Shown here in pieces: positions 1 to 64,000 of a stretch of 64,000 nt of DNA. Under the pieces are notes generated by a model, which saw only the letters and a list, made by a program, of their open reading frames with translations, was not told where the DNA came from and made no database searches. The stretch lies in contig JABLUY010000110.1 of assembly GCA_013306675.1 (NCBI GenBank), forward strand, positions 1 through 64,000, in the 5' to 3' direction. The first letter of the stretch is position 1; every line of letters begins with the position of its first letter. The position numbers were made by a program, and so were the translations under genes. The stretch is from Thraustochytrium sp. TN22. Lineage: Eukaryota; Sar; Bigyra; Thraustochytrida; Thraustochytriidae.

Positions 1-1
1 G

Positions 2-361
2 GTGCGGATCTGGAACGCGGCGACGGGCGAGCTGGAGCATGTGCTGGAGGGTCACCCTGACTTTGTTCTGAGCGTCGCGGTGCAAGGGGATCGCATCGTG
101 TCCGGCTCTTATGACGGTTTGGTGCGGATCTGGAACGCGGCGACGGGCGAGGCGCTGGAATTTGGTGAACTCCAGAGCTTCTGTAGGACTACCCCGGTGC
201 CAGCGACAGTGGAAGGTGGCACGCATGTGAAACTTAGCGATGGTGTAGGCTTCACCTCTGACGCCGAGGTGTCCGCTTCCCTCCAGGTCGGTGACCTTGT
301 GGTGCTTGGGGACGGGAGCGGGATGGTTCATGTACTTCACGCGTTCGAGTTATTCAGTTGA
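2..361 (+). CDS. WD40-repeat protein, C-terminal end (5' end outside window)
   Basis: Partial reading frame that enters from the left edge and stops at 359-361. It carries the end of one WD40 blade and one complete blade: the phrase VRIWNAATGE occurs twice, exactly 40 residues (120 bp) apart, and is followed by the typical GH..V..V...GD.IVSGSYD pattern. WD40 blades build beta-propellers that act as protein-docking platforms, so no specific function can be given from this fragment. The first 31 bases of the two blades are nearly identical at DNA level, which suggests recent blade duplication or conversion. The tail after the last blade (about 70 residues) shows no domain I recognise. A canonical AATAAA lies just after the stop (364-369). 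Confidence 0.75.
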   Translation: MRIWNAATGELEHVLEGHPDFVLSVAVQGDRIVSGSYDGLVRIWNAATGEALEFGELQSFCRTTPVPATVEGGTHVKLSDGVGFTSDAEVSASLQVGDLVVLGDGSGMVHVLHAFELFS

Positions 362-363
362 TC

Positions 364-369
364 AATAAA
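364..369 (+). terminator. Candidate polyadenylation signal AATAAA
   Basis: Canonical hexamer three bases after the WD40 gene's stop codon. It is close to the stop, so it may work with a downstream GU-rich site or be coincidental. Confidence 0.35.
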
Positions 370-573
370 ATTACGGACCCGGGCCTATCATCACCAACCT
401 TGGACGTCATGCGAAGGGGCCTACGTGGCCGAGTTCTTGCAAAAGCCCCACCAGGCAAGGGTCCATCGTTGTTAGGCCTAGTTCGGACTTGGACCGGTCG
501 TGCTTCGGTGAGCTGCTGGTCGTCTGTGGCGCCTTGTTGAGCTCCCTGTGATGGGACAAACTGACGTGCGTGC

Positions 574-1419
574 GTGCGAACGTTTGTGGCGCAGGTGGTT
601 CGTGTTGCCATCGTGGCAGCAGCGCACGCTTTTCTTGATGCGGCGGCGCCAGGCCCGGTCGCGGACGATGGCTTCGCGTGCCATCTGGACGGGGACGGGC
701 ACGTCTTCTGCTGGGGCGCGAACGGCTCCTACACGCTTGGCGGCGGGTCGGAAGACACGACCACCGTCACGTCTGTCCCTGTGCAGGTGCTGAGCGGTGC
801 AAGCTCGCTGGTCGCGCGCACCTTGAATGTCGGTGCTGGTAACGGCTGTGCCGTGAAAGAGGACGACGGTCAGGTCTACTGCTGTGGGCAGGAAGGAGTA
901 CGGCGTGCTGGGCCTTCAAAATGACACCATCCTGCCGGCCGACCCGTAGGGCTACTACGTGGGCTACCGGGGAGACGAGGGCGATGACGCCGGCCTTGAG
1001 GTGGAGTACGTGACCACTGCGGAGCAGCCGGCGGTCGGCCTGCCTTCTGCACAGGCTGTGGAAGATGTCTGCGTGAGCGCGAGGCATACGTGCGCCGTGA
1101 TGGAGGACGACTCGGTCTACTGCTGGGGTACCTACCACCAGCGCAGGCGTTGCTGACACGGGAGACCTGGCCAACGACACCACCATGTAATACCTGGCTC
1201 GTCAGGTGGTGGGACTGCCGTCTGCCGTGTAGTCCGTCGACTGCTACAGCTTCCACGCATGCGCCACCGTGGAGAGCGACGGCAGTGCCATGTGCTGGGG
1301 CGACGCCGCGGTGGGCGTCACGTCCCTCGGCCGAGGCAACTACGAGGCCGTCACCGTCCTCGTCGCGGTGCCGAACGTGGCGGATGATGTGGTGCCGCCT
1401 GCAAGTGAGGATCGGATGA
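574..1419 (+). pseudogene. RCC1-like repeat gene, decayed
   Basis: Pieces of RCC1-type beta-propeller repeats occur in order but in different frames. They include CHLDGDGHVFCWGANGSY near 680-730, GCAVKEDDGQVYCCG near 846-890, HTCAVMEDDSVYCWG near 1087-1128 and CATVESDGSAMCWGD near 1260-1305. At least two frame changes separate them (near 890-905 and 1130-1150). In-frame stops interrupt the continuation at the TAG near 947 (after ..LPADP), the TAA near 1188 and the TAG near 1230. No short GT..AG introns would tidily remove all of these, so I read it as a pseudogene of a host RCC1-repeat protein rather than a multi-exon gene. The original function is unknown. Confidence 0.6.
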
Positions 1420-1591
1420 CAAACACATTATCATCGAAATAAATTATGAAGTCGTGCACGATAAACGATTTGACCGAAGAAGCAGACGGGCAAGAAGACG
1501 AAGCCAATCAACGATCTCGCGCTCCGCTCTCTTTCCCGCGCGCGCGCAGGGTCGGCGCTCGCGCGCGTGGGCGCGTGAGCGCGACAACGCG

Positions 1592-2090
1592 ATGCTGCTC
1601 AACCTCTTCATCGTCAACAAGGCGGGCGGCCTGGTCTTTCACAAGGTAGGTTCCGGCGAGACGCGGCAAACCGGCGAGCTCCAGGACGACATCATGACTG
1701 ACGAGGAGGGGGAGGAGGACTTGGGTGGCGGCACAGTCGTTCTCGAATGCGTCGCGACTAGGGGGCAACGACACGCTGCGGCTAGCGTCCACGTTCCACT
1801 CGCTATACGCGATCGCGGCGCAGATTTCGCCGGTGGCCAACTCGAGCGGGATCGAGGTGCTGCAGGCCGACACCTTCTGCTTGCACTGCTTCCAGACGGT
1901 GACGGGGATTAAATTCATTATCACTGCGGAGCCCGGCGCGCGCGACCTGGAGAATTTCTTGCGCAAGGTGTACGAGCTTTACGCAGACTATGTGCTCAAG
2001 AACCCATTCTATGAGCTGGACCAGGTCATCAAGTGCGACCTCTTTGACATGCATCTGGACGCTCTCGTGTCGCGAACTTCGGGCCGTTGA
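1592..2090 (+). CDS. TRAPPC4: TRAPP complex subunit 4 (Trs23/synbindin), two exons
   Basis: Core subunit of the TRAPP tethering complex, which acts as a Rab1/Ypt1 exchange factor in ER-Golgi and Golgi traffic. Exon 1 (1592-1645) encodes MLLNLFIVNKAGGLVFHK and exon 2 (1737-2090) continues in phase 0 with SFSNASRLGGNDTLRLAS. The intron begins GTAGGT and ends CAG. The 135-residue product matches the short plant-type Trs23 (about 141 residues) and lacks the PDZ-like insert of the human protein. Family hallmarks visible are the N-terminal VNKAGGL strand, FHSLYAIAAQISP, SSGIEVLQADTF, LHCFQTVTGIKF and LYADYVLKNPFYELD. The start is the only ATG that gives the conserved N-terminus. It converges with the ankyrin gene, whose stop lies 217 bp downstream. 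Confidence 0.92.
1646..1736 (+). other. Intron of TRAPPC4 (91 bp)
   Basis: GT..AG intron lying exactly between codons (phase 0). Removing it joins the conserved N-terminal strand to the rest of the longin-like fold. It has the same length as the intron at 21276-21366. Confidence 0.85.
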
Positions 2091-2306
2091 GGCATGTGCA
2101 GAGAGCACATGGTCAGCAAGGTCATGGTCAGCAAGGTCGGCGGCGCAAAGCGTCCGCCCTTCTACTACAAGAGAGAGAAGATCTGTGTTATGATGGTACT
2201 GAGAAAAAAGCAAAGTCAATGGACCTGGCTTGCGTGCGCGCTGTGCCGTCTGCTTCTCCCGCCGTGAGTGTGGGTTACGGACCGCCCGTGGCTTCCTTGA
2301 AGGACA

Positions 2307-5288
2307 CTAGGGCCCGTCTTCATCGACGAAGGGAAATTCGTAGTAGTCGTCGGTGCCCACCTCCGTCTCGACCGGGCCCGGCAACTCGTCCGGGGAGCGC
2401 GTCCGCGCCCGCGCCGGTGGCGCGAGCGACGTGACAGTTTTCACGGGAGGCGGCGGCAGATGCTGCTGCTGCTGCTGCTGCTGCACTGATTGTGCCGGTA
2501 CGGGTGCCTTGGCGCTGTCCGCAGCCGCCACGGCGGCGGCGGCTGTGGGCGGCAAAGATGCCTCGGCGCCTGGCGACCGAGCGCAGGCTGTCAGATAGAG
2601 TGCGAGCTCCTTGTGACCGGCCTGCATCGCGATCTGCGCGGGCGTGAGCCCCGAGGACCACTCCACGGCGTCCACGCCCGGGTCGCGGTGCGCGAGCGCC
2701 TCGCGGCGGCTGACGCCCTTGAAGCGCACCTTGTTCTCGCGAATGTTGGTCATGCCGCCAAAGAGGCCGGTCTCGCAGTCCGACAGGCCGTCGTCAAGAT
2801 CGTCCTCGACGTCCGCTGAGAGGATGGTCTCGTTATCGTTGTCCGTGTCGAAGTTCGCCGCCTCGGAGGTGCTGGCCCGCGCCGAGGGCGGCGACGAGGT
2901 GCCCTCCGCGGATTGTGGCGAGGCGCTGGCCGCAGAGGACTCGGGCCCCGCCGAGTTGGCGCCCCCCGAGGAGCCCTGCGAGCCGGACGACGCCGCGGTT
3001 TGCGGCTCGTCGCCGGCCGCGCCGCTGTTGCGCTGGCGCAGGCGCGTCACGAGGCGGCCGGCGCGCGCCTTGGCGCGGCGCAGGCGACGGAAGCGAGGGG
3101 CGGACCCGGCGCCGCTGGACGCACCGACGACAGCACCGGCGCTCGTGGTGGCTGCCCCTGGGTTCTGGATCCCGCTCGAGGAGGTGCGCAGGTCGGCGCC
3201 GTCCTCCGGGGACGTGAGGTCCGGAACCGTAAAGGCCTCGTGGCGCTGGCGCCAGAGGCGGCGGCTGTGCGACGCACCGTGGCCGGCGAACATCGCCAAG
3301 TCCTCCTCCATGGCTGCGATCGCAGCGGCGAGCGAGCTGTCGGCCTCAATCTGCGCGCGGACTGCGGCAGCGTCTAGCGCAGAGGCGTCCTCTGTGTCGG
3401 AGCCGGATCCGTGCGCCGGGGAGCGCCGGCTGCGGCGCGCGTCTTCGAGGCGCGCAAAGTCGGCCGGCCAGTCGACGAGCGCGCGCGCCACCTCGAGGTG
3501 GCCGTGGCGCGCTGCCACGTGCAGCGGCGTGGATCCCTCGCTGGTGCGCAGGGCCGGGAGCGCGCCGGCCTCGAGCAGCGCCTTGACGAGCGGCAGGTTG
3601 CCGCGCGTGCAGGCCTCGTGCAAAGGGCGCATGCCCTGCGCGTTGGGCATGTTGGGCCGCGCTCGACTGACGGCGACGCCCGGGAGGCCGTCCTCCGTGA
3701 GCTCGAGCAGCGCGCTGGCGACCTCGGTCTGGCCGGCACACGCCGCGAGCATTAGAGGCGAGTCGCCGTTCTTGTCCGTGACGGCGATGTCGGCGCCGAG
3801 CTGCGCCAGGCTGAGCACGAGCAGAAGCGGGTCGCAGGGCGGCGCCAGCGTGCAAGCGAGCGCCAGCGGCGTGCGGCCGTCGTGATCCTTGGCGTCCAGC
3901 AGCTGCGGCGAGGCGCTAGAGCTGGCGAGCGAGCGGTGGCGCTCAAAGTTGAAGGCGTCCGAGAAGGAGTCGAACATGCCCGAGTCGAAGAGCGAGGAGG
4001 TGAGCTCCTGCTTGCGCGCGTGCTCGAGAATGGTCTGCGCGGCCTGTGGACAGTTGCCCTCGACGGCCATGTGTAGCGCGCTGCGGCCGCCGGGACCCTG
4101 CAAGGAAGACGCCATCCAAGCGCTCCAGGCGCTGGAGGTCGTGGCGTCCAGCAGCGCCTGCAGCACGCGCGTCTGCCCCTGCCTGGCGGCAAGCTCGTAC
4201 GCGTTGAGGCGGCCAAAGTCGGCGTGCCGCCACGTGAGGGCCTGCGTCTGCGCCTTGCGCCGCAGGAGGCCCAGCAGCAGCTCGACGAGCTCCAGCTGGC
4301 CGGCCGCGACAGCGCCGTGCAGAAGCACGCCAGCCTCGTATTCGCGCAGCTTGGATGGCACGAAAACGAGATCCACGAGCAGGCAACCGACGACGCGCTG
4401 GCTGGCGTCCGTGAGACGAATCACAGTAGGGCGCGCCGCGGTAGTTTCGCCGGCCCTGGCCGAGGCGCCGCCCTGACGCGCGTCCGCAAGCCGCGCCGAC
4501 CCGGTCGCCAGGAGCGCGTCCGCGTCCAGCTTGGCGGCCGCGAGCGCCTCGGCGCGCTCCCACGCACGTCGACGGCTGTTGCGGCGCGGGCCGCGTGGGC
4601 CTCCCTGCTGCGCGGCCTGCTGCGTGGCGTGACGCGTTTTGGCCTTGGCGCCTGCGCCCTGGCGCCACACCTGGAAGTTGACGCCAAGGCGCCCGAAGTA
4701 GTCTGCAACCTTGAGCCCGACCTCGACCGCCGCGAAAGTGGCGTTCACCTCCTCCTCCGCAGGCGCCGCGGGCTCTTGCTGCTGCTGCTGCTGCTGCATG
4801 TGCGGATCGTGGTTCTCCCCATCTTGACGTTGCTGGCCAAGTCGCAAGGGCCCCTTGCGCAGCACGCGCGCGAAAACCTCCCCTGCCGCAGCACCAGCCG
4901 AGGTGCCACCCCTGGCGCGACCGTCCGCGGTAGCGGAAGCAGCAGCGGCCTCCGGCTGCGGCGGTACCGCGTAGCGCTGGCGTCGCGAGCAGCGCGCACA
5001 GGTGCGCGGGTCCGCACAAGCGGCGCCCGCCTCGCAGGCAGACGCAAGGCTGCCAAACCACCACCTTGCGCCAGTCTGACCCGCCGCCTCCGACTTGAGG
5101 TACAGGTGATCCTGCCTGCGCGGCACGTCCTCGTCCCTCAGCGCGCAGCCCTGCAGCGCGTCCGTGGTCTGCAGCTGGCTCTCGAAGCCCACGCAAACGT
5201 CCACGCAGCGCGCGCTGGGCTCCACGTCCAGCAGGTACCCGCCGCGCACTCGCACGTACAGCTTCCCAGTCACGTCGCCGCGCTGCAT
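2307..5288 (-). CDS. Large ankyrin-repeat protein
   Basis: A 993-residue single-exon protein. Residues 1-105 form an N-terminal region rich in Cys and aromatics that I cannot assign. Residues 165-171 and 936-942 are short polyglutamine runs. Ankyrin repeats are visible at about 318-345, 360-382, 400-424, 470-500, 507-532, 551-580 and 584-608, for example GSTPLHVAARHGHLEVARALV. A low-complexity Ser/acidic linker of about 260 residues follows, then one isolated ankyrin repeat near 878-900 (GLTPAQIAMQAGHKELALYL). The protein ends in an acidic, aromatic tail (YYEFPFVDED). Ankyrin repeats mediate protein binding, so it is probably a scaffold or adaptor, with no enzymatic domain seen. It is divergently transcribed from the gene at 5831 across a pentamer-rich promoter. 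Confidence 0.8.
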   Translation of the reverse strand: MQRGDVTGKLYVRVRGGYLLDVEPSARCVDVCVGFESQLQTTDALQGCALRDEDVPRRQDHLYLKSEAAGQTGARWWFGSLASACEAGAACADPRTCARCSRRQRYAVPPQPEAAAASATADGRARGGTSAGAAAGEVFARVLRKGPLRLGQQRQDGENHDPHMQQQQQQQEPAAPAEEEVNATFAAVEVGLKVADYFGRLGVNFQVWRQGAGAKAKTRHATQQAAQQGGPRGPRRNSRRRAWERAEALAAAKLDADALLATGSARLADARQGGASARAGETTAARPTVIRLTDASQRVVGCLLVDLVFVPSKLREYEAGVLLHGAVAAGQLELVELLLGLLRRKAQTQALTWRHADFGRLNAYELAARQGQTRVLQALLDATTSSAWSAWMASSLQGPGGRSALHMAVEGNCPQAAQTILEHARKQELTSSLFDSGMFDSFSDAFNFERHRSLASSSASPQLLDAKDHDGRTPLALACTLAPPCDPLLLVLSLAQLGADIAVTDKNGDSPLMLAACAGQTEVASALLELTEDGLPGVAVSRARPNMPNAQGMRPLHEACTRGNLPLVKALLEAGALPALRTSEGSTPLHVAARHGHLEVARALVDWPADFARLEDARRSRRSPAHGSGSDTEDASALDAAAVRAQIEADSSLAAAIAAMEEDLAMFAGHGASHSRRLWRQRHEAFTVPDLTSPEDGADLRTSSSGIQNPGAATTSAGAVVGASSGAGSAPRFRRLRRAKARAGRLVTRLRQRNSGAAGDEPQTAASSGSQGSSGGANSAGPESSAASASPQSAEGTSSPPSARASTSEAANFDTDNDNETILSADVEDDLDDGLSDCETGLFGGMTNIRENKVRFKGVSRREALAHRDPGVDAVEWSSGLTPAQIAMQAGHKELALYLTACARSPGAEASLPPTAAAAVAAADSAKAPVPAQSVQQQQQQQHLPPPPVKTVTSLAPPARARTRSPDELPGPVETEVGTDDYYEFPFVDEDGP

Positions 5289-5830
5289 CCTGCCGCCGCG
5301 CCGCGCCGCGCCGCGCCGCGCCGCGCCGCGCCGCGCCGCGCGCCGTCGCCGGTCCGGCCGACGGGCGGGCTCGCGCCCGGCTCGCCGCCGCCGCCGCCGC
5401 CGCCGCGGCGCCGCGCCGCCTCGGGCCCGCGGCGGCCGGCCGCCAGCCAGGCAGCCAGCCGCCGCGCCGCGCCGCGCCGCGCCGCGCGCCGCGCGCCTCC
5501 GCGGCCGGCGGGCGTAGCAGTTCTGCGCGAGCGAGAGCGCGGCGGAGTCGGCCGAGGCGGCGGTCGAAGGCGCCCGGCTTCAATTGAAGGGGATCGCGCG
5601 CCCCGGTGTGCGCGCGCACACCCAGGCCGCGCGCACCCCGGTTCGCCGCAGCGCGGAGCGGGGCCAGGAACCCGGAGCCGCGGCGCAGCAGGACCGCGGC
5701 AGCGCGCAGCAGCTGGAGCAGAAGAACCGGAGCAGGGACGCGCGCGGCGCGCAGAACCCGGCCCGACGCTCGCGAGCGCGGCCGAGCGCCGGCCGAGGCG
5801 GGCGGCGGGAGCGGCGCGAGGAGCGGGAGG
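5289..5830. promoter_or_regulatory. Bidirectional GC-rich promoter region with (GCCGC)n tract
   Basis: A 542-bp gap between two divergent start codons. It holds a nearly perfect GCCGC pentamer array at about 5290-5342, a GCC-type triplet run near 5385-5410 and a second pentamer patch near 5461-5492. No coding signal convinces me here: the open frames are stop-poor only because of extreme GC content. Confidence 0.5.
5290..5342. repeat. (GCCGC)n pentanucleotide microsatellite
   Basis: About eleven head-to-tail copies of GCCGC directly upstream of the ankyrin gene's start codon. Similar tracts precede several other genes in the window. Confidence 0.9.
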
Positions 5831-7426
5831 ATGGGGGATGAGGGCAAGGAGGAGGAGGGCGAGGGCGGCGGCGTGCAGCGCACGGTGGTGTGCCTGTGCG
5901 GCCCCAGGGCGCTGCGAAGCGAGGCGGCGGTGGTGCGCGTGCTGGAGAGCGAGTTTGCGCTGATGGTGAAGCAGCGCGCGGAGCGAGACCTGGAGTGGGA
6001 GGAGGCGCGTGAGATTGCGGAGCGCATCCTAGAGGACCGCGACGCGCTCGAGGATGTGGCGGACGAGACGCCACGCGCGTCGGCGCGAAGCAACGCTGGC
6101 AAGACGCCGCGCAGCGCCAGGAGCAAGGCGTCGGCGCGGAGCGGCGGTAGCGGCAGCGGCAGCGGCAGTGCGCGGTCGAAAGGGGAAGAAAAGGGCGCCG
6201 AGGAGGAGGACGAGGAGGAGGAGGAGGTCTCTGAGGAGGAGCTCCAGGAGCGTGCGCGCCGCGAGGAGGAGGCGCGACTGGCGGCGGAGGCCGCGCGACA
6301 GCAGGCGCGCGTGGACGCACTGGCGCGCGACTTGCGCGGGCACCGGGCCGGCGCGGAGCTCGTGGTGCTGAGCTTGCTGGGCAGCGACGCGGCGAACGCT
6401 TTGGTGCGTGCCTTCGAGGAGAACGAGGAGTTGGCGGCCCTGATGCGCGGAGATGAGGCGGAGGAAGGTGAGGCCAAGGAGCAGGAGCACGAGGCCAAGC
6501 AGACAGAGGCCGAGAGCAAGGTCGGGAATGACGATGCGGGGCTGCAGGAGGTGGTCTTTGCCGCGGCAGCGGCCTGCGTGGGCGCGATGCAGGAGGCCTT
6601 CTTCGCGCCGCTGCCGTTGGGGCCTGCGGAATTTGGCGCGGGCGCGGACGACCTGATGCGCAGCATGTCGTACTTGCGCAAGCTGCGCAGCAGCAAGTCC
6701 GGGCGACAGCGGCTGAAGGACCTGCTCGACTTCGTGTTCCCGGCCGACTTGCAGCACCCGCGGTCCACAGGCCGACTGCTGGTCTTTGGCGAGTTCGGTC
6801 CTCTTAATAGCGCGTGCCAGCTGGAGTCCGGGCTGCGCGGTGAGCACGTCGTGACCAAGCACGAGATCAACACGATGATCGGGCAGATCGACACGGCCGA
6901 CATGCTGAGCATCTACGTGCAGGACCAGCTGCTTTCGCCAGACGAGGTGGTGGATGTCATCAAGCAAGTGAACCCAGAGATCCGCAACGATCGGCAGCTT
7001 CTGCGCGAGGAGGTGGAGGCGCTCTTCGAGGAGGTCCCTCGCGATCCAAGCGACGGCACCATGAGCTTCCACGACATGCAGGCCACGGTCTTCGCGTTCC
7101 GAGAGGCGCGCGTGGAGCGCTGGAAGCAGATGGCCACCGGCAGCGTGCGCATCGCCGGCCGACTCACCAAGAAGCAGCGTGCGCAGCGCAAGCGGCACGA
7201 GCGCGCGTTGCACATCGCGAGCCGCCTTGCGCTGCAGCCCACGCCGCAGGTCGACGACATTGACGCCTTTTTGGCCACTTCGAAGCTCTTGCACCGCCAC
7301 TCCTTTGAAATCTGTAATCTCGAGGACAAGAATCAGCCCGCGCTCGTGCAAAATGTGCGCATCCTCCGCAAGGCTGACTCTCGGGCCGTCGCGCACGGCG
7401 CCGTACCCTGGGCCCACGCACTCTGA
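5831..7426 (+). CDS. Acidic coiled-coil protein with EF-hand-like C-terminal half
   Basis: A 531-residue product from the ATG at 5831; the frame is open further upstream but that part is low-complexity Arg/Ala typical of the GC-rich 5' region. Residues 1-80 are acidic, residues 85-125 are Ser/Gly/Lys-rich, and residues 125-190 form a charged coiled coil (EEEARLAAEAARQQARVDAL). The second half is better behaved. The stretch HEINTMIGQIDTADMLSIYV through FHDMQATVFAFREARVERWK resembles a pair of degenerate EF-hands, with helix-loop-helix spacing and few canonical calcium ligands. The conserved-looking tail contains LLHRHSFEICNLEDKNQPAL. I do not recognise the family. Similar architectures occur in axonemal and basal-body proteins, which is inference only. 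Confidence 0.7.
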   Translation: MGDEGKEEEGEGGGVQRTVVCLCGPRALRSEAAVVRVLESEFALMVKQRAERDLEWEEAREIAERILEDRDALEDVADETPRASARSNAGKTPRSARSKASARSGGSGSGSGSARSKGEEKGAEEEDEEEEEVSEEELQERARREEEARLAAEAARQQARVDALARDLRGHRAGAELVVLSLLGSDAANALVRAFEENEELAALMRGDEAEEGEAKEQEHEAKQTEAESKVGNDDAGLQEVVFAAAAACVGAMQEAFFAPLPLGPAEFGAGADDLMRSMSYLRKLRSSKSGRQRLKDLLDFVFPADLQHPRSTGRLLVFGEFGPLNSACQLESGLRGEHVVTKHEINTMIGQIDTADMLSIYVQDQLLSPDEVVDVIKQVNPEIRNDRQLLREEVEALFEEVPRDPSDGTMSFHDMQATVFAFREARVERWKQMATGSVRIAGRLTKKQRAQRKRHERALHIASRLALQPTPQVDDIDAFLATSKLLHRHSFEICNLEDKNQPALVQNVRILRKADSRAVAHGAVPWAHAL

Positions 7427-8382
7427 AAAGCCGTCAAACAATGGTAAAATGAAGTTCATCGTGACGCAAGGCTGCCGTCCCGTCACTTTGCCCACGCGCT
7501 CTGCCGCGACTCCGGATGCCATGCGCATCGCATCGCATCGAGTCGCATCGCAACGCATCACATCGCATCGCAACAATCGCATCGCATCGCCTTGCATCGC
7601 AGCGTTCGCATCACATCGCATCGTCCGGGCGGCTCGCTCGCACGCGCGCATACACGTGCCCCACGCTGCGCGCCATGCCGCGCCAGTCGCCGCACCGCCA
7701 CGCGCCGTTGAACTTGCGACCCCGGCTGCCGCTCGGCTCCTGCCCTGACTGTGATCTCTGAGATCATCATCCTCGGCAAGTTTAGGGCTGGCGGGCCCTT
7801 GCACGCGCGCTACGCCGCGCAAGCGGCCGCTCGCCAGCTGCGCGCGCTCGCGACGACGCCGGCAGCGAGCGCAGGGTCGGAGGACGTCCGGCGTGGAGCC
7901 GCTCTGCGTCCGCGCGACGAGCCTGGGCGAGCGGAGGCCGTGCGACCAGGCCAAGCGGCTCGTTGATTGGGCCCTTCGCCCGAAGGTGGGGTCCGCGGTT
8001 GGGGGCCGCACTAAAGGGCGCCTGGATACAGGACACTCTCGTGCTTGCGCAGGCGAGCGCCTCTGGCGGGCGCGAGACTCCGATTGCGCGCTCGGGCGCG
8101 GCGGCGGCGGCGGCAGCGGCGGCGGCGGCGACGAGCGTGCAGGGCAGCGTCGCGCCCCGGCAGATCCCGAACGGAAAGCTTGGCAGCCGCGCCAGCCAGC
8201 CAGCCAGCCTGCCAGCCTGCCTGCCAGGGGCGACGCGCTCGTGGACGTGGACGTGGAGAAGAAGCTGCAGGTGCAGCGCGCGAGCCGCAGGAGCGGAGGA
8301 CTCGCAGAAGACCAAGAGAAGGTCGTTCTCGACGTTGGACGATAGCTAAAGAGCCTAGTAGCTAGCCAGCTAGCTAGGTCGG
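7427..8382. other. Intergenic region with ATCGC-type satellite and CCAG/CCTG runs
   Basis: Contains the 3' end of the preceding gene and the promoter of the monooxygenase gene. It includes an imperfect pentamer satellite (7511-7625), a GGC triplet run (8098-8130), CCAG/CCTG tetramers (8188-8228) and CTAG-rich repeats just before the start at 8383. No convincing coding potential was seen on either strand. Confidence 0.55.
7511..7625. repeat. Imperfect (ATCGC)n satellite
   Basis: About 115 bp dominated by GCATC/ATCGC units with interspersed ACATC and AACGC variants. Its composition is clearly different from the surrounding GC-rich DNA. Confidence 0.85.
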
Positions 8383-10026
8383 ATGGAGCGGCAGATGAGG
8401 ACGGCCGCCGGTGCGGCGCTCGGCGCCGTGGGCGTGGGCGCCGTGCTGTCGGCACGCAAGGCGTGGACCGAAGTCGCGGCGCGCGACTCGGCAGTGCGGC
8501 GCGCGCTGACGCTGCGGCCGGAGGATGTGGTGATTATTGGGTGCGGCATTAGCGGCATCTGCATGGGCATCAAGTTGCAGGAGGCCGGCGTGCCGTACAC
8601 GATCGTGGAGAAGGAGGCGGACGTGGGCGGGACCTGGTTCCTCAACAAGTACTACGGCGCGGCGTGCGACGTGCCGGCGCACCTGTACTCGTTCAGCTTC
8701 GAGCGCAAGATGGACTGGAGCGAGCCGTATGCGCCGCAGCGCGAGATCCACGAGTACCTGCGCGGCGTGGTGGACAAGTACGACGTGCGGCGGCACGTGC
8801 GCTTCAACACGGCGCTTGTCTCGGCGGATTGGTGCGAGGAGGAGCGCCGCTGGCGCGTGGAGCTCTCGGACGGCACGATCATGACGCCACGCTTCGTCAT
8901 CAACTGCATCGGAGCGCTGCACTACCCGTCCATCCCGGAGGTGCCCGGCGTGGAGTCCTTCGAGGGCCCGTGCTTCCACACGGCAGAGTGGGACGACAAC
9001 TGCGACTTCACGGGCAAGCGCGTGGCGCTCATCGGCTCGGCCGCCAGCGCCGTCCAGGCTGCGCCCGGCATCGCCGAGAAGGCCAAGAAGCTCACCATCC
9101 TGCAGCGCACGCCCAACTGGATCTCGCCGCGCGCGCTCGGTGTTCTGCCGAAAAAGTACTCGAACTTCCACAAGTGGCTCTTCGAGAACGTGCCCGGGGC
9201 CGAGTACGCGCACCGCGGCTCCATCTACATGCTGTTGGAGGCCTACTTTCTGCTCGGCGTCTTCGACAAGTCTGGTCCGGCGCAGACCGTGGCGCAGGCG
9301 CTCATTCGCAAGTCCATGCACAAGGAGCTGGCCGGCCGGCCGGACCTGATTGAGAAGGTCGTGCCCAAGTTCAACATCGGCTGCAAGCGCATCTGCCGCA
9401 CCGACGAGTTCCTGCCCACGCTCCGCCGCGATAACGTGGAGCTCGTCGCCTCCGGCCTGGCGCGCGTCGAGCCCGACGGCGTCGTGGACTCCAACGGCGT
9501 CAAGCACGAGGCCGACATCATTGTCTACGCCACCGGCTTCAAGGTTGGCTCCATTGGCCACGCGTGCCTGCGCGGCGCCGACGGTTTCCAGGCGACCGGC
9601 ACCGACATTGCCGACCGCGCCGTCGAGGCCTACCTGGGCGTGACCATCAACAAGATGCCTAACGCCTTCATGCTGCTCGGGCCGAACACGGGCCTTGGCC
9701 ACAACTCCATCATCGCCATGATCGAGTCCCAGGCCAATTATGCCACGCGCATGATTACCGAAGCCATCGACGCCGGCATCGATCGCCTCGAGGTCAAGCC
9801 TGCCGTCGTCTCGCGCTACTACGACTGGATCTGGAAGTCCTTTGACAAGCGCGTGTGGACCAAGGACTGCGGCTCCTGGTACCTCAACAAGGATGGCAAG
9901 GTCTTTTCCCTCTGGCCCTCTAGCACCCTCACCTACTTTAGTATGCTCGACAAGGCCCCTGGCCTCCTCCAGGACTACGATGTCGCCTACGACGCCGCCC
10001 ACGCCTCTGTCGCCGCGCGCCTCTGA
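8383..10026 (+). CDS. Baeyer-Villiger-type flavin monooxygenase
   Basis: A 547-residue FAD- and NADPH-dependent monooxygenase that probably inserts oxygen next to ketones (ester or lactone formation); its natural substrate is unknown. The FAD-binding Rossmann motif is GCGISG at 53-58. The type I BVMO fingerprint F-x-G-x3-H-x3-W-D is present as FEGPCFHTAEWD (193-204). A second dinucleotide motif, GSAASA at 218-223, replaces the usual central Gly with Ala. DVGGTWFLNKYYGAACDVPA and the late ATGF (YATGFKVGS) are also family hallmarks. The N-terminal 25 residues contain a short hydrophobic, Gly/Ala-rich stretch that may be a membrane anchor or targeting signal. Length matches the family. Neighbours give no pathway clue. 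Possible bacterial or fungal-type ancestry was not tested. Confidence 0.9.
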   Translation: MERQMRTAAGAALGAVGVGAVLSARKAWTEVAARDSAVRRALTLRPEDVVIIGCGISGICMGIKLQEAGVPYTIVEKEADVGGTWFLNKYYGAACDVPAHLYSFSFERKMDWSEPYAPQREIHEYLRGVVDKYDVRRHVRFNTALVSADWCEEERRWRVELSDGTIMTPRFVINCIGALHYPSIPEVPGVESFEGPCFHTAEWDDNCDFTGKRVALIGSAASAVQAAPGIAEKAKKLTILQRTPNWISPRALGVLPKKYSNFHKWLFENVPGAEYAHRGSIYMLLEAYFLLGVFDKSGPAQTVAQALIRKSMHKELAGRPDLIEKVVPKFNIGCKRICRTDEFLPTLRRDNVELVASGLARVEPDGVVDSNGVKHEADIIVYATGFKVGSIGHACLRGADGFQATGTDIADRAVEAYLGVTINKMPNAFMLLGPNTGLGHNSIIAMIESQANYATRMITEAIDAGIDRLEVKPAVVSRYYDWIWKSFDKRVWTKDCGSWYLNKDGKVFSLWPSSTLTYFSMLDKAPGLLQDYDVAYDAAHASVAARL

Positions 10027-10248
10027 TGATAGCCAACCAAGAAAACGTGACTTACACCTCTGGGACCCAGAGCAAGCAAGGCCAGCTGATGAGCAAGTGC
10101 CTGTGTCCGCTCGCTCATCGAGACGATGGTCGCATGCATGCAACAAGGACGCACTTTATTCATGAAATGGATTATCGGTAGTGGTAGCAAGCGCGTGTGC
10201 CATTGGCGGGGCCGGCCACACGAAATTGTGCTGCGTTAAGGGTGAGAT

Positions 10249-10266
10249 TGCGCGCGCGCGCGCGCG
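10249..10266. repeat. (CG)n dinucleotide run
   Basis: Alternating CG of about 18 bp, a potential Z-DNA former, between the 3' ends of the convergent monooxygenase and selenoprotein genes. Confidence 0.8.
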
Positions 10267-10280
10267 GCGAGGCCACACGA

Positions 10281-10370
10281 CGTTGCGCTGTGTTGTCAGG
10301 CTCTTGGCGCCCCGAGAGGTGGTGTCCTCTCTTTAGGAGCGGGCCGTCATGTTCGCAGCGAGCGTCGCTG
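10281..10370 (-). promoter_or_regulatory. Candidate form-2 SECIS element (3' UTR)
   Basis: On the minus strand, about 125 nt after the TAG at 10480, the sequence folds by eye into every part of a eukaryotic form-2 SECIS. Helix I pairs CGCTG with CAGCG, followed by an internal loop of about 5 nt per side. The 5' quartet is ATGA (+ strand 10347-10350) and the 3' partner is TGA (10296-10298); an alternative partner is AAGA. Helix II pairs GGC/GCC and CGCTCC/GGGGCG. An unpaired TAAA comes 12 nt after ATGA, and a mini-helix GAGAGG/CCTCTC closes a 6-nt loop. The 12-nt ATGA-to-AA spacing matches the known consensus. Helix II has an asymmetric bulge (C versus CCAAGA), its weakest point. The fold is by eye only. 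Confidence 0.7.
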
Positions 10371-10479
10371 TGCATTGGGAGCATCGCGCAGGCCCTGTGC
10401 ACGCGCGCGCGTGGGAGTCGCGCGTCGGCCCTGGTCTTTTTTACCAGGTGACGGACGGCGACAAACGCAAACGTGCCAT

Positions 10480-11208
10480 CTACGGCACGTAGTTGATGAA
10501 GAGGAAGCTCACAAGGCGACCGAGAAGCATGGAGAAGGCGATGAGCCCGAGGACGCGCAGCGTCGGCCCAGGCTCGATTTTACCCCGCATGAGGGATGCC
10601 TTCACCGTGTTCACGACTCATGAGCCCACCACGAGCTGACCGTACGTGACGGACGCCGCCGTCACCAGGTAGCCCACGTAGCGCCGCGACTCCACTGGCG
10701 CGTCCGTAACCAAGAGCCCCACCGCCAGCATGAGGTCCAGCAGCAGCATGACAGCCGCCAGCACCTTGCGCCCGTCGTTGTTCTTCATGCTCACGCCCGA
10801 GGTCGTCCACGTGCGGCCGCCCGTCATCATCTCAATGTCCACACCGAGCTTGTCCAGGCCGCCCACGAAGGTGATGCGGCCCGCGCGGTCCTCGCGCCAG
10901 ATGGCCGGGCTCGTGCGGTGGCTCTCGGGCGCCTTGACGGCGCCCCGATTGCCCTCCAGCCACTCCTTGTACGCATCGCGCGACTCCAGCTCCTTGGTCT
11001 CCACCGCGAACCGCGCCACCTCCTGCTCGGCCGCGCGGTCGCGCACGTACTCCGCGTGCTGCACGGCCTTGGCGTAGAACGGGCAGCCCGCCCACCCGGC
11101 CACGTGGTACACGAAGTCCAGCTCCGCCATTTCCTTCGCAGACGCCGCTGCCGAGGGCGCCGCCGCCGCCGCCGCCGACGGCGACTCTCCCTCGCGCCGC
11201 TGCCGCAT
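10480..11208 (-). CDS. Predicted selenoprotein: glutaredoxin-like domain plus membrane segments, in-frame TGA
   Basis: The frame opens at 11208 and reaches TGA at 10618-10620 after 196 codons. It then continues in the same frame for 45 codons to TAG at 10480-10482, giving 242 residues if TGA is read as selenocysteine (U197). Residues 30-125 resemble the glutaredoxin-like domain found fused to some protist lactate/malate dehydrogenases, with GWAGCPFYAKA (Cys42) and FVGGLDKLGV. Hydrophobic segments lie at about 147-168, 178-196 and, after the TGA, 217-240 (LRVLGLIAFSMLLGRLVSFL). The post-TGA part therefore encodes a plausible membrane helix rather than random UTR. A SECIS-like stem lies in the 3' UTR. 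Met27 is an alternative start. Introns here would be under about 60 bp with poor donors, unlike the 91-bp introns seen elsewhere. It diverges from APC2. Confidence 0.7.
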
Positions 11209-11974
11209 CCGCGCGGCGGGCTTCAGGGGTCTGCCTGCCCGCCACCTGCGTGCCTGGCGTGGCGCAGCTCCTTCTTCGTCACAGTCACAAAGTCAAGTCA
11301 GTCGCGCCAGCTCCAGGTTCTTGACCGCGCCTCGCCGCAGTCCTCCCTCGAGGCCTTCTCTGTGCCCTCGCGTGCCTTGACTCAGGCTGGCCTCGCGGGC
11401 AAGGACCGCACCCACCTCGGCCTGCGCGGCCTCGCGTTGCTTGGTGCGGATGATGCTGGGCTGGAGAAGATGCTCTTGATGGCCTTGCAAGGCGGCTGCG
11501 CATTTGATGCTGGCGCGAATGCAACGGAGAACGGACGAGCGATGAAGCGACGCGCAAGCCGCTGTGATGCAAAGCTGCAGCTGAGTAGGGAGTATTCTGA
11601 CGCGGAGGCGCGCCTCTTGGCTTGCTTTACCAGCGTGCGTGGGAGCGAGCGATGTTTCCATGACGCGCCACGCATCGTGCTGTTTGCTACCCGGTACCAG
11701 ACGCCACTCCAAGCACCAGGACGATAAACTTAGGGCGCAAGGGCGAGAGTCGCGAGACCAGATCTCTCTTGTTCCTCTCGCTCTCTGCTCGCTCGTCAGA
11801 AGGCAAGCAACGTAGACGGCGCAAACCGTGGCGGCATGTCCTCCTCGTCCTCGTGCTCGTCCTCGTCCTCGTCCTGGTCCTCGTTCTCCTCGTCGTCCTG
11901 TGGCCGTCCACGTTGACGCAGCAAGGCAAGTTGAAGTAGAGAGCAGAACGACAAGTTGACGAAGGGCGGCCAGG
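11209..11974. promoter_or_regulatory. Divergent intergenic region upstream of APC2
   Basis: 766 bp between divergent start codons. It holds a CTCGTC-rich pyrimidine tract (about 11825-11900) and no coding frame I can support. Lower GC content near 11440-11700 distinguishes it from the flanking coding DNA. Confidence 0.4.
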
Positions 11975-14419
11975 ATGGCGGCGTGGGCCGCGTGCCTGCG
12001 CGCGTGCGAGGCGCGGCTGGCGGGGCAGGGGGAGGCGGGCGCGGCGGAGGCGGCGCTGGCCGGCGCGCTGGCCGACCGCAGCAGCGCGGCGGTCCTGCGG
12101 GCGTGGCTGCTGAGCGAGATGGCGGCGCGACGGTTGCGACCGGGCGCGGCGCGCTTCTCGCGCGAGCTGCAGCAGGAGGCGCAGGGCGCGGGCGCGGGCG
12201 CGCTGGCGGCCGGGCTGGAGACGGCCTGCGAGACGCTGGCGCCGATGCTGGAGCTGGCCGAGGCGTTCGATCGAGCGCAGGCCGCGACCTCGGCCACGGC
12301 GACCTCGTCCGCGCTCGCGGCGCTCGTGTCGGGCGAGGGCGAGACTGCGGCGCTGGGCGGCGCGGGGAGCTGCTGCGGCGCGCTGCGCGAGACGCTGGAC
12401 AATGCGTTCTTGCTGGGCGACGCGCGCAGGCTTAAGCGCTTCCGCGGCCTGGTCTTCGCGTACCTGGGGGGCGCTCTCGCGCGGCACCAGCGCGAGCAGC
12501 GCGCTGCGAACGAGGAGGATAGCGAGGCGGAGGACGAGGACGAGGGCGAGGACGAGGAGGACGAGGGCGAGGACGAGGGCCTGGCAGGCCAGGAGGACCA
12601 GGAGGCGGCCATGGCGCTGGGCGACTTTGGCCAGCGCATGGCACGCTTGCAGTGGTTCCCTCTGATCGAGGAGCCCCTCTCGGACATTCTGTGTGAAAGC
12701 ACGGAGCGCAGCATCCACCGCATGTGCAAGGGTCAATTCGAGTCGAACCTGCTGGGCCGCGTGCGCGCGTGGCTGGAGACCGTGGCGCTGCGGTGGCTGC
12801 AGCAGCTGCTCGAGAGCTGCCTGCCGGACGCGGCAGAGCGCGAGGAGAAGTTCGCGCAGTACCGCGCGCGCCTGGAGTTCCACGTGTTCGAGACGCTCTG
12901 TGATCTGCGCATGACGGAGGTCTTCGACATCGTGCGCGAGTTTCCGGACAGCTCGCCGGCGCTGGAGGATCTCAAGGAGTGCCTGGCGCGCACGCACCAG
13001 CATCGCGACCTGGTGCTGAGCCTGCGGCACGCCTTCGCGTCGCGCCTGCTGCACCCAGGCGCCAACACGGCGCAGATCTTGGACGTCTACATCGCCACCA
13101 TCAAGGCGCTGCGCCTGCTGGACACGAGTGGCGTCCTGCTGGAGGCCATCAGCGAGCCCATCAAGAGCTACCTGCGGCGGCGCGAGGACACGGTGCGGTG
13201 CATCGTGACGAGCCTCACGGACGACAGCAACTCGGAACTCTTTGAGGAGCTGGGCCGCGAGATGGAGGAGATCCGGCCCATCGCGCACGACTACGACGAG
13301 AGCGATGACGAGGACCCGGACGACCACGCCGCCAACCCGGAGGCGTGGACGCCGGACCCGGTCGAGGCGGACCCGCGCAAGACCTCGCGCAGCCGCCGCT
13401 CCAACGACATTCTGTCCATGCTGGTGCATATCTACGGGTCCAAGGAGCTCTTCGTGAACGAGTACCGCCTCATGCTGGCGGACAAGCTGCTGTCGTCGCT
13501 GGAGTTTGACGCGGAGCGCGAGGTGCGCAATCTGGAACTGCTCAAGCTGCGTTTCGGCGAGAGCTCCATGGCCAGCTGCGAGATCATGGTCAAGGACATC
13601 GAGGAGTCCAAGCGCATCAACGCCAACATCCGCACCACGCTGGCCGCCGCGCAACGCCGCGATCCGCCGCCCACGCCCGTGACCGGCTCGCCCAACGTCA
13701 GCCTCGAGGCCATGGAGGCCACCATCATCTCGAAGCAGTTCTGGCCCACGCTGCACGGCGACGACATCAAGCCGCACCCGGTCATCGCGCAGCGCATGCA
13801 GCGCATCGCGCATGAGTACTCTGTGCTCAAGAACCCGCGCCAGCTCAACTGGAAGTCCAACCTGGGCATGGTCCAGCTCGAGCTCGAGTTTGACGACGCG
13901 CAGACCAAGACCTTCACGGTCTCCCCCATATTGGCCAACCTCGTGCTGCACTTCGCGGACCGCAAGCTCTGGCCGCTCGCCGACCTCGCCGCCGCTGTCG
14001 ATGCCGACGCCGACCTTGTGCGCAAGCGCATGGCCTTTTGGGTCAACGCCGGCGTCGTGCGCGCCGACCGCGACGCCGCCGGCGTCTGCTACCACGCGCT
14101 CGACCGCCTCTCCGACGACCACGCTGACGCGCACCAGGCCGCCGCCGACCCGGACGATGACCGCGCCGTCTCCGCGGACACGCAGCTCGCCGAGGAGATG
14201 AAGGTCTACGAGTCCTTCGTGCGCGGCATGCTCAATAATTACGACGCGCTGCCGCTCGAGCGCATCCACAACATGCTCAAGATGTTCGTCTCCACCGGCG
14301 AGCACAAGTACGAGAAGAACATTAACGAGCTCGAGGCCTTTCTCGGCAAGCTCGTGCAGGACGACATCCTCGACGTCAACAACGGCTCCTACTTTCTCAA
14401 GAAGAAGCCCGGCGCATGA
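11975..14419 (+). CDS. APC2: Anaphase-promoting complex subunit 2 (cullin-like)
   Basis: An 814-residue cullin-family scaffold of the APC/C ubiquitin ligase; it pairs with the RING subunit APC11 to drive mitotic exit. Residues 1-180 are variable and include an acidic Glu/Asp stretch. The cullin-homology region begins near 470 with MLVHIYGSKELFVNEYRLML and continues through ELLKLRFGESSMASCEIMVKD and SKQFWPTLHGDDIK. The C-terminal APC2 winged helix spans about 735-812 (FVRGMLNNYDALPLERIHNM ... ELEAFLGKLVQDDILDVNNG, then YFLKK). Length matches human APC2 (about 822). Start choice: the first ATG in frame after the promoter, with a second ATG at codon 49. It converges with the RGS gene 135 bp downstream. 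Confidence 0.9.
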   Translation: MAAWAACLRACEARLAGQGEAGAAEAALAGALADRSSAAVLRAWLLSEMAARRLRPGAARFSRELQQEAQGAGAGALAAGLETACETLAPMLELAEAFDRAQAATSATATSSALAALVSGEGETAALGGAGSCCGALRETLDNAFLLGDARRLKRFRGLVFAYLGGALARHQREQRAANEEDSEAEDEDEGEDEEDEGEDEGLAGQEDQEAAMALGDFGQRMARLQWFPLIEEPLSDILCESTERSIHRMCKGQFESNLLGRVRAWLETVALRWLQQLLESCLPDAAEREEKFAQYRARLEFHVFETLCDLRMTEVFDIVREFPDSSPALEDLKECLARTHQHRDLVLSLRHAFASRLLHPGANTAQILDVYIATIKALRLLDTSGVLLEAISEPIKSYLRRREDTVRCIVTSLTDDSNSELFEELGREMEEIRPIAHDYDESDDEDPDDHAANPEAWTPDPVEADPRKTSRSRRSNDILSMLVHIYGSKELFVNEYRLMLADKLLSSLEFDAEREVRNLELLKLRFGESSMASCEIMVKDIEESKRINANIRTTLAAAQRRDPPPTPVTGSPNVSLEAMEATIISKQFWPTLHGDDIKPHPVIAQRMQRIAHEYSVLKNPRQLNWKSNLGMVQLELEFDDAQTKTFTVSPILANLVLHFADRKLWPLADLAAAVDADADLVRKRMAFWVNAGVVRADRDAAGVCYHALDRLSDDHADAHQAAADPDDDRAVSADTQLAEEMKVYESFVRGMLNNYDALPLERIHNMLKMFVSTGEHKYEKNINELEAFLGKLVQDDILDVNNGSYFLKKKPGA

Positions 14420-14554
14420 CCTCTTTCTCAGATGTTGCCGGCCGCGCACAGGCCGGCCTTGTAGACTACTTCCAAGAAGAAAAACGAACCTGAATGCAAT
14501 GCAGAATGGAGAAGCTGGTTTTATTGATTTGGAGAGACTTTCCGACTTCGCCCG

Positions 14555-16309
14555 TCAGTCCGCAGCACTGACCTCGAGAGAGACCTGGAGCGCCTCCAAG
14601 GCGTCCAGGGCGTTCAGCTGCGGCATGAAGCGGCGGGCGAAAACCGACGTGCACAGCTGCGCAAAGTCCTCGAGAGACGCCATGGTGTACACGGCCTCGT
14701 CCGCGTACTGCGTGAGCAGCGGCGCGACGGCCTGCAGGTCGTCCTCCGTGACCTGCGGCGACGGCCCGTGCAGAATCTTGAGGAGCCGCAGCAGCTGCAG
14801 GGCGCCCTCGTCCGCGCCGCGGTACGTCGAAGAGCAAAAGACACGGAACGCCTCGCTGAGCACCGGGTGACGCATCACGCCCTCGAGGCCGACCACCGGG
14901 CGCGCCGCGGGCTGTGCACTGCGCACGAGGCGCGGCTCGCGCTCGCAGCAGCAGCGGTGCGCGTAACGCCACTCGCGCGGCGTGGCCGAGAGCTTGACGC
15001 CCACTCGGACGCTCTCCGCCGAGGCGGGTGGCGCCAAGTACACCTTGCGCGCACCCTTGCGCAGCGAGCCGGACAGCCGCCTCGCGAGGCGCGGCGTACG
15101 CGGCGAGCTGAGCGCAGAGACAGCGCGCCCCAGCGCGCTCTCCGCCTCGGTGTGTGGGCCCTTGTGCTCTTCACACGAGTCACGCGCATCCCGCACCGCG
15201 CGGCTCCCGTCATCCGAGAGCGCCTGGCTCAGCACCTCCGCGTTCACGCCGCTCACGAGGCTCAGACATCGCACGTAGCGTGGCGACCGCATGAAGTCGG
15301 TCATGCTTGTGTCCCGCAAATGAAAGTACACGATCTCCTCCAGGTCTGCCTCCTGGTCGCTCACGACCGCGCCGATGGCCTTGCTGCAGGCGCGCTTCGT
15401 CGCGTCCGCCAACGCCGGATCCTCAGCCATGGCCGCGGCTCGCGCCTTTCGCGAGGGAAGACCGGCCCAGACCCACAGCTTGGCCAGGCTCGGGTTGGTC
15501 TCCTCGAGGAAGTCGCCAAAGGCTTTGCGCAAGCCCTGGCGCGCCCCCACCTCGGCCAGCGAGAGGTGCGGGACCACCTCGACACCCTCGCTCCGCGCCA
15601 CCTCGCAAAATCTCTCGTCGCGTAGCAGCTGCGGCAGGATGAAGCGCTCCATCTCCACCATGATCTTACTCTGCATGCCGCGGAAGAGCTGCCGGCCCAC
15701 GTCGACATGATCAGGCGTGGCCTCCAGCATCCGCTCGATGGTCTCGCGGATCTCGTTTCCCACTGGCACGAAGAGCGCCGACCCGGGGGCGCAGAAGATC
15801 TCGGCCAGGGCGCGTGCCTCAAAGCGCGCTGGCTCCGGCGTGCCGTCGCGCCGTCGGAAGTCCTCCAGCGCCCTCCACGCGTACAGACAAGACGGCGCGA
15901 TCCCGGCGGCCAGGCATGCCTCAGCGCGGGCAAGCGTGCTTCCGTCTTCGAGCAGCGTCTCCAGGTCGCGCACCAGCTTCTTCTCCAGCGGCGAGCGCTC
16001 GTCGTCGCGACCGGTGCCATTTGCCATGGCCACGGACCGCGCCGTGGCGCGGTCGAGCTTGTACTCGGCATGCCACACGACCGCCTCAAACGGCACGTCT
16101 TCAGCGCGCTGCGCCAGGACATCCACCTTGGCGCCGCGCCAAAAGTCCTCGCGCCGCCTCGCCACCTCCACCTCGTGCGCCGCACAGCCTACGCTGGACG
16201 CGGCCTTGCCGGCGTGCGCCCTGGGCGCCAGGCGCCGCGTCGCGCCTGCCGCATCCTGCTTGCGGGCCGCCTCCGCGTTGCGCGCCGCGGCGGCGCGCAC
16301 GAGGTCCAT
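14555..16309 (-). CDS. Multi-RGS-domain protein
   Basis: A 584-residue product starting at the Met encoded at 16307-16309; the frame is open to 16513, but the extra 68 residues look non-coding. RGS domains accelerate GTP hydrolysis by heterotrimeric G-alpha subunits. I see a likely half or full RGS fold at about residues 135-240 (FEARALAEIFCAPGS ... VGRQLFRGM), the best match at 250-350 (GLRKAFGDFLEETNPSLAKL ... VYFHLRDTSMTDFMRSPRYV), and a third at about 490-580 (HPVLSEAFRVFCSSTYRGAD ... LCTSVFARRFMPQL). Tandem RGS domains are known in some protists. Detailed G-alpha-contact residues were not verified. It is divergent from the cytochrome b5-ACAD gene. Confidence 0.65.
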   Translation of the reverse strand: MDLVRAAAARNAEAARKQDAAGATRRLAPRAHAGKAASSVGCAAHEVEVARRREDFWRGAKVDVLAQRAEDVPFEAVVWHAEYKLDRATARSVAMANGTGRDDERSPLEKKLVRDLETLLEDGSTLARAEACLAAGIAPSCLYAWRALEDFRRRDGTPEPARFEARALAEIFCAPGSALFVPVGNEIRETIERMLEATPDHVDVGRQLFRGMQSKIMVEMERFILPQLLRDERFCEVARSEGVEVVPHLSLAEVGARQGLRKAFGDFLEETNPSLAKLWVWAGLPSRKARAAAMAEDPALADATKRACSKAIGAVVSDQEADLEEIVYFHLRDTSMTDFMRSPRYVRCLSLVSGVNAEVLSQALSDDGSRAVRDARDSCEEHKGPHTEAESALGRAVSALSSPRTPRLARRLSGSLRKGARKVYLAPPASAESVRVGVKLSATPREWRYAHRCCCEREPRLVRSAQPAARPVVGLEGVMRHPVLSEAFRVFCSSTYRGADEGALQLLRLLKILHGPSPQVTEDDLQAVAPLLTQYADEAVYTMASLEDFAQLCTSVFARRFMPQLNALDALEALQVSLEVSAAD

Positions 16310-16884
16310 GCTTGCGTCCTCGCCTTCGGCCCCGCGCTCTGCCCTCTCCCCGTGCGCCGCCGCAGCCAGCCGCGCCGGCCCTGCGAGCGCTGTTCGCCTC
16401 GGAGCTGCCGCTACGCAACTTGACCCTCTTCGCGAGCAAGCAGAACCAGGAACCCGAAACGGCCAGCCCGTGATACCGTGCACGGTGCCAGCGGAACCCG
16501 CGAAGTCGTGCACGACGCCAGGAACCCGGTTTTTTTCGATCTTTCTGCACGGGCAGAGAGAGCTCCCTCGAGCGCGCGGGAGCGATCAGAAGCGGCGCCG
16601 CGCCGCCCCCGGGGCTCGCCACGAGCGCCGCGTGGCCGCGCCGCCACCGCGCCGCCGCCGCCGCCGCGCGCCGCGCTTGCCGCCGCGCGGCGGCCGACGT
16701 AGTTTTGTCCGACCGACCCACCGCGACGGCGGGTGCGGGATGGCGCGCGAGGGAAGGACGAGCTGGACTGGAGCCTGGGCGCCGCAGCGGCGGGCGGTAA
16801 AACCCAAAGCAGCGGGCCACGGCGGCTGAGCGCGCGAGATCGTCGCCGCAGAGGCTGTAGAGCTAGGCAGGCAGGCAGGCCAGC
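16310..16884. promoter_or_regulatory. Bidirectional promoter region, RGS / cytochrome b5-ACAD
   Basis: 575 bp, very GC-rich, with CGCCGC runs near 16640-16690 and a perfect 12-bp palindrome ACCGTGCACGGT near 16474-16485. GCAG-type tetramers lie just before the start at 16885. No coding call is made here. Confidence 0.45.
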
Positions 16885-18420
16885 ATGGGCGGCGAGAAGA
16901 CGGTGTCGCGCCAGGAGGTGGCGCGGCACGCGAGCGAGGGGGACGCGTGGGTGATCGTGGGCAGGGATGTGCTGGACGTGAGCAAGTTCATTGCAATGCA
17001 CCCGGGCGGCAAGCAGATCCTGGCGCGAAACGCCGGCAAGGATGTGACGGAGGAGTTCCAGCTGTACCATCACGATGGCGTGCTGCGCAAGTTCGGGGAC
17101 AAGCTGCGCGTTGCGGTGCTGGACGAACCGGCGCAGAAGGCGCCGGTGGTACCGTTCAGCGAGCCGATCTGGACGCTGCGGTTTAACTCGCCCTACTACA
17201 AGCAGACGCACCTGGACTTTCGCGCGCGCGTGCGCGACTTCGTGGATACCGTGCTGTTCCCGACCATGGAGGACTGGGAGATGGACCGCCGGCCGCCGGC
17301 TGCGGTGCTGGAGGAGATGGGGCGGCGCGGCTTCCTCGCGCTCATGACGGGCGCCGGCAAGTTTCCGCGCGCCTACGTGGACCCGGGCACGCCCGAGGTG
17401 CCTGATGCGGACGCCTTCCACGAGTTTATCCTGTACGACGAGCTGACGCGCTGCGGCAGCGGTGGCGTCCTGGGTGCCCTCACGAACGGCCCGGCCATCG
17501 CGCTCTCGGCCATCATGGCCTACGGCACGGAAGAGCAGCGCCAAAAGTACGCGCCGGATGTGCTCATGGGCCGCAAGTGCATCGCGCTGGGCATGTCGGA
17601 GCCCAACGCCGGCAGTGACGTGGCGGCGCTGGAGACGAGCGCGGTGTTCGAGGACGGGGGTCGCACGCTCCGCATCAACGGCGTCAAGAAGTGGATCACG
17701 AACGCGTCCTACGCCGAGCACGTGGTGCTGGCGTGCCGCACCGACCCGTCCGTGCCGGCCGTTGCAGGCACCACGCTAATCATGGTGGACATGTCGCTGC
17801 CGGGCGTCTCGGTGCGCAAGATTGGCCTTGGCGACAGGGCGCTCATCGCCGGCACCTCGTACCTTGAGTTTGACAACGTGTGCGTACCGGCCGACTGCAT
17901 CGTGGGCGGCCCGGAGAAAATGAACCAGGGCTTCCGCCAGCTCATGCACAACCTCAACCACGAGCGCCTGTACCTGGCGACCATCTGCAACCGGCTCTCG
18001 CGCGTGTGCGTGGAGGAGTGCTTCCGCTACGCGGTCAAGCGCAAGACCTTTGGCAAGCGTCTGGCGGATCACGACGTCATCAAGGCGAAGCTCGCTCGTA
18101 TGGCGACGCGTGTCGAGCAGACGCACGCCTGGATGGAGAGTATCGTCTACCAGTTCGCCACCATGTCTCGCGAGCAGGCCAACGAGGACCTGGGCGACAT
18201 CATCTGTGGGCTCAAGGCGGAGGTCGGCTACGTGCTGGAGTTCGTCTCCTCGGAGGCGACGCACATTTTCGGCGGCAACAGCCTCGACTCGCGCTCCGTC
18301 GGCCGCCGCATCGAGCCCTTCGTGGCCTCGGTCAAGTCCTATGTCATCCCGGCCGGCGCCACGCTTATTATGGAGCAGCAGATGACCAAGCTCGCGCTCA
18401 AGCGCCACGCCAAGATGTAA
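16885..18420 (+). CDS. Cytochrome b5-acyl-CoA dehydrogenase fusion
   Basis: A 511-residue protein joining an N-terminal cytochrome b5 haem domain (residues 5-80) to a full acyl-CoA dehydrogenase (about 100-505). The haem ligands are His39 in HPGG (39-42) and His62 or His63. ACAD hallmarks include LGMSEPNAGSDVAALET, INGVKKWITNASYAEHVV and LNHERLYLATI. The canonical C-terminal YEG catalytic Glu motif is absent: the equivalent stretch reads SYVIPAGATLIMEQQ, a variant also found in some fungal and bacterial ACADs. Probable role: flavin-dependent alpha,beta-dehydrogenation of an acyl-CoA, with electrons passed through the haem domain. No targeting peptide is obvious. Its own promoter faces the RGS gene, and its 3' end converges with the Tubby gene. 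Confidence 0.92.
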   Translation: MGGEKTVSRQEVARHASEGDAWVIVGRDVLDVSKFIAMHPGGKQILARNAGKDVTEEFQLYHHDGVLRKFGDKLRVAVLDEPAQKAPVVPFSEPIWTLRFNSPYYKQTHLDFRARVRDFVDTVLFPTMEDWEMDRRPPAAVLEEMGRRGFLALMTGAGKFPRAYVDPGTPEVPDADAFHEFILYDELTRCGSGGVLGALTNGPAIALSAIMAYGTEEQRQKYAPDVLMGRKCIALGMSEPNAGSDVAALETSAVFEDGGRTLRINGVKKWITNASYAEHVVLACRTDPSVPAVAGTTLIMVDMSLPGVSVRKIGLGDRALIAGTSYLEFDNVCVPADCIVGGPEKMNQGFRQLMHNLNHERLYLATICNRLSRVCVEECFRYAVKRKTFGKRLADHDVIKAKLARMATRVEQTHAWMESIVYQFATMSREQANEDLGDIICGLKAEVGYVLEFVSSEATHIFGGNSLDSRSVGRRIEPFVASVKSYVIPAGATLIMEQQMTKLALKRHAKM

Positions 18421-18490
18421 GCGCAAGAAAGGGGCCCGATGGTAGAAGGCAACACACGACAGGGGTCTGGGCGAGCCCAATTTCTGAACA

Positions 18491-18614
18491 CCGAAATCCA
18501 AGCAGAGATCATGTTGGCACCAAATCAAGCAGAGATCATGTTGGCACCGAAATTCAAGCAGAGATCATGTTGGCACCGAAATCCAAGCAGAGATCATGTT
18601 GGCACCGAAATTCA
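18491..18614. repeat. Tandem repeat, 27-29 bp unit, four copies
   Basis: Units start at 18500, 18527, 18556 and 18585 and share the core AAGCAGAGATCATGTTGGCA. Variation is confined to the CCGAAATCC/CCGAAATTC spacer. The near identity implies recent expansion. Confidence 0.93.
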
Positions 18615-18661
18615 TGTTCGCACGTCAGGTCGTTTTAGTTTTTTTTTGTTACAGCCGGGGA

Positions 18662-18830
18662 AACATACAGCGAGAGATGAGCTCGTCTGCAGAGGTGGTC
18701 ATCGCAATGCTCATGGCCTGCATGCACGTGAGCGGCGGCGTAAAGTCGAGGCTGAAGCGGTGCTTGGCGACCTTGCAGTAAAAAGCACAAGCGAGCCGCC
18801 TCCGAGTCGCACCTCATCGTCGCTGCAGAA
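18662..18830 (-). pseudogene. Partial tandem duplicate of the Tubby gene 3' end
   Basis: Closely similar to 18831-19003: both begin with an AACATACAG block and then share the coding stretch for the Tubby C-terminus. The duplicate reads KVAKHRFSLDFTPPL and MQAMSIAMTTSADE, against KVTKHRFSLDFKPPL and MQAMSIAMTTFADK in the gene. The period is about 180 bp. It lies downstream of the real stop codon, lacks upstream coding sequence, and has small insertions and substitutions. It is therefore a non-functional tail duplication inside the 3' UTR region. Confidence 0.85.
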
Positions 18831-18846
18831 CATACAGAGACAGAGA

Positions 18847-20391
18847 TCAGCAGACCATGAGCTTGTCTGCAAAGGTGGTCATCGCAATGCTCATGGCCTG
18901 CATGGGCGTGAGCGGCGGCTTAAAGTCGAGGCTGAAGCGGTGCTTGGTGACCTTGCCAAAAAGCATGAGCCAGTCACCTCGCACCTCGTCGTCGCTGCTC
19001 TGGATCTTGAAGTTCTTCTTGCTGGCGAGCTTGACGCGTCCGCCAAAGTCCAGCGTCCAGGACTGCGAGAACTCGTTCCAGGACGGCTTGCGCGTGCGCA
19101 ACGTGAGGATGCGCTGCGTGCGGCCGGCCTCGTAGCGGTCCACGAGGCCAGGGCCGGGCGGCAGCGGGCCATCGCGCAGGTCGGGCGCCAGCACCGTCAT
19201 GGCGTTGGGAATCCGGCCCATCACGTTTGGGTCATACACGATGGCGCAGTGCTCGCCCTGCTCGAGCTCGGGGAAGGCGCGCGCGGCCGGGGACGCAGCC
19301 GGCACGCCGTTGTCCAGGACGACAAAGGTTGTGCCCACAAAGTTGCACTCGACGTAGCCCAGACAGTCCGCTGCGGTGCGCTCAAAGGTGCTCGGGTACG
19401 CCGAGGCGAAGAAGAAGTCGGTCGCGCCCTGCACGTGGCAAGCCGCCAGCACGACGGCGCCGGAGCTCTCGTCGCGCAGCACAAAGTGCGTCTCGTCCTG
19501 GCCCGCGCCCGCGCCGCGGTGGCGCTCCACGTAACACTGCCGCAGGCCGGGCTGCGGCGCGAAGAGGGGCCGCTTGGCCGCCAACTCGGCCCGCAGCGCG
19601 TCGTAGAGTGTCGCGGTCGGCACCGCGTCCGGGCCAACGCAGATGCGATTGCCGTCTTGGCTAACATGGACGACGGCGGCCTTGCGACCCGGGCCGGGCC
19701 GCACGGGGTCGCCGCGCAGGCGGCCGCTGAAGCAGAGCCAGCGCAGGAGCGCGCGCTTGAGGTCGGGCCGGTAGAAGCGCTCCGCCATGTCGAGCGCGCG
19801 CAGGAAGATGGATGGCCGCAAGTTGGCGGCGAGGAAGGCCTCGGCGCGCGCGGCGAGCGGCTCCACGCCGATCGTGCAGGCGGCCGCCAGGAGCGGCAGG
19901 CAGTTCCGGTAGTCGATGGGGACGCGCGCAGGCTCGTGCTGCTCGGGGCTCACGGCGCAGCAGAAGACCTGCCAGAAGGCGTCCAGCATGCGCACGCTGG
20001 CGAAGTCCAGCACCGCGTCGCCGTCCTGCGCCCACGCGCCGTCCAGCAGCCTCTCAAAGTACGCGAACTTGCGCAGCCTGTCCACGCGCACGCGCACGCG
20101 CAGCTCCTTGCTGCTCGTGCGCAGCCTCACGGGTCTCGGCTTGCCGGCGCCGCCATGCTGCGGCTGCTCTTGCGTCTGCCGTTCCTGCTGGCCGGCCAGC
20201 ACCTCCAGCAGGCTCCCGTCCAGCGCCGCCGCCGCCAGCGAGCTCCCGGGCGCGTCCTCGCGCGGGTCCTCGGCGGCCCCCTCCCCCTCCTCCTCCTCCT
20301 CCTCCTCCTCCTGGGCCTCGCCGGCGCCGGGGCCGGCGGCGGCGGCGCGCAGCACCACCACGCGCGCCTCCGCGCCCGCGCCCGCCTGCAT
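18847..20391 (-). CDS. BTB/BACK-like domain fused to Tubby domain
   Basis: A 514-residue protein from the Met at 20391; the frame is open to 20787, so a longer N-terminus is possible. Residues 25-45 are polyglutamate. Residues 100-220 look like a BTB/POZ fold with a BACK-type continuation (FAYFERLLDGAWAQDGDAVL ... MLDAFWQVFCCAV ... AAACTIGVEPLAARAEAFLA). Residues 280-514 are a Tubby C-terminal domain with family motifs LGYVECNFVGTTFVVLDNG, YDPNVMGRIPNAMTV, PSWNEFSQSWTLDFGGRVKL, ASKKNFKI, LMLFGKV and the terminal FADKL. Tubby domains bind phosphoinositides; BTB/BACK domains often recruit cullin-3. A membrane-linked ubiquitin adaptor is a reasonable inference. It is divergent from PMP34. Confidence 0.85.
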   Translation of the reverse strand: MQAGAGAEARVVVLRAAAAGPGAGEAQEEEEEEEEGEGAAEDPREDAPGSSLAAAALDGSLLEVLAGQQERQTQEQPQHGGAGKPRPVRLRTSSKELRVRVRVDRLRKFAYFERLLDGAWAQDGDAVLDFASVRMLDAFWQVFCCAVSPEQHEPARVPIDYRNCLPLLAAACTIGVEPLAARAEAFLAANLRPSIFLRALDMAERFYRPDLKRALLRWLCFSGRLRGDPVRPGPGRKAAVVHVSQDGNRICVGPDAVPTATLYDALRAELAAKRPLFAPQPGLRQCYVERHRGAGAGQDETHFVLRDESSGAVVLAACHVQGATDFFFASAYPSTFERTAADCLGYVECNFVGTTFVVLDNGVPAASPAARAFPELEQGEHCAIVYDPNVMGRIPNAMTVLAPDLRDGPLPPGPGLVDRYEAGRTQRILTLRTRKPSWNEFSQSWTLDFGGRVKLASKKNFKIQSSDDEVRGDWLMLFGKVTKHRFSLDFKPPLTPMQAMSIAMTTFADKLMVC

Positions 20392-21038
20392 GCCGCGCGC
20401 GCGCGCGCCGCCGTCCTCCGCCGCGCCGTCCTCGTACTGCCTCTCCACGCCCAAGTCGCAAGTCAAGACGGCGAGATCGGCGCAAACTATCGCGCGGCGC
20501 CCCTCTCCTGCAGTCCGGACTAGCCGCGCCCGCTGCTCCCCCCGGGGCGGCGGCGCCGCCGCGGGGGCAGGCGGCGCCTCTCCGCCTCTGCGTCCCGCCG
20601 CCGCGCCGCGCGCCGCGCCGCGCCGGCGAGGGCGCGGGCCCCGGCCGCGCGCCCCGCGCGCCGCGCCGCGCCGCGCCACGCCCGCCCGCCCCGCCGGCCG
20701 CCCGCGCGGCGGCGCTGGCCCCGCGGTGGCGACATCATGCGCGGAGGCGGGGTGGGGCGGCAGTCCGCCAAGCCAGGCCCTCGGCACCCATCCCGCCGTC
20801 TCACGCCCGGCGGCCAGGCGCGCTCGAGCTCGCGCGGGCAGCGGCGGCAGCGCGGCGCGGCGCGGCGCGGCGCGCGCGGCTCTCCCCCCCCCCGTCGCCG
20901 CCCGCGCGCTGGCCGGCCGGCTCGCTCCTGGAGGGGCGGGCGAGGCGCGCCTCGGAGCGGACTAAGGCGGTACTGCGAGGAGGAGCAGGAGGAGGAGGAG
21001 GACGGGGACGAGGAGGCGGCGGAGCGGGGCGCGGCGCC
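20392..21038. promoter_or_regulatory. Bidirectional GC-rich promoter region, Tubby / PMP34
   Basis: About 650 bp of extremely GC-rich DNA with GCGCC/GCCGC pentamer patches (20600-20690, 20850-20880), a C-run near 20885-20892 and GGAGGA repeats before the PMP34 start. Part of it may encode an extended N-terminus for the Tubby protein. Confidence 0.4.
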
Positions 21039-22092
21039 ATGTCGTCGGTGGTGCGCGACGTGAAGAATGAGGTGTTCACGTACGTGAACCTGGTGCACGC
21101 CGTCAGCGGCATGGTGGGCGGCATGAGCGCCATCACGGTGTTCTACCCGCTCAACATCATCCGCATGAAGCTGCAGATCGACGAGACGCTCAAGTCCGAC
21201 AACCCGTTCATCGTGGCGCGCGTCATCGCGGAGAAGGAGGGCGTGCAGGCGCTGTACCAGGGCTGGTGGAGCTCGGTAAGTGGGTCCGGGGAGAAATGAG
21301 GCACGGCCTGGGCTGACGGAAAAGAGGGCGACCGCGCTCGAAACGCACTCACTCACGTTCGCACAGGTGGTCTCGCTGGGCGCGTCGAACTTTGTGTACT
21401 TTTACACGTACAACGCGTTCAAGAGCGTGTACAAGAAGCTGATCGCGGAGAACGCCAAGGCGGCCATCGACCCCATCACCAACCTGGTCATCGCCAGCGC
21501 CGCCGGCATCATCAACGTGCTGGTGACGACGCCGCTGTGGGTCGCCGGCACGCGGCTGTCCACGCAGTCGCGCGTGGCGGACCCGGCCGCCGGCGGCAGG
21601 AAGCCGTACAAGGGCGTTGTGGACTGCCTCATGCGCATCCTCAACGAGGAGGGCGTCGAGGCGCTCTGGAAGGGCGTGGGCCCTTCCATCATCCTGGTGT
21701 CCAACCCGAGCATCCAGTTCAGCGTGTACGAGCGCCTGCGCACCGTGCTGGAGAAGCGCAAGGAGCCCATCACGGCCGTGCAGTTCTTCGTCATTGGCGC
21801 CATCGCCAAGGCCGTGGCCACCGTCGTCACCTACCCTCTGCAGATCGCGCAGAGCCGCCTGCGCGCCGACCAAGGCCGCTCTGACCCGAAGGCGCGCAAC
21901 TACACTGGCACGCTCGACTGCCTCAACAAGATCGCCAAGGAGCACGGCATCCTTGGCTGGTTCCGCGGCATGGAGGCCAAGCTCTGGCAGACCGTGCTCA
22001 CTGCCGCCTTTCAGTTTCTCACCTACGAGCAGATCCAGAAGATCGTCTTCAAGGCCTTCAAGCTCGACTCTGGTGGTGCCGGCGCTCACTAA
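21039..22092 (+). CDS. SLC25A17: Peroxisomal adenine nucleotide carrier (PMP34 type), two exons
   Basis: A mitochondrial-carrier-family protein of 320 residues made of exon 1 (21039-21275, 79 codons) and exon 2 (21367-22092). The splice joins WWSS to VVSLGASNFVYFYTYN in phase 0. Three carrier repeats are present with signatures YPLNIIRMKLQ, TPLWVAGTRLS and YPLQIAQSRLR. It matches PMP34/ANT1 peroxisomal carriers in diagnostic stretches: SNFVYFYTYN, NVLVTTPLWV, SNPSIQFSVYE, IGAIAKAVATVVTYPLQ and GMEAKLWQTVLTAAFQF. PMP34-type carriers exchange ATP/AMP (and CoA or NAD) across the peroxisomal membrane, supporting fatty acid activation and beta-oxidation. The first signature has Asn where Asp is usual. 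Transcribed divergently from the Tubby gene. Confidence 0.93.
21276..21366 (+). other. Intron of the PMP34-type carrier (91 bp)
   Basis: GTAAGT..CACAG intron in phase 0; removal restores the conserved carrier loop. It contains in-frame stops, and its length equals the TRAPPC4 intron. Confidence 0.92.
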
Positions 22093-22286
22093 AAAGAACA
22101 CAACAAATGAGAGCCGTAGCGCGCTAGCCCCCCCGCACCAACCTTCTTCCTTTTTTCTCTCTCGTACAAGACATGACGAAACGCGATTCTCACATTCTGC
22201 ACCAGTCAGGCAGCACCAGCACCAGCACGCAGTGCTGCCGTCATCTCTCGCTGGTGGCTCCTTGGTTTCCTTTCAGAAGTTCTTCG

Positions 22287-23348
22287 TCAAAAGTACGCGC
22301 TTGCCATAGGCACGAGCTTGGCGCGCGATCGTGGGTCCTGCGTGTAGAGCAGCGAGCGCGCCGACTGCGCCACTCCCGGCGCCGCCAAGATCGCCTCGCA
22401 CATTTGCGCTGCCTTGTCGCGCGTGAGGCCCAGCGAGGTGGCCTGCTGCGTGCACGCCTCCAGCAGCGCCGCGAGCGACTCGCTGAGCTCGTCTCGCCGC
22501 GAAGCTCGCGAGGCCACCGCGCTGAGCCCTCCCACGCTGTCGTGCGCCTCCTCCTCCTCCTCCTCCTCCTCGTCGTCGTCGACGAGGTTTTTTTCGTCGC
22601 GTTGAGCGGCCCGGAAGCCGTGCTTCGCCTCCTCCTTCTCTTCGAGCTCAGCCTCGCGAGCGGTGCAATCGCACGCGATGTGGGCACTAGCCGTGTAGTG
22701 ATGCAGCGAGACGGCCTTGACCGGGTGCTGGACGCCGAGGAGGCGCGCCGCACGCGCCGCGCTCAAGCCCGCCACCAGCGTGCAGACCACGTGCGTGGGC
22801 CGCAGCAGTGGCCGCAGCGACTCCGCCAAGCTGTCGAATTGACCAAAGGTGCAGGCAATGAAGATTATGCGCGGGACGCACTCCACGATGGCGTCCTCCA
22901 GCGAGGTGGCGCGATGCACCTCCGGCGGCAGCTTGCGGGCTCGCGCGTGCCGCGAATACACGATCAGTTCGCTCGGCAGCACGTCGCCGGACTCCAGTAG
23001 CATCGTCGCCATGCGGTTGCCCACCGGTCCGATGCCCACGATGCAGGCGCGGAACTTGCGCTGCGTCTTGGTGCGCGACACCGTCTTGGCCACGCATCGC
23101 GCGAACAGCCGGCACGATGCGCCCATGTCCTCGAGCGCTGCCTCGCGCGCCAGACACGCCTCGCGCATTGCGCTCGACGCTGGTGCGCTCAGCCGCGCCG
23201 CGTCCAGGTGCTGCAGCAAGTTCTCCGGCACGCGGTCCGCCACCGACCCAAAGAGCGCCTCCGCGCCCACCGAGAAGGACCCGGCCCCAACGCCAGCCCC
23301 GGCCCCGGCCCCGGCGCGCAGCATCGCCGCGGACTTGCGCCCCGCCAT
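22287..23348 (-). CDS. NOXRED1-like / pyrroline-5-carboxylate reductase-family oxidoreductase
   Basis: A 353-residue protein from the Met at 23348; the frame extends upstream, but GCGGAAATGG is a good start context and the earlier residues look non-coding. The Rossmann fold carries CIVGIGPVGNRMATMLLESG (GIGPVG at 105-110), typical of the P5CR/NOXRED1 family, followed by IFIACTFGQFDSLAESLRPL and VVCTLVAGLSAARAARLLG. The sequence is closer in layout to vertebrate NOXRED1 (NADP-dependent oxidoreductase domain-containing 1) than to biosynthetic ProC, and the P5CR dimerisation domain is not obvious. A polyglutamate/aspartate insert (minus-strand reading of the CTC run at 22545-22585) interrupts the C-terminal part. 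Substrate unknown. It is one of three minus-strand genes in a row, and its 3' end lies 194 bp from that of the carrier gene. Confidence 0.7.
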   Translation of the reverse strand: MAGRKSAAMLRAGAGAGAGVGAGSFSVGAEALFGSVADRVPENLLQHLDAARLSAPASSAMREACLAREAALEDMGASCRLFARCVAKTVSRTKTQRKFRACIVGIGPVGNRMATMLLESGDVLPSELIVYSRHARARKLPPEVHRATSLEDAIVECVPRIIFIACTFGQFDSLAESLRPLLRPTHVVCTLVAGLSAARAARLLGVQHPVKAVSLHHYTASAHIACDCTAREAELEEKEEAKHGFRAAQRDEKNLVDDDEEEEEEEEAHDSVGGLSAVASRASRRDELSESLAALLEACTQQATSLGLTRDKAAQMCEAILAAPGVAQSARSLLYTQDPRSRAKLVPMASAYF

Positions 23349-23818
23349 TTCCGCACGCGCAGCACTTGTGTTTGCGCGCGCCTGCGTGCCCGTGCCCGCG
23401 TGAACTCCGCGAAATGGCGGCTTTGGAGTACATCTCGATGGTAGTAACCGTTGACCTGGCTGCGGGGTGCAGAAAATGCATGTTGTTGAACATGCTGACA
23501 ACAGGCTGCAGCGCAGTCATCTGAAAGATAAAACACGTCAAGGAGGAAAGTTGCTGGTCTTTGTATAGAATACATGGGAAGTGAGGAGGGCTCCGCCTGG
23601 ATCGATTGCCAGGTCGAAAGCCACTGCACGGCTTTGTGGAGTTGCGCGAGCCACCGAGGCCCACCTAAAAATGAGGGGTGGCCGAAAGAAGGGACGTGGT
23701 AGCTATTAGCGTGGCACGGGAGCGTGAAGCGTGCGCATGCTACAAGAGTCTGTTCATGTCCCATGCCTGGGCATGCCAGTGCTTTCGCTTGGCTGCGGCT
23801 TTGGCGTTGGCCGATGTT
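23349..23818. other. Intergenic region upstream of the NOXRED1-like gene
   Basis: 470 bp of lower GC content between two minus-strand genes. I see no conserved coding frame, RNA gene or strong repeat; it should hold the promoter of the NOXRED1-like gene and the 3' UTR of the next gene. Confidence 0.35.
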
Positions 23819-24244
23819 CTACTCCTTCTGCAGTTCAGCTTTGATCTGTTGCACGGCGCCCTGGCAAGTCATGTTGTAGAGGTAGCTCGACATGGGCGTG
23901 CGACCATGGCCGACTTTAGCAAAGACACGGCCTACGGTCTTCTCGCCCTTGACGGGGAGCTCCTCGTACTTTTGCCAGGCTGAGGACATGTATTTGGCAT
24001 GGGTGACAGTGAGCAGACCATTGCTCGAGGCGCTGACCTGAGGGCCCGGATGGTGCATGAGGTACGTGTTGCCCTCCGTCGTCTCGACCACAACACCAAC
24101 GTGCTTCACGATGTGCTGCCCGGTCGAGCCGAGGGTCGTCTTGGCAAACTTATCAAGTGCGCTCACGGCGCTCGACCCGGTCCCCAAAGGGCGCCCCCAT
24201 ACTGAAGCGGACTTGATCATCTCTTCGCGCCACGAATCGCTCAT
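23819..24244 (-). CDS. Small protein with LRAT/NlpC-P60-like signature
   Basis: A 141-residue single-exon protein with balanced composition, unlike the Arg/Ala-rich spurious frames around it. A conserved-looking block HIVKHVGVVVETTEGNTYLM is followed by a His pair (MHHPG) and a downstream SSYLYNMTCQGAVQQIK. A strand-borne His followed later by an Asn-x2-Cys helix is the order seen in circularly permuted papain-fold families (LRAT-like and related NlpC/P60). If correct, H67 or H82/83 and the Cys of MTCQG would be the catalytic residues of a thiol acyltransferase or peptidase. The family assignment is tentative; it could be an unrelated conserved protein. It lies between the NOXRED1-like gene and the nucleoredoxin gene, on the same strand. 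Confidence 0.6.
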   Translation of the reverse strand: MSDSWREEMIKSASVWGRPLGTGSSAVSALDKFAKTTLGSTGQHIVKHVGVVVETTEGNTYLMHHPGPQVSASSNGLLTVTHAKYMSSAWQKYEELPVKGEKTVGRVFAKVGHGRTPMSSYLYNMTCQGAVQQIKAELQKE

Positions 24245-24554
24245 GATACGTCGCGTCGCGTAGGCTCGCCCTTCGGTACGGCAGGAAGACTTGCAGATTT
24301 GCTTCGCGCGCGTGGAGAATTGGCCGCAGCGGAGACGGCCCGGGAGCGGCCCGGGATCTCAGGGTTCCGTCCCAAAGAACCTTCCGTCGGAAGGATCTGC
24401 TTCCTTGGACAGTCAGTGCACCGCATTCCAATCTACCTAGACTTGCTTTGCGTTTGGTTGCTGCGCAGACACAGTGATGCAGCAAAGACGCAGAAAGAGC
24501 AGCCACCACCACCACCACCACCACCAGCAGCAGCAGCGCCAGTAGCAGCCAGCA

Positions 24555-24586
<32 letters not shown>

Positions 24587-24755
24587 AACAGCAACAACAG
24601 CAACAACAAAAGACGTTATCTGGACTTGATGTCATCATGTGATTTAGCAGGCAGCAGCAGCAGCAGTAACAGCAACAGCAGCAAACGTAGAATCGGGCTG
24701 CGTCTTCGAAATGGGCGACACCCTTTCGCCGAGCTGTTCGTGGGAGCGACACATT
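24245..24755. other. Intergenic CAG/CAA/CAC-rich region
   Basis: Upstream of the small minus-strand gene and downstream of nucleoredoxin. It contains CAC then CAG/CAA triplet arrays at about 24505-24612 and a CAG/CAA patch at 24648-24686. A long plus-strand frame reads through it as polyPro/Ala/Ser/Asn, which I regard as non-coding. Confidence 0.6.
24505..24686. repeat. Compound trinucleotide repeat (CAC)n(CAG/CAA)n
   Basis: Two blocks of interrupted CAG/CAA units with a leading CAC run. Mixed units suggest an old, interrupted microsatellite. Confidence 0.9.
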
Positions 24756-26063
24756 TTAGCCGAGCTGCTTGCGGGAAGACTTGAGGTCGCCGGCAACAAA
24801 GGACTCGTAAAAGCCGAAGATCTCCTCCTTGGTGAGCTCGCCGCCGAGCTCGTAAAAGCCCCCATTGTCGGGGATGTCAAGAATGACGACGGCGGTGGAG
24901 GCGTGGAGCTTCATGCACATGTCGCCGTTGCAGAGCGTGCGGACCTCGTCCTTGGCACTGTCGAGGTGGCAGAGGGAGCGCACGCGGTCGGTGAGGCCGT
25001 CGCCCGGGGGTGCGACGAGGAAGAGCATGGGCTCCTTGCCCTCGGACTTGACGCGGCCAGTGTGCTCCTCGGCGACCGAGGTGAGGATAGCCTCGAACTG
25101 GGCGCGCGTGGAGTCGGACTCCTTGTCCATGAGAATGACCATGGCCGGCATATCGTTGATCTCGCCGGCGCCCTGGGAGAGCGTGACCACGGGCTTGGGC
25201 GCCCAGGGGAACTCGAGGCCCTCCGGGTCGTCGTCGACGTAGCCGCGCAGCGCCTTGTTGACGACGTTGAGCTCGCTGTCCAGCATGATGGCAGTCGGGA
25301 TGCCCTCCACGCCGAAGTGGGAGCTGAGCTTCTGCTTGCGCTCACGGTCCGCAAAGGGCACGGCGAGCCAGGGCATGGAGCCGAAGTAGCCGTCGAAGGC
25401 GCCCTGGTCGCGGTCCGAAGACACGAAGACGACCTCCCAGGGCTTGTCCTGGGCCTTGAGCTTGTTGTAGAGCTCGATGAGCTTGGGAGTGAAGCCTCGG
25501 CACGGCGGGCACCAGTGCGCGCTAAAGTAGAGCGTGATGTACTTGCCCTCGGCCTGCAGGTCCTCGAGCTTGACCGTATCGCCGTTCTGGTTGATGAAGC
25601 CGTCGCCCAGCGCATCAGCCAGCGTGGGCGGCGCCCACGGGAACTGCTCGCCCTCGGGGTCCTCCTGCACGGCCTCGCGGCCGTCCGTCGAGTACACCTC
25701 GCCGGTCTCGCCGTCCACCAGGGCGAGCGTGGGGATGCCGCTCACCTTGAGCTTGCGCATGAGCTTGTTGCGGCGCTCCGAGTCGCTGTACGGGATGGCC
25801 AGCCACGGCATGGTCCCGTAGTAGTCCCTGAACGAGTCCTCCTCGCGGTCCGCGGACAGCAGCACCACCTCGAAGTCCTTGCCGGCCTTTTCCAGCTTGC
25901 CGTACAGCTCCACGAGCCGCGGCGTGAACGCGTGGCACGGCCCGCACCACGACGCGCTCGCGTAGATGGCCACCACCTTCTTCCCCTTGAGCGCGTCGCG
26001 CGTGCTGACCGTCGTCTCGCCCGACAGCAGCTCCTCGCCCACGAGCTCCACGAGCGCCGCCAT
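24756..26063 (-). CDS. NXN: Nucleoredoxin
   Basis: A 435-residue multi-thioredoxin-fold oxidoreductase; the start is the Met at 26063, although the frame is open to 26111. It has two complete active sites: WCGPC at 39-43 in KKVVAIYASASWCGPCHAF and WCPPC at 184-188 in LYFSAHWCPPCRGF. Each is followed by the nucleoredoxin-type SADREEDSF / SSDRDQGAF and GTMPWLAIPY / GSMPWLAVPF segments. The third, C-terminal thioredoxin-like domain has no CxxC but retains scattered Cys. Length equals human NXN (435), which has one WCPPC site; plant nucleoredoxins commonly carry two. Role: disulfide reduction in the cytosol or nucleus, protecting antioxidant or signalling targets. No signal peptide or retention motif. 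Divergent from CTC1. Confidence 0.93.
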   Translation of the reverse strand: MAALVELVGEELLSGETTVSTRDALKGKKVVAIYASASWCGPCHAFTPRLVELYGKLEKAGKDFEVVLLSADREEDSFRDYYGTMPWLAIPYSDSERRNKLMRKLKVSGIPTLALVDGETGEVYSTDGREAVQEDPEGEQFPWAPPTLADALGDGFINQNGDTVKLEDLQAEGKYITLYFSAHWCPPCRGFTPKLIELYNKLKAQDKPWEVVFVSSDRDQGAFDGYFGSMPWLAVPFADRERKQKLSSHFGVEGIPTAIMLDSELNVVNKALRGYVDDDPEGLEFPWAPKPVVTLSQGAGEINDMPAMVILMDKESDSTRAQFEAILTSVAEEHTGRVKSEGKEPMLFLVAPPGDGLTDRVRSLCHLDSAKDEVRTLCNGDMCMKLHASTAVVILDIPDNGGFYELGGELTKEEIFGFYESFVAGDLKSSRKQLG

Positions 26064-26770
26064 CTCGCCGATCTGATCCGCCGCCGCGGGCCTCGCCACC
26101 AGCACCAGCACCAGCAGCAGCGACGAGAGCGCGGCCGGGGAGAGAGGAGAGGAGAGCGGGCTGGGACCTGGCCGCCGCCGCGTTGCCGCGCTCCGCCCGA
26201 CCTCGCTCGCGAGTTCGAGGTTTGCGTCTCCGCGGCGTCCTCGGGACGCGGTGCAGCGCTCTCAGACGCGGTGCAGCGCTGAGAGCGCCGTCATGATCCG
26301 CGCCTGCTCCTCCCCTGTTCTCCGGCCGCGCGCCGCCGCGGCCGGCTCCCGCGCGCGGGGGGCGGCGGGCGGCGGGCCGCGGGCCGGCTCCCGCGCGCGC
26401 GCGCGCGAGCGCGCGCGAGCGCCGCGAGCCGGCCGCCGCGGGCCGCGCGCCGCGGGACCCGGCGCGCCGCGCATCCGCGGGAGCCGAGTTTAGGACGCGT
26501 ACGAAACGGTTGTGCGGGGCGCGCGGACGCCGCGTTCGGAACGTTTCGAGGGGAGGAACGTTCGGAACGGCGCTCCCTTTTTCAAATGCGGCGGCGACTC
26601 AAGTTCATTTGAAAAGCAAAGCAAAGTTCAAACGGCGAGGTTAGCAACCTGGAGGCGGCGGCGCGGCCCCGGCTCGCGCGGCGGCGCGGCGGCGCGGCAG
26701 CGGCGGGCGCGGCGCGGGAGGGAGGCATGCGCAGCGGGCGGCCGCGCGCGCCAGCCACGCGCGAGCGGGG
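26064..26770. promoter_or_regulatory. Bidirectional promoter region, nucleoredoxin / CTC1
   Basis: 707 bp with an imperfect tandem GCGGTGCAGCGCT (26250-26281), a long alternating GC run (about 26389-26425, potential Z-DNA), paired GAACG elements (26530-26575) and GGC triplets before the CTC1 start. No coding call is made here. Confidence 0.45.
26389..26425. repeat. Alternating (CG)n-rich purine/pyrimidine run
   Basis: Nearly pure alternating CG with two GAGC interruptions, in the shared promoter of two divergent genes. Confidence 0.75.
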
Positions 26771-29700
26771 ATGCAGGATGGGGATGCGCGCGCGAGCGCC
26801 GCGCTCGAGCGCGCAAGGAGGCGCTGCGGAACGCTGCTGCGCGGGGACGCAGGCGCGGGGGAACAGCCGCACGCGAAGAGGGCGAGGCGCGACGTAGAGG
26901 AGCGGGACAGGGATGACGTGGTCGCAGAAAGGCTCGTTCAGGTGCTGCGGGAGGATGGCAGGCAGGACGAGGTGGAGGCCGCGACCTGCAGCCTGGCCGA
27001 CGCGATGCAGGGGCTCGCCAAGGGCGCACTGGTGGTGCTCTTGGGCGTCGGGCCCGTGCGCGAGGGCGCGCCCGTTGTGGCGCGCGATGCGTCCGTGGCG
27101 AACGTGCGCGGCGGCGCGGTGCTGCAAATGGCCAGCGGGCACCGCTGCGTCGCGGCCGTGCTCTCGGAACGCGCGCGCCGGAAGCTGGTCGCCGCATGGC
27201 CCTGCGGCGACCACGTGCCCGTGGTCGTTCCGGCGGCCGCCTACGTGGTGCGGGAGCTGTGGCAACCCAGGCCGGAGGCCGGTCTGCTGGGCGCCCCGCG
27301 GCCTGCCGACATTGCAGACCTCGACGACCCGGCCGACCTCCCCTGGGCCGACTACCCGGCCCAGACGGAGCAAGGAGACTGCACGCTGCACGGCCGGTAC
27401 CTGGAGATCGACGACCTCGCAGTGGCCGTGCCTCCGCCTGTCGTCAAGGACGACGGTCGCGACCTGGCGTGGCGCGTCCTGGCCGTCAGCCCCGCCATCC
27501 GCGCGCGGCGCCACCACGCGCCTTACTTCCTCGTGCACGCGTGGGACGACGACAGCGACACGGAACGCTTTCTCGTGCTCAAGGGCGGCCTTGAGGCGCT
27601 GGGCGCCGTGCTGCGGCCCGAGGACGAAGTCCGCCTCGATCCAAGCGCTGTGGAGGCCGCACGCACGCACCGCCTGGCACAGGACGCGCGCAACAAGCCG
27701 TACCACGTGCTGACGGACCCGGCGCTCGTGCGCGTCCGCCCGCGGCACCCTGACGACACCGCATTGACGCTGCCGCCCGCCGTGCCGGCCGCGGCCCGCG
27801 AGCAGCTGTCGGCAGAGTGCACCTACATGGGCGTCGTGACCCGGCGCCTCGGCGCCTTTGTGCTCGAGCTCGACGGCGCCGTCAAGGTCTTTCTCACGCA
27901 TGTCCCGCCGCCCGCCGCTGGCCGCGGGCTCTGCATCGGCGCGACCCTGCGGCTCGACCGCGCCTTCCGCCTCTACGTGCATGGGCGCTTCGAGGGCCTC
28001 GTGCTCTCGATGCGCAGCTCCATCTCCGTGCTCGCTTTCGCGCCATCGCCCACCGCAGCACAGCAGCCTGGCTACTGCCTTCGCATCAGCCCGTCGCAGC
28101 AGAAGCTGCTGCCCCCCAACCTGGACGGCCTCACGGCGTTCTGGTTCCTCGACAGCCTGCGGCAGCTGGCCGCCAAGCTTTCCGCCGACGTGATCCGGAA
28201 CGTGACCGTCTTCCAGGACATGCGCGACGTTCTGCTCGGCGTGACGCGCGCCGAGGCTGGTTCGCTGGACCTGCCGCCGCCGCCTCCTCCGCGCGATGTG
28301 TGGACCGAGTTCATGCTGGCGGAACCGCTCGGCCTGGCGGGCCAGGCGTGGCTCGAAGCGAATGGCAAACCGGCCGCCGCGCCCTCCCGCCTGCCCGTGT
28401 TTCCCTCGCTGCTCGCCATCAAGCAGGGCGCCTGCCGGCACGTGGAGGCACATGGCATGCGCAGGCTGCCCGAGTCGCGGCTCGGGCTCATGGACATGCA
28501 CGGGGAGAGCCATTGTACCATTCTGGACGCCGCCGAGGCCGCGGGCTCGTACGGGCAGCCCGTGCTCGTTGTGGGCTGGGTCGGGACATCTGCAACGACC
28601 GGCCAGCTGGCGCTGCGAGACTGCTCCGGCTCCATCGAGCTGCGACCTACGCCGGCGCTGCGGCGCGCGCTGCACGAGGCCCAGGGGGACGACGGCCCGC
28701 GTCGCGGCAGCGGCGGCGATAGCGACAAGAATGTGACGCTCCGAATGGCACGGCGGTCTTCACCGGTGCCCCTGGCGCTCTCGCCGTGCGCTGTCGTCGT
28801 GGAGGCCTTGCACGTGCGCAAGCAGGGCGACCTGCGCATGACGCGCCAACCGGCCCCGGCGATGCGGCTCTGGGACAGCCAGTTCGTCGAGATGCGAGCG
28901 GGCCGCGACGCCGTCTTTCGCATGTACCTCGAGGCGCCCGAAGCCAGCTACGTGCGCTTGGGCCGTGCCCAGGACGCCCCTGCCGTCGACAGGCAAGACG
29001 GCGGGGCGCCTGCGCCTGCGGAGGCGGCGTCCACAGAGGCCCTTGACGCCATGCTCGCGTCCACAACGCTGCCGCGACGCCTCACGCACGATTCGAGCGT
29101 GGTGGAGGTTGTCTTGAGGTTCTGGTCGCCCAAGCTCAAGTACACGGTGGTCACGTGCCGCTCGGGAGCCTTCCCCTTCTTTTGGAACCTGCTTGCCGTG
29201 GGGCATTCGTACCGCGTGACGGCGCTGCGCGCGACTTCGGGCGCGCCGGTCTCGAACGCGTCCAGGACCTATGCCGCGACGGCCGCCACGCACTTTGAGC
29301 CGCTCAGCGCCTCTCTGAGCCGCGGCATGCACGAGCTCTTCTGGAGCACGCACGGCGACGTCGGCCTGACGCTGAACAAACCCATTAGAGTCGAGCGGGT
29401 TTTTTCGCGCAGCCCCAGCGCGCGCGCGCTTTGGTCCGTGACGGGCGTCGTGTCCAGTGTGTCACTGCGGGAGCCGCGGCACCCACAAGCCGCTGCCTCG
29501 ACCTCGACCTCGACCTCGACCTCGTCGCGCGCCGTGCTCGATCCGCCACCACTGCTGGCGCGATGCACGGGCATCTTTCTGGAGCTCCGCGACGTCTCGG
29601 CGCCGGTCGTCATTGGTGTCTACGTGACGGACGTTGCCCGCGTGCACCTGCCGCCGGGCGCACTCCGCATCGGCTCGCGTCTCGTGCTGTATAACCCGGA

Positions 29701-30616
29701 GCTCGTCGTTCAGGGCCAGAGCGTGTACCTGCGGCTCGCGACGACCTCGAGCCTCGAGGTGCTGAGCACCCTGGACGCCGAGGCGGAGGCGCTGCCCGCG
29801 CCGGACCTGCTTGGACAGATTGCCCCCCAGGCGCTGGCGGAGGTGCTGCGCCGCGGCCTGGAGAACCCGCTCAAGATCGACTTCGCCAAGATCAACTGCC
29901 TCTTGGCGCAGGTCGCCTATGTGCTCGTGGAGCGCCGGTGCGCGCTATGCGGCTGGAGCCTCAAGGAGAGCGCGGTCTGCCCCAAGGGCTGCACGGTGGC
30001 CGCCTCGCGCCGCGCCTGTGTCCTCATGATCAAGACGGCGCTCACCGTGGACGACGGCACGGGCCAGGGCCAAGTCTACCTGGACGGGCCACTCGCCGCG
30101 ACGGCGCTTGGCCTCGACAATGCCGCGGACGCTGCCCTCTTGCACAAGCTCTCGTCTACGGCCGCCGCCGCTGGGAAGCTTGAGTTCCAGGCATCTGCTC
30201 TCGATGTGAGCGCCTTGGATGGCGCCAGCGACCTGAACCAGGCCGTTGCAGTGGCGAACGCTGCTCCGGTGTGGGACCTGCGTTTCGCGCAGCGCAAGCC
30301 AGCTCGCGTGGCGAACCCAAAGGCGGCCTTCCAAGACCTTGTCGTATCGCGCGTCTATGGGGAGTCGCGCCGCTTCGACCTCTTTTGCAAGTGCAAGCAC
30401 AACCTGCGGGGTGGCCGCGCTGGCGAGCAGACCATGTTTCGGGCGGACCAGGCGTACTTTGCGCCCATCTCTGTGGGCGGCACCACAGTCAAGACCGCGA
30501 ACCTGCCTAGACTCGTTTTGATTGGCCTGCACGTGGAGCCTATGGCAGATTGCGCCGCCGCCGCGCGGGCCCTCCTGGGACGACTCCAGAAGGCCAAGGC
30601 GGGTGAGCAAACGTGA
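26771..30616 (+). CDS. CTC1: CST telomere complex subunit CTC1
   Basis: A 1281-residue multi-OB-fold protein. CTC1 with STN1 and TEN1 binds single-stranded telomeric DNA, ends telomerase action and recruits Pol-alpha-primase. The strongest match is the C-terminal third. A four-Cys zinc ribbon (C1057, C1060, C1070, C1074 in CALCGWSLKESAVCPKGC) is followed by LTVDDGTGQGQVYLDGPLAA and TALGL, paralleling human CTC1's zinc ribbon and [20 protein letters not shown]. Earlier OB-like strands are visible in VLVVGWVGTSATTGQLALRD and in CTGIFLELRDVSAPVVIGVY. Length is close to human CTC1 (1217). The N-terminal region is weakly conserved, as in all CTC1 proteins. Alternative: another RPA1-like OB protein. 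Intronless. Divergent from nucleoredoxin, convergent with the MoxR gene. Confidence 0.8.
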   Translation: MQDGDARASAALERARRRCGTLLRGDAGAGEQPHAKRARRDVEERDRDDVVAERLVQVLREDGRQDEVEAATCSLADAMQGLAKGALVVLLGVGPVREGAPVVARDASVANVRGGAVLQMASGHRCVAAVLSERARRKLVAAWPCGDHVPVVVPAAAYVVRELWQPRPEAGLLGAPRPADIADLDDPADLPWADYPAQTEQGDCTLHGRYLEIDDLAVAVPPPVVKDDGRDLAWRVLAVSPAIRARRHHAPYFLVHAWDDDSDTERFLVLKGGLEALGAVLRPEDEVRLDPSAVEAARTHRLAQDARNKPYHVLTDPALVRVRPRHPDDTALTLPPAVPAAAREQLSAECTYMGVVTRRLGAFVLELDGAVKVFLTHVPPPAAGRGLCIGATLRLDRAFRLYVHGRFEGLVLSMRSSISVLAFAPSPTAAQQPGYCLRISPSQQKLLPPNLDGLTAFWFLDSLRQLAAKLSADVIRNVTVFQDMRDVLLGVTRAEAGSLDLPPPPPPRDVWTEFMLAEPLGLAGQAWLEANGKPAAAPSRLPVFPSLLAIKQGACRHVEAHGMRRLPESRLGLMDMHGESHCTILDAAEAAGSYGQPVLVVGWVGTSATTGQLALRDCSGSIELRPTPALRRALHEAQGDDGPRRGSGGDSDKNVTLRMARRSSPVPLALSPCAVVVEALHVRKQGDLRMTRQPAPAMRLWDSQFVEMRAGRDAVFRMYLEAPEASYVRLGRAQDAPAVDRQDGGAPAPAEAASTEALDAMLASTTLPRRLTHDSSVVEVVLRFWSPKLKYTVVTCRSGAFPFFWNLLAVGHSYRVTALRATSGAPVSNASRTYAATAATHFEPLSASLSRGMHELFWSTHGDVGLTLNKPIRVERVFSRSPSARALWSVTGVVSSVSLREPRHPQAAASTSTSTSTSSRAVLDPPPLLARCTGIFLELRDVSAPVVIGVYVTDVARVHLPPGALRIGSRLVLYNPELVVQGQSVYLRLATTSSLEVLSTLDAEAEALPAPDLLGQIAPQALAEVLRRGLENPLKIDFAKINCLLAQVAYVLVERRCALCGWSLKESAVCPKGCTVAASRRACVLMIKTALTVDDGTGQGQVYLDGPLAATALGLDNAADAALLHKLSSTAAAAGKLEFQASALDVSALDGASDLNQAVAVANAAPVWDLRFAQRKPARVANPKAAFQDLVVSRVYGESRRFDLFCKCKHNLRGGRAGEQTMFRADQAYFAPISVGGTTVKTANLPRLVLIGLHVEPMADCAAAARALLGRLQKAKAGEQT

Positions 30617-30899
30617 ACGTTGTTGATGCAGGCAAATGTGAATGGAATCGATTTGTGCTCTTCTTCGGCTTGCCTCCGCTGCAACAGGCGCAGCACGCAG
30701 CGCACGAAGAGACCGACGTGTCGCCTCACCTGTGCTCCAAAGTACTTTAGAAAATCTTACAATGATATGCGAGTGGCCCGAGACCCGAAAGCGGAACCAG
30801 GTAAAGCGTCTCCAGCCCCTTTTTCCGGCGATGAAGCAGAATGCAAACATGCTAGGATCTGCGCTTCGCCGCCGGAGGTGAGGTGATGTTACGTACGAC

Positions 30900-33413
30900 T
30901 CACAAAATGTCCTCGGTGGGCTGCTGCATGGAGAGACGCCAAATTAGGGAATTGTACATGGCGCTAATGCCCGAAAAGCGCTGAAGCATCTCCATTTGCT
31001 CGCCCTTGCGGCCCGAGGCGTCAAAGAACTTCTCGTTTTCGTCGACCTGGCGGCGGTCTACAATGGTGACGCCCTTGCGATCGAGATCGAAGAAGGCAGC
31101 GAAGCGAGAGCCGCCAGTGCGGCGGCTGATGGTGTCGAGAACCGGCGGGCACTGCTGGAAGCCAATGAAGACGGTGTGCGTGGCGATGCCCTGGTCAATG
31201 GCCGCCCGGATCTGGTTGCGGATGAGCAGGTCGCCCGAGGTGGGCTTGCCGTCCGTGATGAAGAGGATGTGCTGGTCGCTGGCGCCAACGCGACCCGCGC
31301 CGACGCCCGTCTTGGCGCGGCGTGAGACGCCGCGCGCGAGGCTGAACTCCTCGAGCGCCAGCTCAAAGGCCGCCTCGTAGTTGGTCTTGCCGGAGCACAC
31401 CACCTCCCTGGAGTGGCGCAGCACGTCATCGTACTGGCGTGTGAAAAAGCGGTTGTCGGCACCGTAGAAGCCGCGCGCGTCGGTGTCAAAGTCCGCGTAG
31501 CCCACGCGCATCTTCTTGCGGCGCGCCAGGTCGATGACGCTCGCGCACACGAGCGAGCACCAGTCTGCCCACATGCCGTCCATGGAGGCGGAGGTGTCAC
31601 GCAAAATAACGAGGCGGCCGCCGGCGCCCGTGCGCGTGCGGCGCTGCGCGCGCGGCAAGCGCGGCGTGGGCGCGTCGAGCCAGGAGGCGAGGTCCGTCGG
31701 GTCGGCCTCGAACATGCCGCCGAGACGGCGGCCTGAGGTCCACCCGCGCGGGACGCCGCCCTCGTGCAGCTGCTCGCTGGCGCTGCCGCGCTCGATGTCC
31801 CCACGCAGCGACTGCATCATGGGCTCGATGTTGTGCGTCTGCGCGATCATCTCGAAAAGCGCCCGCCGCTGCGGGTCGTACTCGGACTGCGAGCGCGCCG
31901 CCTTGACGGTCTTCTCCTTGGGCCCGCGCGTCGGGACGAAGTCCGGGTCGTCCTCGTCGTTGGCGTGGCGGCCCATGTCCGGGTCATCCACGTCCAGGGA
32001 GTGTCCCTCGGGCGCCGGCTCGTCCGCGTTTTCCTTGGCACCGATTTGGATGCTCGGCGGGTCGTCTCGGTACTCGTCAACACCGGCATACTTGTCCTCA
32101 CCGGCCGGGAAGTCTCCGGCGCGCTCATCGCCCGGCACCGGCATGGGCTCTGCTTCGTCGTCGCCCTCGCCATCTTCGCCACCACCAGCCGTGGCTCCAT
32201 CCGCGCCCTGAGGGCCCGCACCCTTGTCGCCGGCCTGATCGGAACCCTCCCCCGCGTCGCCGTCCGCGCCCGGCCCGTCAACGCCAGCGCCAGCGCCCGA
32301 GGAGGGCGGTGGCGGCGGCGGCGTCTGCGCGCCGCCGTTCGAGCTTTCATCCTGGTAGCGACGCACAATATCCTGAATGACCTTATCAATCTGCGCATGC
32401 ACATGCGGGGGCACGCGGAAGGTGGTCAGGTAGCGCAGCACGCGCAGGTCCGCCGGCTCGCATTTGGTGCGGCCGTCCAGCACGGCGTTCGCTTTCATGA
32501 CGCGCACGGCCTTGACCAAGAAGGTGCGGTCCGACAGCAGCGAGTTTGACTCGTCCAGCTTAAACTTGCCGCGCAGCGCACGCAGCAGCGAGATGAGCGC
32601 TTGCTTGGCCGGCTCGCCCAGCTCCACCGAGGGCACGAGCCCGCACGCCTCTTCGAGCCCCTCTCGGCCCAGGGCGCTCCTCACCGTGCGCGCGCCGTCA
32701 CCGTCCTGCGCGGCGCGCGGCAGCCCGTACAGGTCAATGACCTGCTCAGCCGCAGTCCAGTCGCCCTTTTGCACGAGCCCCGAGGCCCGCACTTGCAGCG
32801 TGAAGCGATCGAGGTTGGCCGGGTCCAGCGGCTCGGCGTAGTACGCGTCGTCCGTGGCCGGGTTGCTGCTGGCAAACGCCGAGTACAGCGGCAGGCGCTC
32901 CTGCGAGTCGCCGAACTTGCGCTCGTTCAGAATGCGCAGCAGCACGTTGAGCGCCTCGCCCGGCGCGCGGCTAATGTCGTCTAGCACGCAGATCTCCGAG
33001 GTGAGAATGCCGCCGCGGATGATGTCCTGGCGGATGACCTCGCCGCCGGACGCCTCGTCGCGGCTGCGCACGATGACGCTGTCGCCAACGAGCTCCGCCA
33101 GCCGCGTGTCGCGGTGCATCTGATACATGAAGACCTTGAGCCCTGTGCACTCGCTGATAATCTCCGACATCATCGTCTTGGCCACGCCCGGCGGGCCCTC
33201 CAGGTACACGTGCTCCTTGGCCAGCAGCCCCAGCAGCATCGCCTCCTTCACGTCCGCGTGCCCGACCACGTGCTCGTCCAGCGCCCCTCGCAGCCCGCGC
33301 AGCGCCGCCGCCGTGCGCTGCGCGTCATCGCTGCCGCTCGCCGCCGCCGCCGACCCCAGCCAGCGCGCGCCGCCGCGCCGCAGCGCCGCGCGCGCCAGAC
33401 CGCCCGCCAGCAT
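30900..33413 (-). CDS. MoxR-type AAA+ ATPase fused to a VWA domain, organelle-targeted
   Basis: An 837-residue protein from the Met at 33413. The first 25 residues (MLAGGLARAALRRGGARWLG...) are Arg/Ala-rich without acidic residues, a typical mitochondrial presequence. The AAA+ module follows with Walker A GPPGVAKT (73-80) and Walker B CVLDDI (142-147), in a MoxR-type context. A long acidic Gly/Asp/Glu linker (about 360-480) leads to a VWA domain (from about 600) with a MIDAS motif DTSAS (606-610) and later ITDGKPTSG. The linker arrangement recalls magnesium-chelatase D and CobS/CobT-like machines. Bacterial MoxR-VWA pairs remodel or insert metals into enzymes and are normally separate genes; here they are one polypeptide. 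Probable role: ATP-driven maturation of an organellar metalloenzyme. Divergent from EXO84. Confidence 0.87.
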   Translation of the reverse strand: MLAGGLARAALRRGGARWLGSAAAASGSDDAQRTAAALRGLRGALDEHVVGHADVKEAMLLGLLAKEHVYLEGPPGVAKTMMSEIISECTGLKVFMYQMHRDTRLAELVGDSVIVRSRDEASGGEVIRQDIIRGGILTSEICVLDDISRAPGEALNVLLRILNERKFGDSQERLPLYSAFASSNPATDDAYYAEPLDPANLDRFTLQVRASGLVQKGDWTAAEQVIDLYGLPRAAQDGDGARTVRSALGREGLEEACGLVPSVELGEPAKQALISLLRALRGKFKLDESNSLLSDRTFLVKAVRVMKANAVLDGRTKCEPADLRVLRYLTTFRVPPHVHAQIDKVIQDIVRRYQDESSNGGAQTPPPPPPSSGAGAGVDGPGADGDAGEGSDQAGDKGAGPQGADGATAGGGEDGEGDDEAEPMPVPGDERAGDFPAGEDKYAGVDEYRDDPPSIQIGAKENADEPAPEGHSLDVDDPDMGRHANDEDDPDFVPTRGPKEKTVKAARSQSEYDPQRRALFEMIAQTHNIEPMMQSLRGDIERGSASEQLHEGGVPRGWTSGRRLGGMFEADPTDLASWLDAPTPRLPRAQRRTRTGAGGRLVILRDTSASMDGMWADWCSLVCASVIDLARRKKMRVGYADFDTDARGFYGADNRFFTRQYDDVLRHSREVVCSGKTNYEAAFELALEEFSLARGVSRRAKTGVGAGRVGASDQHILFITDGKPTSGDLLIRNQIRAAIDQGIATHTVFIGFQQCPPVLDTISRRTGGSRFAAFFDLDRKGVTIVDRRQVDENEKFFDASGRKGEQMEMLQRFSGISAMYNSLIWRLSMQQPTEDIL

Positions 33414-34328
33414 CGCCTCAGCGCCGCCCTGCGGATTTGCAGGCGGCCGCCTCCGCCTCGGCGCCCTCGACCTCGAGCTCGACGTCGAGCTCGACCTCGA
33501 GCTTGACCGCGCTCTGCGAGACCGCCGCCTGCGGCGTTCTGCGCTCGGCGCCGGCGGCGACGGCGGCGCCGGCGGCACAAAGTTGCTGCCAGTGCAGAGC
33601 TAGCTGCCTGGCGGCCTGCCTGCCTGTACAGGTACAGAGCGAGCGTCGGCGAAGGCGTCGTGCCGGTGGGAGGAGCGATTGCTCTGGCAGCGTCGTTGAC
33701 CGTGAGCGCGTGAGCGGTCGCAGCAAGCGCAGCTGTCACTCGTCGGCGACGGCCTTGGTGTGGTGATAGGGTACCACCCACCATTGTCACAGGTTTGCAG
33801 GGAACGAACGAAGTTGCACGGCTGCGCGACTCGGAATCGTCTCTTTCCGATGCACAGGCAATCTGCGCCTCGACAGACAAGCGACACTCTACACTCCGCG
33901 CACCGCTGAGTCCTCTCTAGCCCGCCCTCGGACCCTTCCCCGCCGAGGTCCACGCAGGCCACGTTACAGATGTGACGTCAAGCTCGTCGTCAAGCTCGTC
34001 ATCGCGATGGTCCAACAGGACGACGTCAACGTCTTCGACCTCCCCGAGGATTGCTTCACTTCACTGGCACCCCGCGCCCAAAGCCTCGGGCGTGCAGGTC
34101 GCCGCGGCTCTGCATGTCGCCGCGGCTCTGCATGTCGCCGCGGCTCTACAGGTCGTCGCGGCTCTGCAGGTCGCCGCGCTCGTCGTCGCCCGGCGCTCGT
34201 AGGCGGCGTCCGGCTCCCCGTGCGGTGACGGGTGCTACGACTAGTACTGGTCCCCGCACGACGACTACCCGCCGGCGGCGCCCAAGGCGCAGAACCGCGA
34301 GCGGCGGCCCTCGGGCGCGCGGCGCGGC

Positions 34329-34359
<31 letters not shown>

Positions 34360-34376
34360 GGCGGCGGCGCGGCGGC
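33414..34376. promoter_or_regulatory. Divergent intergenic region, MoxR-VWA / EXO84
   Basis: 963 bp. It includes an 18-bp tandem repeat (34095-34185), a GAGCTCGA-rich stretch (33470-33505) and GGC triplet/pentamer tracts before the EXO84 start. The MoxR frame extends into this region, but the extra residues are Arg/Ser low complexity. Confidence 0.45.
34095..34185. repeat. 18-bp tandem repeat, about five copies
   Basis: Unit GTCGCCGCGGCTCTGCAT, degenerating toward the 3' end (CATGTCGCC, CAGGTCGTC, CAGGTCGCC variants). Confidence 0.9.
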
Positions 34377-37133
34377 ATGGCGGACGACGCGCGCGGCGGC
34401 GCGGCGCGCGGGCTGGATGCCGGCGGCGGAGATGGGATCGACGGGGAGCTGGAGGTCTTCAGCCGCGCCGACTTCGACGCGAGGGCGTTCACGCGCACGT
34501 TCTACGAGCAGCACACGGACGCGCAGGCCAAGGCGTTCTGCCTGGAGCTGCTGGAGCAGCGCGGCAAGGCGTCGGAGCTGCTGCAGCGCAAGGTGTTCAG
34601 GCACTACCCCAAGTTCATCGAGTCGGCCGCGGACCTGCGCAAGATGGACGCTGGGCTCTCCGAGCTGCGGCGCGGCCTGGGCAAGACGGAGTTCGTGCTG
34701 CAGAGCATCCAGGTGGCGGCCAGCAACCTAGAGCGGCTGCGCACCTTCGAGGAGAAGCGGCTCGAGGTGGCCAAGCGGCGCGAGAAGGAGCGGCGACAGC
34801 TGGTCAAGCTGTCGAGCGCGGCGGCCGCGGCCGCGGCCGTGTCGTCGAGCGCAGCGCCAAGTGGGTCGGCCGCGCAGGCGCGAGCCGACCGCCACATGGA
34901 GGCGCAGGCCCTGGCGGCCTCGCTGGAGGCGTCGCGGTTCAAAAAGGTGCAAGCGCTGTACTGCGACTCGAGCTTCCCGCTGGCATGGCTCATCGAGGCG
35001 CCCGACAAGCTGGGCCTGCTGCTGCACAGCGAGGCGTACGAGGAGGCCGTGGCGCTGGTGAATCGCGTGCGCAGCGTGGACGTGGACCGCTTCCAGGCGC
35101 AGCTGGAGGCCAGGCTGCAGCGCGGTGAGCATGTGGACACATACATGCTGGACGAAAAGCTCTGGGCGCTCTACTACGCGATCCGCGTCGTCGAGGACCA
35201 GGCCGAGGCGTTCTTGAACGACCTGCTGCAGCTTTTGGAGCGCAACCAATACCGCCTCGGCGCGCGCGTGCTGGCCGAGGTTGCGAGCGCGGACGGCCGC
35301 CAGCACTCCCGGCACCCGGTGGAGCTTATCGCGGCGCTTGGCAAGCCCGTGGTGGCGTGCCGCGGCTACCTGCGTGGGCGCCGCCGCTTCATCCGCGAGG
35401 TCTCGGACGAGGTCATTTACGGCCCGCTCGCGACGGAGCCCGAGCAGTGCGTGCTGGAGCTGGCGCAGGGCGTCTTCGGTGCCATCCTCGAGACGAGCAC
35501 CGAGTTCCGCGCGCTCTTCTCGCAGCTTCCGGCGCCGCAAGACGTGGCGGACGACCTCGAGCTCGAGAACGGCGACGGGGCTGGACCCGCGGAGGCCATT
35601 GGCAACGGCGAGCACGCGCACGAGGAGGACAAGGCTGCAGACGAGGGGGACGGCGAGGCGGCGGGCGCCGAGGCGCTGCCGGACACGCTACAGTCGCTCT
35701 TCGTGGTGTGGGCCCACGAGGAGGTGACGCGGTTCTGCACGAATTTTGTGCGGTTCTTGGTGCCGGGTTTCCAGGAGCAGGCGCGCACGGATGGCTTGCA
35801 GGCGCTGGGCGTCTCGGCACCGCGGCCCGTGGACCCGGAGACCACCATGGGCGAGGACCTGAACGCGCTGGCCATGAAGGGCATCCCGTTCGCGTCCGAG
35901 AAGGAGACCGAGCAGTCGCGCGTCTCGCTGAGCGACGCGCAGTGGCAGAGCCTGGGCACCTGTCTGCGCTGGACGCTGCTGCTGTGCCGGCGGCTGGAGA
36001 AGGAGCGCGTCGTGCTGGGCTTCGTGGTGGCGCGCCAACTGGGCGGCCCGCTGCGCGCCGTGGTGGACTCGCTCTTCTCCAGTGCCGAGAAGACGCTGCG
36101 CACCGAGCTGCGTCGCGAGACGTGGCAGGCGGAGCGGCTGCGCGTGGAAACCCGGGCCGAGCACCAGGAGGCCGGGCTGACGCTGACGGCAAGCGGGCAG
36201 GCGGCATACTCGGTGGTGGGCCGCATCATCGACCGACTCAAGCTCGTCTACAAGGCGAGCTATGCGACGCGGAGCGACGCGCTCGAGGACCGCATCGTGC
36301 AGGGCATTCAGAGTCTGGTCTGCGTGTACCTGGACAACCTGGTCCACGCGGCGGGCGCGTGGGCCGCCAAGATGGACGGCTCGCGCGAGAAGTTCGAGGA
36401 GTTTGTGCACGCGCAGGCGCAGCGAGGCGAGTCCTTCCGCGGCATCTGCGACAAGATCGCGCGCCCGCTCACGTACCGCGAGAAGCGATGCGTGACCATC
36501 CTCATGAGCGAGCCGTACTCGAACGCCCAGCTCCTGGGCATGATCGCCAACGCAATCTACGTGTCCACGGACCTGACCGTGCGTGTCATCGAGAACTTTG
36601 AGAAGCTCTTTAAGCGACGCATCCGCGCCCTGCGCGACATGCGCGTGCGCGTGCGCTCGCTCGAGAACGAGGAGGCGCCTTGGCGCATGCTGTGCGACGC
36701 CTTTGTGACGCGCAACGCAACGCGCTTCCTGGAGGACGTACTGCAGTGGAGCCACTTTGACTACAGCTCGGCGCCACGCGCCGACGCACAGTCGGCGGCG
36801 GTCAGCCCTAACTTCGAGCGCCTCGGCACAGTACTGGCCGATCTCAAGGCGCTCGCGGAGCGGTGCCTGGGTGGCCACGCCTGCGCGCTCGACATGGTCG
36901 CCTCGATCGTGGAGCAGATGCTGGACCGCCTCGAGGCCAACGGCACGCCGGCCGCCATCTTCGGCCCCATCGACGGCGTGCACAATGCGAAGCGTCTCTC
37001 GGCCGACCTCCACCTCCTGCTCAACCTGCCGCGCACCCTCATGCAGCAAGAGCCCTCGCCCGAGGCCGCCGCCAAGCTCGAGAGCATCCTGCGCAACACT
37101 GGCGCGCGGGCTGCGCTCCAAGCAGCATCCTAA
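34377..37133 (+). CDS. EXO84: Exocyst subunit EXO84-like
   Basis: A 918-residue single-exon protein. The N-terminal module (about residues 30-110) matches the Vps51/Exo84 pattern: FDARAFTRTFYEQHTDAQAK, ELLEQRGKASELLQRKVFRH, YPKFIESAADLRKMDAGLSE. A coiled coil follows (LRTFEEKRLEVAKRREKERR). The characteristic EXO84 phrase appears as WLIEAPDKLGLLLHSEAYEE AVALVNRVR across residues about 203-231. The remaining 650 residues are helical, as in CATCHR-family tethering proteins. The exocyst tethers secretory vesicles to the plasma membrane. An acidic insertion (about 395-440) separates the two halves. A different CATCHR subunit (SEC5, VPS51 or a COG subunit) is the main alternative. It ends 83 bp from the BBS6 stop. 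Confidence 0.7.
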   Translation: MADDARGGAARGLDAGGGDGIDGELEVFSRADFDARAFTRTFYEQHTDAQAKAFCLELLEQRGKASELLQRKVFRHYPKFIESAADLRKMDAGLSELRRGLGKTEFVLQSIQVAASNLERLRTFEEKRLEVAKRREKERRQLVKLSSAAAAAAAVSSSAAPSGSAAQARADRHMEAQALAASLEASRFKKVQALYCDSSFPLAWLIEAPDKLGLLLHSEAYEEAVALVNRVRSVDVDRFQAQLEARLQRGEHVDTYMLDEKLWALYYAIRVVEDQAEAFLNDLLQLLERNQYRLGARVLAEVASADGRQHSRHPVELIAALGKPVVACRGYLRGRRRFIREVSDEVIYGPLATEPEQCVLELAQGVFGAILETSTEFRALFSQLPAPQDVADDLELENGDGAGPAEAIGNGEHAHEEDKAADEGDGEAAGAEALPDTLQSLFVVWAHEEVTRFCTNFVRFLVPGFQEQARTDGLQALGVSAPRPVDPETTMGEDLNALAMKGIPFASEKETEQSRVSLSDAQWQSLGTCLRWTLLLCRRLEKERVVLGFVVARQLGGPLRAVVDSLFSSAEKTLRTELRRETWQAERLRVETRAEHQEAGLTLTASGQAAYSVVGRIIDRLKLVYKASYATRSDALEDRIVQGIQSLVCVYLDNLVHAAGAWAAKMDGSREKFEEFVHAQAQRGESFRGICDKIARPLTYREKRCVTILMSEPYSNAQLLGMIANAIYVSTDLTVRVIENFEKLFKRRIRALRDMRVRVRSLENEEAPWRMLCDAFVTRNATRFLEDVLQWSHFDYSSAPRADAQSAAVSPNFERLGTVLADLKALAERCLGGHACALDMVASIVEQMLDRLEANGTPAAIFGPIDGVHNAKRLSADLHLLLNLPRTLMQQEPSPEAAAKLESILRNTGARAALQAAS

Positions 37134-37215
37134 CATTTAACTTACACACATGGTTGTAGCCTACAACAACGCAACTTGACAGAAAAGAGGACAACGCCAC
37201 GCACACGGAAACCCG

Positions 37216-38889
37216 TCAGTCCGTGGTGATGACCGTATCGAGCCCGTACACCACGCCGACGGTCTGAATGGCGACCTGGAGCGCGCGGGCCTTGGCCGGA
37301 CCCGAGTCAACGATGCCTGCGCGCCACGGATCGATGGCCTCCTCGCCGTACGGGTCCCAGCCGCGCGGCGCCGCGTCGTCGGGAGCGGCGGCCTCAAGCG
37401 CCTGGAGCACATCTAGGCCCGTGAGCCCGCCCGAGGACACGGGCGGCGGCTGCAGCGCACGCACGACGCCCAGCAGCGCGTCCGCAAGCAACTGGGCGCA
37501 AAGCACGTGCGTGCGCGAGGGCGCGACGCCGGCGCGCGCCTCGGCGCGCAGTCGTGTTGCGAGCACGAACTCGGTGGCGCCGGCGCCCGCGAGCAGGAAC
37601 GGGTTGTGCAAGAAGGCGCGCAGCGAGAGCAGCGCGCGTTGCGCGAGGGTGCGCAGCTCGTCCGCGGCGGCCTCGTCTGGGGCGCACAGAAGGACCGTGG
37701 CCACGCGGTCGCCGCGGTCGCCGGCGCGCAGGCGGAGCAGGCGCTTGCCCAGACGCGTGCGCAGCACCTCGGCGCCGCCAAGGTCGCCGAGGAGGCTGGC
37801 GTCCAGCGGCCCGTCCGCGGCGGCCAGCGCCGGAACAGAGCGGAAGACGTGCGCGCCGGAGAGCTCTTGCACAGCAGCCAAGTGTGTGGCCGAGACGCGC
37901 TCGATGGGGACGACGCCGCGCTCAAGCAGGTGCATGCGCAGCCACGGGTGGATGAGCCTCTGCGACAGCACGAGGCGCAGCCCGGGCGATGCCAGCAGGC
38001 GGTCTGCGAGCCTGCGCAGCAGATTCACCTCGGCGTCCCGCGCAGTCCACGCAGCGCCCCCGGAAGCGGCGGCGGCGGCGGCGGCGCCGTCCTTTCCGTC
38101 TGTATCGGCCTCGGTGGCCAGCGCGAAGCCCACGTCCGGGTCGTCGCCGGCGAGCAGCAGCGAGGCGCTAAAGAGCGCGACGCGACCAGCGCATGGCTCC
38201 GCGGCCAGGCGCGCCCACACGGCCGGCGGCAGGGGCAGATCCAGGAGCAGCTGGCCAGGGAGCGCCTTCGAGGCTGCCAGCGGCTCGCCCGGCCTGAGCG
38301 CGAGCTTGAGCCCCGACGCTATGCGGCCCTGCGCGTCCACATTGAGCGAGGCCAGGAATCCGTCCAGCAGCGTGCCGGCCACGTGCCGCGCCGTGTGCGC
38401 GTCCCAGCCCAGACCGGCCTGCTTGACGGCCAGCGAGGTCTGCAGCAGTGCGAGCAGCGCCGCGCGGTCGCTGAGACGAACCTCGCGGCGCAGTCCGGGC
38501 GCGCCGCCGGGCGCCAGCCACGCCGCGCAGCGCGCCTGCGCCCAGTCCAGGCCCGCGCGCAGCGCCTGAGGCGTCAAGCCCGTGGTCTCCAGCGCCCGCT
38601 GCAGCAGGTCGGCGGCCAGCAGCGTCGCTAGCAGGCCGCCGTCGCCGTGCTCGCGCTCCTGCGCGGCCAGCAGCTGCGTCAGCAGCCTGGCCACGCCGCC
38701 CTGGCCGGCCAGCGCGGCCGCCACGACGCCGCCGCCGGCGCTCGCCGTGCCGCCGCCGCCCGCCGGCCCCGCCCAGCGCGCGCCGCCGGCCGGCCCGAAG
38801 CTCGCGGCCGCTGCGGCGCGCGCCGCTGCGCATGCCGCCAGCGCCTCCGCCCGCGCGCCGCCCGCCGCAGCGCGCCCGCGCCGCGCCAT
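37216..38889 (-). CDS. MKKS: BBS6/MKKS chaperonin-like protein
   Basis: A 557-residue group II chaperonin homologue, starting at the Met at 38889 (a second frame-open ATG lies 12 codons upstream). In order: the degenerate equatorial segment HGDGGLLATLLAADLLQRAL, the linker LGWDAHTARHVAGTLLDGFL, LVLSQRLIHPWLRMHLLERG then VVPIERVSATHLAAVQELSG in the apical domain, AFLHNPFLLAGAGATEFVLA, and the C-terminal KARALQVAIQTVGVVYGLDT. The GDGT ATP-hydrolysis motif of true CCTs is replaced by GDGG, and the matches follow MKKS rather than CCT1-8. MKKS assists BBSome assembly at the ciliary base, so its presence argues that the organism makes cilia. Convergent with EXO84. Confidence 0.75.
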   Translation of the reverse strand: MARRGRAAAGGARAEALAACAAARAAAAASFGPAGGARWAGPAGGGGTASAGGGVVAAALAGQGGVARLLTQLLAAQEREHGDGGLLATLLAADLLQRALETTGLTPQALRAGLDWAQARCAAWLAPGGAPGLRREVRLSDRAALLALLQTSLAVKQAGLGWDAHTARHVAGTLLDGFLASLNVDAQGRIASGLKLALRPGEPLAASKALPGQLLLDLPLPPAVWARLAAEPCAGRVALFSASLLLAGDDPDVGFALATEADTDGKDGAAAAAAASGGAAWTARDAEVNLLRRLADRLLASPGLRLVLSQRLIHPWLRMHLLERGVVPIERVSATHLAAVQELSGAHVFRSVPALAAADGPLDASLLGDLGGAEVLRTRLGKRLLRLRAGDRGDRVATVLLCAPDEAAADELRTLAQRALLSLRAFLHNPFLLAGAGATEFVLATRLRAEARAGVAPSRTHVLCAQLLADALLGVVRALQPPPVSSGGLTGLDVLQALEAAAPDDAAPRGWDPYGEEAIDPWRAGIVDSGPAKARALQVAIQTVGVVYGLDTVITTD

Positions 38890-38936
38890 GCCGTTTTGGA
38901 CGTCGTTCTGCGCGTCCACGACCAACTCACTACCTC

Positions 38937-39177
38937 ACGGGCCTCGACGAGGAGCACGACGACCTCGAGCCCAGAGCCAAGGGACTTGCGGGCGACGAGC
39001 GCCACCACCGCGACCGCCAGGGACCTGGCCACCTCCGGCACTGGCAGGGTGAAGGACGCGTCCACGACGAAGACTCTACCTCGTGGGCCTCGACTCGGAG
39101 CTCGACGACCTCGAGCCCAGAGCCAAGGGCTTGGGCGACGAGCGCCACCACCGCCTCGAGCAAGGGACCTGGCCACG
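38937..39177. repeat. ~95-bp direct duplication, two diverged copies
   Basis: Copies at 38937-39033 and 39082-39177, offset about 145 bp, share CCTCGAGCCCAGAGCCAAGG, GACGAGCGCCACCACCGC and GGGACCTGGCCAC. The offset is not a multiple of three and both copies contain small indels, so conservation of a protein is not implied. Confidence 0.85.
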
Positions 39178-39240
39178 TGGTGGTTGAGAGCATTAGAGCT
39201 GACCACAAGGATGGCGAACGAAGCTATCTGCAAGCCTCCA

Positions 39241-39307
39241 TCGGATGCGAGGCGACGCGGACTCGGATACGAGGCGACGCGGACTCGGATACGAGGCGAC
39301 GCGAACT
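39241..39307. repeat. 22-bp tandem repeat, three copies
   Basis: Unit GGCGACGCGGACTCGGATAC; copies are nearly identical. Confidence 0.93.
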
Positions 39308-39440
39308 GCGCCTCACCGTCCGTTTCCAAACCTTGACCGCTTGTAGGCCTACACTGTGGAGCTCCGTTTTGGCGTTGACCGATTGCGCGCTAGCCAGAGT
39401 TGCGCTCGTCACTCTCGAGTCATTCAGAGTAGGCGACCTG

Positions 39441-39527
39441 GACTTGAGCTTGCCGAGGGTGCGACCGTCCCAGGTCGTTCCAGTAGTTGAGCTTGCCGAG
39501 GGTGCGACCGTCCCACGTCGTTCCAGC
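39441..39527. repeat. 42-bp tandem duplication
   Basis: Two copies of a unit beginning TTGAGCTTGCCGAGGGTGCG and ending with CGTTCCAG, differing at one or two bases. Confidence 0.92.
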
Positions 39528-40689
39528 AGCCGTCGCCCGCTTGTGGGCAGGTCCCGTTCGGTGGCACGGCGGCGGCTAAAGTCCGCGACGATACACCGCG
39601 AGGGGGTGCCGGACGAGCGGCGCAAGGAGTCTGCCTTGCTACCACGCATAGCAAATCTGGCCAGCCGCGGGGGCGCCTCGAAAGCCTGGTCCAGACCCAC
39701 CAGCGCCCCTCGCCTCTTTCATCGCGTCCAAGCTCAGCCACCAGCGGTTCCACGTCGCTCCGCGCCTCCTGCGCGTAAGCGACTGATCAACCAGTCGTCC
39801 GGCCTCGCTATCTTCCCTCGTTGGCTGTGCCCTGAGTTCTTGCTTGGACCGCGATCCGTGCTCCGAGCTGCTCTTGCGGAGAACGGCAACGCAGCGCTCG
39901 TCAGAGGCCATGAGAGCTTGGCCCCACAAAGCATTTGGCTGCGCTCGCCGAGCTCGCGCAGCACCGCGCAGCTTGCTTCGTGGGACACGCCGCGATCCTA
40001 GCGCGCAAGCTGCACGGAGATGCGTGGCTTCTTGGCGGAGGCCAGGCGCATCCTGGAACCCGCAACGGCGAGCACTCAGCTCAGCTCAGCTTGGCCGGCG
40101 CAAACGGCCCGGGCTGCAGCTCGCCGCCTCGCTCGTTGCCAAGCGCCAACCAGGCCTGGGAGACGGAAGACTCGGAGAGGGTTGGAAGCACTCGAAGGAG
40201 GGACAACCGCTGTCTGTGATCATGCTTCGCATCGATCGCCTTCGCGCCTCGTCGCGTCCCCAGGCGCATGCAGAAAGACCCGGATGCGAATGCGACCCGC
40301 GTCGAAGCGAGCACGAGCTGCAGATTTTCTTGGCAACGGCATTGCCGGCCACCAGCCGGACCGAGTTGGCATGCCAGGAAAGATCTCGCCATGGGAAAGG
40401 CCGGGGCCGCTGGCCCGAGTACGCGTACGACGTAGCCTGGGTTCTTGAAGAATGAGCGGCCGCGGAAGAAAGGCACAACCCAGGCTTCCCGCAGCGCCCC
40501 GCCGGGCTCGCCGCCCATGCCAAGAGCTTCCCGGCGCAGGGCCGGCCCCGTCGCTCTCACGGGAGGTTGCTTCTTCTTGCTTCTCCCTCTTCGTGCTTCT
40601 CCTTGGCCAGTCGCCAACGGGAGCGCCACCGGCATCGTGATGATGCTGGCGGACGCGGGCAATGCGATGCCAGTGGTGGCCCACGGCGA

Positions 40690-40742
40690 GCCTCGGACTC
40701 GGACTCGGACTCGGACTCGGACTCGGACTCGGACTTGGACGC
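40690..40742. repeat. (TCGGAC)n hexanucleotide array
   Basis: About eight near-perfect copies. A similar hexamer occurs inside MFAP1 (43447-43475), where it encodes Ser-Asp pairs. Confidence 0.92.
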
Positions 40743-41046
40743 GGCGGAGATATCAGGCACGAACCGACGGGCCGCCGCGCAGCGCCGCAAACAGTCATGA
40801 TCACAGGCCGCACACAGCGCGGCGCGCGCCTTGGAGGCCCAGCGGCAGGCCCGGAAGAGCTCGGAGGTTGGCAGATTGGCAAGGCCGAGTCAGAAGGGAG
40901 CGGAACCGTCAGATTGGCAACCAAGGCGCTGCCTGAGGGAGCAGCAAACTGGCTGAGCTGTGGCTGTCGCCAGCGCCCCAGGCCGAAGGCCGCGCAGACC
41001 TGCAATCGACTGCACATCACATCGCATCCAGACGCCGACCAAGAAC

Positions 41047-41289
41047 ATGCTCGAGATTCAGGAGACCACGGCCAAGAGCGAGGACGCCACGATGGTGAGG
41101 GTGTCGGCGAGGCTGACCATGGACAGGGCGAGCAGGCTCCGGCGGCCGTCCGGGTGCACCGAGGCGCCGCCGCAGTGGCGCGAGCGACTCATCACAACGG
41201 GGGTGCTTCCCGTCTACACGGGCAGCGATGTGGAAGACGATGAGGAGGAGGAGGGGACGCCGGTTGTGCAGCGGGTTTCCAAGCTATGA
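41047..41289 (+). CDS. Small conserved protein, TGVLP family copy A
   Basis: An 80-residue ORF. It shares with two other short ORFs in this window (49812 and 52020) an N-terminal x-A-R-[LVI]-[TV] motif (SARLTMDRASRL) and the core WRERLITTGVLPVYTG at residues 44-59. An acidic tail (DVEDDEEEE) and a final KL follow. Within the core, the DNA differs from the paralogues mainly at third codon positions, the pattern of protein-level selection. No signal peptide, membrane helix or known domain is present. Function unknown. The ATG at 41047 was chosen because it keeps the length similar to the paralogues; an upstream in-frame extension exists to 40960. Directly after the stop lies an 80-bp tandem duplication. 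Confidence 0.62.
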   Translation: MLEIQETTAKSEDATMVRVSARLTMDRASRLRRPSGCTEAPPQWRERLITTGVLPVYTGSDVEDDEEEEGTPVVQRVSKL

Positions 41290-41445
41290 GGCCGGCATGA
41301 AGGACAAGAAGGGTCCCTGATGTGTGACGAAGTGTTCTGATGATGAAGATCCAGGTGTGCAAGCGAAAAGGCCGGCATGAAAGACAGGGAAGGTCCCTGA
41401 TGTGTGATGGATTTTTTTGATAATGAAGATTCATGTGTAAATCTC
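41286..41445. repeat. 80-bp tandem duplication after small ORF A
   Basis: Copies start at 41286 and 41366 and share GGCCGGCATGAA, GGTCCCTGATGTGTGA and AATGAAGAT-like blocks with scattered differences. They lie in the 3' region of the small gene. Confidence 0.88.
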
Positions 41446-41710
41446 TATCGTGCTCTCCTAGAAAGTCGCACGATTGGCGGCCGCGGGCGCATGCCCCTGC
41501 GCGCTCGGCCACGTAGTAGAAAGGTGGGTAGGTGAAGGAAGGTTGGTAGAGAGGTAGGTAGAGAGGTAAATAGACCCCAGCGAGGGGGCACCGACTCGAC
41601 TTGACCCGTTTCGTAGGGCTGGCACAGTTCGCAGCGTGCAGCCAGCCCAGGCAAGCCAGCCCGAGCAGCACGCTTGCCCCGTGGTCTCCCTGCCAGGTGA
41701 GCAGCGCAGC
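41446..41710. other. Short intergenic region with AGGTAG repeats
   Basis: 265 bp before the deformylase stop codon, containing GGTAGGT/GAGAGGTAG repeats near 41520-41575. Nothing else was seen. Confidence 0.4.
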
Positions 41711-42334
41711 CTAGGGAGAGACGTAGTAGCGCTTAATCTCGTCGGCGACGTCGTAGTCGTCGGCATCCGGCGCGGCATTTCGTGCGGCGATCGGGTCGTC
41801 GAGGTGATCAAGCGGCGCGCCGCGGCCGTGAAAGTCGTCGACGAAGGTCTCGGCAAAGATGTCGCCCGTATCGAGAATGCGGTCCGTGAACATGATGCCC
41901 TCAAGGTGGTCGTACTCGTGCTGGAAGGCGCGCGCCGGGTGCGCGCGCAGGCGGCGGTGGTGAAAGTTTCCGTCGAGGTCCTTGAAGTCGACCTCGATCC
42001 AGGTGTGGCGCGGCACGAGCGCAGCGACGCCTGGCAGGCTCAGGCAAGTCTCCATGGACGCCTCGACCTCGGGCGAGACCTCGGTGATGACTGGGTTGAC
42101 GATGGCCGTCAGGTGCACCTTCCAGTGCTTGGTCATGGTGATGGGCGCGGCGCCGAGGTACGGCAGGTCCTTGCCCTCGGGCATGCGCGGCGTGGCCATG
42201 ACGAAGAGCCTCTCGTTCACGCCAATCTGCGGCGCCGACAGCCCGAAGCCCGGCCGCTGCTCCAGCACGGCGCGCAGCCGGTTCGCCAGCTTGCGCGTCC
42301 CCAGCGCGCCGGCCGACGTCACCTTGGCCGACAC
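41711..42334 (-). CDS. PDF: Peptide deformylase (main exon; 5' exon unresolved)
   Basis: Removes the N-formyl group from nascent proteins made in mitochondria (or plastids). All three catalytic motifs are visible in this 207-residue frame: GLSAPQIG (31-38, the GxGLAAxQ loop), ETCLS (95-99, where EGCLS is usual, with metal-ligand Cys97) and HEYDH (139-143, with two metal-ligand His and catalytic Glu140). The first codon is GTG directly after CAG on the minus strand (CAG|GTGTCG), which looks like a splice acceptor rather than a start. An upstream exon with a start and transit peptide should therefore lie at about 42400-42550; the Met at 42546 is a candidate, but I could not fix the donor. It shares its promoter with MFAP1. 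Confidence 0.9.
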   Translation of the reverse strand: MSAKVTSAGALGTRKLANRLRAVLEQRPGFGLSAPQIGVNERLFVMATPRMPEGKDLPYLGAAPITMTKHWKVHLTAIVNPVITEVSPEVEASMETCLSLPGVAALVPRHTWIEVDFKDLDGNFHHRRLRAHPARAFQHEYDHLEGIMFTDRILDTGDIFAETFVDDFHGRGAPLDHLDDPIAARNAAPDADDYDVADEIKRYYVSP

Positions 42335-42598
42335 CTGTCGCAGCGCTGCGCCGCACGCGAGCGCGAGCCACCGTCCAGGCCGCCGTCAGTCTCCTCCCTC
42401 TCCTGCGAGCCCTCCTCGTCCTCCTCCAAGTCCGCGTCGCGCTCGTCCGCGCCGAGGTGGCCGTCGCGCCCGCGGGCGCCGGCGCCGGCGGGCGCGGCGC
42501 GGCGCGGCGCGGCGGCGCGGCGGGGCAAGGCAAGGCGAGGCAACGCACCTCGGTCGCCCAGCAGGCGCACGCGGTCGGCCGCGGCGGCGGGCCGCGGC
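42335..42598. promoter_or_regulatory. Shared promoter / 5' region, deformylase and MFAP1
   Basis: 264 bp between the deformylase exon and the MFAP1 start, with a GGCGC pentamer patch near 42490-42525. It probably also contains the deformylase first exon and intron. Confidence 0.4.
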
Positions 42599-44350
42599 AT
42601 GGCGGCCGCGCGCGGCGGCATGGCGGGCAAAGCGGGTCTGCAGCGCCGCGGGCGCGGCGCCGCGCCTGCGCAGACGCAGCAGACCGCGAGCGCGGCGCGG
42701 CGCGGCGCGGGCGGCAGCGGCAGCGGCAGCGGCATGGCGCGGCGCGGCGCGGCGCTGGGCGCCGCCGAGCTGCTGGGCGGCGTGCTGACGGAGGAGGTGG
42801 ACGCGGCGGCGGCGCGCGACGACAAGAACGAGTCCGCCAAGGTCGCCAGCTTCGCGCCGCGCGCGGACCAGAGCCGCGCGCTGCAGCGGCGCGCGAGGGG
42901 CGGCGCGGGCAAGGGCGGCGCGCGAAGCGTGGCGCGCGACGCGCTGCGTGCTGTCGTCGAGCGCGAGCAGCGCGAGCTGCAGCGCGAGCGGGAGCGCGAC
43001 ATAGAGCAGGAGAGGCGGCGACAGCGCGACCAGGGCGGCGACAGTGCTGCTGCTACGCGACGACGTGCTCGCGGAGGATCACAGGATGACAGCGGCAGCA
43101 GTAGCAGCAGCGACGATGGCGGCGCCGGCGATGACAATAGGGCTGACGAGACCGTTGACGCGGGGCGCGACGCGGAGGCGGAGCGCCGCCGCGCGCTCAT
43201 TCGGGAGCGGCTGCTGGCCGCCAAGGCCAAGGCGGCGCCGCCCGCAGAAGTGCCAACACAGGCGCTGCAGTCCGCACAGGAGCAGCTGCAGATTGGCAAG
43301 GTCATTACGCTGCCGGAGGTGAGCAGGAGCGAGGTCGAGCGTGGTCACGATGGGGCCGAGGACGACGAGGACGACGAGGAGGAAGGCGCAGCGGCGCGGC
43401 GGCGGCTCGCGCTGCTGCGCGCCAAGAAAAAGAAGCAAATGGCGTCATCGGACTCGGACTCGGACTCGGACTCGAGCGAGCAGGCCAGGCCCGCGACAAG
43501 CATGCGCGCCGCGCCGACATCGCCCGCATCGGATGCCTCCGGCGCGTCCTCGTCCTCGTCCTCGTGCTCGTCTTCGTCAGGTAGCGCGTCGGGGCGGTCC
43601 TCCGGGGTGGACGCGGAGGATGCGCGCATGGTGCGGCCGGTATTCGTGGCGAAGAAGCAGCGCGTGCTGCACAAAGAGCGCGAACGGCTGGCAGAGGCGG
43701 AGGAGCGCGCCGCTGCCGCCGAGGCGTCGGCCAAGAGCGCGTCGCGAAAGCGCACGCGCGAGGCCATCACGGCGGAGGTGCGCAAGAGCGCGGCGGCGGC
43801 CGAGGTGCACTCGAGCGAGGCGAAGCGCGCCCTGCTGAGCGCGCGCGCCGACATGCCGGACGATACGGACGGCGTGGACGAGGAGGGAGAATTTGAAGCA
43901 TGGGAGCTGCGCGAACTTGCGCGTCTGCAGCGCACGCGGGAGCGCGCGCGCGCGCGCGAGGCCGAGGCCGCCGAGACCGAGCGGCGACGCGGGCTGACAG
44001 ACGAGGAGCGCGCCGCGGAGGACGCCGAGCTTGTGCAGGCGGGCCTGCGCAAGGCGGCCCGCACGGGCGAGGAGGAGGATCGCGGCGAGCGCGACTGGCG
44101 GCACGTGCGATCGACCAAGGGCGTCTTCTATATGGACGAGGACGCCCTCGAGGGCGCGGACGACGTACGCCTGCGCGACACGAGCGAGGCAACGCGCGAC
44201 GACCGCCTGCGCGCCATGAAAAAGGCCATCGAACGCACGCGCGACGCAGACCGCGCGCAACCATCCAAGCATCGGCGGCAGTTCGTCGACACGAGTCGTG
44301 GGTCGATGTGGGGCGGCTATCAGGGCAGGCCCAAGCCCAAGCCGGAGTGA
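42599..44350 (+). CDS. MFAP1: Spliceosomal protein MFAP1
   Basis: A 583-residue highly charged protein. MFAP1 is a component of the spliceosomal B complex that helps tri-snRNP activation. The N-terminal half is low complexity with Arg-rich coiled coils (EREQRELQRERERDIEQER) and Ser/Asp tracts. Family landmarks sit in the second half: RPVFVAKKQRV, the EFEAWELRELARLQRTRERA helix, GLTDEERAAEDAEL and GVFYMDEDALE (counterpart of human GAFFMDED), then a basic tail. The human-like C-terminal HLVDQDTT is recognisable as QFVDTSRGSMWG. A Ser-Asp run (43447-43475) is encoded by a GGACTC hexamer array. The ATG at 42599 was chosen as the first Met after the promoter; the frame is open upstream only through GC-rich sequence and antisense deformylase. 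Confidence 0.85.
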   Translation: MAAARGGMAGKAGLQRRGRGAAPAQTQQTASAARRGAGGSGSGSGMARRGAALGAAELLGGVLTEEVDAAAARDDKNESAKVASFAPRADQSRALQRRARGGAGKGGARSVARDALRAVVEREQRELQRERERDIEQERRRQRDQGGDSAAATRRRARGGSQDDSGSSSSSDDGGAGDDNRADETVDAGRDAEAERRRALIRERLLAAKAKAAPPAEVPTQALQSAQEQLQIGKVITLPEVSRSEVERGHDGAEDDEDDEEEGAAARRRLALLRAKKKKQMASSDSDSDSDSSEQARPATSMRAAPTSPASDASGASSSSSSCSSSSGSASGRSSGVDAEDARMVRPVFVAKKQRVLHKERERLAEAEERAAAAEASAKSASRKRTREAITAEVRKSAAAAEVHSSEAKRALLSARADMPDDTDGVDEEGEFEAWELRELARLQRTRERARAREAEAAETERRRGLTDEERAAEDAELVQAGLRKAARTGEEEDRGERDWRHVRSTKGVFYMDEDALEGADDVRLRDTSEATRDDRLRAMKKAIERTRDADRAQPSKHRRQFVDTSRGSMWGGYQGRPKPKPE

Positions 44351-44586
44351 TCGATCTCTGCGAATGTGCGCGTCTGAACTGGAGAATGAATGAATGGAAA
44401 CGAGAACGAAGAGACGAAGAGACGCAGGGAGACGCAGGAAAGCAAGAGATGAGATGACTTGTTAAAATTAATGACAAGGAGGACATGACATGATGGCGCG
44501 CGAATGCAAGAGACCTCGAGAGCTGCAGCTCCCGTGCCGCGGCCCTGAGCCTCTTGCAAACTGGACTGGACGTAGCTGCCAAGGCG

Positions 44587-46148
44587 TCAGCTGGCGCCGC
44601 CGCCGCTGGTGAGCGAGACAGGACACTTCTTGTAGCAGTGGTACTGGCGCGGGCAGTCGCGCGTGCGCTCGCCCTTGCAGCAGCAGAGCTGCTTGCAAAA
44701 GGGACAGCCCGTGAGGAAGACATCGTTTCCGTGCTCTTCGCGCATCTTCTCGGCGCAGCGACGGCAGTAAATGTTGGGACAGCGGCGGCAGAGTACAACG
44801 CGCTTGCGCAGGTTGCCGCAGCGGTGGCAGGAGGAGCGGTGCGAGCCGGGCTCGACGTTCTTGTTCCACGTGCCATACGGGCCCACGTCGATGAGCACGG
44901 CGTCCCTGGACTTGTCGCCCTTGCCGCCCTTGCAGTGGCGGCGGTGCGGGCCGAGGCCCTTTTTGCTGAAGACGTCGCCGCACTTTTCGCACTGCAGACG
45001 ATCGTCCTGGGCCCCGGACGCGCCGGTGCCGACGGCAGGCGAGTCGGAGGCGCCCCCAGCAATGCCGGCGGCGGCGGGGCCCGCTGCGCTGGACGCGTAG
45101 GCGGGCGACGTGGTTGCGGCAGGGGAGGGTGAGGAGGAGGAGGAGGAGGGCGAGGGCGATGTCGGGCTGTTGCCGTCGCCGCCGAGGCGCGAGGCAAGGT
45201 CGCGGTCCGCGAAGCCCTTCCAGGCAGCGGCGACCACGAGCGAGACGTCGCCGCCCGAGTGCCGGGCGGCGTCCAGGGCAGGGCCGAGACGCGTGGCGAG
45301 CGTGGAGAGCGCGTCGCGCGTACGGTCGGAAGGCTGCGCGTCACCGGCGGGCAGCGTGACGCCCGTGTGAGCGTCGGCCCAGCGGTCACGCTGCGTGATG
45401 AGCGCGCGCATGGCGCGCACGAAGCGGATGAGCGCGGTCGCCAGCGCGTTGGACACACCGAGGTCCTTGGCCAGGTCCGAGTATGTAGACGAGGACGGTG
45501 ACACCTTGGCCGCGAGCCACTCGAGAAGCTGGTACAGGGTGTCGCAAAAGCGTGGGAATCGGAAGCGCGGCGGCACGTCGAGACGCATCTCCATGGCGAA
45601 GGCGTCGAGGTGCGTGGTGAGCGAGGAAAGCGTGAGCGCGTTGGAGCCAAAGATGATGCTGTCCTCCGGGTAGAAGAAGGCCATGATCCAGCCGGCCGGC
45701 ACGTACGCGCTGGCGCCGGCCGCGATGTCCATGCGGTTATGGCGGTCCACGAGCCGGCCAAAAAAGTCGGTGCGCAGGCTGCCGGAGGAGACCCACTTCT
45801 CGTAAGCCTCTAGATTCCCGGCCGTGGGCTCGATGAGAAAGACCCAGAGCTCGCCACAGGCCACGTACAGGTAACTGGCCGCGCCGCCGTACGGCACAAA
45901 GAAGTCCGCGTACGAGTACGATGTGGCCATGGTGCAGAAGAGCGGGGCGCGCGCGTTGTTCCCGGTGCTTCCACTTCCGGAGCCGGCGACGTCTGAGGAG
46001 AGCCAGGGCGCCACACCAATGGTGCTCTGGAACTTGTTGCGCGCCTTGAGCTCGACGCGCGAGCTGCACGAGGCATGCGCAGCACCGCCGTCGTAGCCGA
46101 GCAGAGCGGTGGGCGATCCCGGCACGCGCGCCGGGTTGTCGCCAGCCG

Positions 46149-46204
<56 letters not shown>

Positions 46205-46734
46205 ACGCCGCCGCCGCCGCTGCTGGCGGCCTGGCCCTTTGCGATCGACGACAACGAGGGGCGGGAGGCGGAGGCGCTATCGCTGGCCAGCGCCGTGCTC
46301 AGATCCAGCTGGGTCCAAAACGTAGGCAGGTCCACGAGATCACCGAGTGGTGTCTCGCGCACGTCGAAGCTCACCATGTTGAGCTCCTGGTCGTCGCGCG
46401 GGAGCGCAGCCCGCGTCGTGTTGTCCTCCAGGTACGCGGCCCACTGGCTAAAGGGCATGACCACCTCGCGCTCCTCGCGCAGCTGCAGCACCGTCACGAG
46501 GCGGTCACCCCCCACCACGTCCACGAGGTCCGCAGGCCGCGAGTCCGCGGGCGGCAGCGCCTGGCCCGGCACGGCCTCGGCATCCGCGCACAGGAGCGGC
46601 CATCGCAGGTCGGCCTCGACGCCCAGGTCTTCCGCGCGGACCTCTGTGTACAGCAGGTCGCGCTTGGCCGACGCGGACGAGGATGCCAGCGGGCGCGTCG
46701 AGGCAGCCGCGGCCGTCGTCACGACGGGCTCCAT
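44587..46734 (-). CDS. KDM2-like JmjC protein lacking iron ligands, with 4CXXC-type zinc finger
   Basis: A 715-residue protein from the Met at 46734. A JmjC core resembles KDM2/PHF-type demethylases: YADFFVPYGGAASYLYVACG, ELWVFLIEPTAGNLEAYEKW, AYVPAGWIMAFFYPEDSIIF. The Fe(II)-binding HxD...H triad is replaced by F279-x-P281 and M351, so demethylase chemistry is not expected. After a long helical region, a C2HC finger (CEKCGDVFSKKGLGPHRRHC) and a Cys-rich zf-4CXXC_R1-like domain (CHRCGNLRKRVVLCRRCPNI ... CPFCKQLCCCKG) end the protein. Poly-Ser of 18 residues is encoded by a CTG/CAG array. Likely role: chromatin-associated reader or scaffold (pseudoenzyme). It converges with MFAP1. Confidence 0.82.
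46151..46204. repeat. (CTG)18 perfect trinucleotide repeat inside coding sequence
   Basis: Eighteen uninterrupted CTG units; on the minus strand they encode poly-Ser (AGC) in the JmjC-like protein. A perfect repeat of this length is probably polymorphic between strains. Confidence 0.97.
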
Positions 46735-49700
46735 GGCTGCCGCCTGCGCGCGCGCGCTGGGCCCGCCGCCGGGAGAAGAATGCAGCCAAGTGCTCGGATC
46801 TCCAGCGCCCTGCCGCGCCGGGTCGGCGCCGCCGGTCGTTCCAATGGAGGCCGGGGTGGAGCGGCGTGGAGCGGAGGAGCGCTCCGCGTCGCCTCGCCTC
46901 GCCTCGCGCCGAGCTGCGCCGCGCCGTGCCGCGCTCCTCCGGCGAGCAGGCGGGCAGGCAGGCCGCCGGCAAGGCAAGTCCGCACGCAAGCAGGGCCCCG
47001 GTTCCTCCTCCGCGCCGCCGGCCGCCAGCCGCGCCGCGCGTTGGCGTCTGCCGCGCGCCGGCGCCCGCGCGCCGCCCGGCCCCGCCGCCGCCTCGCCGCC
47101 GCGCGCGTTGAGGACCTGCGGCGCGGCGCGCGCGGGGAGCGGGGCCCGCGCGAAGACGCGCGGGGCGACACTGATCAGGTGACGACTGCCGCATTGCAGC
47201 CGCAAGTCGCGCCTCGCCGCATAGGCAGTGGCGGCGCGCGATAGGCCACTGTGCGGCGGGAGGCGCACTTGCGGCACGGGCCGGGCGCGTGCAGGCCAGG
47301 CCGTCCGAGCGCTGCCGTGATCGTGGGCGTGGCCGCCGCGGGCTCGTGCGCGTGCGCGGCGGCGCTCGCGAGCCGGAGCCGGAGGCGGGCGAGCTAGGCA
47401 GAGGCAAGGCCTTGCTTTCGGGCGGCGCAGCGAGTGGCGCTTCGGAGCTCGCGCACCAAGCAAGCACTGCCAGCAGGAGGCGGCGCTGCGGCTGCCTGCT
47501 GGCGGCGGTCAGGCGTGACGAGGACTCAGGACGGCCAGAGGTTCAAGTTCAAGTTCTTTGAACCTCAAGTTGAAGTTCCAGTTCGAGCGAGTTAGTCGTG
47601 AAGGTTGAGAGAGCTTCGCGTCGACAAGACGAGGTGTGCGCAGGGGACGTCAAAAAGCCTGGGCGAGCTCGGGTCACAGGAAGCGTGGCACTGATGATTA
47701 TGGATGAAAGAAGCTTGGTACGTCGCCTGAGTTGGGTGGCCCTCCTCGAAATTAAACGTTGGAGGCGAGGCGGGGGGGATGCGGCTGGACCTAGGACGCG
47801 AGCTCGAGTTCACAGCACAGCTACTACCAGCCAAAACGTACAAAAAGACAACTGCTCACAGAGCTCAGAGCAACTGGGTGCCCTCTTGCAACTGCGACTG
47901 GCACTAAGAGGCAGTAGCCGTGAAGGACGAGCTGCAAGATCAAACAACGGGCGACGAGGCAACAAAGAACCCGAAGAGTCGCTTCAATGGGCGCCCTGTC
48001 GCACAGCGAGCAGTCCGGCGAAAATGGTCGGTCTGGTGCCTCTGACCCGTCCGCCAGACAGCTCAGGCGAGGCGTGCAAACCAGCTCGGGAGAGAGGACG
48101 AGTGCGGCGCGGCCGACCTGGCCGCAAACAACGGCAGGAAGAATGCTGATTAGCATGTCACGAATCGGGACACGGACGCGGTTGAGCGAGGTCCGCACGC
48201 TTGCATTCTTCTTCGCGGGAGATGAGACGGAGTAGGACGCCTACTAACGTACCTGCCTGGCACATCGACGCTATACCGACGCTCCAGTCGGCACACGGGA
48301 AGTTGCGCAGACCGTCAGGGCAATGGCTGTGGCGGACAAGGCGCAAGGACCAACGCATCGGTTCTCGTGGTCACAGTCAGGCAATGGGCCACCCGAATGA
48401 TCCCACGGCGCGTGAACGGGCATCCAGACGAGATGAGCTAGGCCGACCCACTTGACCCGCTGATGGAACCTTTAGAGTCGCTTGCTCGTTGGACACCAGC
48501 CTCTTCAACCCCGTTGAACGACAGCGACGTCGACCCAGGCTCAGGGCGACGCACACTCGTTGAATCGGTGAACCGGTGGGCTGCGTTCTTGTCCAGCGAG
48601 GCTTGACTCTAGCTCGCTCGTGGCGTACTTCATGGCAGGTGTTCAACGTGCGGTATGGATGCGGCTGCTGCACCGTGAGATATGATCCCAGGCCAGAGTC
48701 TCGGGGAGAGGTATCTGCTTCACAGGAGAGCCGAGATTCAGCGCTTGAAGCGGCCATGGTGGCTGTGCGCTCTTCTAAAAAGTCTTCGCCACGCAGCGTA
48801 GCCTCTAGCTAGGCGCGTCTCAGGTCTGGATTCGTTGCAGGAAACGACGCCTCGATCCACCTCGCTCCGCGCCGCGTGCGCCAGACGCGATCAGGACGAG
48901 CACTTGAAACGAACTGCATCGCCTCTCGCCCTGCCTTCGCCTCGCGTCTCGCGCCGGCGGGCGCGCCAAACGGCCGGCCAGGCGAGGCCGCCGGTGGCCA
49001 ACCTGAGAGCACCTGACCGCGGCGCGAGGCCGCCGGCGCTGAGAGGATTTTCATTCACAGTGTCAGCAGCCTTGTGAGTTGGCGCCGCCGCCCTGCCCGC
49101 AGCCACCGTCCAGAGTCTGTTAAACTCTGTTTCGCGGCGCGAGGCACCTGTTCTGCCAGCCAGACTGCCCTGCCACCGCCCTGACATTAAGCGGCGCGGC
49201 GGCGGCGGCGGTGTAGTTATGCCGGTCTAGTAAATCGCCATCCCTCGCCGACTCGCTCTCCCCCTCACCACGCTCTCCCACATTCTCCCCGCAGGCTGCC
49301 ACACAGCCACAGCTTCAAGAGGCAGGGACGCGTCCCGCGCCAGGCCTGCAGGCGAGTTGCGCGCGGCGCGATTCCGCGTCGTCGGGGCGCCTCAACGACG
49401 GCCGCTGAGCCGCGCGCGCGTAGGGGCGGTCAAGGAGGCGGCGGCGCGCAGCGGGTGGTGACGGGCGACGCGGCACTGGACGCCGCTCCCGCTCGGCCAT
49501 GGAGCTGGCGGAGGCCACTGCCAGATTTCCCCGCGGCTGCACGTTGATCACCATCACTGGCACTCGCCCGCCCGCTCGCGCGCGCGTCGCGTGAACCGGC
49601 GCACTGCAGTATCTACGGCAAAGACCACCGCTGCCAGCGCCAGCGAGTGGCGAGCGAACTTGAAGCAGTTGCTTGTTAGCTTCGAGCTGGCAGACCTCCA

Positions 49701-49811
49701 TCCTCCGCCGCTCGAGCTAGCTGCTTCGACTGAGCTTCTCGCAGCAAACTCGCAATCTCCGACGGAGCTGGAGCTGGGAGCTAACCGGATAGCTAGAGCG
49801 CTTTATCTGCC
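46735..49811. other. Gene-poor region, left part
   Basis: 3.1 kb. The JmjC frame stays open to 47463 but is Arg/Ala low complexity. From 47465 on, GC content falls and no frame on either strand shows family resemblance, codon bias or length beyond chance. Contents noted: a hairpin at 47538-47566 and scattered CTAG/GCTAGC words near 48800-49790. No tRNA cloverleaf or snRNA was recognised by eye. Confidence 0.45.
47538..47566. repeat. Inverted repeat (9-bp arms)
   Basis: GAGGTTCAA and TTGAACCTC arms around an 11-nt spacer made of further GTTCAAGTTC words. A stable hairpin is possible; function unknown. Confidence 0.75.
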
Positions 49812-50024
49812 ATGGACGACAAGCCACCACTGGCAGGGGCGGCCGGGCAGGTCCAGCAGTCAGGGAAGGCGATGGACTCCGGCGCGCGTGTGACGGCCAG
49901 AGCGGCGCGCGGCGGCCGGCACCGCCCGTATTGGCGCGAGCGCGTGTTTGCGACGGGCGTGCTGCCCATCTTCTCGGGCACCGCGATCGCTGACCCAAAC
50001 CCCAAGCACCAGAGTGCATTGTAG
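49812..50024 (+). CDS. Small conserved protein, TGVLP family copy B
   Basis: A 70-residue ORF with the family core YWRERVFATGVLPIFSG at residues 40-56 preceded by SGARVTARAARGGRHRP, and ending HQSAL. Compared with copy C (52020), the tail is also conserved (KHQSAL versus MHQSSL), whereas copy A has an acidic tail. The start context CTGCCATGG is strong. Like its paralogues it is Arg-rich and has no predicted membrane segment or known domain. It is isolated: the nearest recognised genes are about 3 kb away on either side, apart from copy C 2 kb downstream on the same strand. Confidence 0.65.
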   Translation: MDDKPPLAGAAGQVQQSGKAMDSGARVTARAARGGRHRPYWRERVFATGVLPIFSGTAIADPNPKHQSAL

Positions 50025-52019
50025 TTGGTCATGGATGGCGGCCATCGTGGCTCATGTCAGCCAGGCCGGGCTCAAACAGCGGCGGCTGCCAGTGGCGTCA
50101 CCTCCTCACGATCAAGTCAATAAGCAAACCATGAGCGGCCTGTAACAACTAGGCTGAGACAGCTAGGCTGAGTACAGCTTTGGGTTCGCCTGGCTGGCTG
50201 CTTGCAGGTGAAGTCGTCGCTGCCTATGTATCCTCGTAGCAAATAACCAAACGAATGGACTTGGGTTTGTTGTTCTTGCTTTCGCTACTTGTAGAGCTTG
50301 GCCGAGTCGGCCCTCCGCAGCCCGGCCCGGGCCGCCAGCGTCGCTGGTCGAGACCGGGCCGCTGGCAGCGTCCCTCGACTTTGCGAGGATTCGGCCACTC
50401 GCACAGACTTCCGGGGCAGTTTCTCGTTCGCAAGACTCCGGTGCCCTGACGAAGGGCCCGCCGGGCAGCCGCCACGGCCCTGATGGGCGGCCGCCTCGGC
50501 CCGATCTGGCACCGTGATGGATCGTTGGACAACTCGACTCGCCCCCGCAGGCAGCCAGCGCCAGCCCGGCGGGCAAGCAACTGCTTGATGCCCCTTCTCA
50601 GGAGCAGCCAGCCAGCCTGACTGTGAGGGGGAGCGGCGGGTCGCAGAGCCAAGCTCAACTCGCAAAGTCAGTCCCAATCCCGATGAGCAGGTCAGCCGGC
50701 TAGATCTCAAGGAATTGTCGTCCGCCGGCCCGGGGCACGCCGGCCCGCCCACCGGCCACCACCAGCCAGCGCGTGGTAGGGTACCAATACAATCCGAGTC
50801 TGACCACTTGCCCTGCCTGGCTCAGCCTGAGCTGCAGTCGACGCGAATGACCGCAGAGCGCGCGGCCGCTCGTTTCGGCGCCAGCCTCGCGTCGTTCCAT
50901 GGCCACGTACTTCCTTCCCCACGCGTGCGTGCACCAACCGGCGGTGGCGGCGTCCGGAAGCAAGTAGGGTACGTGTTACCAGCTTACCACGACCGTTGTC
51001 CATGCAGCCAAGACGAACCCCCCCTCGCTTCGCCACGGTACACTGGGTGTCACAGCGGAGCTAGGCACGCAGCGCCGGCCGGCGCGAAAGACGCCTGCCC
51101 GAGCCCAAGTCGCGACCCCCTGCGATCAGTCAACGGGTGGCTCGGAATCCCGCTCCGCGCTGCGCGCGCCACTGAGGCAAGCGAAGCGTTTCGCCCTGGG
51201 CTCTGGCCTGCCACTGCACCCAGGCTGTTCGCGAGACGCGGAAAGCGCAGCATCCAAACCTGGCTGGGTGTAGAACGCAACCATTTCAACCCATTTGCGC
51301 GCTCGCGACCTGGCCTGCTCGGCGTGATCGCTGAAACGCACTCGCGAGTTTCCGCCTGACCATACCTCGCGGAGCGCCCCGCATCGGAAGCTAGAAGCTA
51401 CCAGGCGGGCCACAGTGATTGGGCCCTCCAGGCTGAGGGACACGGGTCCGGGCGAAGCAAGCATCGAGCGCGCGCAGCTGGCTGGCAGCGCCTGGCAGCG
51501 GGCCGACGTATAGCGCGGCGCCGACAGACAGACCACGGTCGCAATGTTTGCGGCTGGGCGACAGCGCCAGATTGGCGTTGCGGCGCGGCGCGGTACGGCG
51601 GCACGAGCCAGGCGGCCAGTGTCCAGTACGAGGGAGGCGGTGGGGAAGTCGTGCGCTGGTGCAGCGGCAGCCGTTTCTGCCCGACCAGTCTCGCGAAGTT
51701 GCACTGGCAGCGGCGCTGCGGGGCTGCTCGCGCTGGAGGTCCCCCCCATCGGCAAGCTGCTAGCTCGAACGCGCCTGGTCGCGTCCAGGCTACGAACGCC
51801 GGCTGTGGGGCAAGGAAAAGCGCAACGAGCTCCCGAAACAAGCTGCTAGCAAGTTTCTAGCGATGCTAGAGACAAGCTAGCCTGCCCGAAGCGGTCTGGT
51901 GCAGCAGCACTGGGCAGTCCCGCAATCCGCAGCGCATTCCAACGAGCGAGCAGGCAGGCCAGGCACGAGCGCAGCGGCGGGAAGGAGGAAACGGGGCAGG
52001 CAGCAAGCCAGCCAGCAGC
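50025..52019. other. Gene-poor region between small ORFs B and C
   Basis: 2 kb with no supported coding frame. Composition is mixed and contains many CAGCCAGC/GCCAGCC words and GGTACC sites. It may hold the 3' UTR of copy B and the promoter of copy C; no RNA gene was recognised. Confidence 0.4.
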
Positions 52020-52247
52020 ATGGAGTGTACGGCGGCCATGGCGCAGCTTGAAGAGGGCCCGGCGGCACCGCGGCGAGGGCTATGCGCGCGCATCGTCATG
52101 GGCGGGGAGCGCTCCGCCCCGAGGGCCAGCGGCGAGCGCCGCAGGTGCAGGCGCGAGCGCGTCGTCACGACCGGCGTGCTGCCCGTTTTTTCGGGCGTCT
52201 CGCTCAAGGATGAGGACGAGCCGCCCATGCACCAGAGCAGCTTGTGA
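52020..52247 (+). CDS. Small conserved protein, TGVLP family copy C
   Basis: A 75-residue ORF; Met7 is an alternative start. It has CARIVMGGERSAP, then RRERVVTTGVLPVFSG at residues 44-59 and the tail SLKDEDEPPMHQSSL. The core uses different synonymous codons from copies A and B (for example Thr-Gly as ACC GGC versus ACG GGG or ACG GGC) while the residues are kept. That argues for purifying selection on a real protein rather than a recent DNA duplication. No known domain. Basic N-terminal half, acidic-to-polar tail. Same strand as copy B. Confidence 0.66.
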   Translation: MECTAAMAQLEEGPAAPRRGLCARIVMGGERSAPRASGERRRCRRERVVTTGVLPVFSGVSLKDEDEPPMHQSSL

Positions 52248-52641
52248 CGGTCCTGTAGCCGCACGTCAAGGCACGCCAAGGCACGGTCGACCTAAAGCGA
52301 GCTCAAGCGAGCGAGCAATCAGATAATTGGCGAGGTAGACCTCGGAGAGGGCCAAGCAAAGTAGCGAACAAGCTAAGACCGCAACTCATCGAGCGCATGA
52401 AGTTCGAGAGCTCAGACAAAGCGCGCGTGCGTGGGCACTGCACCCGTCTGGAGGCTCCTCTCATTGGCCCATCATCTCCATCACCACCCCTCCCTCAGCC
52501 CTTGTCTTCTTTTGATGTATTATGCTGTCACACAACCAATCAAAGCCACATCACATCACATTCATGTTCTTTCTTTCCGGGTCTCCCTGCTTGGCATGAC
52601 AATGGAGGCGCGTGCGTGCGGAGGCGCGCATGCGCAGATGC
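52248..52641. other. Intergenic region before the GST stop codon
   Basis: 394 bp with a locally AT-richer, pyrimidine-rich stretch (52480-52590) and no supported gene. Confidence 0.4.
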
Positions 52642-53319
52642 TTAGCGCTTGTGCTGTTCATACCAGGCGGCAACCTCCGGGAGCTCGTAAAAGCGCTGCA
52701 GATAGTCGGTAACGACCTTGTTGCAGTCGAGCGAGTCCGTGGGCACGTGGTCCATGTGGCCGCGCTGAAAGCTGCGCAGCGCCGGCACGGCCTTGCAATC
52801 CGCGATGGTGGGGCCGTCCTTGGAGGCCAGCCACTTGCCGTCGTTGGCCTCAATGAGCTTGGCGAAGTTGTTCAGGATGACAGGGAGCTTCTCCTTGACG
52901 AAAGCCTCACGCATCTTCTGGACCAGCGCCTTGTGCTCGTCCGTGCCCTTGAAGTCCTCCGAGTGGCCGTAGTTGGCCGGGCTCATGCCCATGTAAAAGG
53001 ATGGCTCCCACGCGCGCGCCAGGTCGTCACAGTAGCCCATGGCCTCGTCCACCAGCAGGCGGTCCAGCGGCTCGGCCGGCACCAGCTTGCCGGCGCCCAG
53101 CGTGCCGGCGTACCGCAGCAGCGCGTCGCTCTGCGCGTACTCGGTGCCGTCCACCTCCATCATGGGCAGCTGGCCGAAGCGCGTCTTGGGCTTGATCTCC
53201 TGCCACTCGCCATGCGACACGCGCGCGTCCTCAAAGTCCACGCCGTTCAGGGTCAGCGCCAGCCGGACCTTCTCGCCCGCGCCCTGGATGTCAAAGTACG
53301 TGAGCTTGATCTTGGACAT
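52642..53319 (-). CDS. Glutathione S-transferase (sigma/mu-like)
   Basis: A 225-residue cytosolic GST, starting at the Met at 53319 (AAGATGTCC context); the frame is open upstream through a CCTG microsatellite and is not used. The N-terminal thioredoxin-like domain has the catalytic Tyr in KLTYFDIQGAGEKVRL (Tyr8) and the glutathione-binding FGQLPMMEVDG and AQSDALLRYAG. The all-helical C-terminal domain contains GPTIADCKAVPALRSFQ (N-capping-box region). The Tyr and the QLPM / QSDALLRY pattern place it near sigma/mu classes. Role: conjugation of glutathione to electrophiles or isomerisation of lipid products. Divergent from the enoyl-CoA hydratase gene, 1.4 kb apart. Confidence 0.93.
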   Translation of the reverse strand: MSKIKLTYFDIQGAGEKVRLALTLNGVDFEDARVSHGEWQEIKPKTRFGQLPMMEVDGTEYAQSDALLRYAGTLGAGKLVPAEPLDRLLVDEAMGYCDDLARAWEPSFYMGMSPANYGHSEDFKGTDEHKALVQKMREAFVKEKLPVILNNFAKLIEANDGKWLASKDGPTIADCKAVPALRSFQRGHMDHVPTDSLDCNKVVTDYLQRFYELPEVAAWYEQHKR

Positions 53320-53357
53320 CTTGTCTTGCTCGCCGCGCGTCGCCTGCCTGGCCGCTG

Positions 53358-53362
53358 CCTTG

Positions 53363-53394
<32 letters not shown>

Positions 53395-53396
53395 CT
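53358..53396. repeat. (CCTG)n tetranucleotide array
   Basis: About nine copies, 40 bp upstream of the GST start codon on the minus strand. Confidence 0.92.
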
Positions 53397-54021
53397 GCTC
53401 TCGCTCGCGCTGCAGTGCTGCCTGGCGATTCTGGTCTGCTGCTCGCTCGCCTGCGCGAGCGCCGCGCGCCAGGGCTCCGGAGCGCTCCGGACTCCGGAGG
53501 CTCGTCACAGATTCCCCGCAACCCCGCCGCACTACGACAAGCGCACGCAGGCGCTGCAGGCGCTCCGGCCGGGCCGGATCGAAAGCAGAGAGCGTCCGCC
53601 GCAGTGGCCGCAGTGCCGCACCACAACTTGGAGTTCGTGGTGATGGCCGGCCACGGGTCGGAGTCCGCTGCACTAACTTACTGCGCGGCGTGCGGATGAT
53701 CTTTGCTCGCTTGAGAGCTTCTCGAAGGTACTGGTGGCGGCGTACGTGGTCACGGGGCCATCGGCCGGACGCGCGTGCTTCGCCGGGCCGCCGTGCAGCG
53801 GCGCGGTGTCGCGAAGATGAAGGCCCGAAGGTGAGGAACCCGACTGGCGGCTCCGTGAGCCACGGTCCTCTCATGGCGCCGCAGCCGCAGCGTCATTTTG
53901 GAGCCTGCGTCGCGGCGTCGGGCGAGCTTGTGATCACTGCCGAGCCCCGAGACGCTGGCTGGCGGCCAGCAGCCTGACGACGCTCGCCATCGCTGCTGTC
54001 GCCAGCCAGTGGCCTGGATCG

Positions 54022-54037
54022 TGGTACCATGGTACCA
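54022..54037. promoter_or_regulatory. 16-bp perfect palindrome TGGTACCATGGTACCA
   Basis: Perfect dyad in the shared upstream region of the GST and hydratase genes, with another GGTACCA half-site at 54047-54053. It could be a dimeric transcription factor site or coincidental. Confidence 0.3.
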
Positions 54038-54732
54038 TACCGGGGCGGTACCAGTTCTTAGGCCTGACTGCAGTGGTACTTGCGTCGAAGAAGAATGCTT
54101 CGGAGCAGAATGGAACAGTGGCCTTGGTGGCTGCAGTGCAGGCAGGCGGCTGCAGCCATGGCGAGTCTGAGCCAGAGTTCCGAGTGCTGGTAAATTAGGC
54201 CATTGCTTTTGACGTGGCCGCCGCCAGCAGCGGTTGCACTGCAGTCTTGATGAACGGTCAGAACGGCGGCCCAGCCCGAGCCTCGGTCGCGGACGACCGT
54301 GGACGGCGCGCCAGCGGCCAGCCTGAGTTGGAGAAGTTCGCTTTCGGCAAAAGCATCCCTGTCGGAGCGGCGTTCCGAGCAAGGCGGGAAACCGGCCGGG
54401 CCCAGCCATGACCACGATACGAACCGCCAACGTGGGACGGCGCAACGCGGACCTCGGATGGGGACGGTCTCACGCCGCCCCAAGTACGAGCAGCATGGCG
54501 TGACGGACACGGCCAGGCACGCCGGGACTGGGACTCGCTTGGCTCGGCGGACTGACAGGCGCAAAGGCGGGCGCTGCGCCGGGCCACGCCCAGCGCAGCC
54601 GGAACGCGCGGCGCAGCGCGGCGCGACGTGGGGCAGACCTGCAACGAGGCTCGAGGTTGTACGTTCGTGCGCGTACGTGTCCGGGCGCCGCCGCGTTCAA
54701 GGGCCGGTTCGACGTGGAGGCGCGCAAACAAA

Positions 54733-55554
54733 ATGCCCGAGTACAAGTGCATGACGGTGGAGCGCGACTCGCGCGGCTGGGACGTGGTGACGCTCAACCG
54801 ACCGGAGAAGCTGAATGCGGTGAGCCCGACGCTCATGACGGAGCTGCTCTCGTACTTTTCAAGCCTGGACACGGACGACCTCATCAAGCACGAGAAGGGC
54901 GCGCCGCAGCCGCGCGCGATTCTGCTCAAGGCCAACGGCCGCTCGTTCTGCGCCGGCCTGGACCTGACCGAGGGCGGCGGCGGCCTTGGCGAGATGGACG
55001 GCACCTACGTCTTCAACGCGCAGCGGCGGCCGGCGCAGATCGTGCTGGCCATGCGCAGGGTCAAGCAGCCCATCGTGGCGCTCCTGCACGGGTCTGCAGC
55101 CGGCTTTGGTCTCGGCCTCGCCCTCGCGTCCGACGTGCGCCTCGTGGCGCGCGACTTCCGCTGCAACGTCGCCATGGCCAAGATCGGTCTCACCGGCGCC
55201 GACGTCGGCATCTCCTATTTCTTGCCGCGCGCCGTGGGCCCCAGCATGGCCGCGGAGATGATGATGACCGGCCGGTTCATGCACGCTGACCGTGCCTACC
55301 AGCTCGGCTTTGCCAACGGCATCTACGAGTCCTACGACGACCTCCTCCGCGCCGGCGTCGAGACCGTCCAGGCCATGGTCGACACCATGACGCCCATGTC
55401 GCTCTTCCTGACCAAGGAGGCCCTTGACCTCTCGCTGCAGTCGCCCAGCCTCCACAGCTCCGTCGCCCTCGAGGACCGCCAGCAGCTCATGGCCCTCAAG
55501 GACCCCGAATTTGCCACCTACCTTAAGAAGGGTTTTAGCAAGGGTAAAATTTAA
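54733..55554 (+). CDS. Enoyl-CoA hydratase/isomerase family protein
   Basis: A 273-residue crotonase-fold enzyme; the start is the ATG at 54733 in an AACAAAATGC context, and the frame open upstream is not credible. The oxyanion-hole segments are GRSFCAGLDLTEGG and HGSAAGFGLGLALASDVRLV (usual GGG replaced by GFG). The catalytic-region segment is KIGLTGADVGISYFLPRAVG, which keeps an Asp but has no Glu at the classic hydratase Glu164-type position, and is closest to bacterial EchA-type proteins. Function is therefore likely enoyl-CoA hydration or isomerisation in fatty acid or branched-chain acid breakdown, with the exact reaction uncertain. No peroxisomal PTS1 (C-terminus KGKI) or clear presequence. 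Confidence 0.88.
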   Translation: MPEYKCMTVERDSRGWDVVTLNRPEKLNAVSPTLMTELLSYFSSLDTDDLIKHEKGAPQPRAILLKANGRSFCAGLDLTEGGGGLGEMDGTYVFNAQRRPAQIVLAMRRVKQPIVALLHGSAAGFGLGLALASDVRLVARDFRCNVAMAKIGLTGADVGISYFLPRAVGPSMAAEMMMTGRFMHADRAYQLGFANGIYESYDDLLRAGVETVQAMVDTMTPMSLFLTKEALDLSLQSPSLHSSVALEDRQQLMALKDPEFATYLKKGFSKGKI

Positions 55555-56165
55555 TCGATGTCTCCCAGTTGGATTGATTCCACTCCACCGGCCAAGCTGC
55601 ACGACTGCACTGCGATTGATTCTTGACCGGCTGACTTGTTGGAATTCTTCGCGTCGCTTGAGCTCGAGCCTGCGAGTGAGCTTGCGCATGCGCGTTGTCA
55701 AAAAGTACAAGGCCAAGTTAATCAGATCATGAGGACTCCAGCAAAAGTACATCTCAGGTCGCAATGTCTGGCCACCCTTTGTCTCATTCTTTACATGTCA
55801 GGCCGTCATCGTCTCGGCAGTCGCCTCTCTTCTCCGCTTGTACCAGGCAGAGGCTGGAGGCCGGCCGTGGCACTAGCATCTGCGTCCCGCTCGTCAAATC
55901 AGCCTGGCGTCGCTTTTCATCCAAAGCCAAAAGCTCCAGCAGCCCGTATCGGGCACCGGTATCCCGGCCACGCCACGCCACGGTCCACGCCGTACGTCGC
56001 AGAATGGTGGACGTGCCTTGCCGGAACCTCTGGCCGCTCCGCACCGCTGGCACCTGCGCAACGCAGAGCAGCGAAGGCCACGGCGGCGGCACCCCGTCTA
56101 GCCGATGCTGACGCTCGAGAGGCTTGTGCCGGCCTCCCGCTCGCAGAGCGCGATCCCAGGCCGCG
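55555..56165. other. Intergenic region
   Basis: 611 bp between two plus-strand genes; contains the hydratase 3' UTR and the next promoter. No gene, repeat or RNA was recognised. Confidence 0.4.
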
Positions 56166-56600
56166 ATGTCGTGCCCCGTGGTCGGGGCGGTGGACGCCGC
56201 GGACCGGCCGGACGCGCAGGTGAGCGACTTTGTGAGCGCGGGCAACGTGGCGCGGGCCGAGGCGCTGCTGCAGGGCGTGGAGTCCGTGGTGCCCACGTGC
56301 GCCGTGCCGCAGGCCAACTTCGTGCGCTGCCAGCGAAAGGTCGCCGAGAGCGGCGAGGGCAACTGCGTGCGCGAGGCGGACTGCTACATCGGCTGCGACC
56401 GCTTCGCGACCAAGCGCCGCCGCCAGGTCTTCGCGGCGTGCGATGACAAGCTGCCCGGCGCGTCGCGGCCCTCGGTCCACGCGCGCTTCTTCCACTGCCT
56501 CCGCGACAAGGAGGAGAAGCACTGTCTCGACGCGCTGCAGGCCTTTAACGAGTGCGGCCGCGACGCCGTTGCTGCTGCTTCCGCTGCTGGCTCTGCATGA
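56166..56600 (+). CDS. Small Cys-rich CHCH-like protein
   Basis: A 144-residue protein from the ATG at 56166; another in-frame ATG lies 14 codons upstream. After a 45-residue helical lead (DFVSAGNVARAEALLQGVES), ten regularly spaced Cys follow: CQRKVAESGEGNCVREADCY, IGC, FAACDDKL, then HCLRDKEEKHC and CLDALQAFNEC. The last pair has Cx8C and Cx9C spacing, close to the twin Cx9C coiled-coil-helix-coiled-coil-helix proteins oxidised by Mia40 in the mitochondrial intermembrane space. I cannot match it to a named family member. The short tail is Ala/Ser-rich. Its stop is only 31 bp from the stop of the convergent gene at 56632. Confidence 0.68.
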   Translation: MSCPVVGAVDAADRPDAQVSDFVSAGNVARAEALLQGVESVVPTCAVPQANFVRCQRKVAESGEGNCVREADCYIGCDRFATKRRRQVFAACDDKLPGASRPSVHARFFHCLRDKEEKHCLDALQAFNECGRDAVAAASAAGSA

Positions 56601-56631
56601 TGGGAATCAAAGCAAAAACGTAAGGTAAAAC

Positions 56632-58389
56632 TCATTGTGTCATTGTGTCATGGCTGGCTGCGCCGCCTGGAGGCGACGAGCGCCTCTTGGCAAGCCGAGC
56701 GTCATGCTTGGTGTTAGCTTCACCACCACCACTCTTGTGTGCCTCCCGCTGTCGGGCAAGGCCGGCGAGCTGCTCGTACGAGACCAGCGTCACGTGCGGG
56801 TGCGAATTGTCAAGGTGGCTCGCAAGGGAGGCGACTTGGTCCAGGGCCGACGTCTGGATGATGTACAGGTAGTGCACGCCACCCGCAGGCAAGCTCGCCA
56901 GGAGTTGCGCGCACGTCTCCGGCGACAAGTTCAGGCCGTCCACGCCATTGCCCGGGGCCCAGTTCGTGACGGGCCGGAAGAGCACGACACTGTCGTGGCC
57001 AGAACCCACCACGCGGTAGGACTCACCGTGCAGCAGCATGTCCGGAATCGGCACCGGCCAGGGCACGTCGTTGAGAAAGAACGACTTGACTGCGTGCGCC
57101 GGCCCGAGGTAGCGCGGGAAGTAGTCTCGCTCCGCCGCGCCCCAGCGAAAGAACCACTCCCAGTGCACGCTGCCGGACGTGTTCATCAAGCGGGCATCTG
57201 CGTCCATCTGCTGCACAAAGCGCGCCTGGTCCTCGGCCGAGAACATGCTGGGGTACGCGTACAGCGTGCCGGAGGGCGGGAAGATGAACCAGTCGCGCCC
57301 GCTGCGCGCGCCCTGCGCCATGTACCAGCGCAAAATGTCCGGCGCCAGCCGCAAGAGATTGGGCGAGAGCGTCCACGTCAGCGGAAAGCAGGCCGCCGAC
57401 GGCCCCGCGCAGGCTGCAGCGCGCTCGCGCATGTGCGCGCTCGCGAAGCCCTCCACAAAGTTCAAGTTGTCCATGTCGCCGTACACGAGCGCCACGTACG
57501 TCCGGCGCGGGTCGTAGCGCAAGACCTCGCTAGGCGGCTGTCGCAGCGGCGCCTCCAGCGCGGGCCGCCCGCTCCAGAACGCCAAGTTGCGCGTATCCGC
57601 GGAGGCCACCTGGCCCAGCTCTGCGAGGCAGTCCGTCTCTGCCTCAAAGGTGTACCCGCCCAGCACCTTGACCTGCGTGTTGTAGCCGTACACGCGCACC
57701 GGCCGCCGCCACGGCGCGGCGCGCACCACGCGCTGCAGCCAGGCGTGCGCAGGCGTGCGCGGCACGCACTCGAGCGCCTGGAAGTTCGCCAGCAGTCGCT
57801 CCTTGACGATAAAGTCCACGAGCCGGCCGCGCCGCAGCGCGCTCACCTCCTGGATCGCAAGCGAGGTCGTCGCGTTCGCCACCGCCTCGGCCTCCGCCAG
57901 CGCGCGTGCGCGCGACCAGCCCCGCGCGTCCGCCTTGACCACCGCGCCCGCCGGCAGCAGGCGCGCGTCGCCCACCGGCACGGCCCGGAGCACGCCGGCC
58001 AGCGTCACGACCGTGTCGAGCGTCGCCTCGGCCTCGCCGGCCTCGTACAGGATCGCGCCGTAGCGCGCCGACGCGTTGCGCGCAAAGTCCTCGGCCCACA
58101 CGCGCGGCGCGTCCTTCTGCTCGTCCCCCAGCAGCTCGCGCAGCCAGAACTCGTCGCCCTCGGCCTCGTCCAGGTCCAGGTACACGCTCGCCGCGCGCTC
58201 GCGGTTGCGCAGGCCGGCGGCCGCGGCCGCGGCCACGCGCGTCGCCTCGTCCGCGCCCCTGAGCACCACCACGAGCTCCAGCGCGCGCGCGCCGCCGGCC
58301 TGCAGCGTGCCCGCGACGGCGACCGCGATGGCGACCGCGACCCTCGCCGTGGGCGCGCGGCGCCGGCGCCGGCGCAGGGCCGACGGCAT
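56632..58389 (-). CDS. Secreted GxGYxYP-family putative glycoside hydrolase
   Basis: A 585-residue protein with an N-terminal signal or anchor (Arg-rich start, then VAVAIAVAVAGTLQAGGARA, residues about 17-36). The central and C-terminal region resembles the GxGYxYP family of putative glycoside hydrolases: VALVYGDMDNLNFVEGF, LTWTLSPNLLRLAPDILRWY, DWFIFPPSGTLYAYPSMF and a C-terminal TNWAPGNGVDGLNLSPETCA. The naming motif is altered: SGxGYxYP reads SGTLYAYP here. Family function is inferred from fold and bacterial genomic context, not well characterised. Several N-x-S/T sites suit the secretory route. The tail after about 540 is Lys/Ser-rich. Divergent from the SNF2 gene. Confidence 0.62.
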   Translation of the reverse strand: MPSALRRRRRRAPTARVAVAIAVAVAGTLQAGGARALELVVVLRGADEATRVAAAAAAGLRNRERAASVYLDLDEAEGDEFWLRELLGDEQKDAPRVWAEDFARNASARYGAILYEAGEAEATLDTVVTLAGVLRAVPVGDARLLPAGAVVKADARGWSRARALAEAEAVANATTSLAIQEVSALRRGRLVDFIVKERLLANFQALECVPRTPAHAWLQRVVRAAPWRRPVRVYGYNTQVKVLGGYTFEAETDCLAELGQVASADTRNLAFWSGRPALEAPLRQPPSEVLRYDPRRTYVALVYGDMDNLNFVEGFASAHMRERAAACAGPSAACFPLTWTLSPNLLRLAPDILRWYMAQGARSGRDWFIFPPSGTLYAYPSMFSAEDQARFVQQMDADARLMNTSGSVHWEWFFRWGAAERDYFPRYLGPAHAVKSFFLNDVPWPVPIPDMLLHGESYRVVGSGHDSVVLFRPVTNWAPGNGVDGLNLSPETCAQLLASLPAGGVHYLYIIQTSALDQVASLASHLDNSHPHVTLVSYEQLAGLARQREAHKSGGGEANTKHDARLAKRRSSPPGGAASHDTMTQ

Positions 58390-58813
58390 CGCCCCGGCGG
58401 ACTCCGAAGCCGACGCGGCGGGGTTCTGGTCGCGGGCGCCGCGTCGGCGGCGTCGGGGTTCTGGTCGTGCCTGCCTCGGCCGGATGGATGCATGGATGGA
58501 ATTTCAAACCTTCAACGCCGGCGCGGGCAGCGGCGACGGCGGCGGCAGCGGCGGCGGCGGCGCGCGCGGGCGGGCCCGCGCCGCGGGCGCAGCGCGCGAC
58601 GCGGCAGCTCCCCGCCCTGGAGGTCCGCCGGCGAGCGAGCGGGAGAGTGCTGCGCGGGCCGGGGCCCGGCAGTGGGCTCCGAGAGCGCGAGCTCCTGGCG
58701 CGCTCCCTTCGCCGACGCTGACGCGACGCAGGCGTACGAGGGCCAGTCGCTGCGTGCAGGCGAGCGAGCGAGCGAGCGAGGAGCAGAGCGCTCGCAGGCG
58801 GTACTGCGCGAGC
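58390..58813. promoter_or_regulatory. Bidirectional promoter region, GxGYxYP gene / SNF2 gene
   Basis: 424 bp, with GGC triplets (58530-58560) and GAGCGAGCGAGC tetramers (58760-58785) near the SNF2 start. No coding call is made here. Confidence 0.4.
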
Positions 58814-59043
58814 ATGGCTGGAAGGCGTCGCACAGCGACTGCCCGCGGCGGTGGTGGCGGTGGCGCCGCGGCGCCTCGGAGAACCAGCCGACGCTTGAAG
58901 CGCGAGGATGAGGCAGCCAAGCACCAGGGTCTGCAAGACCAGCAGGGTCAGCAAGACCAACAAGATCAGCAGGGTCTGCAAGATCAGCAAGACCAGCGGG
59001 GTCAGCAGGATCAGCAAGACCAGCAGGCCTCGGCCTCCTTGAG

Positions 59044-59088
<45 letters not shown>

Positions 59089-62000
59089 ATCCTCGTCCTC
59101 ATCCTCGGCGGCGGCAGCGGCGGCAGCGGCGTCTTCAGAGTCGGCGCCAGTGCAGACGACGAGGACGGGCAGGCAGCGCAAGAAGCCCACCTTTTTCGGT
59201 GCCGAGCTGTCGACACCAAGCAAGCGTGGCAAGGCCAAAAAGGAGCAAGGGGAGGGCGTTTCCAAGGCAGGACCAGCCGAGGCGGCTGCGCCCGAGGACG
59301 CGATCACGTTGGATGCGCAGGCGCTCAACCAGCGGTGTTTCCGAGTCAACTACAGCCGCATCGGCGCGGCCGTGCCAGACACCATCTCGTTTCTGACGGG
59401 CCAGCCCATGGCGACACCGGAGGACTGGGCTTCGACCGAGGCCAGCTCACGGGCGGCCACCTTCAGCGAGACATGCAGAAAGATCGCGAACGCGCCGCAC
59501 GCGCGGCGCGCCCCGAACGGTAGCCTGCGACGCGCGACAGAGGTGAACATCCTTTCGGTCAAGGGCAGGTCGTACTTTGACGCCTTCCGGCGCGTGGGCC
59601 ATGTCGATCTGCTGCTCCACTTCCACGACAAGAGCAAGCCGGATATGCTCGCTTACACTCCGGCCGGGACGGGGCGCGTGCCGACGGTAAACGGGAAGTC
59701 GGCGCGCATGGCGGCGGCCGATGCGGCGCGCCTGCTCTGGCGCGCCGACACGGGCGAGCCGGCCGCCGTGGAGTCGCCCGTCTCCATGGCGAAGCTGTGC
59801 AACATCATCTACCAGGACAAGATCAGCGTGGAGGGCGCCGAGGCGCAAGCCGCGGAGTCGCCCGATGATCTTGTAGCGTGGATCGACATGGTGACCGTGT
59901 ACCAGAATCCGACGGTCTCACAGTGGGGGTCGCCGCTGCTACGCTGCGTGACGCAGGTCGGCCCGCTGCGCGACGGCGCCATGCGCCTGCGCGTGCACCT
60001 CTACGTAGGCCGCCTCATGTTCTGGCTCATCGCGGACGAGGGCCTGCGCGTGCTGATGCGGCCGCTGGTCCCGGCCGCCGCTGTGCCGGGCCCGACCTCG
60101 ACGCTGCCGGCCGTGGACCCGGTCTTTCGGCGCAGCCTGGACGACTTGAGCGCGCCCTCGCACGAAGCGCGCTTCTCGGCGTCCATGCTCCTGCGCGCAC
60201 ACGAGAGCACCGGGTACGCGGAGTACGCCGCTGGCACGCCGGACGGCATCGCGCTGAGCATGCGCGACTACCAGCTGCAGACGCTGCGCTGGATGATCGA
60301 CCAGGAACGTCTGCCGCGCGGACTGAACGGCTGCTTCTGGGAGGAGCGCCGCTGGGCAGACGCCGATGCGGAGGCCGGCTCCTTTTACTTTTCGAGCGAG
60401 CTGGGCGAGCTGCGGCTCGAGGCGCCACCGCTCGTGCGCGGCGGCCTGATCTGCGAGGAGATGGGACTCGGCAAGACGCTTGAGTTCATCGCGCTCGTGT
60501 TGCACGACCGCAGCGAGCCAGAGCTGGACTTTACGCCGGCGCCGGGCCTCGTGCCGTCGCACGCCTCGCTTGTGGTCGTGCCGGACGCCCTGCTGCCACA
60601 GTGGGCGCAGGAGCTGGAGAAGTGTCTGCGCGAGCCGGCCCGTCTCCGCATCGGCACCTTGGAATTCCAGACAGAGCGCCGCCAGACGCACGCGTCGCTG
60701 CGCCTGCTGCCGTGCTGCGCGCCGTCCGCCGAGGCGGCCACGCTCATCGAGTCGCTGCGCGTCGACCAGTGGGTCGAGGCCGAATCGGGCGCCGCCTGCG
60801 AGGCACTGGCCAGTTGCGACATCGTGCTGGCCACCTACCGCAGCGTGCAGCGCTGCGGCAAGCTCGTGGACCGCGTGCACTGGCGCCGCGTTTGCCTGGA
60901 CGAGATGCAGGAGATCCGCAGCTCCACCACGGACCTGGCGCGCAGGTGCCAGCGCTTGCGCGCGCGGTCTCGCTGGATGATCTCCGGCACGCCCATTTAC
61001 ACCGGAATCGACGACATTCACGGTGAGCTCAACTTCTTGGGCATTGTGCCCTTTTCGTGCGCCAATTCTGTCGACGGCTTCTGGGACCTCTGCGTCAAGA
61101 AGCCGTACAACGCGCGCGAGGAAATTGCCTTGGAGCGCCTCGGCCTGCTCCTGGACCACGTCATGATGCGCCACTCCAAGCAGCAGACCTATGTGCAGGA
61201 CCCGGCGCAGTGCATCCTGCAGCTCCCGGCCGCCACGGTGCGCTACGTGGGCGTGCCGCTCAAGGAGCGCGAGCGCGCGCTCTACATGTACCTCGAGGTC
61301 TTCGCCGTCAAGGCCGTTGGCCTGCTTGAGGGCCGCGCCAATCTCCTCGAGGCGGGCCGCGCGCACCTGCGCGACGGTGCGGGCGGCGGGGCCGGCGGCA
61401 GGCCTTGGACCGTGGGCGCCGAGTTGCTGCGCAGCTTCGCGTCTTCACCGCACCTCGTCAACGGAGGCAACGGCGCCGCGCCGCAGCTCAACCGCGTCAA
61501 CACCTTTGTGCGCGCCGTGCAGCAGGCGCTGCGCGCGCGCTCGCGGAACAGGTCCGCGCACCAGGCCGGCACGCTCTTCTCCGACTTCCTAGCCATGCCC
61601 GCCGACGAGCTGCGCGACCTGCTGCTCTCAGACAACGCCACCGCGGCCGCGCCCTCGGCCGCGGGCGCCGCCGCAGGCGCGCAGCAGCCGCAGCAGCAGC
61701 AGCAGCAGCGTGGCATTCGCCAGCAGTTCGCCGCCACGGCGGGCGCCGGCGCCGGCGCGGCCGCAAATGCCGTGCGCGAGCACATCGCCGAGCGCCTCAA
61801 GGAAACGGAAGAGAAGCTGGTGGCCGCCGACAAGGCCTGCAGCGAGGCGCGCAGCGGCCTGCCTCGGCGGCGCTGGCGCTGGGCCTTCCAGGCCATCACC
61901 AGCGGCAAATACCACGCGTTGCAGCTCATGCACAGCAAGGTGCGCCCCGACCAGTGGGCCGCCCTGCGCGCCTACACCGAGGCTGCGTCCTCCAGTGTGC

Positions 62001-64000
62001 TGCTTGTTCGCGCGCTGCGCGTGCTGCATCTCACGGTGCGCATGACCACGGCCGAAGCGCATCTCGAGGCTTGCCGTCAGGAGCTCGACCGCCGCACGCC
62101 TTTGCAGCTCTGCCGCAAGCTCGCCGGCCTCTCGAGCGAGTTTCACTTCGAAAAGACGCTCGACCAAGACACCTTGCTCGAGGACGTTGCACGCGGCGTC
62201 GAGCGCGAGACCATCAAGCTCTACTTTGCAGACCGCAAGACCCCGGCGCGCCTCAGCGACGACCCGGTCGGCTTGCGCCGCCGCCTCGTCAACAGCATTC
62301 TCGCCCTCGACCCGCAGTACTGCCGCCTTGAGCGCATTGTCGCACTGCTGCGCGACGACTTTGACCGCGGCTGCAGCCCAGGCATTGGCCACACGCTCCC
62401 CATCTTGCCCCTGGCCACCCGCCTGCCCGGTGTACGCGTCGAAGCCCGCCTCACAGCCGACGGCCGACGCGCCTACTACGCCGCCAACCTACAGAGCGTG
62501 GACGAGCGCACCGGTGCGGTCCGCGTGTGCTTTCAGGACGGCGAGGAGCGAGTCCTCGGCCAGCAGGACGTGCGCTACGCGCCGCGCAACGCCGGCACCG
62601 GTGGCGACGACGGCGTCTCGGCCGGCGGCGCCGAGCGCTTCGCGGCCACGGCGGACCAGCTCACTCTCGCGGACCTCTGCAAGCGCGCCGGGATTGACCG
62701 CGCCTCGCAGGACCGTGTGGCAGCCGCCGCGGGCCTCGCCGCCACGCCATTGCTGCGCTTTCACGCGCTCCCGTCCGCCGACCTTCGCGCCCTGCTGCAG
62801 CCCGAGGGCGGCCAGCAGGCCTTGCAGGCCGAACGCCGCCTCGCGCGCCTCGAGTCTGCTGCGCACGGCTTCGTTCTGCGCGCTCTGCTCGAGGCACCGC
62901 TTGAGCGGGACCCTTCGCTGCGCGCGCGTGTCCGGGACTGGTACCTCGGCAAACAGGGCGACTTTGAGGGCTTGGTCGCCCTCCTCGGCGCGGGCCAGAG
63001 CCCGGCGAAGGAAGCCCTGCTCGCGGCGCTCGCCTCTAAGGATTGCGCCTCGCCCGCGGCACTCTCCTACGAGGATTTCGCAGCGCGCTTCGGGCTCAAG
63101 GGAACGGCCATCGCACCGCAGAATGTCGGGACTGATGACGTCGACAGCCTCGCGATGGCCCTTGCGCGGCGCGAGGGCCGGCCGGTCAAGGCGCTCTTTG
63201 CCCGTCTCCACACTCTCGTGCCGCTGGCCTCGCTCACAACCAAGTCTCGCGCGGTGCCGGTGACGGCAGTTCGCGCGGTCCACGATGGCCTCAGGTCGTC
63301 TACAGTGCAGCTGGACGACGCCAGCATCGTCGAAATTCCGTGGTCCGAGTTCGACCTCTACGGCAACAACGGCGCCGGGCGTCAGGAGGACGGCGAGGTC
63401 GCGCCGGATGGGTTGCCGTCCAAGAAGCGCAAGATGGACCGGGCGGCTCAGGGCAAGTCCGCGAAGCAGCCGCGGCATCTGGCGAGCACGAACGGCGACG
63501 AGGACGTGGACATCGGGGACGCGCACAGGGAAGAAGAGGACGACGACGACGACGACGAAAAGGACCTGGCAGCGGACGCCGGCGAAGATGAGCTCGGAAG
63601 GAAAGAGCGCACGCGCATGGTGTTCGAGCCGCAGCCCGGCACACTGCTGCTCGCGAACGAGGTGCTGAGTGTCAATTATGACCAGGGAGAGATCGAGGTG
63701 GTGCGCCTCGATACGGGCAGGCCAGACACCTTCACGTGGGCGATGCTCCGGATCGACGGCAAGAAGGCGCCAAGCGAGGGCTCAGTGAACGCGCACGAGT
63801 CAATCCTCGCCAAGGCTGACCGCATGGACGTTCTCAAGGCCAACATCGCCGAGCAGTCCGTGTTGGCGCACGACCTGCGCACCTACTACAACACGCTCAA
63901 GGCGGCGGAGGGCCGCGGGGCGCAGCGCGTGGACGCGCTTGGGCGCCAAGGCCTCATGGCTCTGCAGGAGCTCATCGACAAGAGCAATGTGCCCGAGTGT
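58814..64000 (+). CDS. SNF2-family helicase-like protein, SHPRH-like (3' end outside window)
   Basis: Open from the ATG at 58814 to the window edge: 1729 codons without a stop, incomplete at the C-terminus. An N-terminal Gln-rich repeat (about 35-73) and poly-Ser (about 76-98) precede the first structured region. SNF2 motifs: motif Ia/I with GLICEEMGLGKTLEFIALVL (Lys554), motif II VCLDEMQE (DEMQ, 696-699), and motif III RWMISGTPIYTGIDDIHGEL followed by NFL. The FWDLCVKKPYNAR stretch and a very long insertion after the first RecA lobe (more than 800 residues, with a polyQ run and a Tudor-like VCFQDGEERVLGQ segment) recall SHPRH/Rad5-type ubiquitin ligases, where a RING splits the helicase. The second lobe and RING are not in view. 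Likely role: chromatin or replication-stress repair. Confidence 0.83.
58920..59030. repeat. 15-bp degenerate coding repeat, Gln-rich
   Basis: Seven or so diverged units of the type CAGCAAGACCAGCAG encode QDQQ-like residues in the SNF2 protein, followed by a TCCTCG hexamer array encoding poly-Ser (59041-59106). Confidence 0.85.

What the first reader, a model, noticed from the sequence alone, without database searches (positions are those of the whole stretch)
10281..11208. Undescribed selenoprotein candidate: in-frame TGA plus form-2 SECIS
A glutaredoxin-like membrane protein frame hits TGA (10618-10620), then stays open for 45 codons encoding a further hydrophobic helix before TAG. About 125 nt downstream the transcript can fold into ATGA / 12 nt / AAA bulge / mini-helix / TGA, with helix I and an internal loop below the quartet: the full form-2 SECIS layout. 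Two independent signals (post-stop coding character and SECIS) agree. Sec would lie between two membrane helices rather than in the CxxC-like site (CPFY), which I cannot match to a known selenoprotein family.
Basis: partly seen in the sequence, partly recalled or inferred. Interest (0 to 1): 0.88.

Follow-up and report, generated by a model that had tools for sequence, protein, structure and literature searches.

The report
Probable new membrane selenoprotein gene
A gene of an unidentified GC-rich eukaryotic microbe carries an in-frame TGA followed by coding-like sequence and a selenocysteine-insertion-like RNA fold, so it probably makes a membrane redox protein containing selenocysteine; no relative or selenium machinery could be checked.

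Summary
The sequence facts hold. A minus-strand gene (11208-10480) is interrupted once, by TGA at 10618-10620; 45 more codons follow before TAG. They score as coding (+25.7) against -52.7 to +2.9 after the stops of 22 of the 25 other coding-like segments. Of 463 TGAs preceded by 45 open codons, only this one is coding-like on both sides. No plausible intron was found, and TGA is an ordinary stop next door. Under published SECIS search rules, as I coded them, the 3' UTR holds the window's only ATGA/AA-type hit (about 0.004 expected per 320 nt). New here: the soluble part matches the N-terminal domain of malate dehydrogenase 1B, probably a thioredoxin fold, with one cysteine (CPFY); two clear and one weaker hydrophobic segments follow, and the TGA lies near the end of the weaker one. 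Most likely a selenoprotein of an unmatched family (about 0.65). Against: Rfam has no SECIS match, the SECIS register is ambiguous and the full layout is not the predicted minimum fold, one of my own grammars misses it, no relative was found, and the host genome was unavailable. Main rival: a changed sense codon plus a chance fold.

The parts
10480..11208 (-). candidate selenoprotein gene, 242 residues if TGA is read as Sec (U197), no intron seen; an alternative start at M27 is possible
10831..11118 (-). domain (residues 31-126) similar to the N-terminal domain of MDH1B, probably a thioredoxin fold
   Evidence: phmmer 1e-6 and 1.4e-5 to PDB 9d2f_F and 9fqr_Xq; AlphaFold2 model of residues 28-133, mean pLDDT 76 for the best of five models; Foldseek glutaredoxin 3msz probability 0.99 but E 0.05
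11083..11085 (-). Cys42 of CPFY, the only cysteine of the protein
10708..10773 (-). hydrophobic segment 1 (about residues 146-167)
   Evidence: hydropathy peak 2.76
10612..10689 (-). hydrophobic segment 2 (about residues 174-199), weaker, below the 1.6 cut; holds the TGA
   Evidence: helix 172-207 in a low-confidence model; not above the hydropathy cut
10618..10620 (-). in-frame TGA, candidate Sec codon (residue 197)
10483..10617 (-). 45 coding-like codons after the TGA
   Evidence: score +25.7 against 22 controls
10486..10560 (-). hydrophobic segment 3 (about residues 217-241), lost if the TGA terminates
   Evidence: hydropathy peak 2.17
10277..10368 (-). SECIS-like element with helix I arms: ATGA 10347-10350, AAA 10332-10334, AGA 10302-10304 or TGA 10296-10298
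10155..10160 (-). AATAAA, possible poly(A) signal that would place the fold inside the 3' UTR
   Evidence: sequence read directly; use not shown

Best explanation
The gene encodes a membrane-anchored selenoprotein of a family I could not match. A domain of the kind found at the N-terminus of MDH1B, probably a thioredoxin fold, with a single cysteine in CPFY, is followed by two or three membrane helices. UGA at codon 197 is decoded as Sec under a SECIS about 130 nt after the true stop (TAG). Proposed mechanism (inferred): Cys42 and Sec197, the protein's only thiol and selenol, form a two-residue redox pair, with the membrane Sec taking the place of the missing second active-site cysteine and passing electrons between the soluble domain and a membrane partner or lipid peroxide. 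Shown: frame, coding character, domain similarity, SECIS-like fold. Inferred: Sec decoding, topology, redox role.
For: Coding on both sides of one TGA, with the frame otherwise intact. TGA is the stop of APC2 and of the monooxygenase next door, so no code change is indicated. Under the published SECIS rules the window has 25 hits on both strands, of which the only ATGA/AA-type one lies in this 3' UTR; 34 of 12,000 local resamplings hold such a hit anywhere in 320 nt, and 380 of 12,000 hold any hit of the rules. A lenient grammar with helix I gives 59 of 40,000, partly post hoc. One Cys plus one candidate Sec. A thioredoxin fold occurs in about half (20) of the 42 algal selenoprotein families (PMC7539508, abstract and passages).
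Against: Rfam gives no SECIS match even at E 10. The quartet register is ambiguous; in context, helix I has pair probability 0.02 and the free minimum pairs the ATGA elsewhere. My first grammar shows no excess in the window (4 ATGA hits against 3.2 expected) and a stricter one with helix I misses the candidate while it finds two other places. The published filter against more than two unpaired bases in a row is met only by the AGA register. No relative with Cys or Sec at position 197 was found; Sec machinery was not testable; the host is unidentified. The TGA is not in the CPFY site, unlike most thioredoxin-fold selenoproteins (recalled). The finding was picked from many readings, so the chance rates are optimistic.
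Confidence: 0.65

Rival explanations
1. Assembly error, allele or recent nonsense mutation: an ordinary membrane protein whose codon 197 was a sense codon, with a chance SECIS-like fold.
For: One substitution is enough and the rest of the frame is intact. TGG (13.1 per 1000 codons) and TGC (12.9) are the most used single-base neighbours of TGA here. No relatives are known to fix the residue. Loose SECIS grammars give chance hits elsewhere in the window.
Against: It needs the SECIS-like fold by chance: about 0.004 per 320 nt for the ATGA/AA type, about 0.03 to 0.06 for any hit of the rules.
Confidence: 0.2
2. The TGA is the real stop: a 196-residue protein that lost its last helix, and the downstream codons are a decaying remnant.
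For: TGA ends 18 of the 26 coding-like segments listed, this one included.
Against: No stop, frameshift or loss of codon bias in 45 codons; the three 15-codon blocks after the TGA stay positive; 22 of 22 tested segments lack such a tail.
Confidence: 0.08
3. Stop-codon readthrough without Sec adds a 45-residue membrane tail.
For: Coding character after the TGA.
Against: The context is TGA-G, not the leaky UGA-CUA motif (motif recalled); it leaves the SECIS-like fold unexplained.
Confidence: 0.04
4. A small or alternative intron removes the TGA.
For: Introns exist in the window, for example a 91-nt GTAAGT...ACAG intron at 21276-21366; a GTGAGC donor at 10794 with an AG at 10600 keeps frame.
Against: That stretch scores +54.1 in 65 codons against -10.0 to -25.8 for the carrier intron, and no pyrimidine-rich run precedes the AG (sequence).
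Confidence: 0.03

Closest known systems
N-terminal domain of putative malate dehydrogenase 1B (PDB 9d2f, 9fqr)
   Same: 37% identical over about 90 residues, with A-G-x-A-x-C-P-[FY]-Y-A-K-A and S-P-x-I-W-R-E conserved
   Different: No Pfam domain follows; hydrophobic segments and a candidate Sec follow instead
Algal thioredoxin-fold selenoproteins (GRX, PDI_a-e, SELENOT and others)
   Same: Probable thioredoxin-like fold with a candidate Sec in a eukaryotic microbe (PMC7539508: abstract, sections 5, 6, 16 and passages seen)
   Different: Candidate Sec lies in or next to a membrane helix, outside the CxxC-like site (sites of those families mostly recalled)
Membrane selenoprotein MSP of Ostreococcus and Dictyostelium
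   Same: Predicted membrane selenoprotein of unicellular eukaryotes (PMC2375036, passages seen)
SECIS elements of Ostreococcus and Dictyostelium
   Different: Ostreococcus elements mostly have G before the quartet; here it is A; the 3' register is ambiguous here

Membership tests
selenoprotein | in-frame TGA with coding sequence on both sides | tested here: met
selenoprotein | SECIS element in the 3' UTR: motif, spacing, stem and energy rules of PMC2375036 | tested here: met
   in the AGA register; my own implementation of the rules
selenoprotein | SECIS element with helix I in a stricter grammar of mine | tested here: not met
   met when near-minimum folds are allowed
selenoprotein | SECIS recognised by Rfam covariance models (that Rfam holds SECIS models is recalled) | tested here: not met
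   sensitivity of these models for protist SECIS not measured here, and the published SECIS programs were not available
selenoprotein | relatives with Cys or Sec at the position | tested here: inconclusive
   no relative found in viral or prokaryote contigs; no eukaryote collection at hand
selenoprotein | Sec machinery (tRNA-Sec, eEFSec, SBP2) in the genome | not testable with these tools
   no genome held; no tRNA gene found in the 64-kb window
MDH1B | N-terminal domain | tested here: met
   fold by model
MDH1B | malate dehydrogenase domain after it | tested here: not met
   no Pfam match in P0001; hydrophobic segments follow
MSP membrane selenoprotein | two Sec residues | tested here: not met
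   one TGA only; feature from PMC2375036
MSP membrane selenoprotein | sequence similarity to MSP | not testable with these tools
   no MSP sequence at hand

The most novel reading that the evidence does not exclude
A new selenoprotein family in which a membrane-embedded selenocysteine replaces the missing second active-site cysteine of an attached MDH1B-type thioredoxin-fold domain, giving a one-Cys, one-Sec transmembrane redox relay.
Probability: 0.35. Interest if true: 0.75.

Novelty: new member of a known kind. Interest (0 to 1): 0.55.

Why it matters
If true it adds a selenoprotein family with the Sec at a membrane helix, hints at what the little-studied N-terminal domain of MDH1B can be coupled to, and means that an ordinary annotation would cut the protein at the TGA and lose its last helix.

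Tried and rejected
Changed genetic code: rejected, TGA ends neighbouring genes.

Intron: 141 GT/GC-AG combinations were enumerated (at least 30 nt long; donors within 200 nt before, acceptors within 260 nt after); the 38 printed (GT donors that keep frame or leave a long protein) hold no GTAAGT-like donor. The best, GTGAGC at 10794, is rejected on coding score; the other 103 were not looked at one by one.

Families: 0 Pfam families for the protein or its two halves; two NCBIfam matches far below their cut-offs (18.8 of 353 and 13 of 120 bits).

Relatives: viral contigs by protein, DNA pattern and alignment and genome contigs by protein and alignment, none; the 3 pattern loci L001-L003 show no similarity (best tblastn E 0.19).

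Structure: the whole-protein model is too poor to use (pLDDT 45). Of the five domain models two agree in confidence (76.1, 74.6) and three are poor (43.6, 35.6, 34.6). C-terminal part against PDB sequences: one match at E 1.2, not meaningful.

SECIS grammars: four versions. The first finds the candidate as one of 7 hits, 4 of them ATGA-type, against 9.2 and 3.2 expected, so no excess (its strict subset has 3 against 1.0). The second, helix I required with the inner minimum fold, misses it and finds two other places (0.9 expected). The third was loosened after that miss, finds it and one other place (1.1 expected), and is partly post hoc. The fourth follows rules published before and is the one I rely on; I coded its filters myself and set details of my own (at least 5 arm pairs; outer pair within 2 nt of the ends). 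Null sequences are first-order Markov resamplings (1-kb blocks, or the 320-nt region), not exact shuffles.

Literature: 10 searches. In the listings and the parts read of PMC7539508 and PMC2375036, and passages of PMC5330540, I saw no selenoprotein of this make-up. Subscription papers and supplements were not seen.

Full report
What was checked. The minus strand of 11208-10480 holds one frame broken only by TGA 10618-10620 and closed by TAG 10480-10482. The window is a GC-rich (about 68%), intron-poor eukaryotic segment; this gene lies between a flavin monooxygenase and an APC2 gene. TGA is a normal stop there: APC2 and the monooxygenase end in TGA, and TGA ends 18 of the 26 coding-like segments listed, this one included (a few of these are exons).

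Is the sequence after the TGA coding? A codon log-odds score was trained on 15 other predicted genes. The 45 codons after the TGA score +25.7 and the 45 before +28.9; the other five frames of the same stretch score -4 to -58. The 45 codons after the stops of 22 other segments (of 25 listed; three short or partial ones left out) score -52.7 to +2.9. In intergenic space 826 of 51,136 windows score as high, 775 of them open; unpredicted exons may be among them. In the two-sided scan 3 of 747 stop codons with 45 open codons before them pass: this TGA and two TAGs lying antisense to predicted genes. Fifteen-codon blocks are positive on both sides right up to the TGA.

Could an intron remove it? Introns exist: a 91-nt GTAAGT...ACAG intron in a mitochondrial-carrier gene, and probably one with a GTAGGT donor in a sybindin-like gene. 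Across the TGA the best donor among those printed is GTGAGC at 10794; the stretch to 10600 scores +54.1 over 65 codons, against -10.0 to -25.8 for the carrier intron. I reject it.

Is there a SECIS? ATGA 10350-10347, 12 nt, AAA, 6-bp mini-helix with a 6-nt loop; 129 nt separate the TAG from the ATGA, and an AATAAA begins 190 nt after the ATGA. The published rules of PMC2375036 (section 27 read) ask for NTGA, 10-13 nt, unpaired AA or CC, 15-39 nt, GA, no more than two unpaired bases in a row, no Y shape, and energy limits. My implementation finds 25 hits on both strands of the window (23.9 expected from 60 resamplings), of which 7 are ATGA-type (3.4 expected) and 1 is of the ATGA/AA type: this one (1.55 expected, 0.004 per 320 nt). 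In 12,000 resamplings of the 320-nt region 380 hold any hit, 76 an ATGA-type hit, 34 an ATGA/AA hit and 9 an ATGA/AAA hit. So a hit of any type would be weak evidence (3%); the canonical type is rare (0.3%).

Weak points of the SECIS. The 3' partner is AGA 10304-10302 or TGA 10298-10296; the two inner folds differ by 0.1 kcal/mol. Only the latter gives a good helix I, and the fold with helix I enforced is 4.1 kcal/mol above the free minimum, in which the ATGA pairs elsewhere; helix I has pair probability 0.02. The stricter grammar misses the element, and Rfam gives no SECIS match. Four folded stretches have z-scores of -1.7 to -2.9.

What is the protein? phmmer against PDB sequences finds, up to E 10, only putative malate dehydrogenase 1B (9d2f_F E 2.4e-6, 9fqr_Xq E 2.7e-5), in its first 90 residues; 26 columns are invariant among the three sequences. 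Modelled alone, the domain gives a b-a-b-a-a-b-b fold with pLDDT 76 in the best of five models, three of which are poor. Foldseek gives 1066 matches up to E 10 but none at 0.001 or below; thioredoxin and glutaredoxin chains recur among the 50 listed (3msz, rank 3, probability 0.99, TM 0.55 and 0.65), so the fold class rests on the model and the probability column, not on the E-value. Two strongly hydrophobic segments (146-173 and 217-241) flank a weaker one (about 174-199) that holds residue 197; the whole-protein model draws one helix over 172-207, at low confidence. The only cysteine is Cys42. Net positive charge before segment 1 and between segments 2 and 3, and a neutral loop between 1 and 2 (read from the sequence), would put the soluble domain and residue 197 on the same side by the positive-inside rule; this is inference.

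Reading. Selenoprotein is the explanation that accounts for both signals. The redox-pair mechanism is inferred from residue content and topology alone. The main rival is a sense codon changed by error, polymorphism or recent mutation together with a chance fold; it cannot be excluded without reads, relatives or the host's Sec machinery, none of which could be reached.

Against the literature. PMC7539508 (abstract and sections 5, 6, 16, plus passages) describes 42 algal selenoprotein families including GRX, PDI types and MSP; PMC2375036 (section 27 and passages) describes MSP and three hypothetical proteins. None could be compared by sequence here, so 'undescribed family' is likely but not proven.

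Noticed in passing
16876-18417 +: Cytochrome b5 domain fused to an acyl-CoA dehydrogenase.
   Followed up: no
24759-26144 -: Nucleoredoxin-like protein with two thioredoxin-type domains, WCGPC and WCPPC; both Cys-type, frame open without TGA.
   Followed up: partly
2088-2190 +: Sybindin-like gene ends in TGA 2088-2090 and has an ATGA SECIS-like fold at 2190 by two loose grammars; the codons after the stop score only +2.9 and the place is not an ATGA/AA hit of the published rules, so probably chance.
   Followed up: partly
14625 +: A SECIS-like fold about 200 nt after the APC2 TGA stop, antisense to an RGS-domain gene; its loop is longer than the published spacing rule allows.
   Followed up: partly
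30954-33419 -: MoxR-type AAA ATPase fused to a von Willebrand A domain in a eukaryotic segment.
   Followed up: no
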